From: Campylobacter lanienae NCTC 13004
GTDB taxonomy: Bacteria; Campylobacterota; Campylobacteria; Campylobacterales; Campylobacteraceae
Reading direction: 5' to 3'
NCBI RefSeq assembly: GCF_002139935.1
Contig: NZ_CP015578.1
Location: 1,178,001 to 1,242,000 of the forward strand
DNA length: 64,000 nt
Shown here: in pieces, positions 1 to 64,000 of the stretch
Numbering within the stretch: the first letter of the stretch is position 1
How the letters are laid out: each line of letters opens with the position of its first letter
The notes under the pieces: generated by a model
What the model saw: the letters and a program-made list of their open reading frames with translations, nothing else
Database searches by the model: none
What the model was told of the DNA's origin: nothing
Made by a program: the position numbers and the translations under genes

Positions 1-2460
1 AGCTGGCTGTCCTAGTGTGAGATATCCTAGGCCAACAGAGCAAATGGTTTTTAGTTTAGAGTGGATTTTAGGCACCTTAGAAAAAAACTCCAAAGCCTCA
101 TCAGCACTCATCTCCAAAACTTCTGATATATTCTTGCCTTTGTATTTGATCTCTAAAGTTTGAGCATTATATCTACTTCCCTTACACGCATCACAAATCA
201 CGCTAATATCGGGCAAAAAGTGCATCTCAACCTTTATCTCGCCCTCTCCACTACACTTTTCGCATCTACCGCCTTTGACATTGAAGCTAAATCGGCCGAT
301 TTTATACCCTCTGATTTGTGCCTCTTTTGTCGCAGCAAATAGCACTCTTATCTCATCCATCACGCCTGTGTATGTAGCGGGATTTGAGCGTGGAGTTCTA
401 CCTATTGGGCTTTGGTCTAGATAGATGACCTTATCTAATTGCTCTAAGCCCTCTATCTTGGCCCCTTTTAAAATTTGAAATTTTCTAGCTCTATTTAATG
501 CTATTTCAGCTGCTGGAAGTAGAGCTTTAAGCACTAATGAGCTTTTACCGCTACCACTCACACCAGTAACGCCTACAAGATTACTAAGTGGGAATTTGAC
601 ACTTAAATTTGAGATATTATTTATAGTTATACCACTCAAATTTAACCATTTTTTTTGTTTTCGGCCTTTATAGTAGTTTATCTCTTTTTGACCATTTAGG
701 TATTGTGCGGTTTGGGTTTGTGAGCTTAATAGCTCTTTATATGTACCTTGAAATACCACTTCTCCGCCATAAACTCCAGCCCCAGGGCCGATATCTACTA
801 TATAATCAGCTGCTTCAATAGTCTTTTTATCATGCTCTACGACAATTACGCTATTACCCTTTTCTTGTAGATTTCTTAAGGTTTTAATAAGCTTTAGAGT
901 ATCTCTCTCATGAAGTCCGATACTAGGCTCATCTAGCACATACATAACCCCGCTTAATCCACTGCCTATTTGACTAGCGATTCTTATTCGTTGAGCCTCA
1001 CCGCCACTGATAGTTCTAGCATCCCTACCAAGGCTAATATAGCCAAGCCCAACATCATATAAGAAAAATAATCTCTCATTTATCTCTTTTAAAATCGGTG
1101 TAGCGATCAAACTCTCTTGAGCGCTTAAATGAGCGAAATTATCACTATTGCTAAAAAATTTAGTAGCATTTTCTATGCTCATATTTATGATTTCGCCTAT
1201 TGATTTAGAGGCTACTTTGACAGCTAGGCTATCAGCACACAATCTATCACCACCGCAACTTTCGCATACTTTTTCAGTCATATACTCGCTAAAATCTTTA
1301 TCATCTTTTAAAATTTCATAAGCAACTTTCAAAACCCCTTCAAAATGCTTATTAATCCTATGTCGTTTCCATAAAAATTCGATATTTTTTACATTTCCAT
1401 AAAGTATAAGTCTCTTAGAATCATCATCAAGCTTGGAGTATGGAGTTTTGATATCAATGCCATTTTGTTCGCAAAATGCTATTAAAAATTTATAATAATA
1501 GCTCTTATTAAATCCATACATAACCTTTATCGCACCATCTTCAATGCTTAAATTATCATCAATTATCTTATTTAAATCCAAGCTAAATCGAATTCCTAGC
1601 CCATCACAGCTAGGACAAGCACCCTTAGGTGAGTTAAAGCTAAAACTAAGTGGTTCAAGAGCATTAAAGCTAATTTTACAATCAAAACAAGCATTATGCT
1701 CGCTAAAATGTATATGAGAGTTATCTAAGCCAAGCTCATCAGCGTTAGCTATCTCAATCTCAAGCTCACCAAAACTCTCATAAAGCCCCTTTTGGACATC
1801 ATCTGCTATCCTAGAAGCGTTATCGCTATTTACTACAACCCTATCAATTACGGCTTTTATAGTGTGCTTTTTGGTCTTTGATAGCTCTATATCTTCATCC
1901 AATCTCACCATCACGCCATCTATCATAGCCCTTATAAAGCCCTTATTTTTTAAGCTCTCTAAAGTATCAGCAAAGCTACCTTTTTTCTCTCTTACAATTG
2001 GGGATAAAATCGTGATTTTAGAGCTTTGCGGGAGTTTGAGAATTTGATCTATTATATCATTTGCGCTCATTTTAGATACTCTTTTAGAGCATTTTGGGCA
2101 GTGCTGGATACCGATCCTAGCGTATAATAATCTTAAATAATCATAAATTTCAGTTATCGTCCCGACTGTGGAGCGTGGATTTTTGCTAGTGCTTTTTTGG
2201 TCAATTGCAATAGCTGGCGTGAGCCCATCTATATGATCTACATCGGGCTTTCCTACCTTATCAAGAAACTGCCTAGCGTAGCTTGAGAGTGATTCTATAT
2301 ATCTTCTTTGTCCCTCAGCGTATAAGGTATCAAAAGCCAAAGTACTCTTGCCACTACCGCTAAGACCTGTAAATACAACTAATCTATTTTTTGGGATATC
2401 TAGGTTAATATTTTTTAGATTATGCTCTTTAGCGCCTCTAATTTTGATAATGTCATTCAT
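1..2460 (-). CDS. uvrA: Excinuclease ABC subunit A (UvrA), 3' end cut by window edge
   Basis: UvrA is the damage-sensing ATPase of the UvrABC nucleotide excision repair complex. Translating the minus strand from the ATG at 2460 gives 820 uninterrupted codons to the window edge. The family normally has about 940 residues, so roughly the last 120 are outside. Visible features are a first Walker A (GLSGSGKST) near residue 30, CxxC zinc-binding pairs, the first ABC signature (ISGGEAQR) followed by LDEPSIGLH, a second Walker A (GVSGSGKSS), and a later C-terminal CEKC...CDAC zinc module. The start is supported by a TATAAT promoter element about 30 bp upstream. It is transcribed away from fbpC with no overlap. 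The identification is secure; only the missing C-terminus is unseen. Confidence 0.97.
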   Translation of the reverse strand, partial: MNDIIKIRGAKEHNLKNINLDIPKNRLVVFTGLSGSGKSTLAFDTLYAEGQRRYIESLSSYARQFLDKVGKPDVDHIDGLTPAIAIDQKSTSKNPRSTVGTITEIYDYLRLLYARIGIQHCPKCSKRVSKMSANDIIDQILKLPQSSKITILSPIVREKKGSFADTLESLKNKGFIRAMIDGVMVRLDEDIELSKTKKHTIKAVIDRVVVNSDNASRIADDVQKGLYESFGELEIEIANADELGLDNSHIHFSEHNACFDCKISFNALEPLSFSFNSPKGACPSCDGLGIRFSLDLNKIIDDNLSIEDGAIKVMYGFNKSYYYKFLIAFCEQNGIDIKTPYSKLDDDSKRLILYGNVKNIEFLWKRHRINKHFEGVLKVAYEILKDDKDFSEYMTEKVCESCGGDRLCADSLAVKVASKSIGEIINMSIENATKFFSNSDNFAHLSAQESLIATPILKEINERLFFLYDVGLGYISLGRDARTISGGEAQRIRIASQIGSGLSGVMYVLDEPSIGLHERDTLKLIKTLRNLQEKGNSVIVVEHDKKTIEAADYIVDIGPGAGVYGGEVVFQGTYKELLSSQTQTAQYLNGQKEINYYKGRKQKKWLNLSGITINNISNLSVKFPLSNLVGVTGVSGSGKSSLVLKALLPAAEIALNRARKFQILKGAKIEGLEQLDKVIYLDQSPIGRTPRSNPATYTGVMDEIRVLFAATKEAQIRGYKIGRFSFNVKGGRCEKCSGEGEIKVEMHFLPDISVICDACKGSRYNAQTLEIKYKGKNISEVLEMSADEALEFFSKVPKIHSKLKTICSVGLGYLTLGQPA

Positions 2461-2489
2461 TTGTAATCCATAATTTAAATAAAATTAGG

Positions 2490-2495
2490 ATTATA
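2490..2495 (-). promoter_or_regulatory. Candidate sigma70 -10 element for uvrA
   Basis: The minus strand reads TATAAT here, in the context GATATAATCC, about 30 bp upstream of the uvrA ATG. Campylobacter sigma70 promoters rely on an extended -10 and AT-rich upstream DNA rather than a -35 box, which fits this site. This is a motif match only. Confidence 0.45.
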
Positions 2496-2522
2496 TCTAA
2501 ATTTTAATAATACGATAACTAA

Positions 2523-3431
2523 CTAAGCATAAAATCCAAATTTCACCCTACTTTCTATCCTAAGAGTAGATGGCCAAAGCGCATAAAACCTAACACCCTT
2601 ATACTCTAACTCCACCTTATAAAACATCCCCATAAAGCTCTTATCTATCACACTAGCCTCAAACTCTCCACCCATATAAATTTCGCTATAAGCAAAGATA
2701 TTATTGCGACTTTTGATCCACTCAAAAAACTTATCACCATCTAAAAGATCTTGCTCTATATAGTTTAATCCGCCTAGCATCTTGGCTGATTTTGGATTTT
2801 TCACACTATAAAATAGCTCCTTAGCCGCCCCAATATCCAATATCTCACCCCTATCAAATAGAGCGATTTTATCACTTAGATAGTAAGCATCATCAATATC
2901 ATGAGTAACCAAAATCGCCGATAGATTTTCATCTTGGATCATCTGTTTTAACTCCGCTCTTAAGCTCTCTTTTAACCCCTGATCTAAATTCGAAAATGGC
3001 TCATCTAAAAGCAAGAGCTTTGCACCAGCCGCAATAGCCCTAGCAAAGGCCACCCTTTGAGCTTGTCCGCCTGAAATTTGATCTGGCTTTTTATCTCTTA
3101 AAGCCTCTATACCAAATTTAGCCAAAAGCTCATTAACCCTATTTTTAATCTCATTTTTATTAAATTTATTTAAGCCAAAAGCGATATTATCATATACGCT
3201 AAGATGTGGAAAAAGAGCGTAATTTTGAAACATAAATCCAATATTCAAATCACAGCTAAACTCATCATATTGGCCATTCTCCAAACCAGCTATACAACGC
3301 AAAAGCGTGCTTTTACCACTACCGCTGCCACCTAAAATAGATAAAATTTCATTATCATTAAGAGTTAAATTTATACCCTTTAAAACCTCATTTTGACCAA
3401 ATTTTTTACGCAAATTCTTAATTTTTAGCAC
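2523..3431 (-). CDS. fbpC: Iron(III) ABC transporter ATP-binding protein
   Basis: This is the ATPase that powers ferric iron import through the FbpB permease. The 302-residue protein has Walker A GGSGSGKST (near residue 35), signature SGGQAQRVAFARA, Walker B LLLLDEPFSNLD and the switch histidine in LVTHD. A short C-terminal extension after the ATPase core is typical of the FbpC/PotA type. The start is GTG, supported by an AGGG ribosome-binding site 5-6 nt upstream. It overlaps the end of fbpB by 14 bp, so the two are translationally coupled. The order fbpA-fbpB-fbpC matches the C. jejuni cfbpABC locus. Specificity for iron is inferred from the FbpA neighbour and the Fur-box-like sequence upstream of the operon. 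Confidence 0.9.
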   Translation of the reverse strand: MLKIKNLRKKFGQNEVLKGINLTLNDNEILSILGGSGSGKSTLLRCIAGLENGQYDEFSCDLNIGFMFQNYALFPHLSVYDNIAFGLNKFNKNEIKNRVNELLAKFGIEALRDKKPDQISGGQAQRVAFARAIAAGAKLLLLDEPFSNLDQGLKESLRAELKQMIQDENLSAILVTHDIDDAYYLSDKIALFDRGEILDIGAAKELFYSVKNPKSAKMLGGLNYIEQDLLDGDKFFEWIKSRNNIFAYSEIYMGGEFEASVIDKSFMGMFYKVELEYKGVRFYALWPSTLRIESRVKFGFYA

Positions 3432-5034
3432 TTTTTGCCCTTATAAATATCTTGGTAAAAATCAATATAAATAGCGATAATACCACTATCATAAAAGATG
3501 GCAAGGCACTATCATAAATTCTCTCATCACTCGCATACCAAAATGCCTTAACACTCAAAGTCTCAAAGCTAAATGGTGATAGCATTCTAGTAAGTGGCAA
3601 CTCCTTTATAGTATCTATAAAAACAACCAAAAATGAGAGCAAGAAAAACTGCTTCAAAAGTGGCATATATAGCTTAATCATCAAGATAAAATAGCTCGGT
3701 CTTAGCATATATCCAGCCTCATCAAGTGAGTCGTGAATTTTCGCAAATCCACCATCAATTGAGTAGATAGCAGTAGCCAAAAATCTCACCACATAAGCAA
3801 ATATCAAAACTCCAAACGATACCCCCAAAATCCCAACACCAAAGAATTTACCCACAAAGGCCGCTGCTATCATTAAGCTCACACCGATAGCCGCTCCAGG
3901 GATAGCATATCCAACTGAGCTAGCTTTAAGCAGCCAAAAGCCGAATTTACCACCCTTGCTAACTCTAGCTACAAAGCACAATATAAAAGCCAAAATAGTA
4001 GTAATAACCCCAGTAATACCAGCTAGGATAAGAGAATTTAAACTAAGCATATAAAAATCAATCTCAAATAACTTATAATCTCTAAGCCCCCAATATCCAA
4101 GCCACAAAAATGGCAATATAAATCCGATAAATAATATTATCAAGCAATAAACCATCGCTATGATGGATTTAAATCTATTTAAATTTCGTTTAGTAATAAA
4201 GTCGCTTATATCTTGATTGAAGCTAAATTTGCTCTTTTGACGCTGCTTATACTCTATATACATAAGTATAAAGACAAAAATCATCAAAATCGCAGATAAA
4301 GCACTAGATGAGTAGGCATCTCCAAGGTCATACCAAGTCTTAAAAATCCCCGCACTAAATGTATCCACACCTAGATACGCACTAGCTCCATAATCGCTTA
4401 AAACCTCCATCAAAACCAGCATAAGCCCAGCCAAAATACTTGGCATTGCTAATTTGATACTTACCTTATAAAATATGCTAAATTCGCTATATCCGTTGAT
4501 TTTGCCAACTTCATAAATCGCTTTTGACTCGCTTTTAAAAGCTGATTTAGCTAGCAAATATACATAAGGATATAGCGACATACTAAGCACAAAAATCACA
4601 CCATAAATATTAAAAATATCAATCCTAAATCCAAAAATGCTTTGAAATTCCCCACCATAATCCATAATCCCCACATAGACAAAAGCCAATATATAAGCAG
4701 GAATAGCAAGTGGCAATATAAGTAAATTTTCTAAAATTTTAGATAGATAGAAGTTATAATTGCTTATCAAATAAGCCGTGCTAACACCCAAAATAGCACA
4801 AATCACAAGCACGAAAAAGGCTACTATAAATGTATCTTTGACAAATCTCAAAAATAAAAAATCAAAAAAATGATTTAAATTCCTAGATATCTCATCAAGC
4901 CTTGTAGCATCGCTACTAGCAAGGGCTTGATATAGATAGATGCCAAATTCAATAAAAATACTAATAACAGGAATAATCACCAAAAAAGCTAATAAAATTC
5001 CTAAGAATTTTATAGCTTTTGTGCGTTTTCTCAT
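3418..5034 (-). CDS. fbpB: Iron(III) ABC transporter permease
   Basis: This is the inner-membrane permease of a ferric iron importer. At 538 residues it is a fused double-domain permease with about twelve hydrophobic segments in two halves, as in FbpB/SfuB proteins. Each half has an EAA-type loop that contacts the ATPase: one near residues 175-200 (EVGKINGYSEFSIFYKV) and one near 440-460 (EAGYMLRPSYFILMIKL). Its ATG overlaps the fbpA stop by 4 bp and its 3' end overlaps fbpC by 14 bp, so all three genes are one operon. A role in thiamine or another anion cannot be excluded from the permease alone, but the adjacent FbpA makes iron likely. Confidence 0.9.
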   Translation of the reverse strand: MRKRTKAIKFLGILLAFLVIIPVISIFIEFGIYLYQALASSDATRLDEISRNLNHFFDFLFLRFVKDTFIVAFFVLVICAILGVSTAYLISNYNFYLSKILENLLILPLAIPAYILAFVYVGIMDYGGEFQSIFGFRIDIFNIYGVIFVLSMSLYPYVYLLAKSAFKSESKAIYEVGKINGYSEFSIFYKVSIKLAMPSILAGLMLVLMEVLSDYGASAYLGVDTFSAGIFKTWYDLGDAYSSSALSAILMIFVFILMYIEYKQRQKSKFSFNQDISDFITKRNLNRFKSIIAMVYCLIILFIGFILPFLWLGYWGLRDYKLFEIDFYMLSLNSLILAGITGVITTILAFILCFVARVSKGGKFGFWLLKASSVGYAIPGAAIGVSLMIAAAFVGKFFGVGILGVSFGVLIFAYVVRFLATAIYSIDGGFAKIHDSLDEAGYMLRPSYFILMIKLYMPLLKQFFLLSFLVVFIDTIKELPLTRMLSPFSFETLSVKAFWYASDERIYDSALPSFMIVVLSLFILIFTKIFIRAKSAKN

Positions 5035-6035
5035 CTAAATCCTACTTCATCATATATAAGCACAGCATCTTTGACATTATCAGCGATCTTTGATACATCG
5101 ATGCTATCTTCTTTAAATTTGCCAAATTCCTTCACAATATCCGAAGGCTCCACATCCGAGCGAACTGGAAATTCGTAATTTATATTTGTTAGCATAGCTT
5201 GAATATCTTTACTAAGCATAAATTCCATAAATTTCTTAGCCGCATCTTGGTTTTTGCTAGAAGCTGTCATGGCTATACCGCTTACATTTATATGTGTTCC
5301 ACGGCCATCTTGATTTGGAAAAATTATACCAATAGAGTTGCCAACTTCTCTATCCTTTGGATTTTTAGAAGTTTTCAAAAGCCCTATATAATATGTATTC
5401 ACAACCGCAAATGGCGCCACTCCTGCTATCATCTGTCTAGCCTGATCTCTATCACCGCCTTTTGGTGCTATAGCTAGATTATCTAGCACACCTTTGGCCC
5501 ATTTTTTGCCTTCATCTTTGCCATCATTTGCGATAATTGATGCTAAAAGTGTCTTAGAGTATGGCGCAGTCGCACTTCTCATGAGTACCTTGCCTTTTAG
5601 CTCTGGCTTAGCTAAATCTTCATAAGTTTTAACTAAATTCAGATCCACATTGGCATTTTTGTTATAAGCGATGATTCTAGCTCTTTTAGTGATAGAAAAC
5701 CACATATCATCTTTATCTCTTAAATTTGATGGAATTATATCTTTTAAAACCTTAGAATCTACAGGGGCTAAAATATTTGCGTTTTTAGCTTCGCTTAAAT
5801 TTGACACATCAGCAGTGATAAATATATCAGCTGGCGAGTCTTTGCCCTCTAATTGAAGTCTTTTTATAAGCTCTGGCGCTTGTGCTGTTGTGTGATTTAT
5901 CTTAATTCCTGTTTGAGCCTCAAATTTTTTATATATCTCAAAATCCGCATCATAATGCCTAGCTGAATATACATTAAGCTCCGCACCTATCAAGGCTGAC
6001 GCACTAAGTAACGCAGTGATGATAACCTTTCTCAT
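5031..6035 (-). CDS. fbpA: Periplasmic iron(III)-binding protein
   Basis: This periplasmic protein captures ferric iron for FbpBC. The start is placed at the ATG at 6035, eleven codons inside the longest frame. It has a GGGAG ribosome-binding site and immediately begins a signal peptide (MRKVIITALLSASALIGA, cleavage before ELN). The mature protein starts with LNVYSARHYDAD and later has NTYYIGLL, the tyrosine-rich iron-binding signatures of the bacterial transferrin family (class III FbpA, as in Campylobacter CFbpA). Length, 334 residues, is normal. It is the first gene of fbpABC and lies downstream of a Fur-box-like site, so repression by iron-loaded Fur is likely. Confidence 0.92.
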   Translation of the reverse strand: MRKVIITALLSASALIGAELNVYSARHYDADFEIYKKFEAQTGIKINHTTAQAPELIKRLQLEGKDSPADIFITADVSNLSEAKNANILAPVDSKVLKDIIPSNLRDKDDMWFSITKRARIIAYNKNANVDLNLVKTYEDLAKPELKGKVLMRSATAPYSKTLLASIIANDGKDEGKKWAKGVLDNLAIAPKGGDRDQARQMIAGVAPFAVVNTYYIGLLKTSKNPKDREVGNSIGIIFPNQDGRGTHINVSGIAMTASSKNQDAAKKFMEFMLSKDIQAMLTNINYEFPVRSDVEPSDIVKEFGKFKEDSIDVSKIADNVKDAVLIYDEVGFR

Positions 6036-6101
6036 ATTTTCTCCCACATTTTTTAAATTCGATTGCAAAATGATAGCGACATAAAGTAAATAATCAATAA
6101 A

Positions 6102-6116
6102 TGATAATGGTTATTA
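6102..6116. promoter_or_regulatory. Candidate Fur box upstream of fbpABC
   Basis: TGATAAT-G-GTTATTA fits the 7-1-7 Fur recognition pattern TGATAAT-n-ATTATCA, perfectly on the left half and 5 of 7 on the right. It lies 66 bp upstream of the fbpA start, in the likely promoter zone. The position and the iron-uptake operon it precedes support iron-dependent repression. No binding data are available here. Confidence 0.5.
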
Positions 6117-6190
6117 ATTTCTATAAATGTATAGAATTTGGATTATTCTTAGATAAAACTTAATTATTAAAATTTAAAAAAATTTATAAT

Positions 6191-6213
6191 AATGTGTTAC
6201 ATATTTACACATT
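6191..6213. promoter_or_regulatory. Inverted repeat in the fbpA / dicarboxylate transporter intergenic region
   Basis: AATGTGT and ACACATT form a perfect 7-bp inverted repeat with a 9-bp spacer, about 60 bp upstream of the -10 candidate of the transporter gene. The half-site spacing suits a dimeric regulator. Which regulator binds it, if any, cannot be said from sequence. AT-rich DNA gives such repeats by chance fairly often, though the GTGT/ACAC core is less likely to be random. Confidence 0.3.
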
Positions 6214-6270
6214 TTTATAAAAAATTTAATTAAATTAATATAAATATTTTTAAATTCAATAAATTATTGT

Positions 6271-6276
6271 TATAAT
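6271..6276 (+). promoter_or_regulatory. Candidate sigma70 -10 element for the DASS transporter
   Basis: TATAAT in the context TTGTTATAATGTAA lies 35 bp upstream of the ATG at 6311. The upstream DNA is strongly AT-rich with T-runs. Motif match only. Confidence 0.45.
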
Positions 6277-6310
6277 GTAATTTTAAATAATTTCATAATA
6301 AAGGTTAAAG

Positions 6311-7966
6311 ATGTCCAATCCAAACATCCCTATTGACAAGCAGACAAATGCTATTCAATTCATCGGCTTAATCGGTGGTGTTATAGCTGCTATGCTTGTT
6401 TATTACATTATGCCTAGCAATGCTGGCGAGATAGCTTTAGCAGCTGCAAATGGCAAAACACTCAATGTAAATGCTCTTCCTATAGTTGCCGCTGTGGCTG
6501 TTTTAATGGGTATATGGTGGATGACTGAGGCTATCGCACTTCCTGCTACGGCTTTGCTTCCTATGGTTTTGTTCCCTATTTTGGGCGTAGATACATTTAA
6601 AAACGCCGCCGCTCCATACGCAAGTGATACTATATATCTATTCATGGGTGGTTTCATCTTAGCCCTTGCTATGCAAAAATGGAATCTCCATACTCGTATA
6701 GCTCTTGGAATTGTCTTGTTAGTAGGGACTAGCCCTAGAAGACTTGTAGCTGGATTTATGATAGCTACTGGCTTTATGTCTATGTGGGTTAGCAATACCG
6801 CAACTGCTGTTATGATGCTCCCTGTTGGTCTATCTGTGCTTCATCTAGTTAGCAAACTAACAGGCAAAGATAATGAGCTAAAACAAGTCGATGCAAATCA
6901 TATGGATGAAGTTGCTCGTCAAGGTACTCAAGGCGGATTTGCAAGTGCTGTTATCCATAAAGGAAAAGATGTAGTAAGCGAAATCAAAGACAAAACCGCA
7001 GCCTATACTTCAAATTTCGGTATTGCTTTAATGCTTGGTATAGCTTATGCCGCTTCTGTCGGCTCTCTTGGCACTATTATCGGCACTCCGCCAAATGCGC
7101 TTTTAGTAGCTCATATGAAAAATGAATTTGGTATCGAAATTGGCTTTGGTGAGTGGATGTTGATGGGTGTTCCTCTATCTATTATTATGCTGATTGCTTG
7201 TTGGGCGCTTTTGGTTTATGTATTATTTAAACCTGAAATTAGTGAAATTCCAGGCGGCAAAGAGGTAATCCATCAAGAGTATAAAAAGCTAGGTACGATG
7301 AGTAGAGCTGAGTGGCTAGTAGGTGGGGTGTTTGTCTTGGCTGCGCTTTGTTGGATATTCCTTGGATTTATCTTTAAACACTATGGGATTAAAGTTGCTA
7401 GTTTGGATTCTGTTATTGCTATGAGTGTTGCTGTGTTGCTCTTTATAATTCCAGCAAATTCAAATCATGAGAGATTGATAGATTGGGATACAGCCAAAAA
7501 ATTGCCGTGGGATATCTTAATATTATTTGGCGGTGGTCTAGCGCTTTCAGCTCAATTTAGCAAAACAGGCCTATCTCTATGGATAGGACATCAAGTTTCA
7601 GCTCTTGGTTTTATGCCAATTGTGCTTATTATATTGATTGTTACTGCTCTTGTAATATTCTTAACAGAGATTACATCAAATACAGCTACCGCAGCAGCGT
7701 TCTTGCCTGTTATAGCCGGTGTGGCGATCGGTCTAGGATACGAAGGACAAAATATAATGCTATTTACAGTTCCAGTCGCACTTGCTGCTACTTGTGCATT
7801 TATGCTACCAGTGGCCACTCCACCAAATGCTATTGCTTATGGCTCGGGATATGTGAGAATTAGTGATATGATTAAAGCGGGTTTGTGGCTAAATATCATA
7901 GCAATATTCTTAATCACTTTAACAATTATATTCCTTACAACTACGGTATTTGGACTAAATATATAA
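6311..7966 (+). CDS. DASS-family anion (dicarboxylate) : sodium symporter
   Basis: This is an inner-membrane secondary transporter of the divalent anion:Na+ symporter (DASS/SLC13) family. The 551-residue protein has many hydrophobic segments from residue 15 to the end. Family signatures are visible: SNTATAVMMLP near residue 160, GTIIGTPPNALL near residue 258, and the paired C-terminal motifs TSNTATAAAFLP and LPVATPPNAIAYGSG. The SNT and TPPN motifs form the substrate and sodium sites in VcINDY-type proteins. Likely substrates are C4-dicarboxylates such as succinate, fumarate or malate, but sulfate or tricarboxylates cannot be excluded. An AAGG ribosome-binding site precedes the ATG. It is monocistronic, with a strong terminator just downstream. 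Confidence 0.88.
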   Translation: MSNPNIPIDKQTNAIQFIGLIGGVIAAMLVYYIMPSNAGEIALAAANGKTLNVNALPIVAAVAVLMGIWWMTEAIALPATALLPMVLFPILGVDTFKNAAAPYASDTIYLFMGGFILALAMQKWNLHTRIALGIVLLVGTSPRRLVAGFMIATGFMSMWVSNTATAVMMLPVGLSVLHLVSKLTGKDNELKQVDANHMDEVARQGTQGGFASAVIHKGKDVVSEIKDKTAAYTSNFGIALMLGIAYAASVGSLGTIIGTPPNALLVAHMKNEFGIEIGFGEWMLMGVPLSIIMLIACWALLVYVLFKPEISEIPGGKEVIHQEYKKLGTMSRAEWLVGGVFVLAALCWIFLGFIFKHYGIKVASLDSVIAMSVAVLLFIIPANSNHERLIDWDTAKKLPWDILILFGGGLALSAQFSKTGLSLWIGHQVSALGFMPIVLIILIVTALVIFLTEITSNTATAAAFLPVIAGVAIGLGYEGQNIMLFTVPVALAATCAFMLPVATPPNAIAYGSGYVRISDMIKAGLWLNIIAIFLITLTIIFLTTTVFGLNI

Positions 7967-7970
7967 AACT

Positions 7971-7998
7971 TAGCTAGGCAAATCTGCCTAGCTATTTT
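7971..7998 (+). terminator. Rho-independent terminator after the DASS transporter gene
   Basis: TAGCTAGGCA, loop AATC, TGCCTAGCTA form a perfect 10-bp stem with a 4-nt loop followed by TTTT. It starts 5 bp after the stop codon, so it ends that transcript and separates it from the nos operon. Confidence 0.88.
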
Positions 7999-8080
7999 AA
8001 ATTAAATAATCTTTATTAACAAACTATAAAATTCAGTAAATATTTTTACAATTTTATACGAATAAAAATAAAAAATATGA

Positions 8081-8086
8081 TATAAT
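8081..8086 (+). promoter_or_regulatory. Candidate -10 element for the nos operon
   Basis: TATAAT lies 53 bp upstream of the first nos-cluster gene, in very AT-rich DNA. I see no convincing TTGA-N6-TCAA site of the FNR/NssR kind near it. Control by a Crp/Fnr-type regulator, known for the Wolinella nos cluster, is therefore not shown by this sequence. Confidence 0.4.
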
Positions 8087-8138
8087 TAAAAATCATATAA
8101 ATCATAGAAATATTATTAAAATTAATAAGAGTTGAGGT

Positions 8139-8996
8139 ATGAAAATTTTATTTTATATTTTTTCGCTTGTTTTAATCGGCTATTGTAAATGCGAATTAAT
8201 CCAAAAATCTAATACCGATATCAATAGCGCCTCTTTAAACTCTGCTCAAATCTCATATAGTGATAGCAAAAATCTATATACGCTAAATTTAGCAACTAAT
8301 AAAATCACGACCAACATACAACTAAAAAGCGATAAAATAAATACAATTAAATTAAATAATGAAAATCTAATAGCTGGATTAGATAGCGGATATCTCATAC
8401 AAATCAGCCCAAAAGGCGATAAAGAAATTTTGATAGATCCTATCAAAACTGGTATAATAGACTCCATCACATCTATAAATTTTATAAAAGATAAGATAAT
8501 CCTTACTATCGGCTCTAATCATCTAATAATATATGATGAGATAAACAAAATCTACAAAATATCAAATTTAAATCTAAAATCCAAAATCACCACCACGCAT
8601 ATAATCAATGATAATCTATATATCTCTACTTTTGATAGAAATATCTATAACATAAATTTACACAACCTTACAATAGATAAAATTTCAACAACACCAAGTA
8701 TCCCAACTGCTATTCATAGCGTAAATAATGAGATAATAATTGGCTTGATAAATGGCGAATTAATCTACAAAAATCAAATTTATAAAGTTTCAAATAACCA
8801 AATAAGCGCAATAAAAATTTATAAAAACAACATATATATCGCAGATTGGAGCTCAAATTTATATATTTATGATTTTAATTTAAATTTAAAAAATAGCATA
8901 AAGATTGGTAATGACGCAATTATGGATATGTTTATAAATACAAATAGCCAAATAATCTTATGGAATCGTGCTATTTATTCTTGTGGTATTGAGTAA
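8139..8996 (+). CDS. Putative exported beta-propeller (NapL-like) protein at head of nos operon
   Basis: This 285-residue protein has an N-terminal hydrophobic export signal (residues 1-15) followed by a CKC motif. The last residue before the first Cys is Tyr, so it is a poor lipobox. The rest consists of about six or seven units of roughly 40 residues, each with short hydrophobic strands (such as LYIYD, LIIYDE), the look of a WD40/YVTN-type beta-propeller. It contains no haem or iron-sulfur motif. It reads into nosZ with a 30-bp gap and is probably the first gene of the operon. NapL, a periplasmic propeller-like protein of unknown role in epsilonproteobacterial nap operons, is a plausible relative because NosG and NosH also mirror NapG and NapH. 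That link is inference. Base composition is visibly more AT-rich than nosZ. Confidence 0.6.
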   Translation: MKILFYIFSLVLIGYCKCELIQKSNTDINSASLNSAQISYSDSKNLYTLNLATNKITTNIQLKSDKINTIKLNNENLIAGLDSGYLIQISPKGDKEILIDPIKTGIIDSITSINFIKDKIILTIGSNHLIIYDEINKIYKISNLNLKSKITTTHIINDNLYISTFDRNIYNINLHNLTIDKISTTPSIPTAIHSVNNEIIIGLINGELIYKNQIYKVSNNQISAIKIYKNNIYIADWSSNLYIYDFNLNLKNSIKIGNDAIMDMFINTNSQIILWNRAIYSCGIE

Positions 8997-9026
8997 TTGA
9001 TACAAATTTTATAAAAGGAGAGTCTT

Positions 9027-11621
9027 ATGTATAGTTTTATCCAAAAGCCTTTGCTATTTGGTGCTGGCTTATGCTTAGGCTTATCTAGCCTTTTTGGTGC
9101 TAGTGAGCTTGAAACTATCATGAAAGAGCGAAACTTGAGTGAAAAAGATGTCTTAGCAGCAGCTAAAACATATCAACCAAGTGGTCGCAAAGATGAGTAT
9201 ATCGTCTTTAGTTCTGGCGGTCAAAGTGGCCAAGTAATCGTATATGGCGTCCCATCTATGAGAATTTACAAATATATAGGTGTATTCACTCCAGAGCCAT
9301 GGCAAGGCTATGGCTATGATAGCGAGAGTAAGGCTGTATTAAAAGGCGGTGCTATCAGAGGCAAGGATATCACATGGGGTGATACTCACCACCCAAATTT
9401 CACTGAAAAAAATGGCGAATATGTAGGGGATTATCTATTTATAAATGATAAAGCCAATCCAAGAACAGCTGTTATAAATCTTAGTGATTTTGAAACTACT
9501 CAAATAGTAGTAAATCCAATTATGAAAAGCGAACACGGCGGTAGCTTTGTAACCCCAAACACAGAATATGTAATAGAAGCTAGCCAATACGCAGCTCCAT
9601 TAGATGATAATTATCACCCAATCGAAGAGTATGAGTCTGTATATAGAGGTGCTATAACATTTTGGAAATTTGATTATCCAAAAGGTAAAATAGATGAGAA
9701 AGCTTCATTTTCACTTGAACTTCCTCCATATATGCAAGATCTAAGCGATGCCGGTAAAGGTGAGTCTATGGGTTGGGCATTTACTAATAGCTTTAACTCT
9801 GAGATGTATACAGGTGGTATAGAAAAAGGCTTACCACCATTTGAAGCTGGTATGAGTAGAAATGATACAGACTATTTACATATGTATAATTGGCAAATTT
9901 TAGAAAAATTGGCCAAAGATCCTAAAAACTACAAAATTATAAATAACCACAAAGTTATACCTATTAGTGTAGCTGTGGCAAATAATGCGTTGTTTTTAAT
10001 CCCTGAACCAAAATCTCCACACGGCGTAGATGTAAGCCCTGATGGTAGATATATCTTAGTTGGTGGCAAGCTAGATACCCACGCTAGTGTCTATGACTTT
10101 AGAAAGATTAAAGCCTTAATAGACAAAAAAGAATTCGCCAACAAAGATCCATTTGGAATTCCAATCCTAGATATGCAAAAATCCCTACACGGACAAGTAG
10201 AGTTAGGCCTTGGGCCACTTCATAACGCTTTTGATTCTAAAGATGGTGTGGTATATACCTCTTTGTATGTCGATAGCCAAATCGTAAAATGGGATTATAA
10301 AAATTTAAAAACTCTAGATAGAGTAAATGTCCATTATAATATCGGCCACCTTGATACTATGGAGGGTAAATCAGCTAAGCCTGTTGGTAAATATGCCCTA
10401 GCATTAGATAAACTCTCTATAGATAGATTCAATCCTGTAGGCCCACTTCATCCACAAAATCACCAACTCATCGATATTGCTGGAGCAAAAATGGAGCTTA
10501 TATATGATATGCCTATACCATTAGGTGAGCCTCATGATGTCGTATCTATATCAGCTAGCAAATTAAAACCGGCAATGACTTATAAAATGGGAACTAACTC
10601 AAGAACAGGCGAGCAATCAGTCGGTATGACTCTAGCTGGTCAAGAGAGAATCGAGAGAAATGGCAAAAATGTGACCGTATATGCGACCTTAGTAAGAAGC
10701 CACATAAATCCAGAGCATATTGAGGTAAATAAAGATGACAATGTAACAATCTATCTAACAAACCTTGAACGAGCCCAAGATGAGACTCACGGCTTTGCTA
10801 TAGATCTATATAATGTCCATGCATCAATCGAACCAGGCAAAACAGCTAGTGTAAATTTCGTAGCAGATATGGAGGGTGTATTCCCTTATTATTGTACTGA
10901 GTTTTGCTCTGCTTTACACCTTGAAATGATGGGGTATTTATATGTTAAAGATCCAAACAAAAAATATGAATCCATCAAAAAAGCCAAACTAAAAGAGCTA
11001 AGCCCAGCAGAGCTACAAGCAGAGTATAAAAAAGTTATCGCTACAAATAAAGCCACAGATGATGTTATACAAAGTGTTGTCAAATTCTTAAAAGAGAAAC
11101 ACTTTGAAAAATATCCAAAAGTCAAACAACTTGTTGATGATGCTCTAGATCAATATAGCAAAATTCCTGAAGTCAAAGCAAAAGCCGATGAAGCTTACAA
11201 AAAAGGTGATATAAATGGCGCAATACTTTGGGAGTATCAAGTATGGCAATATATGGTTAAAACCGCCGATGTCGGCCTAAGAGCTAAAAACAATCTTACA
11301 AAAGCCCTAGCTACGCCTATGACTGCCGTACAAGCCCGTGGGGAAGAAGCCTATTTAAAAGGTGGATGTAATGGCTGCCATGTTATCGGTCAAGTAAGCT
11401 CTGGCCCGGATCTAACAGGAGTCTTGCTAAGACATGAAAACGCTGAAAAATGGGTATTTGAATTCATCAAAGATCCGGCTAGCAAATACGAAGAAGATTA
11501 TGTAAAAGCTATGATTAACTTCTTTAATCTTAGAATGCCAAATCAACATATGAGCGATCAAGAGATCAAAGATATTATAGAGTATCTAAAATGGATCGAT
11601 GAAAACGCTGGGTTGTATTAA
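9027..11621 (+). CDS. nosZ: Nitrous oxide reductase, cytochrome c type (cNosZ, clade II)
   Basis: NosZ reduces N2O to N2 in the periplasm. This 864-residue protein has a Sec-type signal peptide rather than a Tat one, as in clade II enzymes, then a seven-bladed propeller with CuZ histidine motifs: DTHHP (residues 119-123), EHGG, SPHGVD, GPLHN and GEPHD. The cupredoxin domain carries CuA ligands His588, Cys623, Cys627, His631 and Met634. A C-terminal cytochrome c domain with CNGCH (781-785) marks the cNosZ form of Wolinella and Campylobacter. An AAAGGAG ribosome-binding site precedes the ATG. It is followed by two strong hairpins before nosB, which may raise nosZ mRNA over the rest of the operon. 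All metal ligands I looked for are present, so the enzyme should be active. Confidence 0.97.
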   Translation: MYSFIQKPLLFGAGLCLGLSSLFGASELETIMKERNLSEKDVLAAAKTYQPSGRKDEYIVFSSGGQSGQVIVYGVPSMRIYKYIGVFTPEPWQGYGYDSESKAVLKGGAIRGKDITWGDTHHPNFTEKNGEYVGDYLFINDKANPRTAVINLSDFETTQIVVNPIMKSEHGGSFVTPNTEYVIEASQYAAPLDDNYHPIEEYESVYRGAITFWKFDYPKGKIDEKASFSLELPPYMQDLSDAGKGESMGWAFTNSFNSEMYTGGIEKGLPPFEAGMSRNDTDYLHMYNWQILEKLAKDPKNYKIINNHKVIPISVAVANNALFLIPEPKSPHGVDVSPDGRYILVGGKLDTHASVYDFRKIKALIDKKEFANKDPFGIPILDMQKSLHGQVELGLGPLHNAFDSKDGVVYTSLYVDSQIVKWDYKNLKTLDRVNVHYNIGHLDTMEGKSAKPVGKYALALDKLSIDRFNPVGPLHPQNHQLIDIAGAKMELIYDMPIPLGEPHDVVSISASKLKPAMTYKMGTNSRTGEQSVGMTLAGQERIERNGKNVTVYATLVRSHINPEHIEVNKDDNVTIYLTNLERAQDETHGFAIDLYNVHASIEPGKTASVNFVADMEGVFPYYCTEFCSALHLEMMGYLYVKDPNKKYESIKKAKLKELSPAELQAEYKKVIATNKATDDVIQSVVKFLKEKHFEKYPKVKQLVDDALDQYSKIPEVKAKADEAYKKGDINGAILWEYQVWQYMVKTADVGLRAKNNLTKALATPMTAVQARGEEAYLKGGCNGCHVIGQVSSGPDLTGVLLRHENAEKWVFEFIKDPASKYEEDYVKAMINFFNLRMPNQHMSDQEIKDIIEYLKWIDENAGLY

Positions 11622-11630
11622 AATAAATGG

Positions 11631-11696
11631 GGCGGAGATTTCCGCCTCGCTGATTAAATTTAATATCCGCCCAAATGGACTGATATTAAATTTAAT
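11631..11696 (+). promoter_or_regulatory. Tandem hairpins with alternative pairing between nosZ and nosB
   Basis: Hairpin 1 is GGCGGA (11631-11636), loop GATT, TCCGCC (11641-11646). Hairpin 2 is a perfect 15-bp stem, 11653-11667 with 11682-11696, enclosing a 14-nt loop. Neither is followed by a proper U-run. The strand 11630-11640 (GGGCGGAGATT) can also pair with 11662-11672 (AATATCCGCCC) at 10 of 11 positions, and this excludes both hairpins. Possible roles are 3' protection of nosZ mRNA, partial attenuation of nosB and later genes, or a structural switch. The structures are seen directly; the role is inferred. Confidence 0.65.
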
Positions 11697-11708
11697 TAAA
11701 GGATAAAG

Positions 11709-12470
11709 ATGAAAAAATACCAACTCTACACTTTACTGGCTTTGATTTTAATGACTATAGGATTTACTATTCCTGTTATTGCCTATCACGGAGTGGCTAA
11801 TAAGATTAAAAATAACACACAAATCCCAAGCTATGTCTATCCAATATATAATTTTTATACCAAATTTCAATACAAAAATCATCTAATCCCTACTGAAATT
11901 AAAAACGATCTAGCCAAAATGATAGACGCAAGAGTCGAAATCGGAGTGCCTAGTTTGCCTGTTTGGTATGTATCGCTTGAAGCACCAAATTATCCCAAAG
12001 AGGCCTTTCCCGATGGAATTCCAGTATATTTTCATGTAGATGGATATAGTGGCGATGTTCATGAGATGAATACCATAAATCACTATATCGGAATGTATCC
12101 TATGGAGTATGGTGGTAATGTAGAAAGAGCCATAGCACCATACTATTTGCTGATTGCCACAATATTTATGCTCTTATACCTATACTACAATGGCAAGGGG
12201 AATTTTCTTTTATTAATTCCTACTATTATAGCGCCAATTTTATTTATGAGTGCGTTTGTTGGTTGGCTATACTGGTATGGGCACAATATGCAAGAGTGGG
12301 GAGCATTTAAAATAAAGCCATTTATGCCAACAGCACTAGGCGATGGCAAGGTAGCACAATTCACCACTCACTCATATCCTGCTATAGGATTTTGGGTGAT
12401 GATTACTATGAGTGCTCTATCTATTTTGGCGATATTTTCTAAAAACAGATATCTTAAGGGTAACTCATGA
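11709..12470 (+). CDS. nosB: NosB, integral membrane protein of epsilonproteobacterial nos cluster
   Basis: The 253-residue protein has about four hydrophobic segments (residues 7-27, 146-160, 165-190, 222-242) and a periplasm-sized hydrophilic stretch between the first and second. It sits between nosZ and nosD, exactly where Wolinella succinogenes has nosB. Its biochemical role is unknown; membrane location and the operon suggest support for NosZ maturation or electron supply. The start ATG has an AAAGGA ribosome-binding site, and the stop overlaps the nosD ATG by 4 bp. The name rests on position and topology, not on a recognised domain. Confidence 0.8.
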   Translation: MKKYQLYTLLALILMTIGFTIPVIAYHGVANKIKNNTQIPSYVYPIYNFYTKFQYKNHLIPTEIKNDLAKMIDARVEIGVPSLPVWYVSLEAPNYPKEAFPDGIPVYFHVDGYSGDVHEMNTINHYIGMYPMEYGGNVERAIAPYYLLIATIFMLLYLYYNGKGNFLLLIPTIIAPILFMSAFVGWLYWYGHNMQEWGAFKIKPFMPTALGDGKVAQFTTHSYPAIGFWVMITMSALSILAIFSKNRYLKGNS

Positions 12471-13681
12471 GAAAACTCTACTTAATAGCTATATTATTCA
12501 TCTCTACTTTTGCTAATGAGCTACAAAATGCGATAGATAACGCAAATAGCGGAGATATAATAGAGCTTGGTAGTGGAGTCTATAATGGAAATATCATAAT
12601 CAATAAGCCACTTACTATTGATGGAAAAGATAGAAGCGCTATCATTAAAGGCGATGGAAATGGTGATGTGATAAAAATCAATAGCTCAAATGTAAAAATA
12701 TTAAATTTAACCATTGAAAATAGCGGTAATTCTCACACTACTATTGATTCAGCTATAAGTTGTGATAGCGCTAGTGGGGTTGAGATTATTAACAATGCTA
12801 TCAAAAATTCACTTTTTGGAGTAAATTTTAAGCAGTGTAATGGATCTAAAATAGTTGATAATTTTATCACTTCAAAGCCTGTTGATTTAGGACTTAGAGG
12901 TGATGGAATTCGCCTATGGTATAGTCATGACAATATAGTACAAAACAACCATCTAAGCAAGAGCAGAGATATGGTAGTATGGTATTCTAGCAATAACCAA
13001 ATTCGCAAAAATTATGGCGAATATGGTAGATACTCACTTCACTTTATGTATGCGGGTAAAAATTTAGTTGAAGAAAATATATTTAAATACAACTCTGTTG
13101 GTATATTTTTTATGTTCTCTTCTGGGACCACAGCTAGAAAAAATCAAGTTTTAAACTCCACTGGCACATTTGGGGTTGGTATTGGGATGAAAGATACGAG
13201 CGATTTTATCATACAAGATAACATTTTAGCTTATAATGCTAGGGGGCTTTATATAGATCAATCCCCATTTCAACCTGGCACCACAAATATCTATGAAAGA
13301 AATGAGATAATTTATAATACTATTGGAATTCAATTTCACGCTACGCAACACAAAAGTATATTTAATAACAATGATTTTATAGGTAATATGGAAGTCGCTA
13401 TCAACGACACGCCCGGATCTAAAATAGATAAAAATGAGTGGCGCCAAAACTACTTTGATGATTATATAGGTTTTGATAAAAACAAAGATGGAATCGGTGA
13501 TATTGAGTATAAAAATTTCACATATATCGACTCTCTTTGGCAATACTATCCGAATTTAAGGCTATTTTATGGAAGTGCGGTTATGAGTATTTTAAATTTC
13601 ATCGCCAAAATTGCGCCATTTTCTGAGCCACAACTACTAATCACAGATACAAATCCGCTAATGGAGCCATATAATGAATAG
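12467..13681 (+). CDS. nosD: NosD, periplasmic copper-site maturation protein
   Basis: NosD acts with NosF and NosY in assembly of the CuZ centre of NosZ. The 404-residue protein begins with a signal peptide (residues 1-16, cleavage near FANE). It continues as a parallel beta-helix with repeated short units rich in N, G and I such as NSSNVKILNLTIENSG, the CASH/NosD repeat pattern. The ATG overlaps the nosB stop, and the 3' end overlaps nosG by 8 bp. Length is normal for NosD. Copper delivery was once assumed, but a sulfur-related role through NosDFY is now favoured in denitrifiers; this sequence does not decide between them. Confidence 0.9.
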   Translation: MRKLYLIAILFISTFANELQNAIDNANSGDIIELGSGVYNGNIIINKPLTIDGKDRSAIIKGDGNGDVIKINSSNVKILNLTIENSGNSHTTIDSAISCDSASGVEIINNAIKNSLFGVNFKQCNGSKIVDNFITSKPVDLGLRGDGIRLWYSHDNIVQNNHLSKSRDMVVWYSSNNQIRKNYGEYGRYSLHFMYAGKNLVEENIFKYNSVGIFFMFSSGTTARKNQVLNSTGTFGVGIGMKDTSDFIIQDNILAYNARGLYIDQSPFQPGTTNIYERNEIIYNTIGIQFHATQHKSIFNNNDFIGNMEVAINDTPGSKIDKNEWRQNYFDDYIGFDKNKDGIGDIEYKNFTYIDSLWQYYPNLRLFYGSAVMSILNFIAKIAPFSEPQLLITDTNPLMEPYNE

Positions 13682-14345
13682 AAGAGAATTTGGCATATTT
13701 AGCCTTATTGCAATTGGTGGTGCTATAGGTGGTGGGATGGTGATAAATAAATTTTATGAGCCCAAATCTCATCTTAGGCCACCTGGAAGTGTTGAGAATT
13801 TCGAATCTCTATGCATCAAATGCGGTCAATGCGTCCAAGTATGCCCATATCATAGTATAAATTTACTTGGATTTGATGATGGGATAAATTTAGCCACTGC
13901 TTATATAGACCCAAACAAAAGAGGTTGCTATTTATGCGATCTTTTCCCTTGTATTTTGGCCTGTCCTAGTGGAGCCTTAGATCATAATACAAATTCCATC
14001 AAAGATATTAAAATGGGAGTTGCTATAATCAAAGATATAGATAGATGTTACGCTAATAAAAAAATAAGCAAAAGCGATGTTAGTAGCTTATTAGAGCGTA
14101 AAACCTATAATCAAAGAGAGTATGATGCTAAACAAATTATAGAAGATAATATTGACAAAACCTGCTCACTATGCGTAAGCTCTTGCTTGGTTGATAATGC
14201 GATAAACTTTATCAAAATCAATGATAAAAATATTGTAAATATCAGTCCAAACTGCGTAGGATGTGGCGTTTGTCAAGAGGTATGCTTCGCTAATGTAATA
14301 GAAATTTTGCCAAATAAAAGTTATAAAGATATATATGGAGATTAA
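13674..14345 (+). CDS. nosG: NosG, periplasmic polyferredoxin (NapG-like)
   Basis: NosG is thought to pair with NosH to oxidise menaquinol and pass electrons towards NosZ. The 223-residue protein starts with a twin-arginine signal (NRREFGIF followed by a hydrophobic run), as in NapG. It then has four cysteine clusters: CIKCGQCVQVCP near residue 50, CYLCDLFPCILACP near 88, CSLCVSSC near 165, and CVGCGVCQEVC near 195, giving up to four [4Fe-4S] centres. The third cluster is less regular than the others. It overlaps nosD at the 5' end and nearly touches nosC1. It is distinguished from NapG by the nos context. Confidence 0.9.
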   Translation: MNRREFGIFSLIAIGGAIGGGMVINKFYEPKSHLRPPGSVENFESLCIKCGQCVQVCPYHSINLLGFDDGINLATAYIDPNKRGCYLCDLFPCILACPSGALDHNTNSIKDIKMGVAIIKDIDRCYANKKISKSDVSSLLERKTYNQREYDAKQIIEDNIDKTCSLCVSSCLVDNAINFIKINDKNIVNISPNCVGCGVCQEVCFANVIEILPNKSYKDIYGD

Positions 14346-14346
14346 A

Positions 14347-14886
14347 ATGAAAAAATCAATTATTATGCTATTAGGCGCTATTATATTTTTAGGATGCTCG
14401 GATCAAAAAGAGCAACAAAATGAGCTAGTTGAACAAAACACAACTACAAACTCAATCACAATAAAAAAAGGCAATAGCAATAACTCAAATTTGTCCGATG
14501 AGTGGGCTATCTATGATATAGATGGTAAGAAAAATATCAAATTTGGAATTGGCGAATCAAATCAAACCACCAAATCCATAGGCGCCATAGCCTTAAGAAG
14601 AGCACCACTTCAAAGTATCAATAAAGCTCTATTAAAAGGTCAATTAAGCAAAAATTTTATCACCAAATGTTCAGCTTGCCACGATGATTATGCCAATGGA
14701 ATTATCGGGCCATCTTTATTAGATAAGACAAATAAGCAAATATATGATATGATAATTGCTTATCGCACCAAAACCAAAACAAATATTCTAATGAGCGATC
14801 TTGTCAATGCTATGAGCGATCAAGAGATAAAAGATATCGCTAATGAGATTAGTGAATTTAACAAACAATTTAGGAGCAAACAATGA
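14347..14886 (+). CDS. nosC1: NosC1, monohaem c-type cytochrome, predicted lipoprotein
   Basis: The start is placed at the ATG at 14347, four codons inside the longest frame. GGAG lies six bases upstream of it, and it begins a lipoprotein signal (MKKSIIMLLGAIIFLGC, lipid-attached Cys17). The 179-residue protein is then polar and low-complexity up to about residue 60, with one haem c site CSACH (108-112) and a downstream GPSL region with a distal axial-ligand Met candidate. It is probably anchored to the outer face of the inner membrane and shuttles electrons between NosGH and cNosZ. It is followed by the paralogous nosC2 with a 4-bp overlap, as in Wolinella. Confidence 0.85.
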   Translation: MKKSIIMLLGAIIFLGCSDQKEQQNELVEQNTTTNSITIKKGNSNNSNLSDEWAIYDIDGKKNIKFGIGESNQTTKSIGAIALRRAPLQSINKALLKGQLSKNFITKCSACHDDYANGIIGPSLLDKTNKQIYDMIIAYRTKTKTNILMSDLVNAMSDQEIKDIANEISEFNKQFRSKQ

Positions 14887-15323
14887 ATCTAGGCAAAGCT
14901 ATAACCATATTTTTATCTATTTTAATCGTTATTTTAATGATATTTATGTTAGCTAACACACCTAGCCAACCAACGCAACAATCCACAATAGAGCCAAACC
15001 AAAATATCAAAAACGACGAAAATAACCAAAATAGCGAGTTTGAAGCTGAATTTAATAAGATAAAAGAGTTAAAACAGAGTATATCATCCAACAGCGATGG
15101 AGTTAGCAAACTATATCTACAAAGCTGTGCTCCTTGCCATGCTAAAGATGGCTCTGGAATCATCGCTCCATCAATTATCAAAAAGAGCAAAGAGGAGATT
15201 CTAGCTAGATTATATGATTATAAAGATGGAAAAATAGAAAATAGCTTAATGAAAGGACTTTTAGATAATGTCAGTGATGAAAATTTAACAATTCTAGCTG
15301 AAGAGATATCTAAATTTAAATAA
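14883..15323 (+). CDS. nosC2: NosC2, monohaem c-type cytochrome, membrane-anchored
   Basis: The 146-residue protein has one N-terminal hydrophobic segment (residues 5-25) that probably stays as an anchor. A polar Gln/Asn-rich linker follows, then a haem c site CAPCH (82-86) with IIAPS downstream. It is a paralogue of NosC1, with which it shares the motif layout of the cytochrome domain. In the cluster order G-C1-C2-H it is expected to act in the same electron path. The ATG overlaps the nosC1 stop by 4 bp. Which of the two cytochromes donates directly to NosZ cannot be told from sequence. Confidence 0.85.
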   Translation: MNLGKAITIFLSILIVILMIFMLANTPSQPTQQSTIEPNQNIKNDENNQNSEFEAEFNKIKELKQSISSNSDGVSKLYLQSCAPCHAKDGSGIIAPSIIKKSKEEILARLYDYKDGKIENSLMKGLLDNVSDENLTILAEEISKFK

Positions 15324-15327
15324 TATT

Positions 15328-16224
15328 ATGGATAAATATAAAGGTCGTCAAACTATAGCCAATGCTGGGTTTTTCTCTACTTTTATAACTACTACAAAAA
15401 GTGGCAAAAAGCGTCCTAGCATAAGATTTTATCGATATTTTACTATGATTTTAATCCATCTTTTATTTGTTTTATCTTTTGTAGCAGATATCCAAGTAAT
15501 CGAAGGTGATATAACTGGTTCTAGAATGCTAGGATTTCACTTAGCTGATCCATTTATAACCATACAAATTATCCTTAGTAGAGCAGAGCTACCTGTAAAT
15601 CTACTCATTGGGGCTTTTACTATTTTGGGATTTTATATATTTTTTGCTGGGCGTGCCTTTTGCTCTTGGGTCTGTCCATATAACTTTTTTAGCGAATTTG
15701 CCGAGAGATTAAACGCTAAATTAATTAGCAAAAAAATAATCAAAAAAAGAGAATTTGATACCAAAATTAGATATATATTTTTGCTAGTTTTTGCTACTTT
15801 GAGCCTTAGTAGTGGATATTTGATATTTGAAATTTTCAATGTTGTAGGTATAATATCAAGATTTATAATCTATGGTTATAGTGCGGCGATTTGGTGGGTT
15901 GTTTTGGTTTTTTTGGTTGAAGTATTTTTTAGTAGGAGATTTTGGTGTAGATATATCTGCCCTATTGGGACGCTATACTCTTTGCTATCTAAATTTAGAG
16001 CTATAAAAGTAAGCTGGAATAAAGATAGATGCGATCACTGCGCTGTTTGTATGGATGTTTGTATCGTCCCAAAAGTATTAGAGATAACCAAAACAAAAAA
16101 CAAAGATAACCCAAAAGATAAATTTAGCGTAGTAAGTGGCGATTGCACTATGTGTGGTAGATGTATTGATGTATGCCATCAAGATGCTTTAAGCTATGAT
16201 AATATGCTTAAAAAACTTTTATAA
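15328..16224 (+). CDS. nosH: NosH, membrane quinol dehydrogenase subunit (NapH-like)
   Basis: NosH is the membrane partner of NosG. The 298-residue protein has four main hydrophobic segments (about 33-52, 85-108, 148-165, 180-200). Two CP motifs, CSWVCP and RYICP, sit at membrane borders, and two C-terminal [4Fe-4S] motifs, CDHCAVCMDVC and CTMCGRCIDVC, face the cytoplasm. This is the NapH/NosR C-terminal architecture. Menaquinol is the likely electron donor, since Campylobacter makes menaquinone. It starts 4 bp after nosC2 and lacks the FMN-binding periplasmic domain of full NosR, as expected for cNosZ clusters. Confidence 0.9.
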   Translation: MDKYKGRQTIANAGFFSTFITTTKSGKKRPSIRFYRYFTMILIHLLFVLSFVADIQVIEGDITGSRMLGFHLADPFITIQIILSRAELPVNLLIGAFTILGFYIFFAGRAFCSWVCPYNFFSEFAERLNAKLISKKIIKKREFDTKIRYIFLLVFATLSLSSGYLIFEIFNVVGIISRFIIYGYSAAIWWVVLVFLVEVFFSRRFWCRYICPIGTLYSLLSKFRAIKVSWNKDRCDHCAVCMDVCIVPKVLEITKTKNKDNPKDKFSVVSGDCTMCGRCIDVCHQDALSYDNMLKKLL

Positions 16225-16233
16225 GGATAAGTA

Positions 16234-16872
16234 TTGATAAAAATAGAAAATATCACTAAAAAATTTGGCTCACAAACCATATTAAATAGCATAAATTTAG
16301 ATATCTCAAATGGCCAAAAACTCTTAATAATAGGCCAAAACGGAGCAGGCAAATCTACATTAATGAAAGCGATCTTAGGTGAGATAATCTGCGATAATGG
16401 AAGTATATTAATAGATGGCATAAACCCCATTAAAGATAGAAAAAACGCCCTAAAATACCTAAGCTTTGTCCCACAAACTCCGCCACCGCTTAAGCTTAGT
16501 ATTGCTCAACTTTGTCAATACTCAATCAGCTCAACAAAATCAAATTTAAACGATATAATAAGCTATCTAAAAGAGCTAGATCTAAGCTATGAAAAAGAGC
16601 ATAAAAAGCCATTTTATAAACTCTCAGGCGGTATGAAACAAAAGGTATTAATAGCCTTAGCACTAGCTAGAGAGTCAAAAATTATAATGTTTGATGAACC
16701 AACAGCCAATCTAGACCCAGATGCTAGAGAGAAGTTTATAAATATTTTAAATTCTAAATTCAAATCTCACACATTAATATTTATCTCACATAGATTAAGC
16801 GAAGTTAAAGGTATTGTAAATCGCATTGTAGAGATGGATTTAGGCAATATAATCACAGATAGCGAGGTATAG
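16234..16872 (+). CDS. nosF: NosF, ABC-type ATPase for NosZ maturation
   Basis: NosF is the cytoplasmic ATPase of the NosDFY complex. The 212-residue protein has Walker A GQNGAGKST (near residue 35), signature LSGGMKQKVLIALALA, Walker B IIMFDEPTANLD and a switch histidine in FISHR. The start codon is TTG at 16234, chosen because AAGGA lies 6 nt upstream and the translated start reads IKIENITKKFG, a normal ABC N-terminus. It is shorter than the roughly 300-residue NosF of proteobacterial denitrifiers, lacking their C-terminal extension. nosY begins 1 bp after its stop codon. Confidence 0.9.
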   Translation: MIKIENITKKFGSQTILNSINLDISNGQKLLIIGQNGAGKSTLMKAILGEIICDNGSILIDGINPIKDRKNALKYLSFVPQTPPPLKLSIAQLCQYSISSTKSNLNDIISYLKELDLSYEKEHKKPFYKLSGGMKQKVLIALALARESKIIMFDEPTANLDPDAREKFINILNSKFKSHTLIFISHRLSEVKGIVNRIVEMDLGNIITDSEV

Positions 16873-16873
16873 A

Positions 16874-17701
16874 GTGAAAAATTTATTACTAATAGCAAAA
16901 ATTGATATCAAAGAGAGTTTCGCCTCAAAATGGTTTTTATTTTACCTACTTACATTTGCTGGACTTATAGCTCTGTTTTTTGTAACTGGCGTTATAGATA
17001 GCAGAGTTGCTGGATTTAGCGGACTTACTAGAATGCTTTTACTCTTTATACAAATTTCTATAATTATTTTGCCTATATTTATCCTAATCACCACAGTAAG
17101 AAGTATAAACTCAGATAGAGAAGTTGGTGCATTAGAGTATCTACTTAGCTTTCCAATTTCGCTTAAAGAGTATTATTTTGGCAAGGCATTAGGGCGCGCA
17201 TTTACCGTCTTTTTACCTATATTATTAGCTCTTATTTTATCTTTATTTATAGCTATTTTCAAAGATACTAAGATACCTTGGGGAATATTTTTTTACTATA
17301 CATTATTATTGATGGTATTGTCATTTGTATTTTTATCATTTGGATTTTTAATCTCAAGCTTGATTAAAAGCAGTGAGCTTGGGCTTGGATTTTCATTTTT
17401 ATTTTGGCTATTTTTGTTAGCGTTTTTAGACCTTGCTTTAATAGGCTTAATGATGAAAAGCTCCGTAAATGAAAATATCATATACGCTATATCGCTCTCT
17501 AATCCTATCGAGGTATTTAGAATCGCAGCAATTAGCCTATTTGATCCAAATTTAGCTCTAATTGGCCCAGCGGCGTATTTTATTTTAGATGGATTTGGTA
17601 GAATCAACTTCTTGATATATTCAGTTATTTATCCTATTTTACTTGGTATAATCTCGCTTTTAGTTGGTTATATACTCTTTTTAAAAAGAGATTTAGTATG
17701 A
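16874..17701 (+). CDS. nosY: NosY, ABC-type permease for NosZ maturation
   Basis: NosY is the membrane part of the NosDFY transporter. The 275-residue protein has six hydrophobic segments, a long hydrophilic loop after the first, and the NSDREVGALEYLLSFPIS motif near residue 78 seen in NosY/ABC-2 permeases. The start is GTG at 16874 with GAGG upstream. Its 3' end overlaps nosL by 4 bp. Assignment is from topology, the motif and position after nosF. Confidence 0.88.
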   Translation: MKNLLLIAKIDIKESFASKWFLFYLLTFAGLIALFFVTGVIDSRVAGFSGLTRMLLLFIQISIIILPIFILITTVRSINSDREVGALEYLLSFPISLKEYYFGKALGRAFTVFLPILLALILSLFIAIFKDTKIPWGIFFYYTLLLMVLSFVFLSFGFLISSLIKSSELGLGFSFLFWLFLLAFLDLALIGLMMKSSVNENIIYAISLSNPIEVFRIAAISLFDPNLALIGPAAYFILDGFGRINFLIYSVIYPILLGIISLLVGYILFLKRDLV

Positions 17702-18153
17702 AAAAAATTATATATTTAACCATATTTGTTGGGGCAATTTTTGGGGCAAATTTAAGAGATGGTGAGTTTTTTAAAGATACGAATTCCACCTGCCCTATTA
17801 AATTTATAGATGTTTTCAAATATCCTGATTGGATAGCTGCTATTGAGTATAAAAATGGCAAAAAGGTGCTATTTAGCTCGGCAAAACAGATGTTTTACTA
17901 TCTCTATACTAGCAAACCAAAAGAGGTAGTACCGATCAAAAAACTCTATGTCACAGACTATAAAACCAAAGAATTAATAGAAGCTACAGATGCCTTTTAT
18001 ATCTTTGGTAGTCGCATTGTGAGCTATAGCGGTGATGATCTCATACCATTTGCTAGTTACGAAGATGCCAAAGAATTTACTACTCAAACCTCTGCTAGTA
18101 GGATTTTTGAATTTAGTAAAATCAATAAAAAATTAATTGATTACTTAAATTAA
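17698..18153 (+). CDS. nosL: NosL-like periplasmic protein with altered metal motif
   Basis: NosL is normally an outer-membrane lipoprotein copper(I) chaperone for NosZ. This 151-residue protein has a signal peptide (residues 1-17) without a lipobox. The family region is recognisable in KYPDWIAAIEYKNGKKVLFSSAKQMF and beyond, the equivalent of the NosL KYP-W-AQI stretch. The canonical CPVCGM motif is reduced to CPIKFID, leaving only Cys32 and losing the second Cys and the Met. The copper site must therefore differ, or the protein may have another role in the complex. Its position after nosY and its family features support the name. It overlaps nosY by 4 bp. Confidence 0.75.
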   Translation: MKKIIYLTIFVGAIFGANLRDGEFFKDTNSTCPIKFIDVFKYPDWIAAIEYKNGKKVLFSSAKQMFYYLYTSKPKEVVPIKKLYVTDYKTKELIEATDAFYIFGSRIVSYSGDDLIPFASYEDAKEFTTQTSASRIFEFSKINKKLIDYLN

Positions 18154-18162
18154 GGAAAAAAT

Positions 18163-18603
18163 ATGAAAAAGATTTTATATATCATAAGTGCGATTATCCT
18201 TGGTGGTGTATTTGCTTTTATCGCAAATTCATCTGATAACCAAATTCAAAAGATATCTGCCGATTCTAATATCACTTGCGATCTAAATAGCCAAGATTGT
18301 ATCGTTAATCACAATGGTGATAGTATCACTTTCTCATTTTATCCAAGACCGCTTGAAGCGATGGCACCACTTACTTTAAAGGTGAATGGGCTAAAAAATG
18401 AGTATAAAAACCTAAATGCTAGAATCTATGGCCTAAATATGGATATGGGGACAATTAAAGCAAATTTAGAAAACAGAGGCGATATATACGCAGGTTCAGT
18501 AGTGCTAAGCTCGTGCGTGGTAGAAGTGATGAATTATAGACTAGAATTATACGACAAGGACAAACCGCTTGGAATTTATATAGATTTTAATCTCAAATAT
18601 TGA
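18163..18603 (+). CDS. Small exported protein, last gene of nos operon (YtkA-like?)
   Basis: I do not recognise a named family with certainty. The 146-residue protein has an N-terminal hydrophobic segment (residues 4-21), then a globular part with three cysteines (39, 46, 118) and a segment NGLKNEY...GLNMDMG that recalls the beta-sandwich YtkA/FixH type. It lies 9 bp after nosL with a good AAGGA ribosome-binding site and before the terminator, so it is in the nos transcript. A role in metal handling for NosZ is possible, especially since NosL has lost part of its site, but this is inference. Confidence 0.6.
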   Translation: MKKILYIISAIILGGVFAFIANSSDNQIQKISADSNITCDLNSQDCIVNHNGDSITFSFYPRPLEAMAPLTLKVNGLKNEYKNLNARIYGLNMDMGTIKANLENRGDIYAGSVVLSSCVVEVMNYRLELYDKDKPLGIYIDFNLKY

Positions 18604-18611
18604 TTTTAGAT

Positions 18612-18636
18612 CAAATAGCCAAAATTAGGCTATTTG
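18612..18636. terminator. Bidirectional terminator between nos operon and the ttcA-like gene
   Basis: CAAATAGCC, loop AAAATTA, GGCTATTTG form a perfect 9-bp stem lying between two convergent genes. U-richness on both sides is weak, so termination efficiency is uncertain. Confidence 0.6.
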
Positions 18637-18640
18637 GCTA

Positions 18641-19384
18641 TCAATTTGGCTTAAAAAATGTATCTAAATGTATATTTTCAAACGCCCCTTGCAAACTAGT
18701 AAATAGCTTTGGGTTTTGCTTTTCTAAAGTAGCTAAAAGCTCCTTAGTTTCAGCCCTAGCGTGTGGCATTTTGACATCAAATCTCATAGCAGGACAAGCC
18801 TCATCACCAATTACTCTAAGCTCATTTCTAATAGCATTATCACGCAATTGACGCTCACGCACATTGATAAGTGGTCGAATCACCACTATACCATTTTTGG
18901 CAGTGTATTTAGGCGCTAGAGTCCTTAACGCCCCATTATAAGTAAAATTCATAAAAAAACTCTCAACCGCATCATCTAAATGATGCCCAATAGCAAGTTT
19001 ATTAAATCCATTAGCCAACGCATAAGTATAGAGATATCCCCGTCTCATACGACTAAAAAAGCTACAAAAGCTTGAATTTTTGCGAATTTTATCCTTGCTA
19101 ATTTCAAAAATAGAGCTATCAATCACACTATGCTTTATCCCGTGTTCTTGGCAATGCTTGGTTAGATACTCATAATCCTCGCCCATACCATAGCTAAGGG
19201 TTACGGCTTGGAATTCAAATTTATCCGGCGTAACATTTTGAAAATGTTTTAAAATATGAGCCAGGCTTAAGCTATCCTTGCCACCGCTTAAACCCAATAA
19301 GATCTTATCATCTTTTTCAAACATCTTATATTTAGCATTAGTTTGACCTACTTGTCTAATTAGCTTTTTGCTTAATTCTATCAT
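18641..19384 (-). CDS. TtcA-like PP-loop ATPase (tRNA 2-thiocytidine synthesis family)
   Basis: TtcA uses ATP and a [4Fe-4S] cluster to thiolate C32 of tRNA. The 247-residue protein has the PP-loop SGGKDS (33-38), the following LSLAH, the GHHLDDAVESF motif (133-143) and the CSFFSRMRRG region, all in the TtcA arrangement. In TtcA the cluster is bound by Cys-x2-Cys plus a third distant Cys. Here Cys107 and Cys197 are present, but the second position of the pair is Phe110. It may use another ligand, hold a different cluster or act on a different substrate. It is the C. jejuni Cj0118 equivalent by synteny, the last gene of a long leftward run, overlapping mtnN by 4 bp. Confidence 0.8.
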   Translation of the reverse strand: MIELSKKLIRQVGQTNAKYKMFEKDDKILLGLSGGKDSLSLAHILKHFQNVTPDKFEFQAVTLSYGMGEDYEYLTKHCQEHGIKHSVIDSSIFEISKDKIRKNSSFCSFFSRMRRGYLYTYALANGFNKLAIGHHLDDAVESFFMNFTYNGALRTLAPKYTAKNGIVVIRPLINVRERQLRDNAIRNELRVIGDEACPAMRFDVKMPHARAETKELLATLEKQNPKLFTSLQGAFENIHLDTFFKPN

Positions 19385-20067
19385 AAATTTTTTACCATTT
19401 CTAAGACAAATTTAGCCGATTTATCCGCTGCTTCAATCAAAAATTTATCAAAATCAATCTCCGCTTTTTTACCAGCTTCATCGCTAATAGCCCTAAGCAT
19501 ACAAAATCCAACCCCTAAAGCCGCACAAACTTGAGCCACACTCGCCCCTTCCATCTCCACTGCATCAGCTTTGAAAGTTGATTTAATCCACTCTTTTTTA
19601 TCTTCATTACAGATAAATTGATCACCAGTAGCGACTATCCCACTTAGCAAATTCATCCCCAAAGCATTAGCTACTTTTTTAGCGACGCTATTTAGTATAT
19701 CATCACTATTTTCAAATACATTTATACCAGGAACATATCCATGCGGATGGCCAAATGCCGTGATATCTAGATCGTGTTGGGCTGTAGAGGTGGTATAGAT
19801 CATATCGCCAATTTTTAAATTCTCATTTAAAGCCCCGGCCACACCGGTAAATATCAGCTTCTCGCACCCAAATCTCTCTATCAAAATAGCCGCTGTTAAT
19901 GCCGCATTTACCTTACCGATTTTGGAGTAGGCTATCACTAGCTCATGGCCAAAATAGTTGGCTTTGTAAAATGAATTTTTAGCGTGGTCTATCTTATCAT
20001 ATTCGCCAATCTCTTTTAGCAAAAATTCAATCTCTTCGCTCATTGCCCCAAGAATAGCAATTTTCAT
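19381..20067 (-). CDS. mtnN: 5'-methylthioadenosine / S-adenosylhomocysteine / aminofutalosine nucleosidase
   Basis: This enzyme hydrolyses MTA and SAH; in Campylobacter and Helicobacter the same family also cleaves 6-amino-6-deoxyfutalosine in menaquinone synthesis. The 228-residue protein starts with MKIAILGAMSEEI, the family N-terminus with the catalytic Glu in SEE. It has FTGVAGALN and, near residue 170, VEMEGASVAQVC, the substrate-binding ME(G)A segment, with a C-terminal SDEA containing the catalytic Asp. Length is normal. It overlaps fabD and the ttcA-like gene by 4 bp each. The futalosine role fits the presence of mqnX elsewhere in this window. Confidence 0.93.
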   Translation of the reverse strand: MKIAILGAMSEEIEFLLKEIGEYDKIDHAKNSFYKANYFGHELVIAYSKIGKVNAALTAAILIERFGCEKLIFTGVAGALNENLKIGDMIYTTSTAQHDLDITAFGHPHGYVPGINVFENSDDILNSVAKKVANALGMNLLSGIVATGDQFICNEDKKEWIKSTFKADAVEMEGASVAQVCAALGVGFCMLRAISDEAGKKAEIDFDKFLIEAADKSAKFVLEMVKNL

Positions 20068-20975
20068 CTTAACGCCTCTAACGCTTCATTAAGTGAGCTT
20101 AAATTTGTTATGCTATAAGTTGGTTTATCACATATTTTTTTATTCATTCCCTTTAAGACATTTGCGCCAAATTCAACAAAACAATCAACGCCATCACAAT
20201 AGTTTTTCACGCTATTTTGGTATAAAACTGGGCTAATTAATTGAAGTTTGAGTAGTTCTAAGGCCTCTTTTTTGGTTGTGTATTTCTTAGCAGTTACATT
20301 AGAGATAACAGGCGAAAACTCATCACTCAATAAATTCTCTAACTCATTAGCCAACTTCACACTAGCATTTTGAAGTAGCGGGCAATGGCTTGCTACACTC
20401 ATATCAAGCAGCATAGCTCTCTTAGCTCCAGCTGATTTAAACTCATCTACGCTTAATTCAAGGTCACTTCTAATTCCAGCTACTACGATTTGACCATCGC
20501 AGTTATAATTCGCAGCCCAAATTTGCCTATTGCTATTTTGGCAAATCTCTTCTACTTTTTCATTGCTAAGACCTAACACCACCATCATACCAGCACCGAT
20601 CCCAGAACAATCTTGAGCCATAAATTTACCACGCAAATTTACTAATTTAATAACATCAAGTGGCTTAATAGCACCACTTACGCTAAGGGCGCTAAATTCA
20701 CCCAAAGAGTGGCCAAAGCTAAACTCAGGTTTTATAGATAGGCTATTTTTAAAGGCTTCAAAACACATTAATGAGTTTAAAACAATCGCCGGTTGAGTAA
20801 ATTCAGACTCTCCTAGCTTATCATTTTCTGCAAATAATAAGGATTTAAAATCAATACCGCAATGCTCACTAGCACTATCTAATAGCTCTTGAGCTACCTT
20901 AAACTCACTATATATCTCTTGACCCATACCGACACTTTGTGAGCCTTGGCCAGGAAAAATAAATGCAACTTTCAT
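20064..20975 (-). CDS. fabD: Malonyl-CoA : acyl carrier protein transacylase
   Basis: FabD transfers malonyl groups to ACP to start fatty acid elongation. The 303-residue protein begins with FIFPGQGSQSVGMG. The catalytic serine is in GHSLGEFSA (Ser90), an active-site histidine lies in VASHCPLL near residue 197, and an arginine lies in the KLVNLRGKFMQ-like stretch. It sits between slyD (9 bp gap) and mtnN (4 bp overlap), the C. jejuni order Cj0115-0116-0117. Confidence 0.94.
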   Translation of the reverse strand: MKVAFIFPGQGSQSVGMGQEIYSEFKVAQELLDSASEHCGIDFKSLLFAENDKLGESEFTQPAIVLNSLMCFEAFKNSLSIKPEFSFGHSLGEFSALSVSGAIKPLDVIKLVNLRGKFMAQDCSGIGAGMMVVLGLSNEKVEEICQNSNRQIWAANYNCDGQIVVAGIRSDLELSVDEFKSAGAKRAMLLDMSVASHCPLLQNASVKLANELENLLSDEFSPVISNVTAKKYTTKKEALELLKLQLISPVLYQNSVKNYCDGVDCFVEFGANVLKGMNKKICDKPTYSITNLSSLNEALEALR

Positions 20976-20984
20976 GCTACACTC

Positions 20985-21581
20985 TTAATGGTGTTTTCCA
21001 CAGCATCCACCACCATTTTCATCATGGTGAGCGCCATTACAACAACCATCATCATGACTTCCGCAACCGCCGTGTCCATGATGATGACCGTGATGATGAG
21101 AGTGACCACCACAACCACACACATGTGGCATAGCCACAACACCTGTTAGCTCCTCATCGGCGTCTGCGTCTCTATTTTCTGTGATTTGAACATTAAATTC
21201 CAAATCCTTACCAGCGTATGGATGGTTAAAATCCACAGTAACATCATTTTCGCCGATAGATTTCACACTTACACGAACTGTGCTTCCATCCTCACCCTCA
21301 CCAAAAAGCTCCATACCAACACTCAAATCAATACCGGCAAACTGCTCTTTTGGCAAGGTTTGAAGAGCGCTTTCATCATACTCGCCCACACCTTGGCTAG
21401 CTGGAATTTTAATAGTAGCTTTCTCACCCACGGCTAAATTCAAAACACCGCTCTCTAAAGCATCTAAAACTTGATTTTTACCACTTACAAAAGCGATCTC
21501 TTGACCGCCCAAATTTGATTCTAAAAGCTCGCCTGTATTGGCATCTTTTAATTCATAGAACATTTTTATAACTTTTGACAT
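20985..21581 (-). CDS. slyD: FKBP-type peptidyl-prolyl isomerase SlyD with His/Cys-rich tail
   Basis: SlyD is a cytoplasmic prolyl isomerase, chaperone and nickel-binding protein that supports hydrogenase maturation. The 198-residue protein has the FKBP start (YELKDANTGELLESN), the inserted flap domain with VDFNHPYAGKDLEF, and from about residue 150 a tail of histidine, cysteine and glycine (for example HSHHHGHHHGHGGCG and GGGCCGKHH). The tail has over twenty potential metal ligands. It lies between cpoB and fabD. The metal-rich tail is family-typical but well developed here. Confidence 0.95.
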   Translation of the reverse strand: MSKVIKMFYELKDANTGELLESNLGGQEIAFVSGKNQVLDALESGVLNLAVGEKATIKIPASQGVGEYDESALQTLPKEQFAGIDLSVGMELFGEGEDGSTVRVSVKSIGENDVTVDFNHPYAGKDLEFNVQITENRDADADEELTGVVAMPHVCGCGGHSHHHGHHHGHGGCGSHDDGCCNGAHHDENGGGCCGKHH

Positions 21582-21595
21582 ATTTTCTCCTAAAT

Positions 21596-22480
21596 TTATT
21601 TTCTATCTGGTGCTGCTGCGGCCTCTGGGCTATCTGGATAGGCTTGCTTTAATGCTTTATAAAATTTATTAGCACTATTTGTATCACCTATTTTGTCAAA
21701 ACTAATAGCTGTGTGATATAGAAGTTTTGGCATATATTTACCTTTTTGGCTGATAGCAACGCTCTTTTCGTAATATGGAATAGCGGTTTTGTAGTTTTTG
21801 TTAAAATACTCAATCTCTCCAAGCATAAAATTTGAATAAGCTGGTTTATAATTTTTCTTAATCAAACTCGCAAAACATTCACTAGCTTTCAAATACTCCT
21901 TAGATTTATAGGCTTTATCCGCCATCTCAAGCAACTCAGCACCCGGGATATCATTGTATTTTAAATTATCGCTTTTTTTCTCACTATCAGCTTGTTTAGC
22001 TTTAGAGTCTGAATTTAACTCTTTTGGATTAGCTGCTTCTGAGTGTTTAGAATCTATCAAAGCAGTTAGTTGGCTAAGTGCGTTTGTGATATTTTTGATA
22101 TCTTTGTCGTGTTGAGTTTGAGTTGTTTTGATTTGAGATTTTAAATTTGATATATCATTAGAATTTGTGGCTTTTTGCGAATTTACGCTATTTTCTAATT
22201 CAGTTATTCTAGTCTCCATAGCTAAAATTCTCTTATTTATGCCATCTAAAAGACTCTTGACACCTTCGATATTCTCTTGAACTAAAGATACATCGGACTG
22301 CATTGTGCCGATATTTTGATCTAATCTATCTACTTTTTTTTTATTGTTTAATAAGACCTTTTCATTCTCAGTTAAACCATATGGATTTTCTTTATTTATG
22401 TTACCTGCATCGAATACTGAAACTTCAGCAAATATAGAAGTTGCAGCCACTAAGGCTGCAAGGTGGATTGATTTTTTCAT
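21596..22480 (-). CDS. cpoB: Tol-Pal system coordinator CpoB (YbgF)
   Basis: CpoB is a periplasmic protein that links Tol-Pal constriction with peptidoglycan synthesis. The 294-residue protein has a signal peptide (residues 1-18), a coiled-coil segment (about 45-140, heptad-like, rich in Q/K/N/D), a low-complexity linker with Ser/Lys, and C-terminal TPR repeats (about 180-285) ending DSPEAAAAPDRK. It is directly downstream of pal (14 bp), as expected of tolQRAB-pal-cpoB. This is the C. jejuni Cj0114 position. Confidence 0.9.
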   Translation of the reverse strand: MKKSIHLAALVAATSIFAEVSVFDAGNINKENPYGLTENEKVLLNNKKKVDRLDQNIGTMQSDVSLVQENIEGVKSLLDGINKRILAMETRITELENSVNSQKATNSNDISNLKSQIKTTQTQHDKDIKNITNALSQLTALIDSKHSEAANPKELNSDSKAKQADSEKKSDNLKYNDIPGAELLEMADKAYKSKEYLKASECFASLIKKNYKPAYSNFMLGEIEYFNKNYKTAIPYYEKSVAISQKGKYMPKLLYHTAISFDKIGDTNSANKFYKALKQAYPDSPEAAAAPDRK

Positions 22481-22494
22481 ATATTGAAATGAAA

Positions 22495-22980
22495 TTATGG
22501 AAGCAATCTAAATTCATCACGACGATTTTGAGCGTCGCAAGCTTTTGTTTTGTCAGTACATACAGGTTTGCTCTCTCCATTACTTGTAATCTCTATTCTA
22601 TCAGCAGCTATGCCTTGAGCTATTAGAGCATCTTTACCAGCTTTTGCTCTTTTAACGCCTAGAGCGTAGTTATACTCATCACTACCCCACTCATCGCAGT
22701 TACCTTCTATCATGATTTTGAAATTACCAGCTTGGTTAAAGATAGAAGCATTTTGATTAATTACGCCTTGCATATCTGGACGGATATTGAATTTATCAAA
22801 ATCAAAATATACATTTCTAACTTGCGCTTGTAGAGAATTTAATCTTTCAGCATCACTCATCATACCTTGTTGGCCAGCTTTGTTTGCATCAGCACTCATA
22901 TCCACTTCTGGAGCTTTTGAGCTACAACCAGCCATAAATAGAGCCGCAGCTACAGTTGAAAGTAAAACTAACTTTTTCAT
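22495..22980 (-). CDS. pal: Peptidoglycan-associated lipoprotein Pal (Omp18)
   Basis: Pal anchors the outer membrane to peptidoglycan and partners with TolB. The 161-residue protein has a lipoprotein signal with lipobox FMAGC (Cys19) and an OmpA-like C-terminal domain starting VYFDFDKFNIRPD. Peptidoglycan-binding features include GNCDEWGSDEYNYALGVKRA. It corresponds to the immunodominant Campylobacter Omp18. A TATAAT element lies upstream, so pal-cpoB may have a promoter in addition to the tol run. Start supported by AAGGA 4 nt upstream. Confidence 0.95.
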   Translation of the reverse strand: MKKLVLLSTVAAALFMAGCSSKAPEVDMSADANKAGQQGMMSDAERLNSLQAQVRNVYFDFDKFNIRPDMQGVINQNASIFNQAGNFKIMIEGNCDEWGSDEYNYALGVKRAKAGKDALIAQGIAADRIEITSNGESKPVCTDKTKACDAQNRRDEFRLLP

Positions 22981-23010
22981 TTTATTCCTTTTGTTGAAAA
23001 TTTGGGCGTT

Positions 23011-23016
23011 ATTATA
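23011..23016 (-). promoter_or_regulatory. Candidate -10 element for pal-cpoB
   Basis: Minus-strand TATAAT (context GATATAATAACG) lies 31 bp upstream of the pal ATG, in the 73-bp gap after tolB. It suggests an internal promoter within the tol gene run. Confidence 0.4.
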
Positions 23017-23053
23017 TCATAATTATTTAAATTTTAAGATATAAAAATATATT

Positions 23054-24310
23054 TTACCAATCAATTGATTGAAGTTTTCCTATTCTTAATGGAAACTGAA
23101 AACTTCTATTTTCATTTACTCTTATAATCCCAACCGCACTATTACCATCTAAATTTTTAATGAAAATGATGCTCCCACCATCACTAGAAAATCTAGGATA
23201 AGTATTAACCCCACCAGCTGTAAGCTGCCTTACATAATCACTCTTAGTTGAGATCAAATATAGATTAAAGGTCTTTTGAGCATACTCATTGACGTTTTCA
23301 CGACTAGAATATACTACATAATTTTCAAAAGTGCTAATTGAGTTGTTGTTTTTGCCGTGAAATACCATCTGCTCCACCGCTCCACCATCTACACTAGTAG
23401 CAAAAATATTAGGATATCCTAATCTATCACTTACAAAAACAACCCTAGAATCATTATCTACAAAATTGCCATTGACATCAATTCCACTAAATGTGGTAAT
23501 TCTTTTGAATTTTTTACTTATTATATCATATAGATAAATATCGCTTTGATCGTTTGGTGCCATACTTAAAAGCAACTTGGTGCCATCTTGGCTGACATCG
23601 CTTGCTACTATCATCCCACCACTTTGAGCGATTTTGCTTTTATGATTATTATCTAAATTAAATTTATATAGCGTAGGGACTGAATTTATATATGAAGTGT
23701 AATAAAAGGCGCTTTGATCTTTATTTGCCCATTTTGGGAAGATATTTAATCCGCCGCTTATTATGATTTTTTGGTATGTTAGCGTATAATCTGCTACTAT
23801 AATATTGCTCTTACCTGGTGAAGTGTATTGAGAAAATATGATAGATTTATCCATCCAATCCACAGGTGATAAATTCAAATTTCTAGCCATATCCACCATG
23901 CTCTTGTGAGCTAAAAATACGAATTTATCAACACTTTGCGTGTATTCATTGCTAAATCTAATCTGATTTGTCTTGACATTTATTATTTTAAATTTCAAAC
24001 TTAGCTTATCACCTAATTGAGTTAAAGAGTATCTATATATAAGATCAGCTCTCTCATCGGCGCTTATTATCGCACTATCATCAAATCCGCTAGTGTAGTA
24101 TTTATCAGATACTTCAAATGCGGATCCAACTTTTAAATCACCAACAACAAGCTTAAAAAATTTATCTTGCATTGCTCTATTAGCAAAATCCTTAGTTGCA
24201 TCTTGGACTATAATTTTAGGTAAGACTAACCCTTTGTTAATCACATCTATCGTAGCATCTGCACTAAACAATCCTACACAGATACTAAGTAACAAAAATA
24301 TCTTTTTCAC
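23054..24310 (-). CDS. tolB: Tol-Pal system periplasmic protein TolB
   Basis: TolB is a periplasmic propeller that links Pal with TolA and helps outer membrane invagination during division. The 418-residue protein has a signal peptide (MKKIFLLLSICVGLFSADA) and an N-terminal alpha/beta domain. From about residue 170 there are repeated propeller units with F-x-D-x-R/K-like motifs (FVDNDSRVVFVSDRLGYPNIF; FSSDGGSIIFIKN). It overlaps the tolA-like gene by 4 bp. Length is near the family norm of 410-430. Confidence 0.93.
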   Translation of the reverse strand: MKKIFLLLSICVGLFSADATIDVINKGLVLPKIIVQDATKDFANRAMQDKFFKLVVGDLKVGSAFEVSDKYYTSGFDDSAIISADERADLIYRYSLTQLGDKLSLKFKIINVKTNQIRFSNEYTQSVDKFVFLAHKSMVDMARNLNLSPVDWMDKSIIFSQYTSPGKSNIIVADYTLTYQKIIISGGLNIFPKWANKDQSAFYYTSYINSVPTLYKFNLDNNHKSKIAQSGGMIVASDVSQDGTKLLLSMAPNDQSDIYLYDIISKKFKRITTFSGIDVNGNFVDNDSRVVFVSDRLGYPNIFATSVDGGAVEQMVFHGKNNNSISTFENYVVYSSRENVNEYAQKTFNLYLISTKSDYVRQLTAGGVNTYPRFSSDGGSIIFIKNLDGNSAVGIIRVNENRSFQFPLRIGKLQSIDW

Positions 24311-25080
24311 TCTAACTCCGTTTCTATTTGGTCTATTAAATTTATATTTATCACTACAGCGTTTTGACTAGGCGGGGTTGGAAAATCCAAATCTTTTAAC
24401 TGCTCTAGATACTCTCTTACCTTGCTATTAAAAGCACTGCTTAGTGAATATTTCTCCACACTATAGCTTAATTTTCCAAATTTATCTATAATGATTTGAA
24501 CTTTTGCTTGATTATTTGTATCGGCTTTGTATGCCATCCATCTGCTTTGTATAATCTCAACTATATCGCCCATATATTTATTATAAACCCCTGTCATAGA
24601 TGATTTGGGTGCTTTAGCATCTATATCTTTTTGGAGCGATGCGACTATATCGGCTGCACTTTTAGAGCTTGGCTCGGGGGCGCTTTTAGCGTTACTTTGG
24701 ACTGCTTGAGTAGTGCTTGGCGTGATATCTATGGGCGCTGCTCCGCTAAAAAGATCGCTGAAATTTAAATTTGGTGTATCTGGTTTGGATGGGGGTAGAT
24801 CTTTATTAGTTGTTTGTTGTTGTGGTTTTTCTTCTATTTTTTCTTCTATTGTTGTATCTTTTACTTTTATATTTTTTTGCTCTGGAGCCGCTATAATCTC
24901 ACCAAGATTAGTCTCAATCACAAAAACATCCATAAATGCATCTTTATCATTTGTATATTTTGTGCTATCTTCATAATTGCTAAGTTTGTAAAATATAAAA
25001 GATATGATAAAAACATATAAGATCAAAGAGAGCCAAAAAGCACTCGTAGTGTTATATGAGATGCCAAATTTACTATTCAT
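24307..25080 (-). CDS. tolA: TolA/TonB-like energy transducer of the Tol-Pal system
   Basis: TolA spans the periplasm from TolQR to TolB and Pal. The 257-residue protein has one N-terminal membrane segment (about 15-33), a charged low-complexity linker rich in E, Q, P and K (residues 55-125), and a C-terminal TonB/TolA-like domain starting near NKYMGDIVEIIQSRW. The long helical domain II of enterobacterial TolA is missing, which is usual for epsilonproteobacteria. It is placed as TolA by position between tolR and tolB. It shares 1 bp with the tolR stop and 4 bp with tolB. Confidence 0.82.
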   Translation of the reverse strand: MNSKFGISYNTTSAFWLSLILYVFIISFIFYKLSNYEDSTKYTNDKDAFMDVFVIETNLGEIIAAPEQKNIKVKDTTIEEKIEEKPQQQTTNKDLPPSKPDTPNLNFSDLFSGAAPIDITPSTTQAVQSNAKSAPEPSSKSAADIVASLQKDIDAKAPKSSMTGVYNKYMGDIVEIIQSRWMAYKADTNNQAKVQIIIDKFGKLSYSVEKYSLSSAFNSKVREYLEQLKDLDFPTPPSQNAVVININLIDQIETELE

Positions 25081-25472
25081 TAGCCATTTGTCTCTAAAGC
25101 AACCTTAGAAAAGCCGGCATTTTTCATACTTTTTAAAACAAACATAACATCATCATAAATCAATCTTTTATCGGCTTTTATATATACTGGGGAATTTTTA
25201 TCATATTTTTTAGATATTAAGATTAGATTATCACCTAATTCATTTAATGAAATTTTAGATTGATCTATATAAACTTGCCTTTGAGCGTCTATTCTGACTG
25301 TTAAACTCTTTATCTCTTGAGATAATACTTTGGATTTTGATCCATCAGGTAAGGTAATCTGTTCTTCATATATAATGGCTGGTGTTGTAACCATCAAAAT
25401 AGCCAGCAAAACCAGCATTATATCAACCAAAGGAGTTATATTTAACTCTGGATTTTCATCAAAATTTATCAT
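25080..25472 (-). CDS. tolR: TolR/ExbD-family proton channel subunit
   Basis: This inner-membrane protein works with TolQ to use the proton motive force for Tol-Pal. The 130-residue sequence has the ExbD/TolR signature LNITPLVDIMLVLLAILMVT near residues 9-28, including the key membrane Asp (Asp17), and a periplasmic domain with YIKADKRLIYDDV. It is called TolR rather than ExbD because of the tol context. A second set (exbB/exbD) lies at 41509-42317. The gene abuts tolQ directly. Confidence 0.85.
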   Translation of the reverse strand: MINFDENPELNITPLVDIMLVLLAILMVTTPAIIYEEQITLPDGSKSKVLSQEIKSLTVRIDAQRQVYIDQSKISLNELGDNLILISKKYDKNSPVYIKADKRLIYDDVMFVLKSMKNAGFSKVALETNG

Positions 25473-26033
25473 CTATCTACTACTAAGCAATAAATTTGAC
25501 TCTCTTTGTATAAGGCTTATTAGCTCGTAGGCTTTACGCTTTATTAAGAGATTAAAGCTATAAGCAGGAATTGCTACAAAAATCCCGCAACCTGTGGCAA
25601 CCAACGCTTCAGAAATTGCTGGAGCGATCACCGATAAAGATGCTGAGCCACCACCACTACCTAAAGCTGCAAAAGTCTCTAATATACTAATAACAGTCCC
25701 AAATAACCCAATAAATGGTGAAGTTGATGCTATTATAGATAAAGTTGTCAAACCGCTTGTAGAGTTAGTTTGAGCTAATGATATGAAGACCTCTAAATGC
25801 TCTTTGGTTAAATTCTCTTGTGGGCATTTTTTTAAAGATGAATCCGTGGTATCTAGTTTCTTACCTAAAAGAATCGCCTCTAAGGCTTGTTTCTCTCTTT
25901 TGATCCAGCGATTTAGCCCACTATATCGTGAGAATAAAATAGTAAAAGTGATGACAAAATATAGCGACAACCATGATAAAACAATGATTGTCACTAAACT
26001 ACTTTTGGATAGATAACTTATAAAAAGCTCCAT
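25473..26033 (-). CDS. tolQ: TolQ/ExbB-family proton channel subunit
   Basis: TolQ forms the pentameric channel around TolR. The 186-residue protein has three hydrophobic segments. One is N-terminal (residues 13-35); two more (about 95-120 and 135-160) follow a cytoplasmic loop and contain the family's ASTSPFIGLFGTVISILE and ALVATGCGIFVAIPAYSF stretches. It lies 9 bp downstream of atpC, linking the ATP synthase and tol genes in one transcript direction, as in C. jejuni Cj0107-Cj0109. Confidence 0.87.
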   Translation of the reverse strand: MELFISYLSKSSLVTIIVLSWLSLYFVITFTILFSRYSGLNRWIKREKQALEAILLGKKLDTTDSSLKKCPQENLTKEHLEVFISLAQTNSTSGLTTLSIIASTSPFIGLFGTVISILETFAALGSGGGSASLSVIAPAISEALVATGCGIFVAIPAYSFNLLIKRKAYELISLIQRESNLLLSSR

Positions 26034-26042
26034 AGTATCTAC

Positions 26043-26432
26043 TTATCTAGCTCTTGCTGAATTCTCTATCTTAGCCAAAGCAGTAGCCAAGATACCATTA
26101 TTATCTTGCATTTTTCTAACAAGAGCTTTGGCATTTTCTATGGATTTAGCGATATCACTTTCGCTATTACCGCTCACATATACAGCACCATCAACTAAGA
26201 TACTAATCTTATCTTCATCAATCTTAGCATAACCCCAATCAATAGCAACAGCATCGTGCGTTCCATCCAAATTTTCGATATCAACTACTCCAATTTGAAG
26301 TAGTGAAACTAAAGAGGCGTGGCCTGGCAAAACTCCAAATTCACCATCCGCACCAGGAAGAACTACCATTTTAGCATCATTAGAAAATATTAGCCCTTCT
26401 GGGGTGACTATTTCTAAATGTATTGTATTCAT
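26043..26432 (-). CDS. atpC: ATP synthase F1 epsilon subunit
   Basis: The epsilon subunit is the rotor part that can inhibit ATP hydrolysis. The 129-residue protein has the family start (MNTIHLEIVTPEGLIFSNDA), the LPGADGEFGVLPGHASLVSLL motif and a C-terminal helical region rich in Ala and Lys. It is slightly shorter than E. coli AtpC. It is the last gene of the ATP synthase block, 17 bp after atpD. Confidence 0.95.
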   Translation of the reverse strand: MNTIHLEIVTPEGLIFSNDAKMVVLPGADGEFGVLPGHASLVSLLQIGVVDIENLDGTHDAVAIDWGYAKIDEDKISILVDGAVYVSGNSESDIAKSIENAKALVRKMQDNNGILATALAKIENSARAR

Positions 26433-26449
26433 ATAGCTTCCTTTTTGGC

Positions 26450-27856
<1,407 letters not shown>

Positions 27857-27864
27857 TTATAAAT

Positions 27865-28752
27865 TTACTTCATACTCTCAACGCCGCTTATAATCTCTAT
27901 AAGCTCTGTTGTGATGCTTTCTTGTCTTGCTTTATTATAGGCAAGATTTAACTCTCTTACTCTGGCTTTTGCGTTGTTTGTAGCATTATCCATAGCTTGC
28001 ATTCTAGCACTATGCTCCGCTGCTAAAGAGTCAATAAGAGCATAATACATACTATACTCAAAGTATTTTCTCATCAGCTCATCAAGGATTCTATCATCGT
28101 GCTCTGGTTCAAAATCCATTAGTGAGCCTTGCTGATTATCATCTTGAATTTTTGGTGGTTCAACTGGCACTATGGTATTGACTCTAATCTCTTGAGAGAT
28201 CATATTTTTATATCCATTATGGACCAATACAACCTTATCTGTCACACCAGCCGTAAAATCACTAATAGCAGCCCTAATCACATCTTGAGCCTTCTCATAT
28301 GTAGGGGCTGAGCTAACACCACGATAACTTTCTAAAATTTCAATACCTTGAAAATTGAAAAATTCAATACCCTTTTTACCAACAGCTCTTAAGCGGACTT
28401 TTATTTTTTTAGATTTATATTCATCTATCATATTTCTTATAGTTTTGATAGTTGCAACATTAAAACCACCGCAAAGACCCTTATCAGCAGTAACGAAGAT
28501 TATATCAACCTTTTCTACTTTAGCTTCTGTATCAAAGAATTTATTTCCTTCGCCGACGATTTTAAATTTGTTAATCTCATAAGCTATCTCGCTTAAGACT
28601 TCATTAATCTTTAGAGCATAAACACGAGAATGACGAGCCGCCTCTTCTGCTTTTTTGAGCTTAGCAGTAGAGACAAGCTTCATAGCTTTTGTCGTCTTTT
28701 GCGTGTTTTGAACGCTCTTGATCTTTCTTTTGATATCTTTTAAATTTGACAT
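27865..28752 (-). CDS. atpG: ATP synthase F1 gamma subunit
   Basis: This is the central rotor shaft. The 295-residue protein has the N-terminal helix with [33 protein letters not shown] in the Rossmann-like domain, and the C-terminal helix [25 protein letters not shown]. All three are hallmark gamma segments. 9 bp separate it from atpA. Length is normal. Confidence 0.96.
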
Positions 28753-28761
28753 ATTTTAGCC

Positions 28762-30279
28762 TTATTCAGCGCTAAATATTGCTTTAAATTCATTTAATGC
28801 TTTATCTAGTGCTTCTTCAATATCTTTATCAAGTGCTTTTTTGTTGCGAATTTGTTCAAAAATATCTGGATATTTAGCCTCGATATATGGATAAAGTTCA
28901 GCCTCAAATTTAGTAACAGCAGATACTGGAATATCATCTAAATATCCATTACTACCCGCATAGATGATGACAACTTGATTTTCTACTGGAAGTGGGCTAT
29001 AAGGTGGTTGTTTTAATACCTCAACCATTCTTTGACCTCTTTCAAGCTGTTTCCTGCTGCTCTCATCAAGATCGCTAGCAAATTGAGCAAAAGCTTGAAG
29101 TTCGCGATATTGAGCAAGATCCAATCTTAATGTACCAGATACTTTTTTGATAGCTTTGATCTGAGCTGAACCACCAACACGAGATACAGATAGACCGACA
29201 TTGATCGCTGGGCGGATACCTGAGTTAAATAGATCGCTCTCTAAGAAAATTTGACCATCTGTAATAGAGATAACATTAGTTGGGATATAAGCTGAAACAT
29301 CGCCTGCTTGAGTCTCAATAATAGGTAAAGCTGTGAGGCTTCCTGCGCCTAATTTATCACTTAGTTTGCTAGCTCTTTCAAGCAATCTGGAGTGTAGATA
29401 GAAAACATCACCCGGATATGCTTCACGACCTGGTGGGCGGCGAAGGATAAGTGACATTTCACGATATGCTACGGCGTGTTTGCTTAGATCATCATATATG
29501 ATAAGTGCGTGGCGAGAGTTATCACGGAAATACTCACCCATTGTTACGCCCGCATATGGAGCTAGGTATTGAAGTGCCGCAGAATCACTTGCGCTAGCAT
29601 TTACAACTATTGTATAATCCATAGCGCCGTATTCTTCAAGCTTTTTAACCACTTGAGCTACTGTTGATTGTTTTTGACCGATAGCGACATATATACATAT
29701 AACATCTTGACCTTTTTGGTTGATTATTGTATCTGTAGCAACTGTGGTTTTACCGGTTTGGCGGTCGCCGATTATAAGCTCTCTTTGGCCTCTACCGATT
29801 GGCACAAGACCATCAATAGCTTTAATACCTGTTTGTAATGGCTCATGGACAGATTTTCTAGCCATAATTCCTTTGGCTTTTTCTTCTATAAATCTAGTTT
29901 CAGTAGCATCTATAACCCCTTTGCCATCTATTGGCTCACCAAGAGCATTTACAACACGGCCGATTAGCGCATCACCTACTGGCACTCTAAGAAGTCTGGC
30001 CAGTCTTTTGACGCTACTTCCTTCTTTGATATCATTACAACTACCTAAGACAACAACCCCTACACTGCTCTCTTCTAGATTTAAGGCCATACCTTTTTGA
30101 CCATTTTCAAACTCAACCATCTCGCCGGCCATGACATTTTTAAGACCATAAACATTTGCCACGCCATCTGCGACTGATATAACTTTGCCAGTCTCTTCAA
30201 TATTCACGCTAAGATCAAAGTTCTCTATGCGTTCTTTGATGATACTGCTAATCTCATCAGCTTTTAACTTAACACTCAC
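28762..30279 (-). CDS. atpA: ATP synthase F1 alpha subunit
   Basis: This is the regulatory nucleotide-binding subunit of F1. The 505-residue protein has Walker A GDRQTGKT (near residue 170), [16 protein letters not shown], the [15 protein letters not shown]-like stretch, and the signature [29 protein letters not shown] in the middle (family-specific). It lies between atpH and atpG with short gaps. Identification is secure. Confidence 0.97.
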
Positions 30280-30293
30280 GCTTTTACTCCTTA

Positions 30294-30827
30294 TTAAATT
30301 ACTTTTAATATATATTCACTCATTTGAGCTTTTAGTCTATCGATAGAAAAACTCACCTCAACACCTAAATCATCAAGTTCGATTTTGATACCATTAAAAT
30401 CATTTTTAATAGTTTCAAATTCAACTTTTACATCAAATTTATTCGAAAATTTGCTCTCTAATTCGCTTTTTTGTGCTGGGGTTATATCTATATTTCCTGA
30501 TATTATACCTTTGTATTTAGCATCTCTTATAGCTTTTTGATACTCAAATTCTTTTGAAATTTCTGGTATTAAATGCAATCTTTGCCTTTGGCTTAAAAGC
30601 AATAAAAAATTGCCTAGTTTTTTATTTGAGCTATCATCTATTAAAGATAGTAGAAATTCAACCTTTGATTTAGCATCAATCATAGGAGAGTCTATGATAA
30701 AATTAAATTTAGGGATAGAAAATGCAGATGCTAACTTCTTAAACTCATCACTTGCTCTATCAAATTCACTAGCATCCAAAGCAAGAATTAGCGCTTTTAC
30801 ATATTTTTTTGCTACTATTTCTCTCAT
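30294..30827 (-). CDS. atpH: ATP synthase delta subunit
   Basis: The delta subunit joins F1 to the peripheral stalk. The 177-residue protein begins with the typical [13 protein letters not shown] and has a C-terminal segment [27 protein letters not shown]. This fits the OSCP/delta pattern, in which G-G-hydrophobic is more often seen; here it is GIKI. It shares 1 bp with atpF. Length is normal. Confidence 0.93.
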
Positions 30828-31339
30828 TAGCTCACCTTCTTAATAATAAGATTAACAAGCTCATTTTGATCAATTTTTATAGCGTCACTTTCAAATAACT
30901 CATCCAAAATTTCGCTTACTACAACTCTAACAAGCTTTCTTTCTTCAAAATCTTTTTGCTCTTCATAGCTTTTTTCTAAGATATGGATCTCGTTTTGAGT
31001 ATCTTTTTCTATCTTAGCTAGCATAATTTCTATCTCTTTATTGATAGCCTCAGTTAGATCGCTAGCTATTACTTTAGCATTTTCTACCCTTTTAGCTGCC
31101 TCTTCTCTTTTGGCGTTTGATGCTTTTAACTTCTCTTGAATAGCATTTAATCTATTGGCAATAGAGTTAATCCTACCATTATAAGCGGCTTTTATAGGTT
31201 TAGCTATTAGATAATACAAAATAGCAAAGAATATAACAAAGTTAATCACCCTAGGGACTATGTCATACTCACCATTTCCACTAGCAGCACCAAAAGCAAA
31301 TATCGGAGCTATAAGCAATAGAATAAATTTAATATTCAT
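30827..31339 (-). CDS. atpF: ATP synthase F0 b subunit
   Basis: This is the peripheral stalk subunit. The 170-residue protein has an N-terminal signal-like segment (residues 1-20), a second membrane helix (VINFVIFFAILYYLIAKPI, 32-50) and a long charged amphipathic helix to the C-terminus. The double N-terminal hydrophobic layout is usual in Campylobacter AtpF. It is paired with atpF' 9 bp upstream, giving the b/b' heterodimer. Confidence 0.93.
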   Translation of the reverse strand: MNIKFILLLIAPIFAFGAASGNGEYDIVPRVINFVIFFAILYYLIAKPIKAAYNGRINSIANRLNAIQEKLKASNAKREEAAKRVENAKVIASDLTEAINKEIEIMLAKIEKDTQNEIHILEKSYEEQKDFEERKLVRVVVSEILDELFESDAIKIDQNELVNLIIKKVS

Positions 31340-31348
31340 ACAAAACTC

Positions 31349-31771
31349 CTATATTTTAGATAAAGAACCAGCAAGGGCACTTTTTAATTCTGGGATTTTG
31401 GCGGTTAAATTTGATTTTAACTCAGCTTTTCTATCAATCAATCCCGCTATAAAGCTGTTATAATCAGCTTCTAAGCTCTCTTTTTTGATAGCGATTTGTG
31501 TAGCGGCCTTCTCTTTGGCTTGGCTTAAAGCAGCGTGCTTTTTAGCTTGTGCTTCAGCTCTGGCATCACTTAGAATCTTATCTATTTGTGCTTCATAACT
31601 TCCAACATCGCTAGCATTTTTGCTAACGCTCTCTTCATCATTTTTGATAGATCTATTTCTATCATCAATGAAACCAAGCAAAGGCTTGTAGAGAATGGAA
31701 TTTAACACAAAGATAAGCCCTAAAAAGATCACTAGCGTGATCAGCAACAACGGCGGATCTATCTGTAGCAT
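31349..31771 (-). CDS. atpF': ATP synthase F0 b' subunit
   Basis: This is the second peripheral stalk subunit. The 140-residue protein has one N-terminal membrane helix (LLLITLVIFLGLIFVLNSILY) and a long charged helix rich in A, E, K, S. The ATG at 31771 is preferred: AAGGAG lies 5 nt upstream, whereas a GTG one codon earlier is too close. It is the first atp gene in this operon, 62 bp after parB; the F0 a and c genes are not in this window, as usual for Campylobacter where they lie elsewhere. Confidence 0.92.
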   Translation of the reverse strand: MLQIDPPLLLITLVIFLGLIFVLNSILYKPLLGFIDDRNRSIKNDEESVSKNASDVGSYEAQIDKILSDARAEAQAKKHAALSQAKEKAATQIAIKKESLEADYNSFIAGLIDRKAELKSNLTAKIPELKSALAGSLSKI

Positions 31772-31833
31772 CACTTCTCCTTATGTAATTTCATTAAATT
31801 AGCCAGTTATTTTACAATATTAAAAAATAAATT

Positions 31834-32673
31834 CTACTGAATTTTTTGAATTATTTTTATCAGATTAGCTATTTTTTTACTATCGTTTAAATTTAGTATC
31901 AATTTTGAACCATTTATCTTACATTTGATGCCAAAATCTTCTATTAGATCTTTAAGTAAATTTAAATTTTCTCTATCTTTCATATCGATTTTTGGCTTTT
32001 TGGTTTGACTGGGGCTTTTTAATCTTTTTACTAAATTCTCGGTATCTCTTACGCTTAATTTCTGCCCTATTATGGTGTCAGCGACTAATTTTTGATCTTC
32101 GCTGCTTAATCCTACCATTATTTTAGCGTGACCTTGAGTAATTTTGCCATCATCTATTAAGCTCTTTGTATAATCATCAAGACCTAAAAGTCTAAGTGTA
32201 TTTGTGATCTGCGTTCGGCTCTTTTTGACTATTGATGAGAGAGTTTCTTGGGTGATTTTATACTCATTTATAAGCTCTTGATAGGCGTTAGCTAACTCAA
32301 TTGGGCTTAAATTTTCTCTTTGGATATTTTCAATTAGCGCTAACTCTCTTAAATTTTTATCTGCGATATTGGCTACAATTGCTTTGATTTTGCTTAAACC
32401 AAGCAGTTTAGTAGCTCGTAAGCGTCTCTCGCCAGCGATCAAGGTAAAGTTGCTACCATCTTTAATGACAATTATCGGCTGGATAAGTCCATGACGCTCG
32501 ATACTTTGGCTAAGCTCTTTTAAGGCTTCATCGCTAAAGCTTTTCCTAGGTTGAAATGGATTTGGCTGAATTCTATCGATATCGATTTCAGCCACTAGTT
32601 CTTTATTTAACTCTTTATTATACGCTTGTTCCACATCTCCTAAAATGGAGTCTAGTCCTCTGCCAAGTGCCAT
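31834..32673 (-). CDS. parB: Chromosome partitioning protein ParB
   Basis: ParB binds parS sites and works with ParA to segregate origins. The 279-residue protein has the N-terminal ParB/Srx motifs IQPNPFQPRKSF (near 35) and GERRLRATK (78-86, the CTP-binding motif). A central helix-turn-helix (ETLSSIVKKSRTQITNTLRLL) and a C-terminal dimerisation segment follow. It lies 3 bp downstream of parA. I saw no obvious canonical parS palindrome in the window by eye. Confidence 0.95.
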   Translation of the reverse strand: MALGRGLDSILGDVEQAYNKELNKELVAEIDIDRIQPNPFQPRKSFSDEALKELSQSIERHGLIQPIIVIKDGSNFTLIAGERRLRATKLLGLSKIKAIVANIADKNLRELALIENIQRENLSPIELANAYQELINEYKITQETLSSIVKKSRTQITNTLRLLGLDDYTKSLIDDGKITQGHAKIMVGLSSEDQKLVADTIIGQKLSVRDTENLVKRLKSPSQTKKPKIDMKDRENLNLLKDLIEDFGIKCKINGSKLILNLNDSKKIANLIKIIQKIQ

Positions 32674-32676
32674 ATC

Positions 32677-33459
32677 CTACCCCATTATCGAGTAAGCTAA
32701 ATTTTGATAAGCTTGTGAGCCACTAGATTTAATATCATACAAAATTACAGGCTTACCAAAGCTTGGGCTTTCGGCTAATTTTACATTTCTAGGGATTATC
32801 ACAAATCCATCTTCGCAATTTTGTGCTTTAAATAATTTATTGCTAAAGTGCTTTTTAAGGTCGGCTACCGTCTCTTTAGAAAGGTTATTTTGTGCGCTAT
32901 ACATTGTAGGCAAAAATCCCTTTATAGTTAGTTTTGGGTTTATTGTCTCTTTTATCACTTTTACGGTATTGAAAATTTGTGCTAACCCCTCCATAGCGTA
33001 GAATTCACACTGGATCGGGATAATAACACTATCACTAGCAGTAAGTGCATTAATAGTCAAAATCCCAAGAGTTGGCGGGCTATCAATGATGATATAATCA
33101 TAGCTATCACGGATTATGGCAAGTTTATTTTTTAAAATGGTTTTATAATCTCTATTTTGTTCGCTAAATTCTTGTTCTATGCCTACTAATCCTATATTTG
33201 ATGGGGCGATATCAAGCATTTTTAGCTCTGTTTTTAAAACTATATCATTTATATTTTTTCTACCTGTTAGGACATGGTAGATATTGAATTCATAATCACT
33301 TCTTTTAAATCCCAAACCAGTTGTAGCATTGGCTTGTGGATCTATATCAAGTAGCAAAACTCTCTTCTCAGCCACGGCCAAAGATGCTGCTAAATTCACA
33401 GCTGTTGTAGTCTTGCCTACGCCGCCTTTTTGGTTGGCAATGGTTATAATCTCACTCAT
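32677..33459 (-). CDS. parA: Chromosome partitioning ATPase ParA (Soj)
   Basis: ParA is a Walker-type ATPase for chromosome segregation. The 260-residue protein has the deviant Walker A KGGVGKTT (residues 10-17), LLDIDPQANAT (Walker A') and IIIDSPPTLGIL (Walker B). No N-terminal DNA-binding extension is present, as in Soj. It overlaps birA by 4 bp upstream and is followed by parB. Confidence 0.96.
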   Translation of the reverse strand: MSEIITIANQKGGVGKTTTAVNLAASLAVAEKRVLLLDIDPQANATTGLGFKRSDYEFNIYHVLTGRKNINDIVLKTELKMLDIAPSNIGLVGIEQEFSEQNRDYKTILKNKLAIIRDSYDYIIIDSPPTLGILTINALTASDSVIIPIQCEFYAMEGLAQIFNTVKVIKETINPKLTIKGFLPTMYSAQNNLSKETVADLKKHFSNKLFKAQNCEDGFVIIPRNVKLAESPSFGKPVILYDIKSSGSQAYQNLAYSIMG

Positions 33460-34091
33460 CTTGCTGAATACACCCTTTTATTATTTATTATTATTGAGCC
33501 ATCATTTTCTAGTTTAGCGTCATTTAGGCTAACTTCTTTATCATCTATATGGATGGAAAAACTCTTTGATAGCTCGAATTCTATCAAATATTTGCTAAAA
33601 ATTTGCTTCCATTTTGGCTTGGTGCTTAAACTTTTGAAGTATAAATCCACTATATCATCTCTACTAAACTCTATATCCAAACAATCGGCGTAATTTGGGC
33701 AATTAGTTAAATTTAATCCTATACCGCATATATAGATATTGTTGATCTTGGTGGTGATGATGCCAGCGATTTTGCGATTTGCTAGGTATAGATCATTAGG
33801 CCATTTTAGCCAAGTTTTAGAGCCTTTATCCCTTAGAGCTAAAACTAAAATAAAAGCAAAATATATGCTAGCTGATGCTGGGGCTAAGTCGCTTGGTAGC
33901 TCACTCTCATCTATCGCAAAACTAAGATATAAATTCCCCCTTGGGCTATCCCAGCTATTTGCCCTACTACCGATACCAAAGCTTTGCGAATCAGCTATGA
34001 TGGCGCATGGTGGGGATTTTTGTAGTGATTTTATATCATTAATTAGTTTGGTTTGAGTAGATTCACACTCACAAAGATACTCTATCTCCAA
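33456..34091 (-). CDS. birA: Biotin--[acetyl-CoA-carboxylase] ligase
   Basis: This enzyme activates biotin and attaches it to the biotin carboxyl carrier protein. The 211-residue protein has the biotin-binding stretch QSFGIGSRANSW (a variant of GRGRRGR-x-W), RGNLYLS, and WLKWPNDLYLANRKIAGI with the substrate Lys. It lacks the N-terminal DNA-binding domain, so it is a class I, non-regulatory ligase. The start at 34091 overlaps the end of fmt by 23 bp. The GRG variant is a small oddity shared by many epsilonproteobacteria. Confidence 0.9.
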   Translation of the reverse strand: MEIEYLCECESTQTKLINDIKSLQKSPPCAIIADSQSFGIGSRANSWDSPRGNLYLSFAIDESELPSDLAPASASIYFAFILVLALRDKGSKTWLKWPNDLYLANRKIAGIITTKINNIYICGIGLNLTNCPNYADCLDIEFSRDDIVDLYFKSLSTKPKWKQIFSKYLIEFELSKSFSIHIDDKEVSLNDAKLENDGSIIINNKRVYSAR

Positions 34092-34983
34092 TGCCTATCC
34101 TTTTGCCATTTAGATAACTTATTCCATCAACTGGTTTTTTACCGGCTATTTGAATTTTTTTGATCAATATCCCATTGCCAACTGCCCCGATCACAAATCC
34201 ATCGCTATTTACGCTTATAATCTTGCCAACTTCGCCATTTAAATTCGAAATTTCCATATCCAAAATTTTTACTCCATTTTGTGTGAAAATACCCGGCCAA
34301 CCAAAATATGCTAAAAATTTAGCCCAAATTTCACTAGCTTTATCACTTTGTAAATTTATTAATCCATCATCTTTTTTAATCTTTTTACACTTTGAGCTAA
34401 GAGCGTTAAACTGCTTAATAGGCTTGATGTCTTCATATTCTTTTAAGATTTTGATAGTTAAATTTGCTGCTATATCACTTAATGTTTCAAACAACTCTTG
34501 AGAGTTTAATTTAGCTATATCAATGACGCTAAATGCCAATATATCGCCACTATCTAGCCCCTCATCCATCTTCATAGCCGTTACGCCACTTAATCTATTT
34601 TGGTCTAAAATCGCTGATTGTATCGGCGACGCACCACGATAATCTGGCAAGATAGAAGCGTGCAAATTTACACAAGGTGCGATATCTAGAATTTCAACTG
34701 GTAAAATCTGCCCATAAGCTGCTACTATTATAATATCTGGATTTAGTGATTTTATATGCTCTTTGACTCCATCATCTTTGAGTGAATTTGGCTGATAGAC
34801 TATGCTCACAAGGCCTAAATTTATAGCTGTTTTTTTCACATCGGGCGGGGTTAGTTCGCCACTTCTGCCTACTGGTTTGTCTGGTTGAGTGTAGATAGCT
34901 AATATATTAAATCCCTCTTTATAAATTTCGTCCAAAATTCTACTAGCATAGCTCGGAGTTCCCATAAATACGATATTTTTCAT
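34069..34983 (-). CDS. fmt: Methionyl-tRNA formyltransferase
   Basis: Fmt formylates initiator Met-tRNA using 10-formyl-THF. The 304-residue protein has FMGTPSYASRIL at the start, YTQPDKPVGRSGELTPPDVK, and the catalytic region NLHASILPDYRGASPIQSAI (Asn, His) with an Asp in LDSGDIL. A C-terminal OB-type domain follows from about residue 205. It shares 4 bp with proB and 23 bp with birA. Confidence 0.95.
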   Translation of the reverse strand: MKNIVFMGTPSYASRILDEIYKEGFNILAIYTQPDKPVGRSGELTPPDVKKTAINLGLVSIVYQPNSLKDDGVKEHIKSLNPDIIIVAAYGQILPVEILDIAPCVNLHASILPDYRGASPIQSAILDQNRLSGVTAMKMDEGLDSGDILAFSVIDIAKLNSQELFETLSDIAANLTIKILKEYEDIKPIKQFNALSSKCKKIKKDDGLINLQSDKASEIWAKFLAYFGWPGIFTQNGVKILDMEISNLNGEVGKIISVNSDGFVIGAVGNGILIKKIQIAGKKPVDGISYLNGKRIGIGDRVSL

Positions 34984-35744
34984 CTTTTACCCTTAAAAAT
35001 TGTCCCGCCGATTTGGCTTGAGTTTAAAAGAAATTCTCTAGCTACTTTTAGATCAAATCCACTAGCTAAAAACATATCTTTGCCATTTTTCATCAAAAAA
35101 TCAGCCGCTAAGAGCTTTGTGGTGATGCCGCCTGTGCCGTGCTTGCTACCTGTGTAGCTAGTTTTATTTAACTCTTCATCACTTAAAGCAGTGACTAGTG
35201 GGCGGATTGTTGCGCTCTTATCTAGGCTTGGATCAGCTGTGTAATACCCATCTATATCGCTTAATATCACCAATAAATCAGCGTCAAAATAGTGTGCTAC
35301 CGCACTTGAGAGCCTATCATTATCGCCATAAACTATCTCGCTAATTCCTGTGGCATCGTTTTCATTTATAATTGGTAAAATTTTATTTTCAAGCAAACCA
35401 TTGATAACATTTTTGGCATGATTTGTAATCTTCCTAGAGTCAAAATCCCCCGCCGTAAGGAGAATTTGAGCTGCTAATTTATTATATTTTGATAATGTTT
35501 TAGAGTAAATTTCCATCAGATATGGTTGGCCTAAACTAGATAAAATTTGCTTATTTACCACGCTTGTCCTAGGTAGATTAAACTTCGTTTGCCCCGCACT
35601 AATAGCCCCACTACTAACTAATATCACCTCAAATTTATCACTCAATTCACTTAGAAATTTACAAAGATTATCTATCCTATTTTGATTAATTGAGCTCTCA
35701 TCGCTTAAAACATGAGAGCCTACTTTTATCACCACTCTTTTCAT
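34980..35744 (-). CDS. proB: Glutamate 5-kinase, PUA-less
   Basis: ProB makes gamma-glutamyl phosphate, the first step to proline. The protein begins MKRVVIKVGSHVLS and has SSGAISAG, INENDATG and VILSDIDGYYTADP, all amino-acid-kinase signatures of glutamate 5-kinase. At 254 residues it lacks the C-terminal PUA domain of the E. coli enzyme, as in other campylobacters. The ATG at 35744 is preferred over a GTG one codon upstream; the Shine-Dalgarno is weak for both. It is separated from obg by 156 bp with a terminator-like hairpin and its own promoter. Confidence 0.93.
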   Translation of the reverse strand: MKRVVIKVGSHVLSDESSINQNRIDNLCKFLSELSDKFEVILVSSGAISAGQTKFNLPRTSVVNKQILSSLGQPYLMEIYSKTLSKYNKLAAQILLTAGDFDSRKITNHAKNVINGLLENKILPIINENDATGISEIVYGDNDRLSSAVAHYFDADLLVILSDIDGYYTADPSLDKSATIRPLVTALSDEELNKTSYTGSKHGTGGITTKLLAADFLMKNGKDMFLASGFDLKVAREFLLNSSQIGGTIFKGKR

Positions 35745-35779
35745 CACTTATTGCCTTGAATTTAAAAATAAATTTTGTG

Positions 35780-35785
35780 ATTATA
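35780..35785 (-). promoter_or_regulatory. Candidate -10 element for the proB-fmt-birA-parAB-atp run
   Basis: Minus-strand TATAAT (context AGTATAATCAC) lies 36 bp upstream of proB. It is the only good -10 in the gap after obg, so it may drive proB and much of the following gene run. Confidence 0.45.
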
Positions 35786-35821
35786 CTATTTTTGGCTTAA
35801 AAATTTGGTTAGAATAAAAGC

Positions 35822-35863
35822 AAAATTAGCTAACTCAAATAGACTTTTTAATTAGCTAATTTT
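35822..35863 (-). terminator. Hairpin between obg and proB, probable obg terminator
   Basis: AAAATTAGCTAA and TTAGCTAATTTT form a perfect 12-bp stem around an 18-nt loop. On the minus strand the second arm ends with a T-run followed by GCTTTT. It lies 38 bp after the obg stop. The long loop makes it less typical than a standard terminator. Confidence 0.5.
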
Positions 35864-35900
35864 TATTATACATATAAGGAAATATAATAAAACATTAAAT

Positions 35901-36932
35901 TTAATTTGAATTTAAAAGCTCCAAAAGATTAAATTTAAGCTCTTTTAATCCCTCTCCCGTAGCGCTAGAAATAGGCAAAACAAAAAATGGCTTTTGGTGA
36001 TTATACTCATAAATATCTTGTTTTTTATCAAATTTAAACTCACTCAAAAACTCTTCTATCCTCTCATCACTATACATCGCCGCATCAAGGCGAGTTAGGG
36101 CTATGGCGTAATCTCTTTTGGCTAGATTTGGTGAGAATTTCAAAACTTCATTTTTAAGAGTTTCAAACTGCTCTTTAAGTGAGCGATAATTTGCTAAATC
36201 TATCATATAAAGCAAAATTTTTGTCCTCTCAATATGCTTTAAAAATTGCAATCCAAGCCCCTTGCCATCGCTAGCACCCTCTATGATACCTGGGATATCA
36301 GCCATCACAAATCCACTAAATTCATCCACTTCTACAAGGCCTAATTTGGGTGTGAGAGTTGTGAATTCATAATTAGCAATTTGTGGTTTTGCGTTTGATA
36401 TGCTTGAGATTAAAGTGGATTTGCCAACATTTGGAAAACCTACTAATCCAACATCAGCTATGAGTTTTAGCTCTAAACGGATATTTTTACTCTCACCTTG
36501 AAGTCCTGGCTGGGCTTTTGATGGGGCTTGATTGACGCTTGTTTTGAAATGAACATTACCAAGTCCGCCTTTTCCACCTTTTAAAAATAACTCTTTTTGC
36601 CCTTGGATTGTCAAATCTAGCAATATATCACCACTATCATTATCATATACTACGGTGCCGGGTGGGACAATTAAATTTAGATTTTCACCCTTTTTGCCAC
36701 TCATATTTCTAGGAAGTCCGGGTTGGCCATTTTGAGCTTTTAAGACTCTTTTGCCTTTGTAGTTAGCTAAGGTGTGAGTGTTGTTATCAACTATGAAATA
36801 TACATCACCGCCATTTCCGCCATCGCCGCCATCTGGCCCACCTAATAAAACATGCTTTTCACGGCGAAAACTAGCGCACCCAGCGCCACCCTTGCCGCTA
36901 CTTACACTAAAATTTACACTATCGATAAACAT
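35901..36932 (-). CDS. obg: GTPase Obg
   Basis: Obg is a ribosome-associated GTPase for 50S assembly and stress response. The 343-residue protein has the glycine-rich Obg fold at the N-terminus ([32 protein letters not shown]). Then come [12 protein letters not shown] (G1), the PHQ-like TPKLG region with switch residues, [16 protein letters not shown] (G3) and TRLD (G4). It ends without a long C-terminal extension. It is downstream of rpmA but a terminator separates them. Confidence 0.96.
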
Positions 36933-36979
36933 TTGGATATCCTTTATTTAAAGGCTATTAAGAGATAATAAAAAGAGAA

Positions 36980-37000
36980 AAGCCCCAAATTATGGGGCTT
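36980..37000 (-). terminator. Rho-independent terminator after rplU-rpmA
   Basis: AAGCCCC, loop of 7, GGGGCTT form a 7-bp G+C-rich stem. On the minus strand it is followed by TTCTCTTTTTATT. It begins only a few bases after the rpmA stop, so obg needs its own promoter or readthrough. Confidence 0.82.
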
Positions 37001-37003
37001 AGA

Positions 37004-37261
37004 TTATGCAGCTGGATAGACAGAAACTTTTTTTCTATCTTTATCTTTTCTTTCGAATTTCACAAAACCATCAACCAAAGCAAATATAGTATGATCTTTT
37101 CCCATACCTACATTATTGCCTGGATGAGTAGCCGTTCCTCTTTGGCGGATTATGATATTTCCAGCTCTTACGAACTCACCACCGAATTTTTTAACACCTA
37201 AGCGGCGACCTATACTATCACGGTTATTTTGGGTTGAACCCTGACCTTTCTTGTGTGCCAT
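37004..37261 (-). CDS. rpmA: 50S ribosomal protein L27
   Basis: L27 lies at the peptidyl transferase centre. The 85-residue protein has the classic start [20 protein letters not shown] and the [17 protein letters not shown] segment. The N-terminus has no cleavable Firmicutes-type extension. It follows rplU by 12 bp with an AAGGAG ribosome-binding site. Confidence 0.98.
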
Positions 37262-37273
37262 ACTCTACTCTCC

Positions 37274-37582
37274 TTAGGCTTTTATACTTGTAACTTTTAC
37301 ACGAGTGTATTCTCTTCTAAAACCGCGTTTTAATTTTGAATCTTTTCTTCTGCGTTTTTTGTAGATAACGATTTTTTTATCTTTACCTTCTCGTATAACT
37401 TCTAAAACAACTTTTGCACCACTCACAAACGGCGCACCTACCTTTAAACTGCCATCATTAACTGCTAAAACCTCGGTGATTTCAACAATTGACTTTGCTT
37501 CGGCTTCAAAATGATCTAAATTTAGGAAGTCGCCTTCGCTAACTTTATACTGTTTTGAGCCATGTTTGATAATCGCATACAT
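37274..37582 (-). CDS. rplU: 50S ribosomal protein L21
   Basis: L21 binds 23S rRNA. The start is put at the ATG at 37582, giving [18 protein letters not shown], the universal L21 N-terminus; the longer frame upstream adds twenty residues with no family match. A good AAAGGA precedes this ATG. The 102-residue protein ends with the [22 protein letters not shown] basic tract. It is the first gene of rplU-rpmA and has an approximately 90-nt leader. Confidence 0.96.
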
Positions 37583-37599
37583 CAAACTATCCTTTAAAA

Positions 37600-37614
37600 T
37601 TTGGTAAGACCAAA
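37600..37614 (-). promoter_or_regulatory. Short hairpin in the rplU leader
   Basis: TTTGGT, loop of 3, ACCAAA form a 6-bp stem ending about 5 bases before the rplU Shine-Dalgarno. Ribosomal protein operons are often autoregulated by leader structures, so an L21-binding role is possible. It is not a recognised L21 leader motif. Confidence 0.3.
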
Positions 37615-37678
37615 AAGCACTCTTAAATAAAAAATTTATCAAAGAGATTTATGGAGCTATTTTGGATATTAAGGCGTG

Positions 37679-37684
37679 ATTATA
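37679..37684 (-). promoter_or_regulatory. Candidate -10 element for rplU-rpmA
   Basis: Minus-strand TATAAT (context AGTATAATCACG) about 97 bp upstream of rplU, with an AT-rich upstream region. It is the only strong -10 in the gap to ccp. Confidence 0.5.
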
Positions 37685-37733
37685 CTAAATTTATTATAAA
37701 TTTTGACTAAATTTGGGATGAAATTTGAATTTG

Positions 37734-37752
37734 GCCTACCGATTTGGTAGGC
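37734..37752 (-). terminator. Terminator-like hairpin after cytochrome c peroxidase gene
   Basis: GCCTACC, loop of 5, GGTAGGC form a perfect 7-bp stem starting 7 bp after the ccp stop (minus strand). The following tract is CAAATTCAAATTT, only moderately T-rich. Confidence 0.6.
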
Positions 37753-37759
37753 ATTGAGA

Positions 37760-38788
37760 TTATAGCTCTGGTTTTGGAGTAGCTTCTGTGCTTATAGGGA
37801 ATTGTGGATATACAATTTTTGGTTTTTCGCCTGTTAGAGCATTTAAGAAGTTAATAATGCTTTTTGCTTCAGCATCGCTGATTTCGATACCTAATTGGAC
37901 GCTTCCCATCTCTTTTACAGCTTCATCAAGTTTCCATATAGCACCATTATGGAAGTATGGAGCAGTCTCTGCTACATTTCTTAGAGTTGGAGTTTTAACC
38001 ATACCATTTGCATCACCTTTAAAGTCCCCAATATTAGCAAATTTATATTTACCTGCTATTTCAAATGCTTGCATAGATCCACCTAGATTTACACCTGTGT
38101 GACAAGTAACACAACCTTTGTCAATGAAAGTTTGTAGGCCTTCTTTTTCAGCTTTGTTTAGAGCTTTTAAGTCGCCATTCATAAATTTATCAAATTTAGA
38201 TGGAGTAAGAAGTGTTCTTTCAAAACTTGCGATCGCATCAGCGATATTGTCAAATGTAATACCATCTTTATATATTTTTTTAAATTCAGCCTGATACTCT
38301 GGAAGTGAGCCTATTCTCTCTACTGCAAGTGCTGCTGGAGTAGCCATCTCTGGTTCAGCTTCTATCGGGCCTTTGGCTTGATCTACTAAAGTCATAGCAC
38401 GACCATCCCAAAATTGTGTTGTGTTTAGCACTGAGTTATAGACTGTTGGGCTATTTAGATGGTGCGGATTTTCCGTCCATTTGTGTCCCACAGCAGCAGC
38501 GATACCATCAGTTCCGCCTAGACCTAGATTGTGGCATGTATTACAGCTGATTATACCGCTTTTTGATAATCTTGGCTCAAAATATAGCTTTTTACCAAGT
38601 TCGGCTTTTGCCTTTGTAAATTTATTTGGTTTTACGCCTATCTCTTTTAGCATCTCATCTACTTGGGCTTGTGTAGTTGGAAGTGCTTTTAAACCAGCAT
38701 CTTTAGCAGCTTTTAAAAGATCAGCATCACTAGCAGCAAATAAAGATGTAGCAACTAATACAGAACTTAAAAGTAATCTACTTTTCAT
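37760..38788 (-). CDS. Dihaem cytochrome c peroxidase
   Basis: This periplasmic enzyme reduces hydrogen peroxide with electrons from a c-type cytochrome. The 342-residue protein has a signal peptide (residues 1-19) and two haem c sites: CNTCH (82-86, the peroxidatic N-terminal haem) and CVTCH (226-230, the electron-transfer haem). Family motifs such as FWDGRAMTLVDQAKGPI near 127 and TPTLRNVAETAPYFHNG near 268 are present. C. jejuni has two such enzymes (Cj0020c, Cj0358); I cannot tell which this matches. It has an AAGGAG ribosome-binding site and is monocistronic. Oxidant- or oxygen-dependent control is expected from family knowledge, not seen here. Confidence 0.93.
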   Translation of the reverse strand: MKSRLLLSSVLVATSLFAASDADLLKAAKDAGLKALPTTQAQVDEMLKEIGVKPNKFTKAKAELGKKLYFEPRLSKSGIISCNTCHNLGLGGTDGIAAAVGHKWTENPHHLNSPTVYNSVLNTTQFWDGRAMTLVDQAKGPIEAEPEMATPAALAVERIGSLPEYQAEFKKIYKDGITFDNIADAIASFERTLLTPSKFDKFMNGDLKALNKAEKEGLQTFIDKGCVTCHTGVNLGGSMQAFEIAGKYKFANIGDFKGDANGMVKTPTLRNVAETAPYFHNGAIWKLDEAVKEMGSVQLGIEISDAEAKSIINFLNALTGEKPKIVYPQFPISTEATPKPEL

Positions 38789-39169
38789 AATGAAACTCCT
38801 TACAAAATTTGGTTTGCGATTAGAAATATAATAACTAAAAGTAAATAAAAAATAGCGAATTTAAGCTAAAAATACTCTTTAAGTATTAATTATTTTTATT
38901 AAATATAAATTTTACTTATTTTATTTAAGATAAAATTAATCTTTTTTAATGATAAAATAGAGCTTGAAAGCTATTTAAAGATAAATATATCTAATAGATA
39001 TATAATCAAATTTTATATAAAAATTTCAAATCAAATTTAAAATTTGTGTTAGTTAAGGTAATATTATGCCATTTTTGAGCTTTGGATTCTTAAAAATTTG
39101 ATAATAGATTGTGATTTTTGTTTAAAATTCGCCCATATAATTGCGATTTATATATAATAAGGATATAGA
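38789..39169. other. 381-bp intergenic region between divergent ccp and dsbC-like genes
   Basis: No gene was found. The DNA is extremely AT-rich. It contains a palindrome ATATATCT-AAT-AGATATAT (38985-39003) and an imperfect stem around 38955-38977 (AAATAGAGCTT with AAGCTATTT). There is also a TATAAT just before the rightward gene. These could be operator or small-RNA structure, or just compositional noise. Confidence 0.5.
39136..39141 (+). promoter_or_regulatory. Candidate -10 element for the DsbC-like gene
   Basis: TATAAT in the context CCATATAATTGCG lies 29 bp upstream of the ATG at 39170. Motif match only. Confidence 0.45.
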
Positions 39170-39910
39170 ATGAAAAAGATATTTGTAAGCTCAATTCTAA
39201 GCTCTAGCTTGCTCTTTGGTGCTTTAAGCGAGTCTGAAATTTTAGAGATTTTTAAAGGAGATAATAGCCAATTAAAATACTCAATCGACTCACGCAAAAA
39301 TATACCAAACACAAATTTCGAAGAGATCAAAATCAAAATAAGCGATGGCAAAAATAGTGTTTATAGCGCACTTTATAGCGATGGAGAGTATATCTTTCCT
39401 GATATTATAGATATCAAAAACAAATTTAGCTACCTAGCAAATTTCGAAAACGAACAAAACAAAATAGCTCTAAAAGAGGCCGCAAAATCCCTTGGCAAAG
39501 TGATAAAATCACTACCAAAAAATAGCATTATAACAATAGGAGATGATAAAAATAAAGAGACAAAATATCTATTTACAGACCCTGATTGTCCATTTTGTCG
39601 TCAGGATTTAGAATTGATAGAAAATAAGCTTGAAAAATCAAATTTAAAAGTCATCCTAGCCCCAGTCTCATCGCATGGAATTCCAGCAATTAAAAAATCT
39701 ATAGCTATTTTAAACGAAGCCAAAAATGCCAAAGATGATGCCACTAAAATAGCAATTTTAAGAAAATATTTCTCTATAGATACAAAAGAGCCAACAGATA
39801 TAAGTGATAAGAAAATTAGTGAATTTAAATCTCAAGTAGATAGGATTTTTGCCACTGGTGCTGTGCGTGGAGTGCCTACGCTTATAGATGCTAAGGATTT
39901 GGGATTATGA
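39170..39910 (+). CDS. DsbC-like periplasmic thiol-disulfide isomerase
   Basis: The 246-residue protein has a signal peptide (residues 1-18, cleavage near FGALS). An N-terminal domain about 100 residues long follows, similar in size to the DsbC dimerisation domain, then a thioredoxin-like domain with CPFC (140-143) and the cis-proline in RGVPTLIDA near 235. This is the DsbC/DsbG layout. It would correct wrong disulfides in periplasmic or c-type cytochrome precursors. Its stop overlaps pseF by 4 bp, so the two are likely co-transcribed although functionally unrelated. Isomerase versus oxidase cannot be settled from sequence. Confidence 0.85.
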   Translation: MKKIFVSSILSSSLLFGALSESEILEIFKGDNSQLKYSIDSRKNIPNTNFEEIKIKISDGKNSVYSALYSDGEYIFPDIIDIKNKFSYLANFENEQNKIALKEAAKSLGKVIKSLPKNSIITIGDDKNKETKYLFTDPDCPFCRQDLELIENKLEKSNLKVILAPVSSHGIPAIKKSIAILNEAKNAKDDATKIAILRKYFSIDTKEPTDISDKKISEFKSQVDRIFATGAVRGVPTLIDAKDLGL

Positions 39911-40581
39911 TAAATAATCTAGCTATCATCACAGCAAGGGGTGGCTCAAAGCGAATTCCACGCAAAAATATCAAAGAATTTATGGGAAAACCTATGATAG
40001 CTTACGCTATACAAGCTTGTCAAAACTCAAATATCTTTGATGAGATTATGGTCTCAACAGATGATGATGAGATTGCTAATATAGCTCGAAATTTAGGTGC
40101 TAAAGTGCCTTTTATGCGCTCAAGAAAAAACTCTGATGATTACGCTACTACTAATGATGTTTTAATAGAGGTGATTGGTGAGTATAAAAATCTTGGGATT
40201 GAACCAAGTGCGATATGCTGTGTGTATCCTTGTGTGCCGTTTTTAGATGGTGGTATCTTGCGTGATGCGTATGATAAGTTTATATCTAGCGGTGCTGATG
40301 GACTGACGCCGGTGGTGAAATTTAGCTTTCCGATTCAAAGGGCTTTTAGAATTGTAGATGGAATTTTACAATATAATGAACCACAAAACGCCACAAAAAG
40401 AAGTCAGGATTTAGAGCCTATGTATCATGATGCGGGAATGTTTTATTTCCATAAAACTTCATGGCTTTATAGCAACAATATAATCCCATATATAATAGAT
40501 GAATCCCTAGCTCAAGATATCGATACAATGGATGATTGGAATATGGCGCAGATTAAATTTAAGGTCAAAAATGAGTTATAA
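39907..40581 (+). CDS. pseF: CMP-pseudaminic acid synthetase
   Basis: PseF activates pseudaminic acid with CMP for flagellin glycosylation. The 224-residue protein has the cytidylyltransferase signature ITARGGSKRIPRKNIK near residues 8-24, FMGKPMIAYAI, and a typical STDDDEIA. It corresponds to C. jejuni Cj1311. It is distinguished from CMP-legionaminic acid synthetase (ptmB, 48254) by closer match to PseF wording (FMRSRKNSDDYATTNDV). It is followed by, and overlaps by 11 bp, a TIM-barrel gene. Confidence 0.88.
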   Translation: MINNLAIITARGGSKRIPRKNIKEFMGKPMIAYAIQACQNSNIFDEIMVSTDDDEIANIARNLGAKVPFMRSRKNSDDYATTNDVLIEVIGEYKNLGIEPSAICCVYPCVPFLDGGILRDAYDKFISSGADGLTPVVKFSFPIQRAFRIVDGILQYNEPQNATKRSQDLEPMYHDAGMFYFHKTSWLYSNNIIPYIIDESLAQDIDTMDDWNMAQIKFKVKNEL

Positions 40582-41356
40582 AATTGGTTTAAAACTTTGG
40601 AGTTTAAATGAAAATTATATATCACCAGCAAGAGAGCTTTTTGAGCTTGGGGTATATGATTATATCGAGCTTTATGCGGTGCCAAATAGCCTTAATATGA
40701 TATCAAAATGGAAAAGCCTAGCCAAAGATTGCGGGGTTAAATTCGCCATCCATGCTCCGCATTTTAGCAGTGGGCTTGACTTTTCTAATCCTAATAAACT
40801 TAATGATAATTTAAATTTATGCGAAGAGGTGAAAGTATATCAAAATGAGCTTGAAGCCCTATATACCATCTTTCATCCAGGAATTGGTGGCAAACTCAAA
40901 GAGAGTATAAGACAGATGAAAATGATCAAGAATCTCAAATTTGCTATAGAAAATAAACCATATATAGTCCCCATAGATAGCGATAACAACGCATTTTGCG
41001 TAGGTAGCACATACGAAGATATCAAAGAGATTTTAAGCGAAGTTGGGTGTGATTTTTGTCTTGATGCGGGGCATGCTCTGTGTAGTGCGAACTATCAAGG
41101 GTTAAATCCATATGATTATATAACCAAATTCAATACCCTAAAACCTACAATTTATCACATAAGTGACAATGACCAAGAGGCTAAATTTGACGCTCATTTA
41201 CACTTTGGTGATGGCAGTATCGATATAGCTAGGATTGTATCAATCTTGCGTGGGGGCGAGTTTTTGGCTATTGAGACTATCAAAGATAGTAAAGAAAATT
41301 TAGATGATTTTATCAAAGATTCAAATTATTTAAAAGATATTATCTCAAATTTATAA
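40571..41356 (+). CDS. Xylose isomerase-like TIM-barrel protein coupled to pseF
   Basis: The start is put at the ATG at 40571, with AAGG 6 nt upstream; thirteen upstream codons in the longest frame are within pseF. The 261-residue protein has the pattern of the AP endonuclease 2 / sugar isomerase-epimerase fold. Probable metal ligands are spread along the chain: HAPHFS (near 62), AIENKP (near 127), CLDAGHA (near 165), YHISDND (near 195), DAHLHFGDG (near 210) and LAIETIKD (near 236). A divalent metal sugar isomerase or epimerase is expected. I know of no named Pse/Leg enzyme of this type in C. jejuni. Tight coupling to pseF suggests nonulosonate or sugar-precursor chemistry. Confidence 0.7.
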   Translation: MSYKIGLKLWSLNENYISPARELFELGVYDYIELYAVPNSLNMISKWKSLAKDCGVKFAIHAPHFSSGLDFSNPNKLNDNLNLCEEVKVYQNELEALYTIFHPGIGGKLKESIRQMKMIKNLKFAIENKPYIVPIDSDNNAFCVGSTYEDIKEILSEVGCDFCLDAGHALCSANYQGLNPYDYITKFNTLKPTIYHISDNDQEAKFDAHLHFGDGSIDIARIVSILRGGEFLAIETIKDSKENLDDFIKDSNYLKDIISNL

Positions 41357-41370
41357 TTTAATATTAGTTT

Positions 41371-41385
41371 TGATAATAATTCTTA
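41371..41385. promoter_or_regulatory. Candidate Fur box upstream of exbB-exbD-tonB
   Basis: TGATAAT-A-ATTCTTA fits the 7-1-7 Fur pattern: left half perfect, right half 5 of 7. It lies 31 bp before a TATAAT at 41416-41421, placing it over the promoter. Iron control of exbBD-tonB is known in related bacteria. Confidence 0.45.
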
Positions 41386-41415
41386 AGATTATTAATTAAA
41401 TGGAATTTATTTAAT

Positions 41416-41421
41416 TATAAT
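41416..41421 (+). promoter_or_regulatory. Candidate -10 element for exbB-exbD-tonB
   Basis: TATAAT in the context ATTATAATATC downstream of the Fur-box-like site. Two further TATAAT matches at 41452-41457 and 41480-41485 also precede exbB, so the active one is unsure. Confidence 0.35.
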
Positions 41422-41508
41422 ATCAAATTTAAGCTATAAATCTCCTGTTTTTATAATTTTATTTTAAAGTTATTTTGAGTATAATTATCAAAATTTTTGG
41501 AGATTTTA

Positions 41509-41934
41509 ATGGAATTTTTAAAAGAATACATAGATTACATAATCTTTGCTACGCTTGGTATTATGGCGTTTGTAGCTTGCTGGTGCGTTATAGAGAGAGT
41601 TCTGTTTTTAAGGCGAGTTGATTTTGATAACTATTCTAATCAAACCGAATTAGATAACGCCCTAAGCTACAATCTCACTACTCTATATATAATCTACTCA
41701 AATGCCCCATATGTCGGACTTTTAGGTACTGTTATTGGGATTATGATTAGCTTTTATGATATGAGTATTTCAGCTACTATTGATGTTAAAAGTGTGGTTT
41801 TGGGTCTTTCATTAGCGCTTAAAGCAACTGCGCTTGGGCTACTAGTAGCAATTCCTAGCTTGATAGCTTATAACTATCTTTTGCGAGGCGTGAATTTGAT
41901 ATCTAGCAAATATCAAAATAGGATAGAATCTTGA
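41509..41934 (+). CDS. exbB: ExbB-family proton channel subunit
   Basis: ExbB forms the proton channel energising TonB. The start is put at the ATG at 41509 with GGAG 7 nt upstream; a TTG 4 codons earlier starts the longest frame but overlaps that Shine-Dalgarno. The 141-residue protein has three hydrophobic segments (about 10-28, 60-85, 105-130) and family stretches APYVGLLGTVIGIMISFYDM and GLSLALKATALGLLVAIPSLIAYN. It is shorter than E. coli ExbB, a common form in epsilonproteobacteria. Operon exbB-exbD-tonB follows. Confidence 0.88.
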   Translation: MEFLKEYIDYIIFATLGIMAFVACWCVIERVLFLRRVDFDNYSNQTELDNALSYNLTTLYIIYSNAPYVGLLGTVIGIMISFYDMSISATIDVKSVVLGLSLALKATALGLLVAIPSLIAYNYLLRGVNLISSKYQNRIES

Positions 41935-42317
41935 TTAAATTACCTAAAAACGAAGGGTTAAATATAATCCCATTTATTGATATTATGCTAGTTGTCTTAG
42001 CGATGGTTTTGAGTATCTCAACCTTTATCGCAAGCGGTAAAATCAAAGTAGATTTGCCAAGTGCTAGCTCTGCTAAACCGCTTGAGTCTAAGGAGAAATT
42101 AACCATCATAATAGACCAAGATGACAAATTTTATCTTGATGATACGCAAATTAGCATTGATGAGCTAAGCAATAAAATATCAATCACGCCAAAAGATACA
42201 ATAGTAGAGCTAAAAAGCGATAAAGAGGCGAGATTTGATAGTTTTGTCAAAGTCATAGATATATTAAAATTAAATCATCACGAAAATTTCGCTATCATTA
42301 CAGAAAGGGCACAATGA
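41931..42317 (+). CDS. exbD: ExbD-family proton channel subunit
   Basis: ExbD couples the proton gradient to TonB. The start codon is TTG at 41931, decided by AGGA 7 nt upstream and the normal N-terminus IKLPKNEGLNIIPFIDIML; no ATG exists before the membrane helix. The 128-residue protein carries the conserved membrane Asp (FIDIMLVVLAM) and a periplasmic domain with ELKSDKEARFDSFVKVIDIL. It overlaps exbB by 4 bp and tonB by 4 bp. Confidence 0.88.
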   Translation: MIKLPKNEGLNIIPFIDIMLVVLAMVLSISTFIASGKIKVDLPSASSAKPLESKEKLTIIIDQDDKFYLDDTQISIDELSNKISITPKDTIVELKSDKEARFDSFVKVIDILKLNHHENFAIITERAQ

Positions 42318-43000
42318 TAAGATATATCTCAAATTCAACCAAAACACAATCATTTTGTCTGACTACTATACTGTTTTTACCGTTTCTTTGGCTTGGGTTA
42401 AATGTATTAAAGCCCATTACACCATCTATTAGCGCTGATAATAGCATATCTTTAAGCCAGATTATCCAAGCCTCATCCAAACAAGCCAGTCCCACCACAA
42501 CTCACAATATCGAACCTATAATAGAGCCAATTGCTAAGCCAATTGAACCGATCCAAAAGTCGATCAAAAAGCCAAGACACAAACCAAAACCAGCTATAAA
42601 ACCAGCTACGAAGCCGATACCAGAGCAAGTAGAACAGATAGCTACGACAAATGTTAGCTCTCAAGCCCCTTTGGCTCAAGTTAATTCAGCCGAGCAAATA
42701 GAGAGCTTTAATATCTCAAATTCAACCAATCATCCATTCTTAGCTGCGATAAAATCGGCAATTGATAAAGAGCATAGATACCCTAGAATGGCTAGAAAAT
42801 TAAAACAGCAAGGCGAAGTTGTGGTGAAATTCACATGGACTAAGGATATGAAGCTTAAATTTCTTAAAATTATAAAAGGCTCACCATATGAGATATTAAA
42901 CGACGCAGCATTAACCACTATTTTAGATGCGTCAAAGCACTTTCCAAAATATGATAAAACCATTGAAATTCAAATTCCATTAGTCTATAAAATATCATAA
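42314..43000 (+). CDS. tonB: TonB
   Basis: TonB transmits energy to outer-membrane receptors for iron chelates and other ligands. The 228-residue protein has one N-terminal membrane segment (about 14-34), then a long Pro/Lys/Glu-rich stretch (EPIAKPIEPIQKSIKKPRH and following, residues 70-105) and a C-terminal TonB domain (HRYPRMARKLKQQGEVVVKF near 155, ending with VYKIS). It is the third gene of exbB-exbD-tonB. Confidence 0.92.
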   Translation: MIRYISNSTKTQSFCLTTILFLPFLWLGLNVLKPITPSISADNSISLSQIIQASSKQASPTTTHNIEPIIEPIAKPIEPIQKSIKKPRHKPKPAIKPATKPIPEQVEQIATTNVSSQAPLAQVNSAEQIESFNISNSTNHPFLAAIKSAIDKEHRYPRMARKLKQQGEVVVKFTWTKDMKLKFLKIIKGSPYEILNDAALTTILDASKHFPKYDKTIEIQIPLVYKIS

Positions 43001-43026
43001 TTTCACCCCTAAACTCCAATCCAAAT

Positions 43027-43070
43027 AGCCAAAAATCAAAATACCATTTAAATTTGGTATTATTTTGGCT
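43027..43070 (+). terminator. Terminator-like stem-loop after tonB
   Basis: AGCCAAAAAT and ATTTTGGCT form an outer stem enclosing an inner stem AATACCA / TGGTATT with an 8-nt loop; the whole is imperfect. It lies 26 bp after tonB and just before the pseI promoter, so it likely separates the iron module from the glycosylation genes. Confidence 0.5.
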
Positions 43071-43077
43071 TACAAGC

Positions 43078-43083
43078 TATAAT
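43078..43083 (+). promoter_or_regulatory. Candidate -10 element for pseI and the legionaminic acid operon
   Basis: TATAAT in the context AGCTATAATTTTGG lies 47 bp upstream of the pseI start. It directly follows the terminator-like stem-loop after tonB. Confidence 0.45.
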
Positions 43084-43129
43084 TTTGGATTTTTTGGATA
43101 AAATCTATAAAATTAAATTTGGAGTTGAT

Positions 43130-44137
43130 ATGAATCCATTTGTCATAGCTGAAATGTCAGCAAACCACTGCGGTGATAAGAATTTAGCCTTTAAAATCAT
43201 AAAAGCCGCTAAAGATGCAGGTGCCGATGCTATCAAAGTTCAAACCTACACCGCCGATACCATCACGATTAATTCTAGAGATGAGATTTTCATGACTAGA
43301 GATGATGAGCTTTGGGCTGGGCAGAGCCTGTATGAGCTTTATCAAAAGGCCTATACCCCTTGGGAGTGGCAAGGCGAGCTTAAAGCTTATGCTGATGAGA
43401 TTGGGATTGAGTTTTTTAGCACGCCATTTGATTTTAGTGCGGTTGATTTTTTAGAAAGTATCAATGTAAGTAGGTATAAAATAGCCTCATTTGAAGCGAT
43501 GGATTATCCGCTTATTCGCTACGCAGCAAAGCATAAAAAGCCTATGATTATCTCAACTGGAGTATCTGAAATTGAAGAAATATATGAGGCAATTGAAGCT
43601 TGTAAAAGTGTAGGAAACAATGATATAACCATTCTTAAATGCACTTCTGATTATCCAGCTAAGATAGAGGATATGAATATTGCTACCATAGCTGATATGG
43701 TAGCTAGATTTAGCCCACTTGGCGTTAAGGTCGGTCTAAGCGATCACTCAATGAGCTTAGAGGTGCCAATTTGCGCTGTTGCCCTTGGTGCTAGCGTGAT
43801 AGAGAAGCACTTCACACTTGATAGAGCCTTAGGCGGCGAAGATAGCGGATTTTCTCTTAATTATGATGAGTTTAGCGCCATGGCAAAAGCAGTCAAAAAT
43901 GCCTATAAGGCTCTAGGAAAGGTAGATTATAGCTTTGATGAGAAAAATCGCAAATATGCTAGATCGCTTTTTGTAACAAAAGATATTAAAAAAGGGGAAA
44001 TTTTAACCCCACAAAATATCCGCTCCATTCGTCCAGCTCAAGGCTTGCACCCTAAATATTATGATGAAGTAATAGGCAAAAGAGCGCTAAAAGATCTTAA
44101 ATTTGCCAAGCCTTTAGAATTTAGCGATTTTGAGTAA
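43130..44137 (+). CDS. pseI: Pseudaminic acid synthase
   Basis: PseI condenses 2,4-diacetamido-2,4,6-trideoxy-L-altrose with phosphoenolpyruvate. The start is put at the ATG at 43130: GGAG lies 5 nt upstream and the N-terminus reads MNPFVIAEMSANHCG. The 335-residue protein has GADAIKVQTYTADTITINSRDEIF, VSTGVSEIEEI-like loops, GLSDHS and VALGASVIEKHFTLD, then a C-terminal antifreeze-like SAF domain (residues 280-335, RSLFVTKDIKKGEILTPQN). It resembles C. jejuni PseI Cj1317 more than NeuB-type enzymes, for example in KIASFEA. Next gene is the legionaminic synthase. Confidence 0.9.
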   Translation: MNPFVIAEMSANHCGDKNLAFKIIKAAKDAGADAIKVQTYTADTITINSRDEIFMTRDDELWAGQSLYELYQKAYTPWEWQGELKAYADEIGIEFFSTPFDFSAVDFLESINVSRYKIASFEAMDYPLIRYAAKHKKPMIISTGVSEIEEIYEAIEACKSVGNNDITILKCTSDYPAKIEDMNIATIADMVARFSPLGVKVGLSDHSMSLEVPICAVALGASVIEKHFTLDRALGGEDSGFSLNYDEFSAMAKAVKNAYKALGKVDYSFDEKNRKYARSLFVTKDIKKGEILTPQNIRSIRPAQGLHPKYYDEVIGKRALKDLKFAKPLEFSDFE

Positions 44138-44141
44138 AACT

Positions 44142-45140
44142 ATGCAAAAAGTATATATAATAGCTGAAGCAGGAGTAAATCACAATGGCAGTTTAGATAG
44201 CGCTAAAGCCTTGATAGATGAGGCTTACAGGGCTGGAGCAAATGCGGTGAAATTTCAAACTTTTAAGGCTGAGAATTTAGCTAGCAAAACGGCTTTAAAA
44301 GCTAGTTATCAAAAGCAAACTACAAATGCCAACCAAAGCCAATATGATATGCTAAAAGCCCTTGAGCTAAGCTATGATGACCATGTTGAGCTAATCTCAC
44401 ACGCTAAAAGCCTTGGGATTGACTTTTTATCTACGCCTTTTGATATAGACTCAGCTAATATGCTCTATGAGCTTGGGATTAAGAGTTTTAAAATTCCAAG
44501 TGGGGAGATTACAAATTTACCCCTACTTCGCACCATAGCTAAATTTCAAAAACCGATAATTCTCTCAACTGGTATGGCGACAATGAGTGAAATAAGCGAT
44601 GCTTTAAGCATTCTTACGCAATATACAAAGCTAGAAAATATCACGATTTTACACGCTAATACGCAGTATCCAACCCCATTTTGTGATGTGAATTTAAAAG
44701 CGATGAATAGCATTGGAGCGCAATTTGGGGTTAAATTTGGCTATAGCGATCACACTTTGGGGATTTATGTGCCTATTGGGGCTGTTGCCCTTGGCGCTAG
44801 CGTGATAGAGAAGCACTTCACGCTTGATAAAACTCAAAATGGCCCAGATCACAAAGCTAGTTTAGAGCCAAATGAGCTAAAAATGATGGTAGATGGGATT
44901 AGGGCTATAGAGGCCTCTTTAGGCGATGGTATCAAGCGTCCAAGCCCAAGCGAGATTGAAAATATCAATATCGTTAGAAAATCCATAGTAGCAAAGCGTG
45001 ATATTATTAAGGGGGAAATTTTAAATGAGCAAAATATCATCACCAAAAGAAGCCTTCTAATTGGCATAAGTCCGATGAAATGGGATAAAGTCATAGGGCA
45101 AATAGCTAAAAAAGATTATAAAAAAGATGAGATAATATGA
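44142..45140 (+). CDS. legI: N,N'-diacetyllegionaminic acid synthase
   Basis: LegI (NeuB2, C. jejuni Cj1327) condenses 2,4-diacetamido-2,4,6-trideoxymannose with PEP. The ATG at 44142 is chosen since MQKVYIIAEAGVNHNG is the family start; a TTG four codons earlier is possible, and neither has a strong Shine-Dalgarno. The 332-residue protein shows GANAVKFQTFKAENLASK, KIPSGEITNLPLL, LSTGMATMSEI, SDHTLGI and a C-terminal SAF domain. Sialic acid synthase activity cannot be excluded by sequence, but the following legG-ptmEFBA order defines a legionaminic route. Confidence 0.9.
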   Translation: MQKVYIIAEAGVNHNGSLDSAKALIDEAYRAGANAVKFQTFKAENLASKTALKASYQKQTTNANQSQYDMLKALELSYDDHVELISHAKSLGIDFLSTPFDIDSANMLYELGIKSFKIPSGEITNLPLLRTIAKFQKPIILSTGMATMSEISDALSILTQYTKLENITILHANTQYPTPFCDVNLKAMNSIGAQFGVKFGYSDHTLGIYVPIGAVALGASVIEKHFTLDKTQNGPDHKASLEPNELKMMVDGIRAIEASLGDGIKRPSPSEIENINIVRKSIVAKRDIIKGEILNEQNIITKRSLLIGISPMKWDKVIGQIAKKDYKKDEII

Positions 45141-46285
45141 GAAAAATTTGTGTAATTACAGGCTCTAGGGCTGAGTATGGGCTATTATATTGGCTTATTA
45201 GTGAGCTTAGCATTAGTGATAGTCTAAGACTTCAGCTAGTAGTTACAGGTAGCCATCTAAGAAGCGAATATGGCAATACATATTTAGAAATTCAAAATGA
45301 GTTTAATATCGATAAAAAAGTAGATATATTAAATTTCTCAAACGACGCTCTTGGCGTGTGTAAATCAATGGGTGAAGCCATTAGTAAAATTGGAAAAGCC
45401 TTAAGTGAGCTTAGCCCTGATATAGTGGTTGTTTTGGGTGATAGATATGAGATATTTTGCGCTGCGGCGGCTGCTTTGGTGCTTGGAATTCCTATAGCTC
45501 ATATTCATGGTGGTGAGCTAAGTGCTGGAGCGATAGATGAGGCATTTAGACATAGCATTACTAAGATGGCAAATATCCATTTTACCGCAGCCAAAGAGTA
45601 TGCTAAAAGGGTGGCTCAGCTAGGAGAGGATCCTAAATTTATATTTAATGTCGGTGGAATGGGAATTGAAAATATCAAAAGATTAAAGCTTTTAAGCAAA
45701 AGAAAATTTCAAGACTCAATCAAATTTAAATTAAATAAGAAAAATATCTTAGTTACATACCATCCACTCACTACAAAAAAGGATAGTCAAGATGACTTTA
45801 AAGAGATTTTAAAAGCCCTAAGTGAGCTAAAAGATACAAATATCATCTTTACCAAAGCCAATAGCGATGCTGGTGGAATGGCTATAAATAAAATGATAGA
45901 TGAGTATGTCAAATCCCACCCAAACTCCATCGCCTTTGCCTCTTTGGGTAGCTTAAGGTATTTAAGCGCTTTAAAATATGTAGATATAATCTTAGGCAAT
46001 AGCTCAAGCGGCCTTTTAGAAGCCCCAAGCTTAGGGGTTGCTACTATAAATGTAGGCTCTAGGCAAGATGGTAGATTAAAGGCTTTAAGCGTCATAGATA
46101 CCAAGCCGATTAAATCTCAAATTTTAAAAGCGATAAAACTAGCCTACACTTCAAAATTTCAAAAAATAGTCCAAAAAAAGCAAAATCCATATGGCAACTC
46201 AAAACCTAGCAAAGCCATAATAAAGGTGCTAAAAAATATAAATTTAAAAGGCATAACAGTAAAAAAATTTAAGGATATAGTATGA
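45137..46285 (+). CDS. legG: Hydrolysing UDP-GlcNAc-type 2-epimerase of legionaminic acid synthesis
   Basis: LegG (NeuC2, C. jejuni Cj1328) converts a GDP-activated diacetamido-sugar to the 2-epimer and releases the nucleotide. The 382-residue protein has ITGSRAEYGLLYWL at the start, VVLGDRYEIF with active Asp, AHIHGGELSAGAIDEAFRH (catalytic region) and LGNSSSGLLEAPSLGV. It overlaps legI by 4 bp. Its TGA overlaps the first ATG of ptmE, allowing translational coupling. Confidence 0.9.
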   Translation: MRKICVITGSRAEYGLLYWLISELSISDSLRLQLVVTGSHLRSEYGNTYLEIQNEFNIDKKVDILNFSNDALGVCKSMGEAISKIGKALSELSPDIVVVLGDRYEIFCAAAAALVLGIPIAHIHGGELSAGAIDEAFRHSITKMANIHFTAAKEYAKRVAQLGEDPKFIFNVGGMGIENIKRLKLLSKRKFQDSIKFKLNKKNILVTYHPLTTKKDSQDDFKEILKALSELKDTNIIFTKANSDAGGMAINKMIDEYVKSHPNSIAFASLGSLRYLSALKYVDIILGNSSSGLLEAPSLGVATINVGSRQDGRLKALSVIDTKPIKSQILKAIKLAYTSKFQKIVQKKQNPYGNSKPSKAIIKVLKNINLKGITVKKFKDIV

Positions 46286-47367
46286 GAGATTGGGGGGGGG
46301 TATTGCCCTATGAGCAAAAAGGGTATATTATGGATATAAACTCTATAAAACTAAGCCCAAATAGCACGATCAAAGAGGCATTAAAGATAATAAACAATGG
46401 TGCTTTACAAATGGCTTTGGTCGTAGATGAAAATGGAGCGCTCCTAGGCACGATAAGCGATGGAGATATCAGGCGTGGACTACTAAATTCAATGGAGCTT
46501 ACTAGTAGCATTGAGAGCCTATACTACCGCACGCCGATCATCTCAAATTCCCCCATAATCCCAGCTTCTATCCTGACAAAAGCAAAAGCCAAAAATATCC
46601 GCTACATACCAATTATAGATCAAAATGGCATAGCAATAGCGATCAAAAATATCTATGAATCAAACAAAACAAAGCCAAATCAAGTGGTATTGATGGCAGG
46701 CGGGCTTGGTATGAGACTTCGCCCACTTACTAGCAAAATCCCAAAGCCAATGCTCCATGTAGGGCCAAAGCCCATTTTACAAACCATAATCGAAAGCTTT
46801 ACTTCTTATGGATACCTAAATTTTACAATATGTGTTAATTACCGCTCAGAGATTATCAAAGAGTATTTTGGCAATGGAGATAAATTTGGTATCAATATCA
46901 GTTACATTCACGAGAGCAAACGACTAGGAACAGCTGGGGCTTTAAGCCTTATTGATAGACCACAAGATGAGTTTTTCGTGATGAATGCTGACCTGCTAAC
47001 TAACGCTGATTTTAGCAAACTTCACGACTATCACAACGCTCACAAATCCATAGCCACAATGTGCGTGCGAGAGTATGAGATGCAAGTGCCTTATGGGGTT
47101 GTAAATTTAGATGATAACACCATAAAATCCATCACAGAAAAGCCAAAATCCAAATTTCATGTAAGTGCTGGAATATATATGCTAAAGCCACAAATTTTGG
47201 ATTTAATAGATAAAAATAGCTATCTTGATATGCCAGATCTATTTAATCAACTAGCCGCTAAAGGCCTTAATCCAAAGGCCTATCCAATTAGCGAAAAGTG
47301 GCTAGATATAGGTAGAATCGAGGAGTATAATACCGCAAATGAAATTTACAATGAGTTTTTCTCATGA
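46282..47367 (+). CDS. ptmE: CBS-domain nucleotidyltransferase PtmE, G9 tract at 5' end
   Basis: PtmE (C. jejuni Cj1329) makes GDP-glucosamine for the GDP-based legionaminic route. Two CBS units come first (about residues 25-125), then a nucleotidyltransferase with VVLMAGGLGMRLRPLTSKIPKPM (residues 135-155). The longest start, ATG 46282, overlaps the legG stop, and four codons later enters nine Gs at 46292-46300. An internal ATG at 46330 begins MDINSIKLSPN, with AAGGG 6 nt upstream, and looks like the ancestral start (345 residues). With nine Gs the upstream start is in frame; eight or ten Gs put it out of frame. Start choice is thus uncertain and probably phase-variable. Confidence 0.85.
   Translation: MRDWGGVLPYEQKGYIMDINSIKLSPNSTIKEALKIINNGALQMALVVDENGALLGTISDGDIRRGLLNSMELTSSIESLYYRTPIISNSPIIPASILTKAKAKNIRYIPIIDQNGIAIAIKNIYESNKTKPNQVVLMAGGLGMRLRPLTSKIPKPMLHVGPKPILQTIIESFTSYGYLNFTICVNYRSEIIKEYFGNGDKFGINISYIHESKRLGTAGALSLIDRPQDEFFVMNADLLTNADFSKLHDYHNAHKSIATMCVREYEMQVPYGVVNLDDNTIKSITEKPKSKFHVSAGIYMLKPQILDLIDKNSYLDMPDLFNQLAAKGLNPKAYPISEKWLDIGRIEEYNTANEIYNEFFS
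46292..46300 (+). repeat. Poly-G tract (G9) at the 5' end of ptmE
   Basis: Nine consecutive G residues lie ten bases after the upstream ptmE ATG. Tracts of about eight or more Gs are the classic phase-variable contingency repeats of Campylobacter. In this sequence the count keeps the upstream ATG in frame. Eight Gs would give a stop (TAA) just after the internal ATG; ten Gs would give a TGA after about ten codons. Confidence 0.9.
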
Positions 47368-48257
47368 GAGCACTCATCATCTCTATGGGCTCAATCGGGC
47401 TTAGACACTATGAAGTGCTAAGTAAAATGGGGATAAAAGCCCACGCCATATCATCACAAAATATAGAAAATATCACTATTTACAAAGATTTACATGAGGT
47501 AAATTTAGAGATATATGACTACTTCATCATCGCTTCTGCGACGCATCTGCACTATGAGCATTTAAGCTATATTGACTCTAAAGTATCTGGTAAAATCATA
47601 CTTTGTGAAAAGCCGTTATTTGATAAATTTAAGCCATTTAGCCCAAATAATCAAATTCTAATTGGCTATAATCTTAGATTTCACCCTTTGATATTAAAGC
47701 TAAAAAATATGCTAAAAAATGAAAAAATTCTATCCATTGAGGCACGATGCGGTCAATATCTACCTTCTTGGCGAAATAGGGATTATACCAAATCATATAG
47801 TGCTTATAAAGAGCGTGGTGGTGGGGTTTTGCTAGATCTTAGTCATGAGATTGATTATATCAGATTTTTATGTGGATTTAATCTAGAATTAATCAAAGGC
47901 GTTCAAGATAAAATTTCAAATTTAAACATCACAAGCGATGATATATCAATGATATTAGCTCGCTCTAATGGTGCTTTAATCAATATTAGCCTAAACTACC
48001 TAAGCAAAGTGGCAAATCGCCAAATTTTCGTTGAGACAAATGATAATAGCTATCATCTTGATCTTATAGCAAATGAGCTTAAAATCACTAATAAAGATGG
48101 ATTAACCACGCTAATCAATGAGCCAAATTTAGATAGAAATGCTCTATTTATGGCTATGCACGCCGATGCTTTGGGCTTACAAAAATATATATGTAAATTG
48201 AATGAAGCTCTAGATACAATGAGATTAATAGATCAAATTCAAAAGGATAATAGATGA
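47364..48257 (+). CDS. ptmF: Gfo/Idh/MocA-family oxidoreductase PtmF
   Basis: PtmF (C. jejuni Cj1330 position) is assigned to production of the GDP-sugar precursor in the legionaminic pathway. The 297-residue protein begins RALIISMGSIGLRHYEVL, a dinucleotide-binding start. It has CEKPLF near residue 78 (the catalytic-lysine motif EKP of this family) and GGGVLLDLSHEIDYIRFLCG near 155. It overlaps both neighbours by 4 bp. The chemistry is inferred from the family and operon; direct evidence of its step is limited. Confidence 0.82.
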   Translation: MRALIISMGSIGLRHYEVLSKMGIKAHAISSQNIENITIYKDLHEVNLEIYDYFIIASATHLHYEHLSYIDSKVSGKIILCEKPLFDKFKPFSPNNQILIGYNLRFHPLILKLKNMLKNEKILSIEARCGQYLPSWRNRDYTKSYSAYKERGGGVLLDLSHEIDYIRFLCGFNLELIKGVQDKISNLNITSDDISMILARSNGALINISLNYLSKVANRQIFVETNDNSYHLDLIANELKITNKDGLTTLINEPNLDRNALFMAMHADALGLQKYICKLNEALDTMRLIDQIQKDNR

Positions 48258-48955
48258 GTGATATACTATGTACCATCTGTGCTAGGGGCGGTAGCAAGGG
48301 AGTTAAGAATAAAAATATCCGCCAAATTGCTGGTCTCCCATTAATTGCCCACACAATAAATCAAGCTAGAGAGTGTGGACTATTTGATCACATAGTTATC
48401 AGCACGAATAGCGATGAGATAGCTAGCGTGGCTCAAAATTATGGTGGTGAAGTATTTTTCAAGCGAAATGAAAATCTAGCTAGTGATAACGCTGGGAAGA
48501 TCCCTGCTATCCGTGATGCGCTAATTAGATCGCAAGAGCATTATAAGCGTGAATTTCCTTATATAATAGACCTTGATGCCACTTCGCCACTTCGATTAGC
48601 TAGTGATATCAATAGAGCTTTTAAGCAGTTTATAGATGATGATAATGATATCCTAATCACAGCCGCACCTAGTCGCCGTAGCCCATACTTTAACCTAATA
48701 GAGAGGCAAATTGATGGCACAATAAATTTAAGCAAACCACTCCCAAATGCGATTTTACGCAGACAAGATGCACCGCAAACCTATGATATGAACGCCTCAA
48801 TCTATATATGGAAATCTCAAATTTTATTAAATCACGATGAGCTATTTTTGCCTAAAACTGGACTATACATAATGCCTCAAAATCGCAGCATTGATATAGA
48901 TGATGAGCTAGATTTTATGATTGTAGAGCAAATTTTAAGGAGTCAAAATGCTTAA
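48254..48955 (+). CDS. ptmB: CMP-legionaminic acid synthetase
   Basis: PtmB (LegF, C. jejuni Cj1331) activates legionaminic acid with CMP. The 233-residue protein has CTICARGGSKGVKNKNIRQI at the start, the cytidylyltransferase signature, then GLPLIAHTI and STNSDEIASVAQ. It is distinct from PseF by the GSKGVKNKN motif, as in NeuA/LegF proteins. It overlaps ptmF by 4 bp and ptmA by 8 bp. Confidence 0.9.
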   Translation: MSDILCTICARGGSKGVKNKNIRQIAGLPLIAHTINQARECGLFDHIVISTNSDEIASVAQNYGGEVFFKRNENLASDNAGKIPAIRDALIRSQEHYKREFPYIIDLDATSPLRLASDINRAFKQFIDDDNDILITAAPSRRSPYFNLIERQIDGTINLSKPLPNAILRRQDAPQTYDMNASIYIWKSQILLNHDELFLPKTGLYIMPQNRSIDIDDELDFMIVEQILRSQNA

Positions 48956-49682
48956 AGATAAAGTAGTAGTAATAATAGGTGGCTCAGGACTAATCGGCAA
49001 GGCCTTTGTAAGCGCCACTATCCAAAATCACGCCACAACAATCAACGCCGATATATCCAAACCAAATTTAGAACAAAAATGCGATTTCATAAGCACAGAT
49101 ATCACAAACCAAAACTCACTAGATAATCTAATAGAACAAGTTAGCCAAAAATATGGCAAGATAGATGCTGTGGTAAATTCAGCCTATCCTAGAACCAAAA
49201 GCTTTTCAAATCACTTTTTTGATGTGGATTATGAGGATTTTTGTCTAAATACAAATTTACAGCTTGGTGGGGCGTTTTTGGTGATGCAAAGATTTGCTAA
49301 ATATTTCAAAACTCAAGGATATGGCAATATAATCACACTCTCATCTATCCAAGGCGTGGTCGCTCCTAAATTCCAAACCTACAAAGGCACGCAAATGAGC
49401 TCACCAGTAGCTTATAGCGCTATCAAAGCGGGCGTAATCCACCTAAGTCGCTACCTAGCTAAATACCTAAAAGGGAGCAACATTAGGGTCAATTGTATAA
49501 GCCCAGGGGGAATTTTGGATAATCAAAATGAGATATTTTTAAAACAATATAAAGATGTCTGCCTAAGCAAGGGAATGCTCGATCCTAGCGATATTTGCGG
49601 GGCTTTGATATTTTTGCTTAGTGATTATAGCGAGTTTATCAATGGGCAAAATATCATAGTTGATGATGGATTTTGCTTATAA
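48948..49682 (+). CDS. ptmA: Short-chain dehydrogenase PtmA
   Basis: PtmA (C. jejuni Cj1332) is an SDR-family enzyme in the GDP-sugar branch of legionaminic acid synthesis. The 244-residue protein has the nucleotide-binding VVIIGGSGLIGKAFV, catalytic Ser in TLSSIQGV, and the YSAIKAG motif (Tyr-x3-Lys) near residue 163. It ends the tightly overlapped legI-to-ptmA block. Campylobacter PtmA was first described as needed for flagellin post-translational modification. Confidence 0.88.
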   Translation: MLKDKVVVIIGGSGLIGKAFVSATIQNHATTINADISKPNLEQKCDFISTDITNQNSLDNLIEQVSQKYGKIDAVVNSAYPRTKSFSNHFFDVDYEDFCLNTNLQLGGAFLVMQRFAKYFKTQGYGNIITLSSIQGVVAPKFQTYKGTQMSSPVAYSAIKAGVIHLSRYLAKYLKGSNIRVNCISPGGILDNQNEIFLKQYKDVCLSKGMLDPSDICGALIFLLSDYSEFINGQNIIVDDGFCL

Positions 49683-49695
49683 AGCTTAAATTAGT

Positions 49696-49701
49696 TATAA
49701 T
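49696..49701 (+). promoter_or_regulatory. Candidate -10 element for the poly-G methyltransferase gene
   Basis: TATAAT in the context AGTTATAATCAAAC lies 24 bp upstream of the ATG at 49725. It suggests separate transcription from the leg operon, although readthrough is possible. Confidence 0.4.
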
Positions 49702-49724
49702 CAAACAAATTTTAAAGGAGAAAA

Positions 49725-50417
49725 ATGGATAATTCACTATCAGCATACATTACAAAGTATGATACACAGGGCTACGGCTTAGAGTTTCCTGATGGACATG
49801 TTATTAGATTTTATGAGAGAATTTTAAATTTCGCTCTTAATAAAACTAGTGGAAATCTATTAGATTTTGGTTGTGGTAATGGGGTTCATTCTAAATATTT
49901 TGCTAAGCGTTCAGGGGGGGGTATAAGGCCATTTGGCATAGATATTGTGCCAAGCTTAAAGCAAATTTGGCATAATGATCCCCATATAGATCAAGATAAT
50001 TTTCATATAATCGAGCCAAATAGCTCATTTGCTCATCTATTTAAACAAAAAATGGACTTCATCTTTGCTAATCAAAGTTTATACTATCTTAGCAAAAATC
50101 ACTTCGAAACTACCATAAAAGAGCTTTATGATATCTGTAATGATGGCGCCATAATCTTTGCTACAATGATGGCAAATGAGTGCTATGATATGTATCAAAA
50201 ATCCACCCCACTACCAAATGGCTTAACCCATATCCAAGGCACCCCCACAGGTAGAATGAGCGAGGACTCATATATTAAATTTACTAAGGATATAGAGCAG
50301 TTAAAAGATGATTTTAAGCTATTTGAGCCACTATATTTTGGTGATTATACGCCGATTAATCTATATAATTTTGAAGGTAGCTCAAGGCATTTTATATTTA
50401 TTGGTAAAAAAATTTAA
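49725..50417 (+). CDS. Phase-variable SAM-dependent methyltransferase (PtmH-like)
   Basis: The 230-residue protein has a class I methyltransferase motif LLDFGCGNGVHSKYFAKR (near residues 44-62) and continues with PFGIDIVPSLKQIW and IFANQSLYYLSKNHF. Between them are Ser63-Gly-Gly-Gly coded by eight Gs at 49914-49921, located at the SAM-binding loop. As written the frame is open (ON). A G7 tract gives a TAA after Val, and G9 also shifts into a stop. The C. jejuni equivalents Cj1325/1326 (ptmH) carry a poly-G tract in the same flagellin-modification locus. It probably methylates a legionaminic or pseudaminic acid derivative. It has AAAGGAG and its own -10 upstream. Confidence 0.82.
   Translation: MDNSLSAYITKYDTQGYGLEFPDGHVIRFYERILNFALNKTSGNLLDFGCGNGVHSKYFAKRSGGGIRPFGIDIVPSLKQIWHNDPHIDQDNFHIIEPNSSFAHLFKQKMDFIFANQSLYYLSKNHFETTIKELYDICNDGAIIFATMMANECYDMYQKSTPLPNGLTHIQGTPTGRMSEDSYIKFTKDIEQLKDDFKLFEPLYFGDYTPINLYNFEGSSRHFIFIGKKI
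49914..49921 (+). repeat. Poly-G tract (G8) inside the methyltransferase gene
   Basis: Eight consecutive Gs encode three glycines next to the SAM-binding motif. The present length keeps the gene in frame; a gain or loss of one G truncates the protein at about one third of its length. This is a typical Campylobacter ON/OFF switch. Confidence 0.9.
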
Positions 50418-50425
50418 GATAAATC

Positions 50426-50461
50426 TCTCTAAATTTGCTAAATTCATAGCAAATTTAGAGA
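50426..50461. terminator. Bidirectional terminator between methyltransferase and fliY
   Basis: TCTCTAAATTTGCTA, loop AATTCA, TAGCAAATTTAGAGA form a perfect 15-bp stem between convergent genes. T-rich tails are short on both sides, but the stem is long and the position ideal. Confidence 0.8.
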
Positions 50462-50472
50462 CAATAAGAAAT

Positions 50473-51306
50473 TTATTTGAGTTGTTCTAAGCGCTCTTTT
50501 TTACTGCCGATTTCTGTGATTTGGACACCGAAGTTACCATCTACAATCACCACTTCGCCAAGGGCAACTGGCTTATCACCTATTAAGACTTCAAGCGGAT
50601 CATTTGCTAGCTGATTTAGCTCAATAACAGAGCCAATATCCATAGACAATACATCTTTTAATAGCATTTTTTTAGATCCTATGCGCACCCTAATCGGTAG
50701 CCTTACATCCATAATTAGCCCGATATTTCTAATCTCATCGCTTAGATCGTGCTTCTGCTCTGATTTATTCTCTTTTTGGTTTGAAGATTCTGCTTTATGA
50801 AAGTATTTATAAAACGCAAAATCAATACAAACCCCCATCATCTCGCTTAAATTCGCTATACCAACTTGATACAAAAACATCTTTTCAAATGAGGTAAAAT
50901 CCAAAATTTGATTCTCATCGATATACTTAACTGCGTTGATAGTGAAATTTATCTTTGGCATATCCTTAGCCGCACCAAGGCTAGTTGTGATAGCGCTTAG
51001 CAAATTCGAAAATATCTCTTTTGCAGCATCTAGCTCATCATCGCCGATTACTACATTGCCTGTTGGCTCTTCTTCGCCTAGCATCAAGTCATTTATCGCA
51101 GTCAGCAAAAGTGGAGAAGCTACGATATTCATCTTGCCATTTATATCGCCACTTAGAGCTATATTAGCTATTACAACTGGGGTTTTAATCCCATTTTGCG
51201 TTGGGGCATCGTATTCAGCCGGATCTGATATCTGCGGCGTAGCACCTGTTAATCCCTCTATTGTCGCACTCAATTCATTTTTGAAAATCTCAAAAAATCT
51301 AATCAT
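50473..51306 (-). CDS. fliY: Flagellar motor switch phosphatase FliY
   Basis: FliY is a C-ring protein and putative CheY-P phosphatase. The start is put at the ATG at 51306 (MIRFFEIFKNELSATIEGL); seventeen codons upstream in the longest frame lie within fliM. The 277-residue protein has a CheC-like segment near 70-110 (GEEEPTGNVVIGDDELDAAKEIFSNLLS) and a C-terminal SpoA/FliN domain (VRLPIRVRIGSKKMLLKDVLSMDIGSVIEL). It overlaps fliM by 8 bp. The Shine-Dalgarno GAGG falls in the acidic tail codons of fliM. Confidence 0.92.
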   Translation of the reverse strand: MIRFFEIFKNELSATIEGLTGATPQISDPAEYDAPTQNGIKTPVVIANIALSGDINGKMNIVASPLLLTAINDLMLGEEEPTGNVVIGDDELDAAKEIFSNLLSAITTSLGAAKDMPKINFTINAVKYIDENQILDFTSFEKMFLYQVGIANLSEMMGVCIDFAFYKYFHKAESSNQKENKSEQKHDLSDEIRNIGLIMDVRLPIRVRIGSKKMLLKDVLSMDIGSVIELNQLANDPLEVLIGDKPVALGEVVIVDGNFGVQITEIGSKKERLEQLK

Positions 51307-52408
51307 CGTAGTCATCCTCTTCTTCGTTATCTTCGTCGCTATCTTCTTCAGGCTCATTATATGCCATTAACTTAGCTTTTCTATCCTCTTCGTATTGTTC
51401 TAAGATCGCTTTTATCTCATCTCTATCAGTTTTGATAAGCTCTTCTAATTTAATAGATTTGCTAAAGCGATGAATTCCAATCTGGGCTAAGAATACCTCT
51501 TTTTTGTCTATACAAACTATAGCTTTGTCATCGGCATTGCGATCAAGCCTTAATATATCGCCAACTTCTAAATTCAAAAACTCACTCACACTAATCACAG
51601 TCTTACCCAAAATCGCCTCATATAACACCTCAGCACGACCAATTAAGGTTTTAAGCTCTTTGTTACGGCTCTTTTTCGCACTGGTTTCGCCAAGCATAAT
51701 ATCACGATTAGCAAGGCGACTTAAAATCGGCTCAAGATAGATGACTGGATAGCATAAATTTATCATCCCACTTGAGTTTCCGATGATAATCTCCATAACA
51801 ACCATAATGACAATCTCATTTTGGCTAACGATTTGGACGACATTTGGACTAGACTCTTTGGCTTCGACATTTGGATACATATCTGTAATCATCGACCACG
51901 ACTCTTTAAGCCGTTGCATAATAATACGCAAAATCGCATCCAAAAGATTAACCTCGATATCAGTTAGCTCTCTATTATTACTATCAAATCCATCGCCATT
52001 GCCACCAAGAAGTCTATCTATCATAGGAAATGCGATACTAGGATTGATCTCTAAGACGCAGTTTCCATCAAGTGGCTTGATAGAAAATACATTAAAGCTA
52101 GTTGGACTTGGCAAACTCATCAAAAACTCACCATAAGTCATCTGATCAACCGAGTGAAGCCTAATCTCAACGATACTACGCATAATGCTTGAAATTTGTG
52201 ATGCTAGATTTCTAGCTAATTTATCATGTATCCCCTTAACTGCTCTTAACTGCTCTTTACTAACCCTATTTGGGCGTTTAAAGTCATATATAACAACCTG
52301 TTTAGGCTCTTCTATGTGCTCTGGGATATCAGCACTCTGCCCATCTCCATCATCATCTACAACTTGTAAAAGCGCATCTATCTCCTCTTGACTTAAAATA
52401 TCTGCCAT
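51299..52408 (-). CDS. fliM: Flagellar motor switch protein FliM with acidic tail
   Basis: FliM is the C-ring protein that binds CheY-P. The 369-residue protein begins ADILSQEEIDALLQVV, the conserved CheY-binding helix. It has GGNGDG near residue 140 with surrounding FliM motifs and a C-terminal SpoA domain (SVSEFLNLEVGDILRLD near 275). The last sixteen residues are almost all Asp and Glu (13 of 16), an unusual tail beyond the SpoA domain. It shares 1 bp with the fliA stop and 8 bp with fliY. Confidence 0.94.
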   Translation of the reverse strand: MADILSQEEIDALLQVVDDDGDGQSADIPEHIEEPKQVVIYDFKRPNRVSKEQLRAVKGIHDKLARNLASQISSIMRSIVEIRLHSVDQMTYGEFLMSLPSPTSFNVFSIKPLDGNCVLEINPSIAFPMIDRLLGGNGDGFDSNNRELTDIEVNLLDAILRIIMQRLKESWSMITDMYPNVEAKESSPNVVQIVSQNEIVIMVVMEIIIGNSSGMINLCYPVIYLEPILSRLANRDIMLGETSAKKSRNKELKTLIGRAEVLYEAILGKTVISVSEFLNLEVGDILRLDRNADDKAIVCIDKKEVFLAQIGIHRFSKSIKLEELIKTDRDEIKAILEQYEEDRKAKLMAYNEPEEDSDEDNEEEDDYDD

Positions 52409-53112
52409 TAAAAGCCTAGCCTTTCTCTAATTTTGGTTATAAGTCTTTTGTGAATTTGACTAATCCTAGACTCTGTTATATTTAAAATTTCACTTATCTC
52501 TTTTAAGCTCAACTCTTCATAATAATATAGCTGGATTATCATCTGGTCACGCTCACTAAATTCATTTAAAATCAATTTAATATGCTCTATTAGCTCATCT
52601 TTTTCTATCTGTGCTTCTGTATTATACTCACTTAATAACTCATATTGATCTTCTAAACGCAAAACAGATGCTATATCGCTTAAATTCCTAGCCTCTTTGA
52701 TCTTGCTTATATCTTCATTTAAGGTTTTAGCGAGATATTCATCGCTTGGTTCGCTTTGATGTTTATTATAGTATTCATCTACTAAGCGATCTATATCTTT
52801 GACTAATTTACGGCTATTTCTACTTATATTATCAAGAGTGCGAAGGTAATCTAACATCGAGCCATAGACCCTTTGCTTGACATAACCCCAAAAATTATCA
52901 TTTTGACTCTTGTCATAACTATGACTTAGCCTTACCATAGCTTCGCTCCCTACGCTGATTAGATCGCTAACTTCCACCGAGCTAGGCAAACGGGATTTAA
53001 GTCTATAAGCCATAGCCTTTAGAGCTGGCATATAGGCAATTACTAAATCATCTTGCTCTTTTTTAATTTGAGATTTATATATATCAAGCTGCTTTTGCTT
53101 TGCGTAGTTCAT
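52408..53112 (-). CDS. fliA: Flagellar sigma factor FliA (sigma28)
   Basis: FliA directs late flagellar genes such as flaA. The 234-residue protein has region 2 (ISVGSEAMVRLSHSYDKSQNDNFWGYVKQRVYGSMLDYLR, shown in part), region 3, and region 4 helix-turn-helix (LSLKEISEILNITESRISQIHKRLI near residues 195-220). The start at 53112 overlaps the preceding gene by 29 bp; AGG lies about 9 nt upstream. Length is normal for FliA. Confidence 0.95.
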   Translation of the reverse strand: MNYAKQKQLDIYKSQIKKEQDDLVIAYMPALKAMAYRLKSRLPSSVEVSDLISVGSEAMVRLSHSYDKSQNDNFWGYVKQRVYGSMLDYLRTLDNISRNSRKLVKDIDRLVDEYYNKHQSEPSDEYLAKTLNEDISKIKEARNLSDIASVLRLEDQYELLSEYNTEAQIEKDELIEHIKLILNEFSERDQMIIQLYYYEELSLKEISEILNITESRISQIHKRLITKIRERLGF

Positions 53113-53428
53113 GCTTTTTACCTGATTTTTTGAGCTTTTGGTCTAAGTGTAAAACAATACTATCAAGCTTACGCTCTCTAATAGCAAGCTCTGTAATGAG
53201 ATAATCATTTATCTCTTCGTGATGCTCTTTGTTAAATATCTTTAGACCAATCTTTTTGGCATCTATATAGTTCATAACCACAATATGGATGATAATATAG
53301 AAAAAAAATGTGATAAGCAAGGTATAAACAACAATCTCTACAGGATCTTCGATCTTAAGGATAACAAACATAAGACCTACGAAAAATCCACACACTGTAA
53401 AAAATGCTATATAATTATCTGCTCTCAC
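53084..53428 (-). CDS. Small membrane protein between flhG and fliA (Cj0062c-like)
   Basis: No function is known. The 114-residue protein has two hydrophobic segments (residues 7-25 and 30-52, the second ending FFFYIIIHIVVMNYI) followed by a charged coiled-coil-like tail (residues 60-114, KEHHEEINDYLITELAIRERKLD). It lies in the flhF-flhG-orf-fliA-fliM-fliY block conserved in Campylobacter, overlapping fliA by 29 bp. Position suggests a flagellar role such as assembly or FlhG-related control, but this is inference. Confidence 0.75.
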   Translation of the reverse strand: MRADNYIAFFTVCGFFVGLMFVILKIEDPVEIVVYTLLITFFFYIIIHIVVMNYIDAKKIGLKIFNKEHHEEINDYLITELAIRERKLDSIVLHLDQKLKKSGKKHELRKAKAA

Positions 53429-53437
53429 AAAATTCCT

Positions 53438-54301
53438 TTAAAACTGCTCTATTAAACGCTTGAAAAAGCCAGCAAAACTTCTATCTTCGCTAGTATCAAG
53501 CACTTTTCGTTCCAATTTCTCAAGTAGATTATTTGCCGCTTTTTTAAGCTGAATTGTAGCTAGAGAGTGCGGCGCATCAGTGGTAAATAATGCTCTTTGC
53601 TTAATGCTCTTTGATACAACCTTATCACTTGGCAACCAACCTAAAAGGCTTAAATTTAGTTTATGCGTGATGTTTTTGTCAGCTACTATTTTGATAGTTT
53701 GGAATATCTTTTGTGCTTCATCTTCGTTTCTTGTTTGATTAATTAGCATAAAAACATCGCTTTTTGTTTTAGAAATAACTTTAATTGTAGCATAAGCGTC
53801 AGTTATCGCCGCTGGATCAGGCACAGTAACCACTATAATCTCATCACACGCTTCTAAAAATACTTGGGTACTAGAGCCAATCCCTGCCCCTGTATCTATA
53901 ATCACAAAATCAACATCTTTTAAAATTGATGCTTGATTTAAAAACTTCTCATATAAAAATTGATCATTAAATTTAAAAATTTCATCTCCGCTCTCACCTG
54001 GAATTAGTGTTAAATTTGGCTTAACTTTGATCAATATATCTTCAAGCGGACATTCGCCTTTTAACACATCTAGCATATTTTTATTGATTTTAACATTTAA
54101 CAAAACATCCAAATTCGCTAGCCCAATATCAGCATCAAATAGCACTATTTTATATCCACTAGATGCTAAAAGATTAGCCAAATTCGCACTTACTGTGGAT
54201 TTGCCTACTCCGCCTTTTCCGCTAGTGATGGCTATAAAATGGGTTGATTTTTTGATCTTTTGAGCTATCATTAACTCTCTTAATTTATCTGCTTGATCCA
54301 T
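53438..54301 (-). CDS. flhG: Flagellar number regulator FlhG (FleN/YlxH)
   Basis: FlhG is a MinD-like ATPase that limits flagellar number and interacts with FlhF. The start is put at the ATG at 54301 with AAGGAG 7 nt upstream; a GTG one codon earlier starts the longest frame. The 287-residue protein has SGKGGVGKST (near residue 28-37), LFDADIGLANLDVLL and FVIIDTGAGI (Walker A, A' and B). The N-terminus MDQADKLRELM is the FlhG activation helix. It overlaps the flhF stop by 1 bp. Confidence 0.94.
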   Translation of the reverse strand: MDQADKLRELMIAQKIKKSTHFIAITSGKGGVGKSTVSANLANLLASSGYKIVLFDADIGLANLDVLLNVKINKNMLDVLKGECPLEDILIKVKPNLTLIPGESGDEIFKFNDQFLYEKFLNQASILKDVDFVIIDTGAGIGSSTQVFLEACDEIIVVTVPDPAAITDAYATIKVISKTKSDVFMLINQTRNEDEAQKIFQTIKIVADKNITHKLNLSLLGWLPSDKVVSKSIKQRALFTTDAPHSLATIQLKKAANNLLEKLERKVLDTSEDRSFAGFFKRLIEQF

Positions 54302-55632
54302 CACTCATCTCCTTTAAATCCATCTAAAACACAACCAACCAAAAACTCGCTTTTAGCCTCCATAATATCATCAGGGACATTTTGCCCAGTTGAAAAGAAG
54401 CTAACAGGCACGCCCGTTTCATAAATAAGAGAGAATATATTGCCAAATATCTTAGTTTCATCAAATTTAGTAATAATCAAAGTATCAATATCCAAAGATG
54501 AAAAGTTATTATAAATCTCCAATAAATCATCGATTTTTGACCCAGCTGATACCACCAAACTCACATCAACCTTGCTACCGCACTCTTTTAAAAATGTATG
54601 AAGTCGCACCAACTTCTCTCTATCATATTGACTACTTCCCATCGTATCAACTAAGATTAAATCGCAATTTGATAAGCTCTTAATAGCTGATCTAAAATCC
54701 TCAGGCTCAATCGCGTCAAGTATCGGTATATTCATAATCTTAGCATATTGAAACAGCTGCTCAACCGCCCCAAGCCTATATGTATCAAGGGTTATAATCC
54801 CTGTTTTATATCTGATCTGATCGCCATGAGCAAATTTATAGGCTAGTTTTGAAAGTGTCGTAGTCTTGCCTACGCCAGTAGGACCTACTAACATCATAAT
54901 TCTTTGCTTTTTATTATCAAAGCTCTCACTTCTACAAGGTAGCATATTGCGCAAAAGTGAGTAAAAATATCGCTTTACCGTGGTTGGATTGCTCTTCATA
55001 GATGATGGCATATTCTCGATTGTAGCTTGCATTATGCCTTTTAAATGCTCGCTTTTCATCCCGCTTTGCTTAGCTAGTTTATATATAGTAGCAAATTCCG
55101 GCGGAATAATGATATCATCACGATTTTCAGACCTATCATCCCATATCATATCAGCTATCATAGAGATTTTTTGGTTGAGTTTATTAACCTCTTTTGCTAC
55201 TTCATCTATCTTTTTATCATATTCTAAGCCCTTATCGCTCGTCTCGTTGCTAACACCAGCTACTTTGCTAATCTCCTTAGCAGCTTGTGAGATATTAAGC
55301 AAAATATCGTTGCTATCTTTTTTGGGTTGTTCTATTGGGTTATTTTGATTAAATTTATTTGGCTCTGGGGGCTGATTTGAGCTTAGTGTGTAGGCTGCGA
55401 TCTGCTTTTGAATTTGATTGATTTGAGCTTGCTTGCCCTTTTCATCAGTGCTTTTTGGTGGTTGATTCTCTTCTACACTTACTAAAATCTCATATAGAGG
55501 TTTTTTGTTTAAGGTTTTAGGCTGAATTTGCTTAGTAGTTACTAGCATAGCACTCTCGCCACACTCCTCTTTGGCCTTTTTTAGTGCTTCTATCGCACTC
55601 TCTCCTGTAAAAGTCTTTAAAACTGTAGCCAT
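54301..55632 (-). CDS. flhF: Flagellar biosynthesis GTPase FlhF
   Basis: FlhF is an SRP-type GTPase that positions polar flagella. It has an N-terminal domain (MATVLKTFTGESAIEALKKA), a variable linker with Q/P-rich stretches (residues 55-120), and the NG GTPase domain with GPTGVGKTTTLSKLAYKFA, DTYRLGAVEQL, LVDTMGSSQYD and TKFDE motifs. Either ATG of the MM pair can start; the second (55632) has better ribosome-binding-site spacing. It overlaps folK by a few bases. Confidence 0.94.
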   Translation of the reverse strand: MATVLKTFTGESAIEALKKAKEECGESAMLVTTKQIQPKTLNKKPLYEILVSVEENQPPKSTDEKGKQAQINQIQKQIAAYTLSSNQPPEPNKFNQNNPIEQPKKDSNDILLNISQAAKEISKVAGVSNETSDKGLEYDKKIDEVAKEVNKLNQKISMIADMIWDDRSENRDDIIIPPEFATIYKLAKQSGMKSEHLKGIMQATIENMPSSMKSNPTTVKRYFYSLLRNMLPCRSESFDNKKQRIMMLVGPTGVGKTTTLSKLAYKFAHGDQIRYKTGIITLDTYRLGAVEQLFQYAKIMNIPILDAIEPEDFRSAIKSLSNCDLILVDTMGSSQYDREKLVRLHTFLKECGSKVDVSLVVSAGSKIDDLLEIYNNFSSLDIDTLIITKFDETKIFGNIFSLIYETGVPVSFFSTGQNVPDDIMEAKSEFLVGCVLDGFKGDE

Positions 55633-56117
55633 CATACTCCTTTCATAAGACCCAATGGGATAAATACACTCGCCCTGCTATTAGCCCCTGGATGTGGCAA
55701 GGTTAAAATCTTATTATTATAACTCTTAGCACTAAAATATAGTATATCCAAGTCCAAAGTTCTTGGCGAATTTCTAAACTCCCTAGTGCGTTTAAATCTC
55801 TTTTCAAAATGCTGCATAATCCTTAAAATTTCTTTAGCGTATAAAGAAGTTTTAAGGATTATAACAGCATTTATATAATCCCTACTAACATACCCAAATG
55901 CCTTATTTACCAACATTGGCGAGCTTTGGATTATAGCAAATCTCCTATCTTTTAAAATCAAATTTAAAAATCTATCAAATATCTTTGCTGTGTTACCGAT
56001 ATTGCCACCAAGACCGATGATAGCGGTATATTTGTGCGGGGCTTGCGGGTTAAATTCATTAGGAAAATACCTACTCCTAAGCAACATCCTAGCCCCATCA
56101 ACGCAAATTCTATCCAT
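55632..56117 (-). CDS. folK: 2-amino-4-hydroxy-6-hydroxymethyldihydropteridine pyrophosphokinase
   Basis: FolK pyrophosphorylates the pterin in folate synthesis. The start is put at the ATG at 56117, whose first bases overlap the upstream stop; a TTG one codon earlier is less likely. The 161-residue protein has IGLGGNIGNTAKIF near residue 33, and RTLDLDILYFSAK near 118 with the DLD substrate motif. The first 30 residues are an N-terminal addition beyond the E. coli enzyme start, as in other campylobacters. Confidence 0.9.
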   Translation of the reverse strand: MDRICVDGARMLLRSRYFPNEFNPQAPHKYTAIIGLGGNIGNTAKIFDRFLNLILKDRRFAIIQSSPMLVNKAFGYVSRDYINAVIILKTSLYAKEILRIMQHFEKRFKRTREFRNSPRTLDLDILYFSAKSYNNKILTLPHPGANSRASVFIPLGLMKGV

Positions 56118-57130
56118 CAAAGCACTTCACACCCATCATTAGTTACTACTACGACATCTTCTATTCTTATGCCAAATTCACTCTCTATATAAATTCCTGG
56201 CTCAACGCTAAATACCATCCCTGGTTCTATGATAGTTGTGCTTTTAGGGCTGATTATCGGAAACTCATGTATATCAAGCCCAACCCCATGCCCTGTAGAG
56301 TGAAAAAAGCACTCCCCATAGCCATTTTTAGCTATAAAATCCCTAGCCGCTGCGTCTATATCGCACGCCCTAACTCCTGGTTTGACTGCTTTGATAGCTA
56401 AATTTTGCGCTTCTTTTACTATTTGATAAATTTCATTTTGTTTTGAATTTGAAAATTTCTGCTCTTTTGTAAATTTAAATCCATCTTTAAATTCCGCCGT
56501 TCTAGTGCGATCTGAGCAATATCTTTGATACCTCACTCCAGCATCTACTAGTAATAAATCATTGCTTTTTATCCGCTCATCAAGTGGCAAAGCGTGAGCC
56601 TTGGCGGCATTGGCGTTTATAGCAGTGATGGGATTAAAACTAAGAGCTAAATTCCCACCATCTCTAAATATATTTTCAGCCTTGAAATTTATCGTTTTTT
56701 CGCTCATTCCACTACTTATCGCCTGCGATAACTCATCAAATTTACTAGCTCCAAGTCTTGCTGCCTCTTTTAAAATTTCAATCTCTAAGCTACTTTTTAT
56801 CTGCCTTTTTAGCTTAGAAAATTCATTTTTAGCTATGAAATTTATATGTAAATCACGACTAAGATTTACAAAATCAAAATAGCTAAAATCGCTTGGGTTA
56901 TAGATCATATCACGCACCCCAAGACTCCTTAGTAGCAATCTTGCGCTTTTGATAATATCTCTTGATTCGATCACTTCGCTATTTGTTATAATACTTCTAG
57001 CCTCAATCGCATATCTAGAATCTGTTATGAAAAATCCCCTATTTTGGAATTTAATAAAAATCTCATTATCACAGCTGTAACCGCACTCGAAATATACGGC
57101 ATTTTCATCTTTTAAGATATAATTAAGCAT
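56117..57130 (-). CDS. pepQ: Xaa-Pro peptidase (aminopeptidase P / PepQ family)
   Basis: This metallopeptidase cleaves Xaa-Pro bonds. The 337-residue protein has the creatinase-like N-terminal domain (residues 1-110) and a pita-bread catalytic domain with [22 protein letters not shown] (metal Asp), [15 protein letters not shown] (metal His), VFSVEPGIY and IRIEDVVVV (metal Glu). All five metal ligands are present. The order folK-pepQ-aroQ matches Helicobacter pylori rather than C. jejuni, where the peptidase is absent here. Dipeptidase versus aminopeptidase is not resolved. Confidence 0.85.
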
Positions 57131-57590
57131 TTTGAGAAGCTGACTCCATACGCTTTAATTGCTCAAAAATTTGAAGCATACCTATGATGGCTAAATGATA
57201 CCCAATTGGCCCAAATCCTGCGATATGCCCAGCACAAACAGGCGCTATTAAGCTCTTATGGCGAAACTCCTCTCTTTGATAAATATTGCTAATATGAACC
57301 TCAATAGTAGGCAAATTTACAGCTGCCAAGGCATCTCTAATGGCTATTGAAGTATGAGTATAAGCGGCTGGATTTATGATAATACCATCAAATTCACCCA
57401 AACACTCTTGAATTTTATCGACTATTTCACCCTCAAAATTGCTTTGAAAAAACTCAATCCCAACCCCAGCTTGATCCGCTACTGCCTTCATCTGTTCGTG
57501 TATATCGCTCATTGTCATAGAGCCATATATTCTGCGATCTCTCTTGCCAAGCATATTGATATTTGGACCTTGGATTACCATTATTTTCAT
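57123..57590 (-). CDS. aroQ: 3-dehydroquinate dehydratase, type II
   Basis: AroQ dehydrates 3-dehydroquinate in the shikimate pathway. The ATG at 57590 is chosen: GGAG lies 7 nt upstream and [23 protein letters not shown] is the family start; ten codons upstream in the longest frame lack support. The 155-residue protein has the catalytic Tyr in RRIYGSMT and [22 protein letters not shown], and a His in [11 protein letters not shown]. It overlaps pepQ by 8 bp. Confidence 0.95.
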
Positions 57591-57622
57591 AATTTTACTC
57601 CGATAAAAAATTAATGGCAACT

Positions 57623-57628
57623 ATTTTA
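57623..57628 (-). promoter_or_regulatory. Candidate -10 element for aroQ-pepQ-folK-flhF operon
   Basis: Minus-strand TAAAAT in the context TGTAAAATAG lies about 33 bp upstream of aroQ, in the 90-bp divergent gap with mqnX. Weaker than the mqnX element on the other strand. Confidence 0.3.
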
Positions 57629-57651
57629 CAAAATATTGGCTAAATTTTGGC

Positions 57652-57657
57652 TATAAT
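57652..57657 (+). promoter_or_regulatory. Candidate -10 element for mqnX
   Basis: TATAAT in the context GGCTATAATGTC lies 23 bp upstream of the ATG at 57681, with T-rich upstream sequence of the Campylobacter type. Confidence 0.5.
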
Positions 57658-57680
57658 GTCTGCTTTTTTAAAGGAAATTT

Positions 57681-58901
57681 ATGAAAATATTAAAAGCTAA
57701 ATTTATAATTTTGTGTAATGAAAGCCTAGATATATTAGAAAATTCCGCCATCGCATTTAGCGACAAAATCGAAAAAATCGCCAAATTTGATGAGCTAATA
57801 AATGAGTATAAAGATGCTCAAATCCTAGATTTTAGCGATGATATCGCTATGCCAGCTCTCATTAATCCGCACATCCATCTAGAGTATAGTAGCAACAAAA
57901 CTACGCTAGATTATGGCGATTTTTTGCTATGGTTAAGAAGCATTATCGCAAATAGCAATAAATTTGATAATAGCGATAAAATTTCAGATATCCAAAACGC
58001 TATTGATACTCAGCTTAGAGCTGGTGTAGGCACGATCGGCGAGATTTCTAGCTTTGGGCTTAGTGCGAGCTTATGCGCTAAATCTGCTATTAGAACTATA
58101 TATTTTAGTGAAATTTTAGGCTCAAATGCGGCAATTTTAGATAAGCAATGGGATGGGTTTTTAAGCCGTTTCAAGGTCGCAAATGAGCTAAAAAGCGATC
58201 TTTTCATCCCTGCTATTAGCGTTCATTCGCCCTACTCTACTCATATAGATTTAGCTAAAAAAGCTATAAATTTAGCCAAAAATTCAGATATGATGATCTC
58301 TACACACTTTATGGAAAGCCTAGATGAGAAGCTTTGGTTAGAGGGTGGTAGTGGTGGATTTAGCAAATTTTTTAAAGAGTTTAATAATCTTGCTAAGCCA
58401 TTTTATACTCCAAGTGAATTTATAGAGCTTTTTAGCGGTGTTCGCACGCTATTTATCCACTCTGTTTTTGCTAAAGATTATCTAAATTTAATGGATAAAT
58501 CACTTCATTCTATTGTTACTTGTCCTGTTTCTAATAGGCTTTTAAGTGCTAAATTTGATCTATCAAACGCCCTTAAAAATGGTATCAATATCTCACTTGG
58601 CACAGATGGATTAAGCTCAAATATCAGCTTAAATCTCTGGGATGAGCTAAGGGCAATGCTAATAACTCATAGCGATATGGATTTAAGCGACCTAGCCAAA
58701 TTCGCTATAAAATCAGTCACCATAAATCCCGCCAAAGCTATGGGATTAAATCTTGGTCAAATAAAGGTTGGCAATATCGCTGATATAGCTATTTTCGATG
58801 GATTTGATGCTAGTGATACCAATCAATTATATATAAATCTCATCCTTCACACCAAATCTGCTAAATCACTATATATAAAAGGAAAAAAATGCGAATTTTA
58901 A
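57681..58901 (+). CDS. mqnX: Aminofutalosine deaminase (futalosine pathway)
   Basis: MqnX deaminates 6-amino-6-deoxyfutalosine in the futalosine pathway to menaquinone, as shown for the Helicobacter HP0267 and Campylobacter Cj0067 family. The 406-residue amidohydrolase has the metal motif NPHIHLEYS (near residue 65), further His in STHFMES (near 212) and IHSVFA, and the catalytic Asp in LGTDGLSSN near 314. Its ATG has AAAGGA upstream. It overlaps sppA by 13 bp. SAH/MTA or cytosine deaminase alternatives are less likely given synteny. Confidence 0.87.
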   Translation: MKILKAKFIILCNESLDILENSAIAFSDKIEKIAKFDELINEYKDAQILDFSDDIAMPALINPHIHLEYSSNKTTLDYGDFLLWLRSIIANSNKFDNSDKISDIQNAIDTQLRAGVGTIGEISSFGLSASLCAKSAIRTIYFSEILGSNAAILDKQWDGFLSRFKVANELKSDLFIPAISVHSPYSTHIDLAKKAINLAKNSDMMISTHFMESLDEKLWLEGGSGGFSKFFKEFNNLAKPFYTPSEFIELFSGVRTLFIHSVFAKDYLNLMDKSLHSIVTCPVSNRLLSAKFDLSNALKNGINISLGTDGLSSNISLNLWDELRAMLITHSDMDLSDLAKFAIKSVTINPAKAMGLNLGQIKVGNIADIAIFDGFDASDTNQLYINLILHTKSAKSLYIKGKKCEF

Positions 58902-59758
58902 ATTTAATCTTATCACCTATTAAAGGGCTTTTGAAATTTATCAATAACTATTTTAAAAGTATGATTTTTGTGCTTATTGTCATTTTGATTGTTGCAAATA
59001 GCTCTAATTCTAATAGGGCAAATTTAATGGAGATATCGCTAAATGGAGCTATCTTGGATGATAAGGAGCTTTTAGCTCAAATAGAACTAGCCAAAGACCC
59101 AGCTATCAAAGGGGTACTACTCAATATCAATAGCCCTGGTGGCGATATGAGCGCAAGTGTAGCCATTAGCGATGCTATTAGCTCACTAAAAGCCTTAAAG
59201 CCGGTGCTAGCATACGCTAGCGGGACAATGGCTAGTGGTAGCTACTACGCAGCCATTGGTGCAAACGAAATTTATGCTAATCGTGGAAGTTTCATAGGCT
59301 CAATCGGCGTTATCTTACAAGCCCCAAATATAGAGAAATTAGCTGATAAAATCGGCATTAGCGCCCAAGTAGTAAAGGCTGGTGAGTATAAAGAGTCAGG
59401 CACCTATACTAGAAAGTGGAGCCAAAGCGAAAGAGATGAATTGCAAAGATTGGTAGATAGGAGCTATGAGCTATTTACTACAGATGTGGCAAATGCTAGG
59501 AATTTAGATCTTAATCGCTCTAATGAGTGGGCCGATGCTAGAGTATTTTTAGCTAGTGAGGCTCTAAATTTAGGCCTAATAGACAAGATCTCAACCTACG
59601 ATGAGGCCAAATCTAGGCTAAAAGAGCTTAGTCAAGTGGAGCTAGATATATGGTATGAAGCCCCAGCAATAGAGCGTTTCATGAGTGGTATCGCAAAACA
59701 AAGCGCAAATTTAATCACAAACTCATTAAACCAAAAGAGCGTATTATGGCAGTGGTAA
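58889..59758 (+). CDS. sppA: Signal peptide peptidase SppA
   Basis: SppA degrades cleaved signal peptides in the membrane. The 289-residue protein has one N-terminal membrane segment (about 22-40), LLNINSPGGDMSASVAI near residue 75, the catalytic Ser in GTMASGSYYAAIGANEIYAN near residue 120, and the Lys in KAGEYKESG near 172. This is the short, single-domain form. It corresponds to C. jejuni Cj0068 and overlaps mqnX and the MOSC gene by 13 bp each. Confidence 0.92.
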   Translation: MRILNLILSPIKGLLKFINNYFKSMIFVLIVILIVANSSNSNRANLMEISLNGAILDDKELLAQIELAKDPAIKGVLLNINSPGGDMSASVAISDAISSLKALKPVLAYASGTMASGSYYAAIGANEIYANRGSFIGSIGVILQAPNIEKLADKIGISAQVVKAGEYKESGTYTRKWSQSERDELQRLVDRSYELFTTDVANARNLDLNRSNEWADARVFLASEALNLGLIDKISTYDEAKSRLKELSQVELDIWYEAPAIERFMSGIAKQSANLITNSLNQKSVLWQW

Positions 59759-60393
59759 AATCCGTAAATATAGGCATTATCAAAGATTATGGCGAGTTTA
59801 GCAGTGCGATGGATAAGCATAGTGTAAGTAGCATAATTTGTGATTTTAATGGCGTTAAAGATGATAATCTAAGCGATACAAAGCACCACGGCGGCGTGGA
59901 TAAAGCTGTTTTTGCTAATGCTTTTAGCAACTATAAAATCTTTAATAAATTTGCTAATAGATCTCTAAATCCTGGCCAAATGGGTGAGAATTTAACCATC
60001 TTAGATATTGATGAAAAGAGCGTATATATCGGCGATATTCACCGCATTGGCTCAGCTATTTTAGAAGTTAGCCAACCTAGAAAGCCTTGTGCGAAATTAA
60101 ACAAAATAATAGCCCCTAAAATCTCTAAATTTATCTTTGAAAATGGCCTTAGTGGCTGGTATTATAGAGTTTTAAAACCTGGCATAATCACAAGTGGCGA
60201 TAAGATAGAGATAATATCTCAAAATCAAAATAATCTAAGCATAATGGAGCTAAATATGCTATTTTACGCCCCAAAAGAACATTTAAACCTCATCCCCAAA
60301 CTCCAATCCACAAATATCCAAAATAGCTGGAAAGATACCATAACCGCCCGCCTAAAAGGAGCATATGATGATAGTTATATGTATAAGATATAG
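59746..60393 (+). CDS. MOSC-domain protein (YiiM-like)
   Basis: MOSC proteins bind the molybdenum cofactor. The 215-residue protein has KHHGGVDKAVFANAFSNY near residue 47, PGQMGENLTI near 80 and a Cys in PRKPCAKLN near 118, which is the expected Mo ligand region. YiiM-type enzymes reduce N-hydroxylated compounds; that activity here is inferred. It overlaps sppA by 13 bp and corresponds to Cj0069. The C-terminal 50 residues after the MOSC core are less conserved. Confidence 0.85.
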   Translation: MAVVKSVNIGIIKDYGEFSSAMDKHSVSSIICDFNGVKDDNLSDTKHHGGVDKAVFANAFSNYKIFNKFANRSLNPGQMGENLTILDIDEKSVYIGDIHRIGSAILEVSQPRKPCAKLNKIIAPKISKFIFENGLSGWYYRVLKPGIITSGDKIEIISQNQNNLSIMELNMLFYAPKEHLNLIPKLQSTNIQNSWKDTITARLKGAYDDSYMYKI

Positions 60394-60435
60394 CTAAATT
60401 CAAATTTAGCAAATAATAAATTTAAATTACCAAAA

Positions 60436-60441
60436 TATAAT
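60436..60441 (+). promoter_or_regulatory. Candidate -10 element for the glutathionylspermidine synthase-like gene
   Basis: TATAAT in the context AAATATAATAAC lies 33 bp upstream of the GTG start at 60474. A small hairpin (60393-60410) before it has no T-run and is a poor terminator for the preceding gene. Confidence 0.4.
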
Positions 60442-60473
60442 AACACAAATCAAACTATCTCAAAAGGACAAAA

Positions 60474-61649
60474 GTGAAACTAAAAAAGATTAATCCACTT
60501 GATAATGGATATTTAGAGAGTATCGGATTTGGCTGGCATACTGATCTAGATGGTAGTAGATATATCGCTGATGAGCTAGTATCCATCACAGATGATGAGG
60601 CCGAGAAATTCTATGAAGCAGCAAATGAGCTATATGATATGTATGTGGCTGCGGCAAAGCATGTGATCGATAATGATCTATTTCATGAGCTTGGAATTCC
60701 ATTTAATCTAGTTGATATTATCAAAGCTAGTTGGGAAAATGATGTTCATTGGCATATATATGGTAGATTTGATCTTGCTGGCGGTATAGATGGTAAGCCT
60801 ATTAAGCTTATTGAATTTAACGCTGATACGCCTACAAGTTTGTTTGAGACTGCGATTATACAATGGGCGATGCTGAAATTTAATAATATAAATGAAGCTA
60901 AGCAATTTAATAATCTATATGAAGCATTGGTGGAGAATTTCAAAAGATTAATCACCCTTGAAGAAGATACTAGCAAATTTGATGAGTATTATGAGGGGTG
61001 GAAGATTCTATTTAGCTCTATTGCTGGTAATAATGAAGATGAAAATACCACTAGATTGCTAGAAGCGGCCGCTAGGGACGCTGGGTTTGAGTGCGGTTTT
61101 GCTTTTGTGGATGAAGTTGGGTTTGATGATGATGAGGGGATATTTTGGAATGAGAAGAATTGGGAGTATTGGTTTAAGCTCATCCCTTGGGAGATGATAG
61201 CCATAGATGAGAGCGACCTAGCCTTAATAATCAAAAATATAATAAACAACCAAAAAGCCATAATCCTAAATCCCGCCTATACACTGCTATTTCAAAGCAA
61301 AGGAATTATGAAAATTTTATGGGATTTATACCCTAATCATCCGCTTTTATTACAAAGTAGCTTCGAGCCATTAAAAGGCAAAAAACAGGTCAAAAAGCCC
61401 TTTTTAGCTAGAGAAGGAGCAAATGTATCTATCATAAATAGCGATGGCAATATAGAAGCCCAAAATGGCGGTGAGTATGATAATGGCAAATTCCTATATC
61501 AAGAATTCGCTGAATTTGCCAAAGATAGTAACGGCGATAGCTATCAAGCTGGGGTGTTTTTTGCTTTTGAGGGGTGTGCTTTGGGCTTTAGAAAAGGCAA
61601 AGATATCATAGATAATTACTCTAAATTTGTAGGACATATAATAGAGTGA
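60474..61649 (+). CDS. Glutathionylspermidine synthase-like ATP-grasp protein (YgiC/YjfC type)
   Basis: The 391-residue protein matches the synthetase half of GspS without the amidase domain, as in E. coli YgiC and YjfC. Visible features are an N-terminal DGSRYIADELVSIT, LIEFNADTPTSLFETAIIQW near residue 105, and the C-terminal ATP-grasp region with KKPFLAREGANVSI near 308 and LYQEFAEF. The start is GTG with AAGGA five bases upstream. Campylobacters generally lack glutathione, so the true substrates are unknown. Its end overlaps ubiX by 4 bp. Confidence 0.75.
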   Translation: MKLKKINPLDNGYLESIGFGWHTDLDGSRYIADELVSITDDEAEKFYEAANELYDMYVAAAKHVIDNDLFHELGIPFNLVDIIKASWENDVHWHIYGRFDLAGGIDGKPIKLIEFNADTPTSLFETAIIQWAMLKFNNINEAKQFNNLYEALVENFKRLITLEEDTSKFDEYYEGWKILFSSIAGNNEDENTTRLLEAAARDAGFECGFAFVDEVGFDDDEGIFWNEKNWEYWFKLIPWEMIAIDESDLALIIKNIINNQKAIILNPAYTLLFQSKGIMKILWDLYPNHPLLLQSSFEPLKGKKQVKKPFLAREGANVSIINSDGNIEAQNGGEYDNGKFLYQEFAEFAKDSNGDSYQAGVFFAFEGCALGFRKGKDIIDNYSKFVGHIIE

Positions 61650-62191
61650 AATTAATAGTCGCAATAAGTGGAGCTAGCGGGGCTCATCTTGGGATTAAAC
61701 TAGCTAATACCACGCTAAATTTGGGTATAGATACAACTCTTATTATCACGCAAAATGCGAAGCTATCAATACAAAAAGAGCATTTAAGCGTTAAAATTGC
61801 TGATGGCGCTCAAATCTATGATAATAGCGATATCTCCGCACCACCAGCTAGTGGCTCGGCTATGTATGATGCGATGATAGTTGCGCCTTGTTCTATAAAT
61901 ACCTTGGCTAAAATCAGTTGCGCAATAAGCGATAATCTACTCTTAAGAGCGGCATCTGTGATGATAAAAGAGCGTAGAAATTTAGTTCTAGGAGTGCGTG
62001 AGACGCCACTTAGTGCTATATCTCTTAGACAGATGGCTGATCTAGCTAGTATAGGCGTTGGGATAGCGCCACCAATTTTGGGCTATTATACTAATCCTAG
62101 CACCATTGATGAAGCTGAGAATTTCATCATAGCAAAATGGCTAGACAATCTACATATCAAACACAATCTAATGAGGCGATGGAATGGATAA
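61646..62191 (+). CDS. ubiX: Flavin prenyltransferase UbiX
   Basis: UbiX makes prenylated FMN for UbiD-family decarboxylases. The 181-residue protein has the flavoprotein start KLIVAISGASGAHLGIKL, then PPASGSAMYDAMIVAPCSINTLAKIS (family-specific), VLGVRETPLSAISLRQM. The start is GTG at 61646. In futalosine-type organisms the prFMN-dependent partner is probably a menaquinone decarboxylase. It overlaps the glutathionylspermidine synthase-like gene by 4 bp and the Maf gene by 8 bp. Confidence 0.93.
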   Translation: MKLIVAISGASGAHLGIKLANTTLNLGIDTTLIITQNAKLSIQKEHLSVKIADGAQIYDNSDISAPPASGSAMYDAMIVAPCSINTLAKISCAISDNLLLRAASVMIKERRNLVLGVRETPLSAISLRQMADLASIGVGIAPPILGYYTNPSTIDEAENFIIAKWLDNLHIKHNLMRRWNG

Positions 62192-64000
62192 TATCTTTAA
62201 CAAAAACTACAATCACCAAGTCGATCCCCAAGCAGTAAAAGCCTTGCACCACGCAATAGAACAAGATATCAAAGCAAATGGCGGTGCTAATGCCTTTATA
62301 CACAATATCATCGCACTTTGCTCCATTAACTTTATCCTAGCTAAGGCCATTTATGACCTAAAAAGCAATAGCAAATTTGATGTCTTTGCCGGCAAGGGCA
62401 ACCTAGATATAAATATCATCAACACACATACCAAAACCCCGATTTATAGTGGCTCGCCAGCAGAACATACAATCAATATGCTAGATAAATTCAAAAGAGA
62501 TTACGCCCTTTATCCATCGCTATTTTTCTATGGGCTTGGCAATGGCAACTTCTATAAAGCTCTATTAGAAAATAAAAATCATAAGAAAATTGTAGTATTT
62601 GAGCCTGAAATTGAGATATTATTTATAGCTTTTTGCCTAAATGATTTTAGTAAAGAGATGCGTGAAAATCGCTTTATACCATTTTGTGTTGGCTTTTTAA
62701 ATGATGCGTATCTACATATAATTTGTAATCAAAAAGAGATTAAATACAACGCCAAAAACTATGATTTTCACATATATAATGACTATTATGACCAAACCTA
62801 CAAACAAAACGCAAATAGCATAAATAAAAGATTATTAAATATCTTACTTCTAAATATCAAAGCCGCCGGCAATTCGCCGGAAGATACCCTTATAGGGATG
62901 AAGCATGTAGTAGAGAATATGCCAAAATTCTATGCTAATTACAGCTTAAAAGATATTTTAAATTTAAACACAAATCGCAACCAAACCGCCATCATCGTCT
63001 CAACTGGACCAAGTCTAACTAAGCAACTTGAGCTATTAAGAAGCGTCGCTCCATATGCCATTTTGATCGCTGCTGACGCCTCATATCCGATACTAAAATT
63101 AAATAATATTAGGCCAGATTTTGTAACTACAATGGAGAGAATCGAGCTTAGCGGGGCGTTTTTTGATAGTGAGGTGAGTGAATTTGATAATGGCATAACC
63201 TTTATCGCTAGCTCACTCATCCATCCTAATACAATTAAGCTTTTAAAAGGGCGAGATGTCGCCTTCGCTCATAAGCCTTTGAAATTCGAAGAGGCCTTAG
63301 GCGAAGATCCGAAAAACTATATGTGTAAAGGGCCTAGCACCGCTCACTTCGCCTTTGATCTAGCTATAGAGCTTGGCTGTAAGCAGATAATATTTATCGG
63401 ACAAGATCTAGCCATGGCAGATGATGGCACCACTCACGCTAGGGGAATGGTCTTTGGTGAGACTTCGCCTACTATCGCCTCTAAAGAGTATGAGTCTAAT
63501 ATAACAACAACTCTAGGCTATGGCGGCAAAACGCATGTAAAATCTATCAAAATTTGGGATATGTTTAGAGAGTATTTCGAGGCGATGATAGATGCGATTA
63601 GCTCATATACTGATGTAAAAGTTTATAACGCCACCGAGGGTGGCTCTAGGATTAGAGGCACGATAGAAAGGCCTTTTGGTGAGCTTGTAAGCGAAATTAT
63701 AAATAGCAAAGTTAAAAAGAATTTACTAAAACCAGAACCGATATCACCAGATATTAGCCACGCCAAACTACAATCCCAAAAGCAAATTATAGAAAATTTC
63801 ATCAAAATAGGCAAAGATAAACAAGATCTAATCAAAGAGCTATTTAAGAAAATTAGCAAATTAGTAGAACCCGCAAACGCAGATCTAGCAAATGGCAAAG
63901 AGCCAAGATATGCTAAATTCTATGAGCTTAAAGATCGCATAGATAGATTAAAAGCGAATTTGGATAATGATAAGAGTTTTAATGATGTATATATGAGTGC
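62184..64000 (+). CDS. maf: Motility accessory factor (Maf) family glycosyltransferase, 3' end cut by window edge
   Basis: Maf proteins transfer pseudaminic or legionaminic acid to flagellin. Reading from the ATG at 62184, with GAGG upstream and an 8-bp overlap with ubiX, gives 605 open codons to the window edge. The DUF115 signature is present: VSTGPSLTKQLELLR near residue 272, ADASYPILKL, and PDFVTTMERIEL near residue 310, then GPSTAHFAFDLAIELGC near 385 and GQDLAM. Family length is about 600-720 residues, so little is missing. Which sugar it uses cannot be told from sequence, but both sugar routes are encoded 12-20 kb to the left. Confidence 0.88.
   Translation, partial: MDNIFNKNYNHQVDPQAVKALHHAIEQDIKANGGANAFIHNIIALCSINFILAKAIYDLKSNSKFDVFAGKGNLDINIINTHTKTPIYSGSPAEHTINMLDKFKRDYALYPSLFFYGLGNGNFYKALLENKNHKKIVVFEPEIEILFIAFCLNDFSKEMRENRFIPFCVGFLNDAYLHIICNQKEIKYNAKNYDFHIYNDYYDQTYKQNANSINKRLLNILLLNIKAAGNSPEDTLIGMKHVVENMPKFYANYSLKDILNLNTNRNQTAIIVSTGPSLTKQLELLRSVAPYAILIAADASYPILKLNNIRPDFVTTMERIELSGAFFDSEVSEFDNGITFIASSLIHPNTIKLLKGRDVAFAHKPLKFEEALGEDPKNYMCKGPSTAHFAFDLAIELGCKQIIFIGQDLAMADDGTTHARGMVFGETSPTIASKEYESNITTTLGYGGKTHVKSIKIWDMFREYFEAMIDAISSYTDVKVYNATEGGSRIRGTIERPFGELVSEIINSKVKKNLLKPEPISPDISHAKLQSQKQIIENFIKIGKDKQDLIKELFKKISKLVEPANADLANGKEPRYAKFYELKDRIDRLKANLDNDKSFNDVYMS

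Follow-up and report, generated by a model that had tools for sequence, protein, structure and literature searches.

Phase-variable genes are usually scored by the length of their tract: in-frame lengths count as ON and all others as OFF. Multi-start phase variation with graded output has been described for lic2A of Haemophilus influenzae, in which, as reported in a later source (Dixon 2007, cited in PMC4235727), a 5′ repeat is combined with more than one initiation codon. In Campylobacter jejuni, tracts of G8 to G11 occur in flagellin-glycan genes and in the legionaminic-acid locus (cj1295, cj1326, maf1, and maf4; PMC4965091, PMC8355987), and legionaminic acid on flagella has been linked to chicken colonization in this species (PMC13130089). 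A length-variable G repeat in the mRNA leader of tlpB-hp0102 in Helicobacter pylori, bound by the RepG small RNA, governs graded surface-glycan expression (PMC8295292). Tract length can also alter one end of a protein: the 3′-end tract of C. jejuni cj0045c does so rather than abolishing the protein (PMC4965091), and C-terminal switching in Helicobacter canadensis has a similar effect (PMC4235727).

Here we analyze a G tract at the 5′ end of ptmE in a 64,000-nucleotide stretch of the Campylobacter lanienae NCTC 13004 genome (the window), to which positions refer unless a genome is named with them. We consider it somewhat probable that this tract varies in phase within a translated leader, which lies between two functional starts, and that it serves as an isoform and dosage switch rather than as an off switch.

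A G9 tract between two starts at the legG-ptmE junction

The gene preceding ptmE is legG (ptmD; 45137–46285, on the plus strand, as are all features of the junction), which encodes a NeuC-type UDP-sugar 2-epimerase, as identified by operon order and by a match to NCBIfam TIGR03568 (455 bits; cut-off, 235.9). It ends in a TGA codon at 46283–46285. Within its 3′ end lies an SD sequence, AAGGA (SD1, 46271–46275), followed by an ATG (ATG1, 46282–46284) that overlaps the legG stop as ATGA. Nine Gs stand at 46292–46300, and a second SD sequence, AAGGG (SD2, 46319–46323), precedes an internal ATG (ATG2, 46330–46332) that corresponds to the start of ptmE in tract-free relatives. The leader that separates the two starts (46282–46329) is 48 nt long and supplies 16 codons in frame at G9, such that the ORF encodes 361 residues from ATG1 and 345 from ATG2, with the leader adding 16 residues (MRDWGGVLPYEQKGYI). 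The ptmE core (46330–47367) contains the CBS domain(s) and a nucleotidyltransferase (Pfam CBS and NTP_transferase), and its product is predicted by orthology to be a GlcN-1-P guanylyltransferase.

ATG2 is always in the ptmE frame; ATG1 is in frame at G9 and out of frame at G8. With ten Gs, the ATG1 frame would stop after 10 codons at a TGA (46311–46313) that ends about 16–17 nt before ATG2, and with eight it ends at a TAA (46337–46339) just past ATG2, which is exactly how a natural G8 allele, that of the relative G008, behaves. A preliminary description of this DNA had placed the overlapping ATG, the 16-residue extension, the stops at G8 and G10, and the AAGGG of the internal start in just this way, and all of these readings hold.

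Tract length differs among relatives that retain both starts

The search for PtmE covered 120 related genomes and 16 genomes of the genus, with G000 denoting the window genome; the comparison takes one genome per species and spans three independent ptmE lineages. The tract is carried by six of the nine ptmE-bearing genomes of the genus (G000, G008, G007, G006, G004, and G010). It occupies the same legG-ptmE junction in all six ptmE-bearing genomes of the C. lanienae-type cluster, at lengths of 9, 8, 9, 9, 8, and 9. A SelB match over the family cut-off was found in none of the six tract-bearing genomes, as against all three tract-free ptmE-bearing genomes of the genus; a lack of selenium metabolism is the trait by which C. 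lanienae, C. devanensis, C. porcelli, and C. vicugnae are grouped (PMC11261738), and by this trait the window genome most likely belongs with them.

Where ptmE lacks the tract, as in G001, G011, G015, and other genera, it starts no more than a few residues from ATG2, which is also where the CBS domain begins. The window shares the gene order legI-legG-ptmE-ptmF-legF-ptmA with other Campylobacter genera, and in a second such genus it is the start codon of ptmE itself that overlaps the legG stop. Because tract-free ptmE genes begin at or near ATG2 and this overlap exists elsewhere, the leader is most simply read as a derived insertion at a coupled junction. An origin by tandem duplication of the start region was considered and rejected: SD1-ATG1 and SD2-ATG2 match at 12/14, 13/14, and 9/14 positions, which is not clearly beyond random segment pairs.

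Two pairs of relatives differ in the leader by a single G. G000 (G9) and G008 (G8) encode identical PtmE proteins from genes about 1.3% different in DNA, and G010 (G9) and G004 (G8), whose ptmE genes are about 2.7% apart, follow the same pattern. These one-G differences in otherwise identical leaders mark the tract as the fastest-changing site of the leader. That they stem from homopolymer sequencing or assembly error is hardly credible. The lengths were indeed read from single assemblies, two of which (G004 and G010) are metagenome bins from sheep and yak gut, but the tract itself is present in all six genomes, and poly-G tracts of this size slip in C. jejuni (PMC4965091, PMC8355987).

Between the three lineages, the leader retains about 68–79% identity with 6–16 gap positions, and three islands stand out in its alignment as conserved, namely SD1-ATG1, the tract itself, and SD2-ATG2. 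SD1 with ATG1, the latter found in all six genomes, is invariant at 13 of 15 positions. For SD2-ATG2, 11 of 14 positions are invariant versus 5 of 24 in the remaining leader (Fisher p = 0.0008, a value that is indicative only, as the sequences are related). The tract has been retained across about 20–25% DNA divergence. Leader length minus the tract is 39, 42, and 36 nt in the three lineages, all multiples of 3, so that G9 fuses ATG1 to PtmE in every lineage; the chance of such frame keeping is about 1/9 by an alignment-free estimate.

That G9 keeps the frame in all three lineages is what ordinary ON/OFF phase variation would also predict, with ATG2 too weak to matter and G8 and G10 effectively off, and the arrangement of SD, ATG, and tract is common in the family (75 of 150 genomes). 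We nevertheless regard ON/OFF switching as fairly unlikely here, since ATG2 and SD2 are retained in all six genomes despite the diverged leader around them, and ATG2 is the ancestral start.

Every reading phase ends in PtmE or close to the internal start

The reading frame of ATG1 closes at +10 relative to ATG2 in one natural G8 allele (G008) and in an ATGA overlap with ATG2 at +4 in the other (G004), both of which are ordinary coupling geometries; that the leader stop falls over ATG2 in these alleles is a further point against a simple off state. A hypothetical G10 would leave about 16–17, 19, or 1 nt between the stop and ATG2, depending on which of the three lineages is read. By frame reading, all phases thus yield either a PtmE fusion or a ribosome terminating within about 20 nt of ATG2. 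Duplex energies of SD2 (−2.6 to −4.0 kcal/mol) lie within the range of the first ATGs in the window (median −3.8), and in G006, G004, and G010 SD2 is moderate, being matched by a third of internal ATGs. Given these energies and the proximity of every phase to ATG2, we infer that the enzyme is probably made at every tract length. The AAGG of SD2 also codes for leader residues (K-G or E-G), and the peptide could explain its retention.

The leader is predicted to be disordered, with a pLDDT of about 23 compared with 76–91 in the following CBS region, in a shallow five-sequence model whose C-terminal half is poor; within the limits of that model, an effect on amount seems likelier than one on fold. 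The prediction of disorder also led us to reject the leader as a domain or signal. An RNA-structure switch was likewise discarded because, by folding energy, the six natural alleles do no better than shuffles (z −0.4 to 1.5); SD2 can pair with GCCCU in G000 and G008, and this pairing is not conserved. Pattern counts for an internal promoter or terminator are at chance level.

A disordered leader, RNA structure not beyond chance, and phases that each reach ATG2 by fusion or nearby termination are also what one would expect of a hypermutable leader with nearly neutral function, in which fusion and reinitiation would supply the same amount of PtmE whatever the length and slippage would have no consequence. 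Retention of the tract through the divergence described above is unexpected of a neutral accident, however, and we consider this reading unlikely. Control at the RNA level, by a C/U-rich small RNA pairing with the G tract so that length sets the effect, has an epsilonproteobacterial precedent in RepG, for which 6–16 Gs give graded output (PMC8295292). It is very unlikely for ptmE, where the tract lies inside a translated leader in mid-operon rather than in a 5′ UTR, where such control would not need frame keeping, and where an Rfam scan of window positions 44000–51000 found no match and hence no Rfam family near the locus.

Under the dual-start reading that we favor, ribosomes finishing legG would restart at ATG1. 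At in-frame lengths, including the G9 seen here, they would read through the tract to give PtmE with an extra front end of 15–17 residues. At other lengths, they would make a short peptide terminating close to ATG2, and the short form of PtmE would then arise from ATG2 through its own SD sequence and termination-reinitiation. Slippage would accordingly change the isoform and probably the output, not the presence or absence of the enzyme. The earlier interpretation stands in part. With a dual start, a length that varies in relatives, and both starts and their SD sequences conserved, its proposal that the tract is not a simple on/off switch is the more economical reading. Such switching might also grade the supply of PtmE and GDP-glucosamine, and so legionaminic acid on flagella, as that interpretation further proposed.

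Poly-G tracts across the genome and a second case in ptmG

Dinucleotide shuffles predict 0.17 runs of at least eight Gs per 64 kb, and the window holds two; the whole genome contains 49, which marks it as a poly-G contingency-locus genome. The G9 of ptmE passes the published Campylobacter cut-off for phase-variable genes, a G tract of at least 7 in or next to an ORF (PMC6321876). The second tract of the window is a G8 at 49914–49921 inside a methyltransferase gene (49725–50417) that adjoins ptmA. It is in frame here, as it is in relatives with G8 (G008) and G10 (G007). Its homolog in another Campylobacter genus (53%) lies within the ptm operon, and the gene is probably the known phase-variable cj1325/cj1326.

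For most of the remaining 5′ tracts, here and in relatives, no internal start backed by an SD sequence lies nearby, and in this genome such tracts look like plain switches (for example, G000:8022, 137346, and 1114503), a point in favor of the ON/OFF alternative. At G000:C1:8022, on the minus strand, a G8 lies nine bases after the start of the ATG of a formyltransferase-like gene without an internal start, and it looks like a plain 5′ on/off tract. Two further tracts show other arrangements. At G000:C1:205394, a G8 immediately precedes the start codon of an ORF of 327 codons; slippage there would change the SD-to-start spacing and not the frame. A G9 at G000:C1:1172945 breaks a type III DNA methyltransferase-like gene, which is out of frame here.

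Among the 49 tracts, only one other shares the two-start leader shape of ptmE. This tract (G000:455783) precedes an N-acetyl sugar amidotransferase gene (TIGR03573, 362 bits, cut-off 203), and the profile starts exactly at the internal ATG. The gene is 73–74% identical to the amidotransferase that lies inside the ptm operon in another Campylobacter genus (two genomes), and its relative in G001 adjoins ptmE; on both grounds we identify it as ptmG (G000:C1:455767–456912), which has a two-start G9 leader as in ptmE. It has moved out of the ptm operon and now lies just 3′ of aroC, with a 4-nt overlap with the aroC stop.

The two-start G-tract leader of ptmG occurs in five genomes of the cluster (G000, G006, G008, G007, and G010). 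SD, ATG1, G9, and ATG2 are in frame in the first four, with leaders such as MNGDFRGGV, and the G9 of G010 is out of frame. In G007, a 1-nt loss 5′ of the tract is offset by a 1-nt gain 3′ of it. The sequence upstream of ptmG in G004, a metagenome contig, is unlike that of all relatives and lacks a long tract, which is possibly the result of an assembly join. Read at G8, the leader stop of ptmG would form TAATG over the internal ATG. The tract itself can act as the SD sequence of that ATG, and ptmG, which belongs to the same legionaminic-acid pathway, would use the same device with the tract as internal SD. Recurrence in a second gene of one pathway is, again, unexpected of a neutral accident. 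We tentatively suggest that a slippery poly-G leader has been gained by both PtmE and PtmG, separating the old start from a strong start upstream of it, so that the pathway may be tuned by independent dosage and isoform switches and never be fully off.

Comparison with known systems

If a tract lies between two working starts, as in ptmE and ptmG, scoring in-frame lengths as ON and the rest as OFF would be in error. All states would contain the enzyme, differing in its front end and perhaps in its amount, and partial changes of flagellar legionaminic acid would become possible. The natural G8 and G9 alleles in near-identical loci make the question directly testable.

The preliminary description had called a dual-start 5′ tract in ptmE unfamiliar, and our search of the open-access literature agrees: it found neither an account of ptmE as phase variable nor a description of such an arrangement for ptmE or ptmG. 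The glycan genes of C. jejuni resemble ptmE in tract, pathway, and bacterial family. In the 28 phase-variable loci of C. jejuni NCTC11168, however, the tract stands either upstream of the gene or no nearer to its start than +87 (PMC4965091, PMC8355987); ptmE and ptmG are absent from the 28, and for no locus does the list give a dual start flanking the tract. The tlpB repeat acts through small RNA pairing in a 5′ UTR, without a translated leader or frame effect (PMC8295292). In cj0045c and in H. canadensis, it is the C-terminal end that changes, whereas in ptmE it is the start.

The nearest likeness is to lic2A. As far as the cited account describes it, the frame relation of its starts depends on repeat number, as in ptmE, and its output is graded and not binary, as may also be so for ptmE. 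The alternative starts of lic2A, by the same account, all lie upstream of the repeat in different frames; ATG2 of ptmE lies downstream of a mononucleotide tract. Compared with lic2A as described there, the upstream start of ptmE sits behind the coupled legG stop, and the core enzyme could be made at any length. Multi-start phase variation is thus already known from lic2A, and what appears to be new is the two-start G-tract leader of ptmE and ptmG. Overall, ptmE would work like lic2A, but as a variant in which the second start is downstream of the tract.
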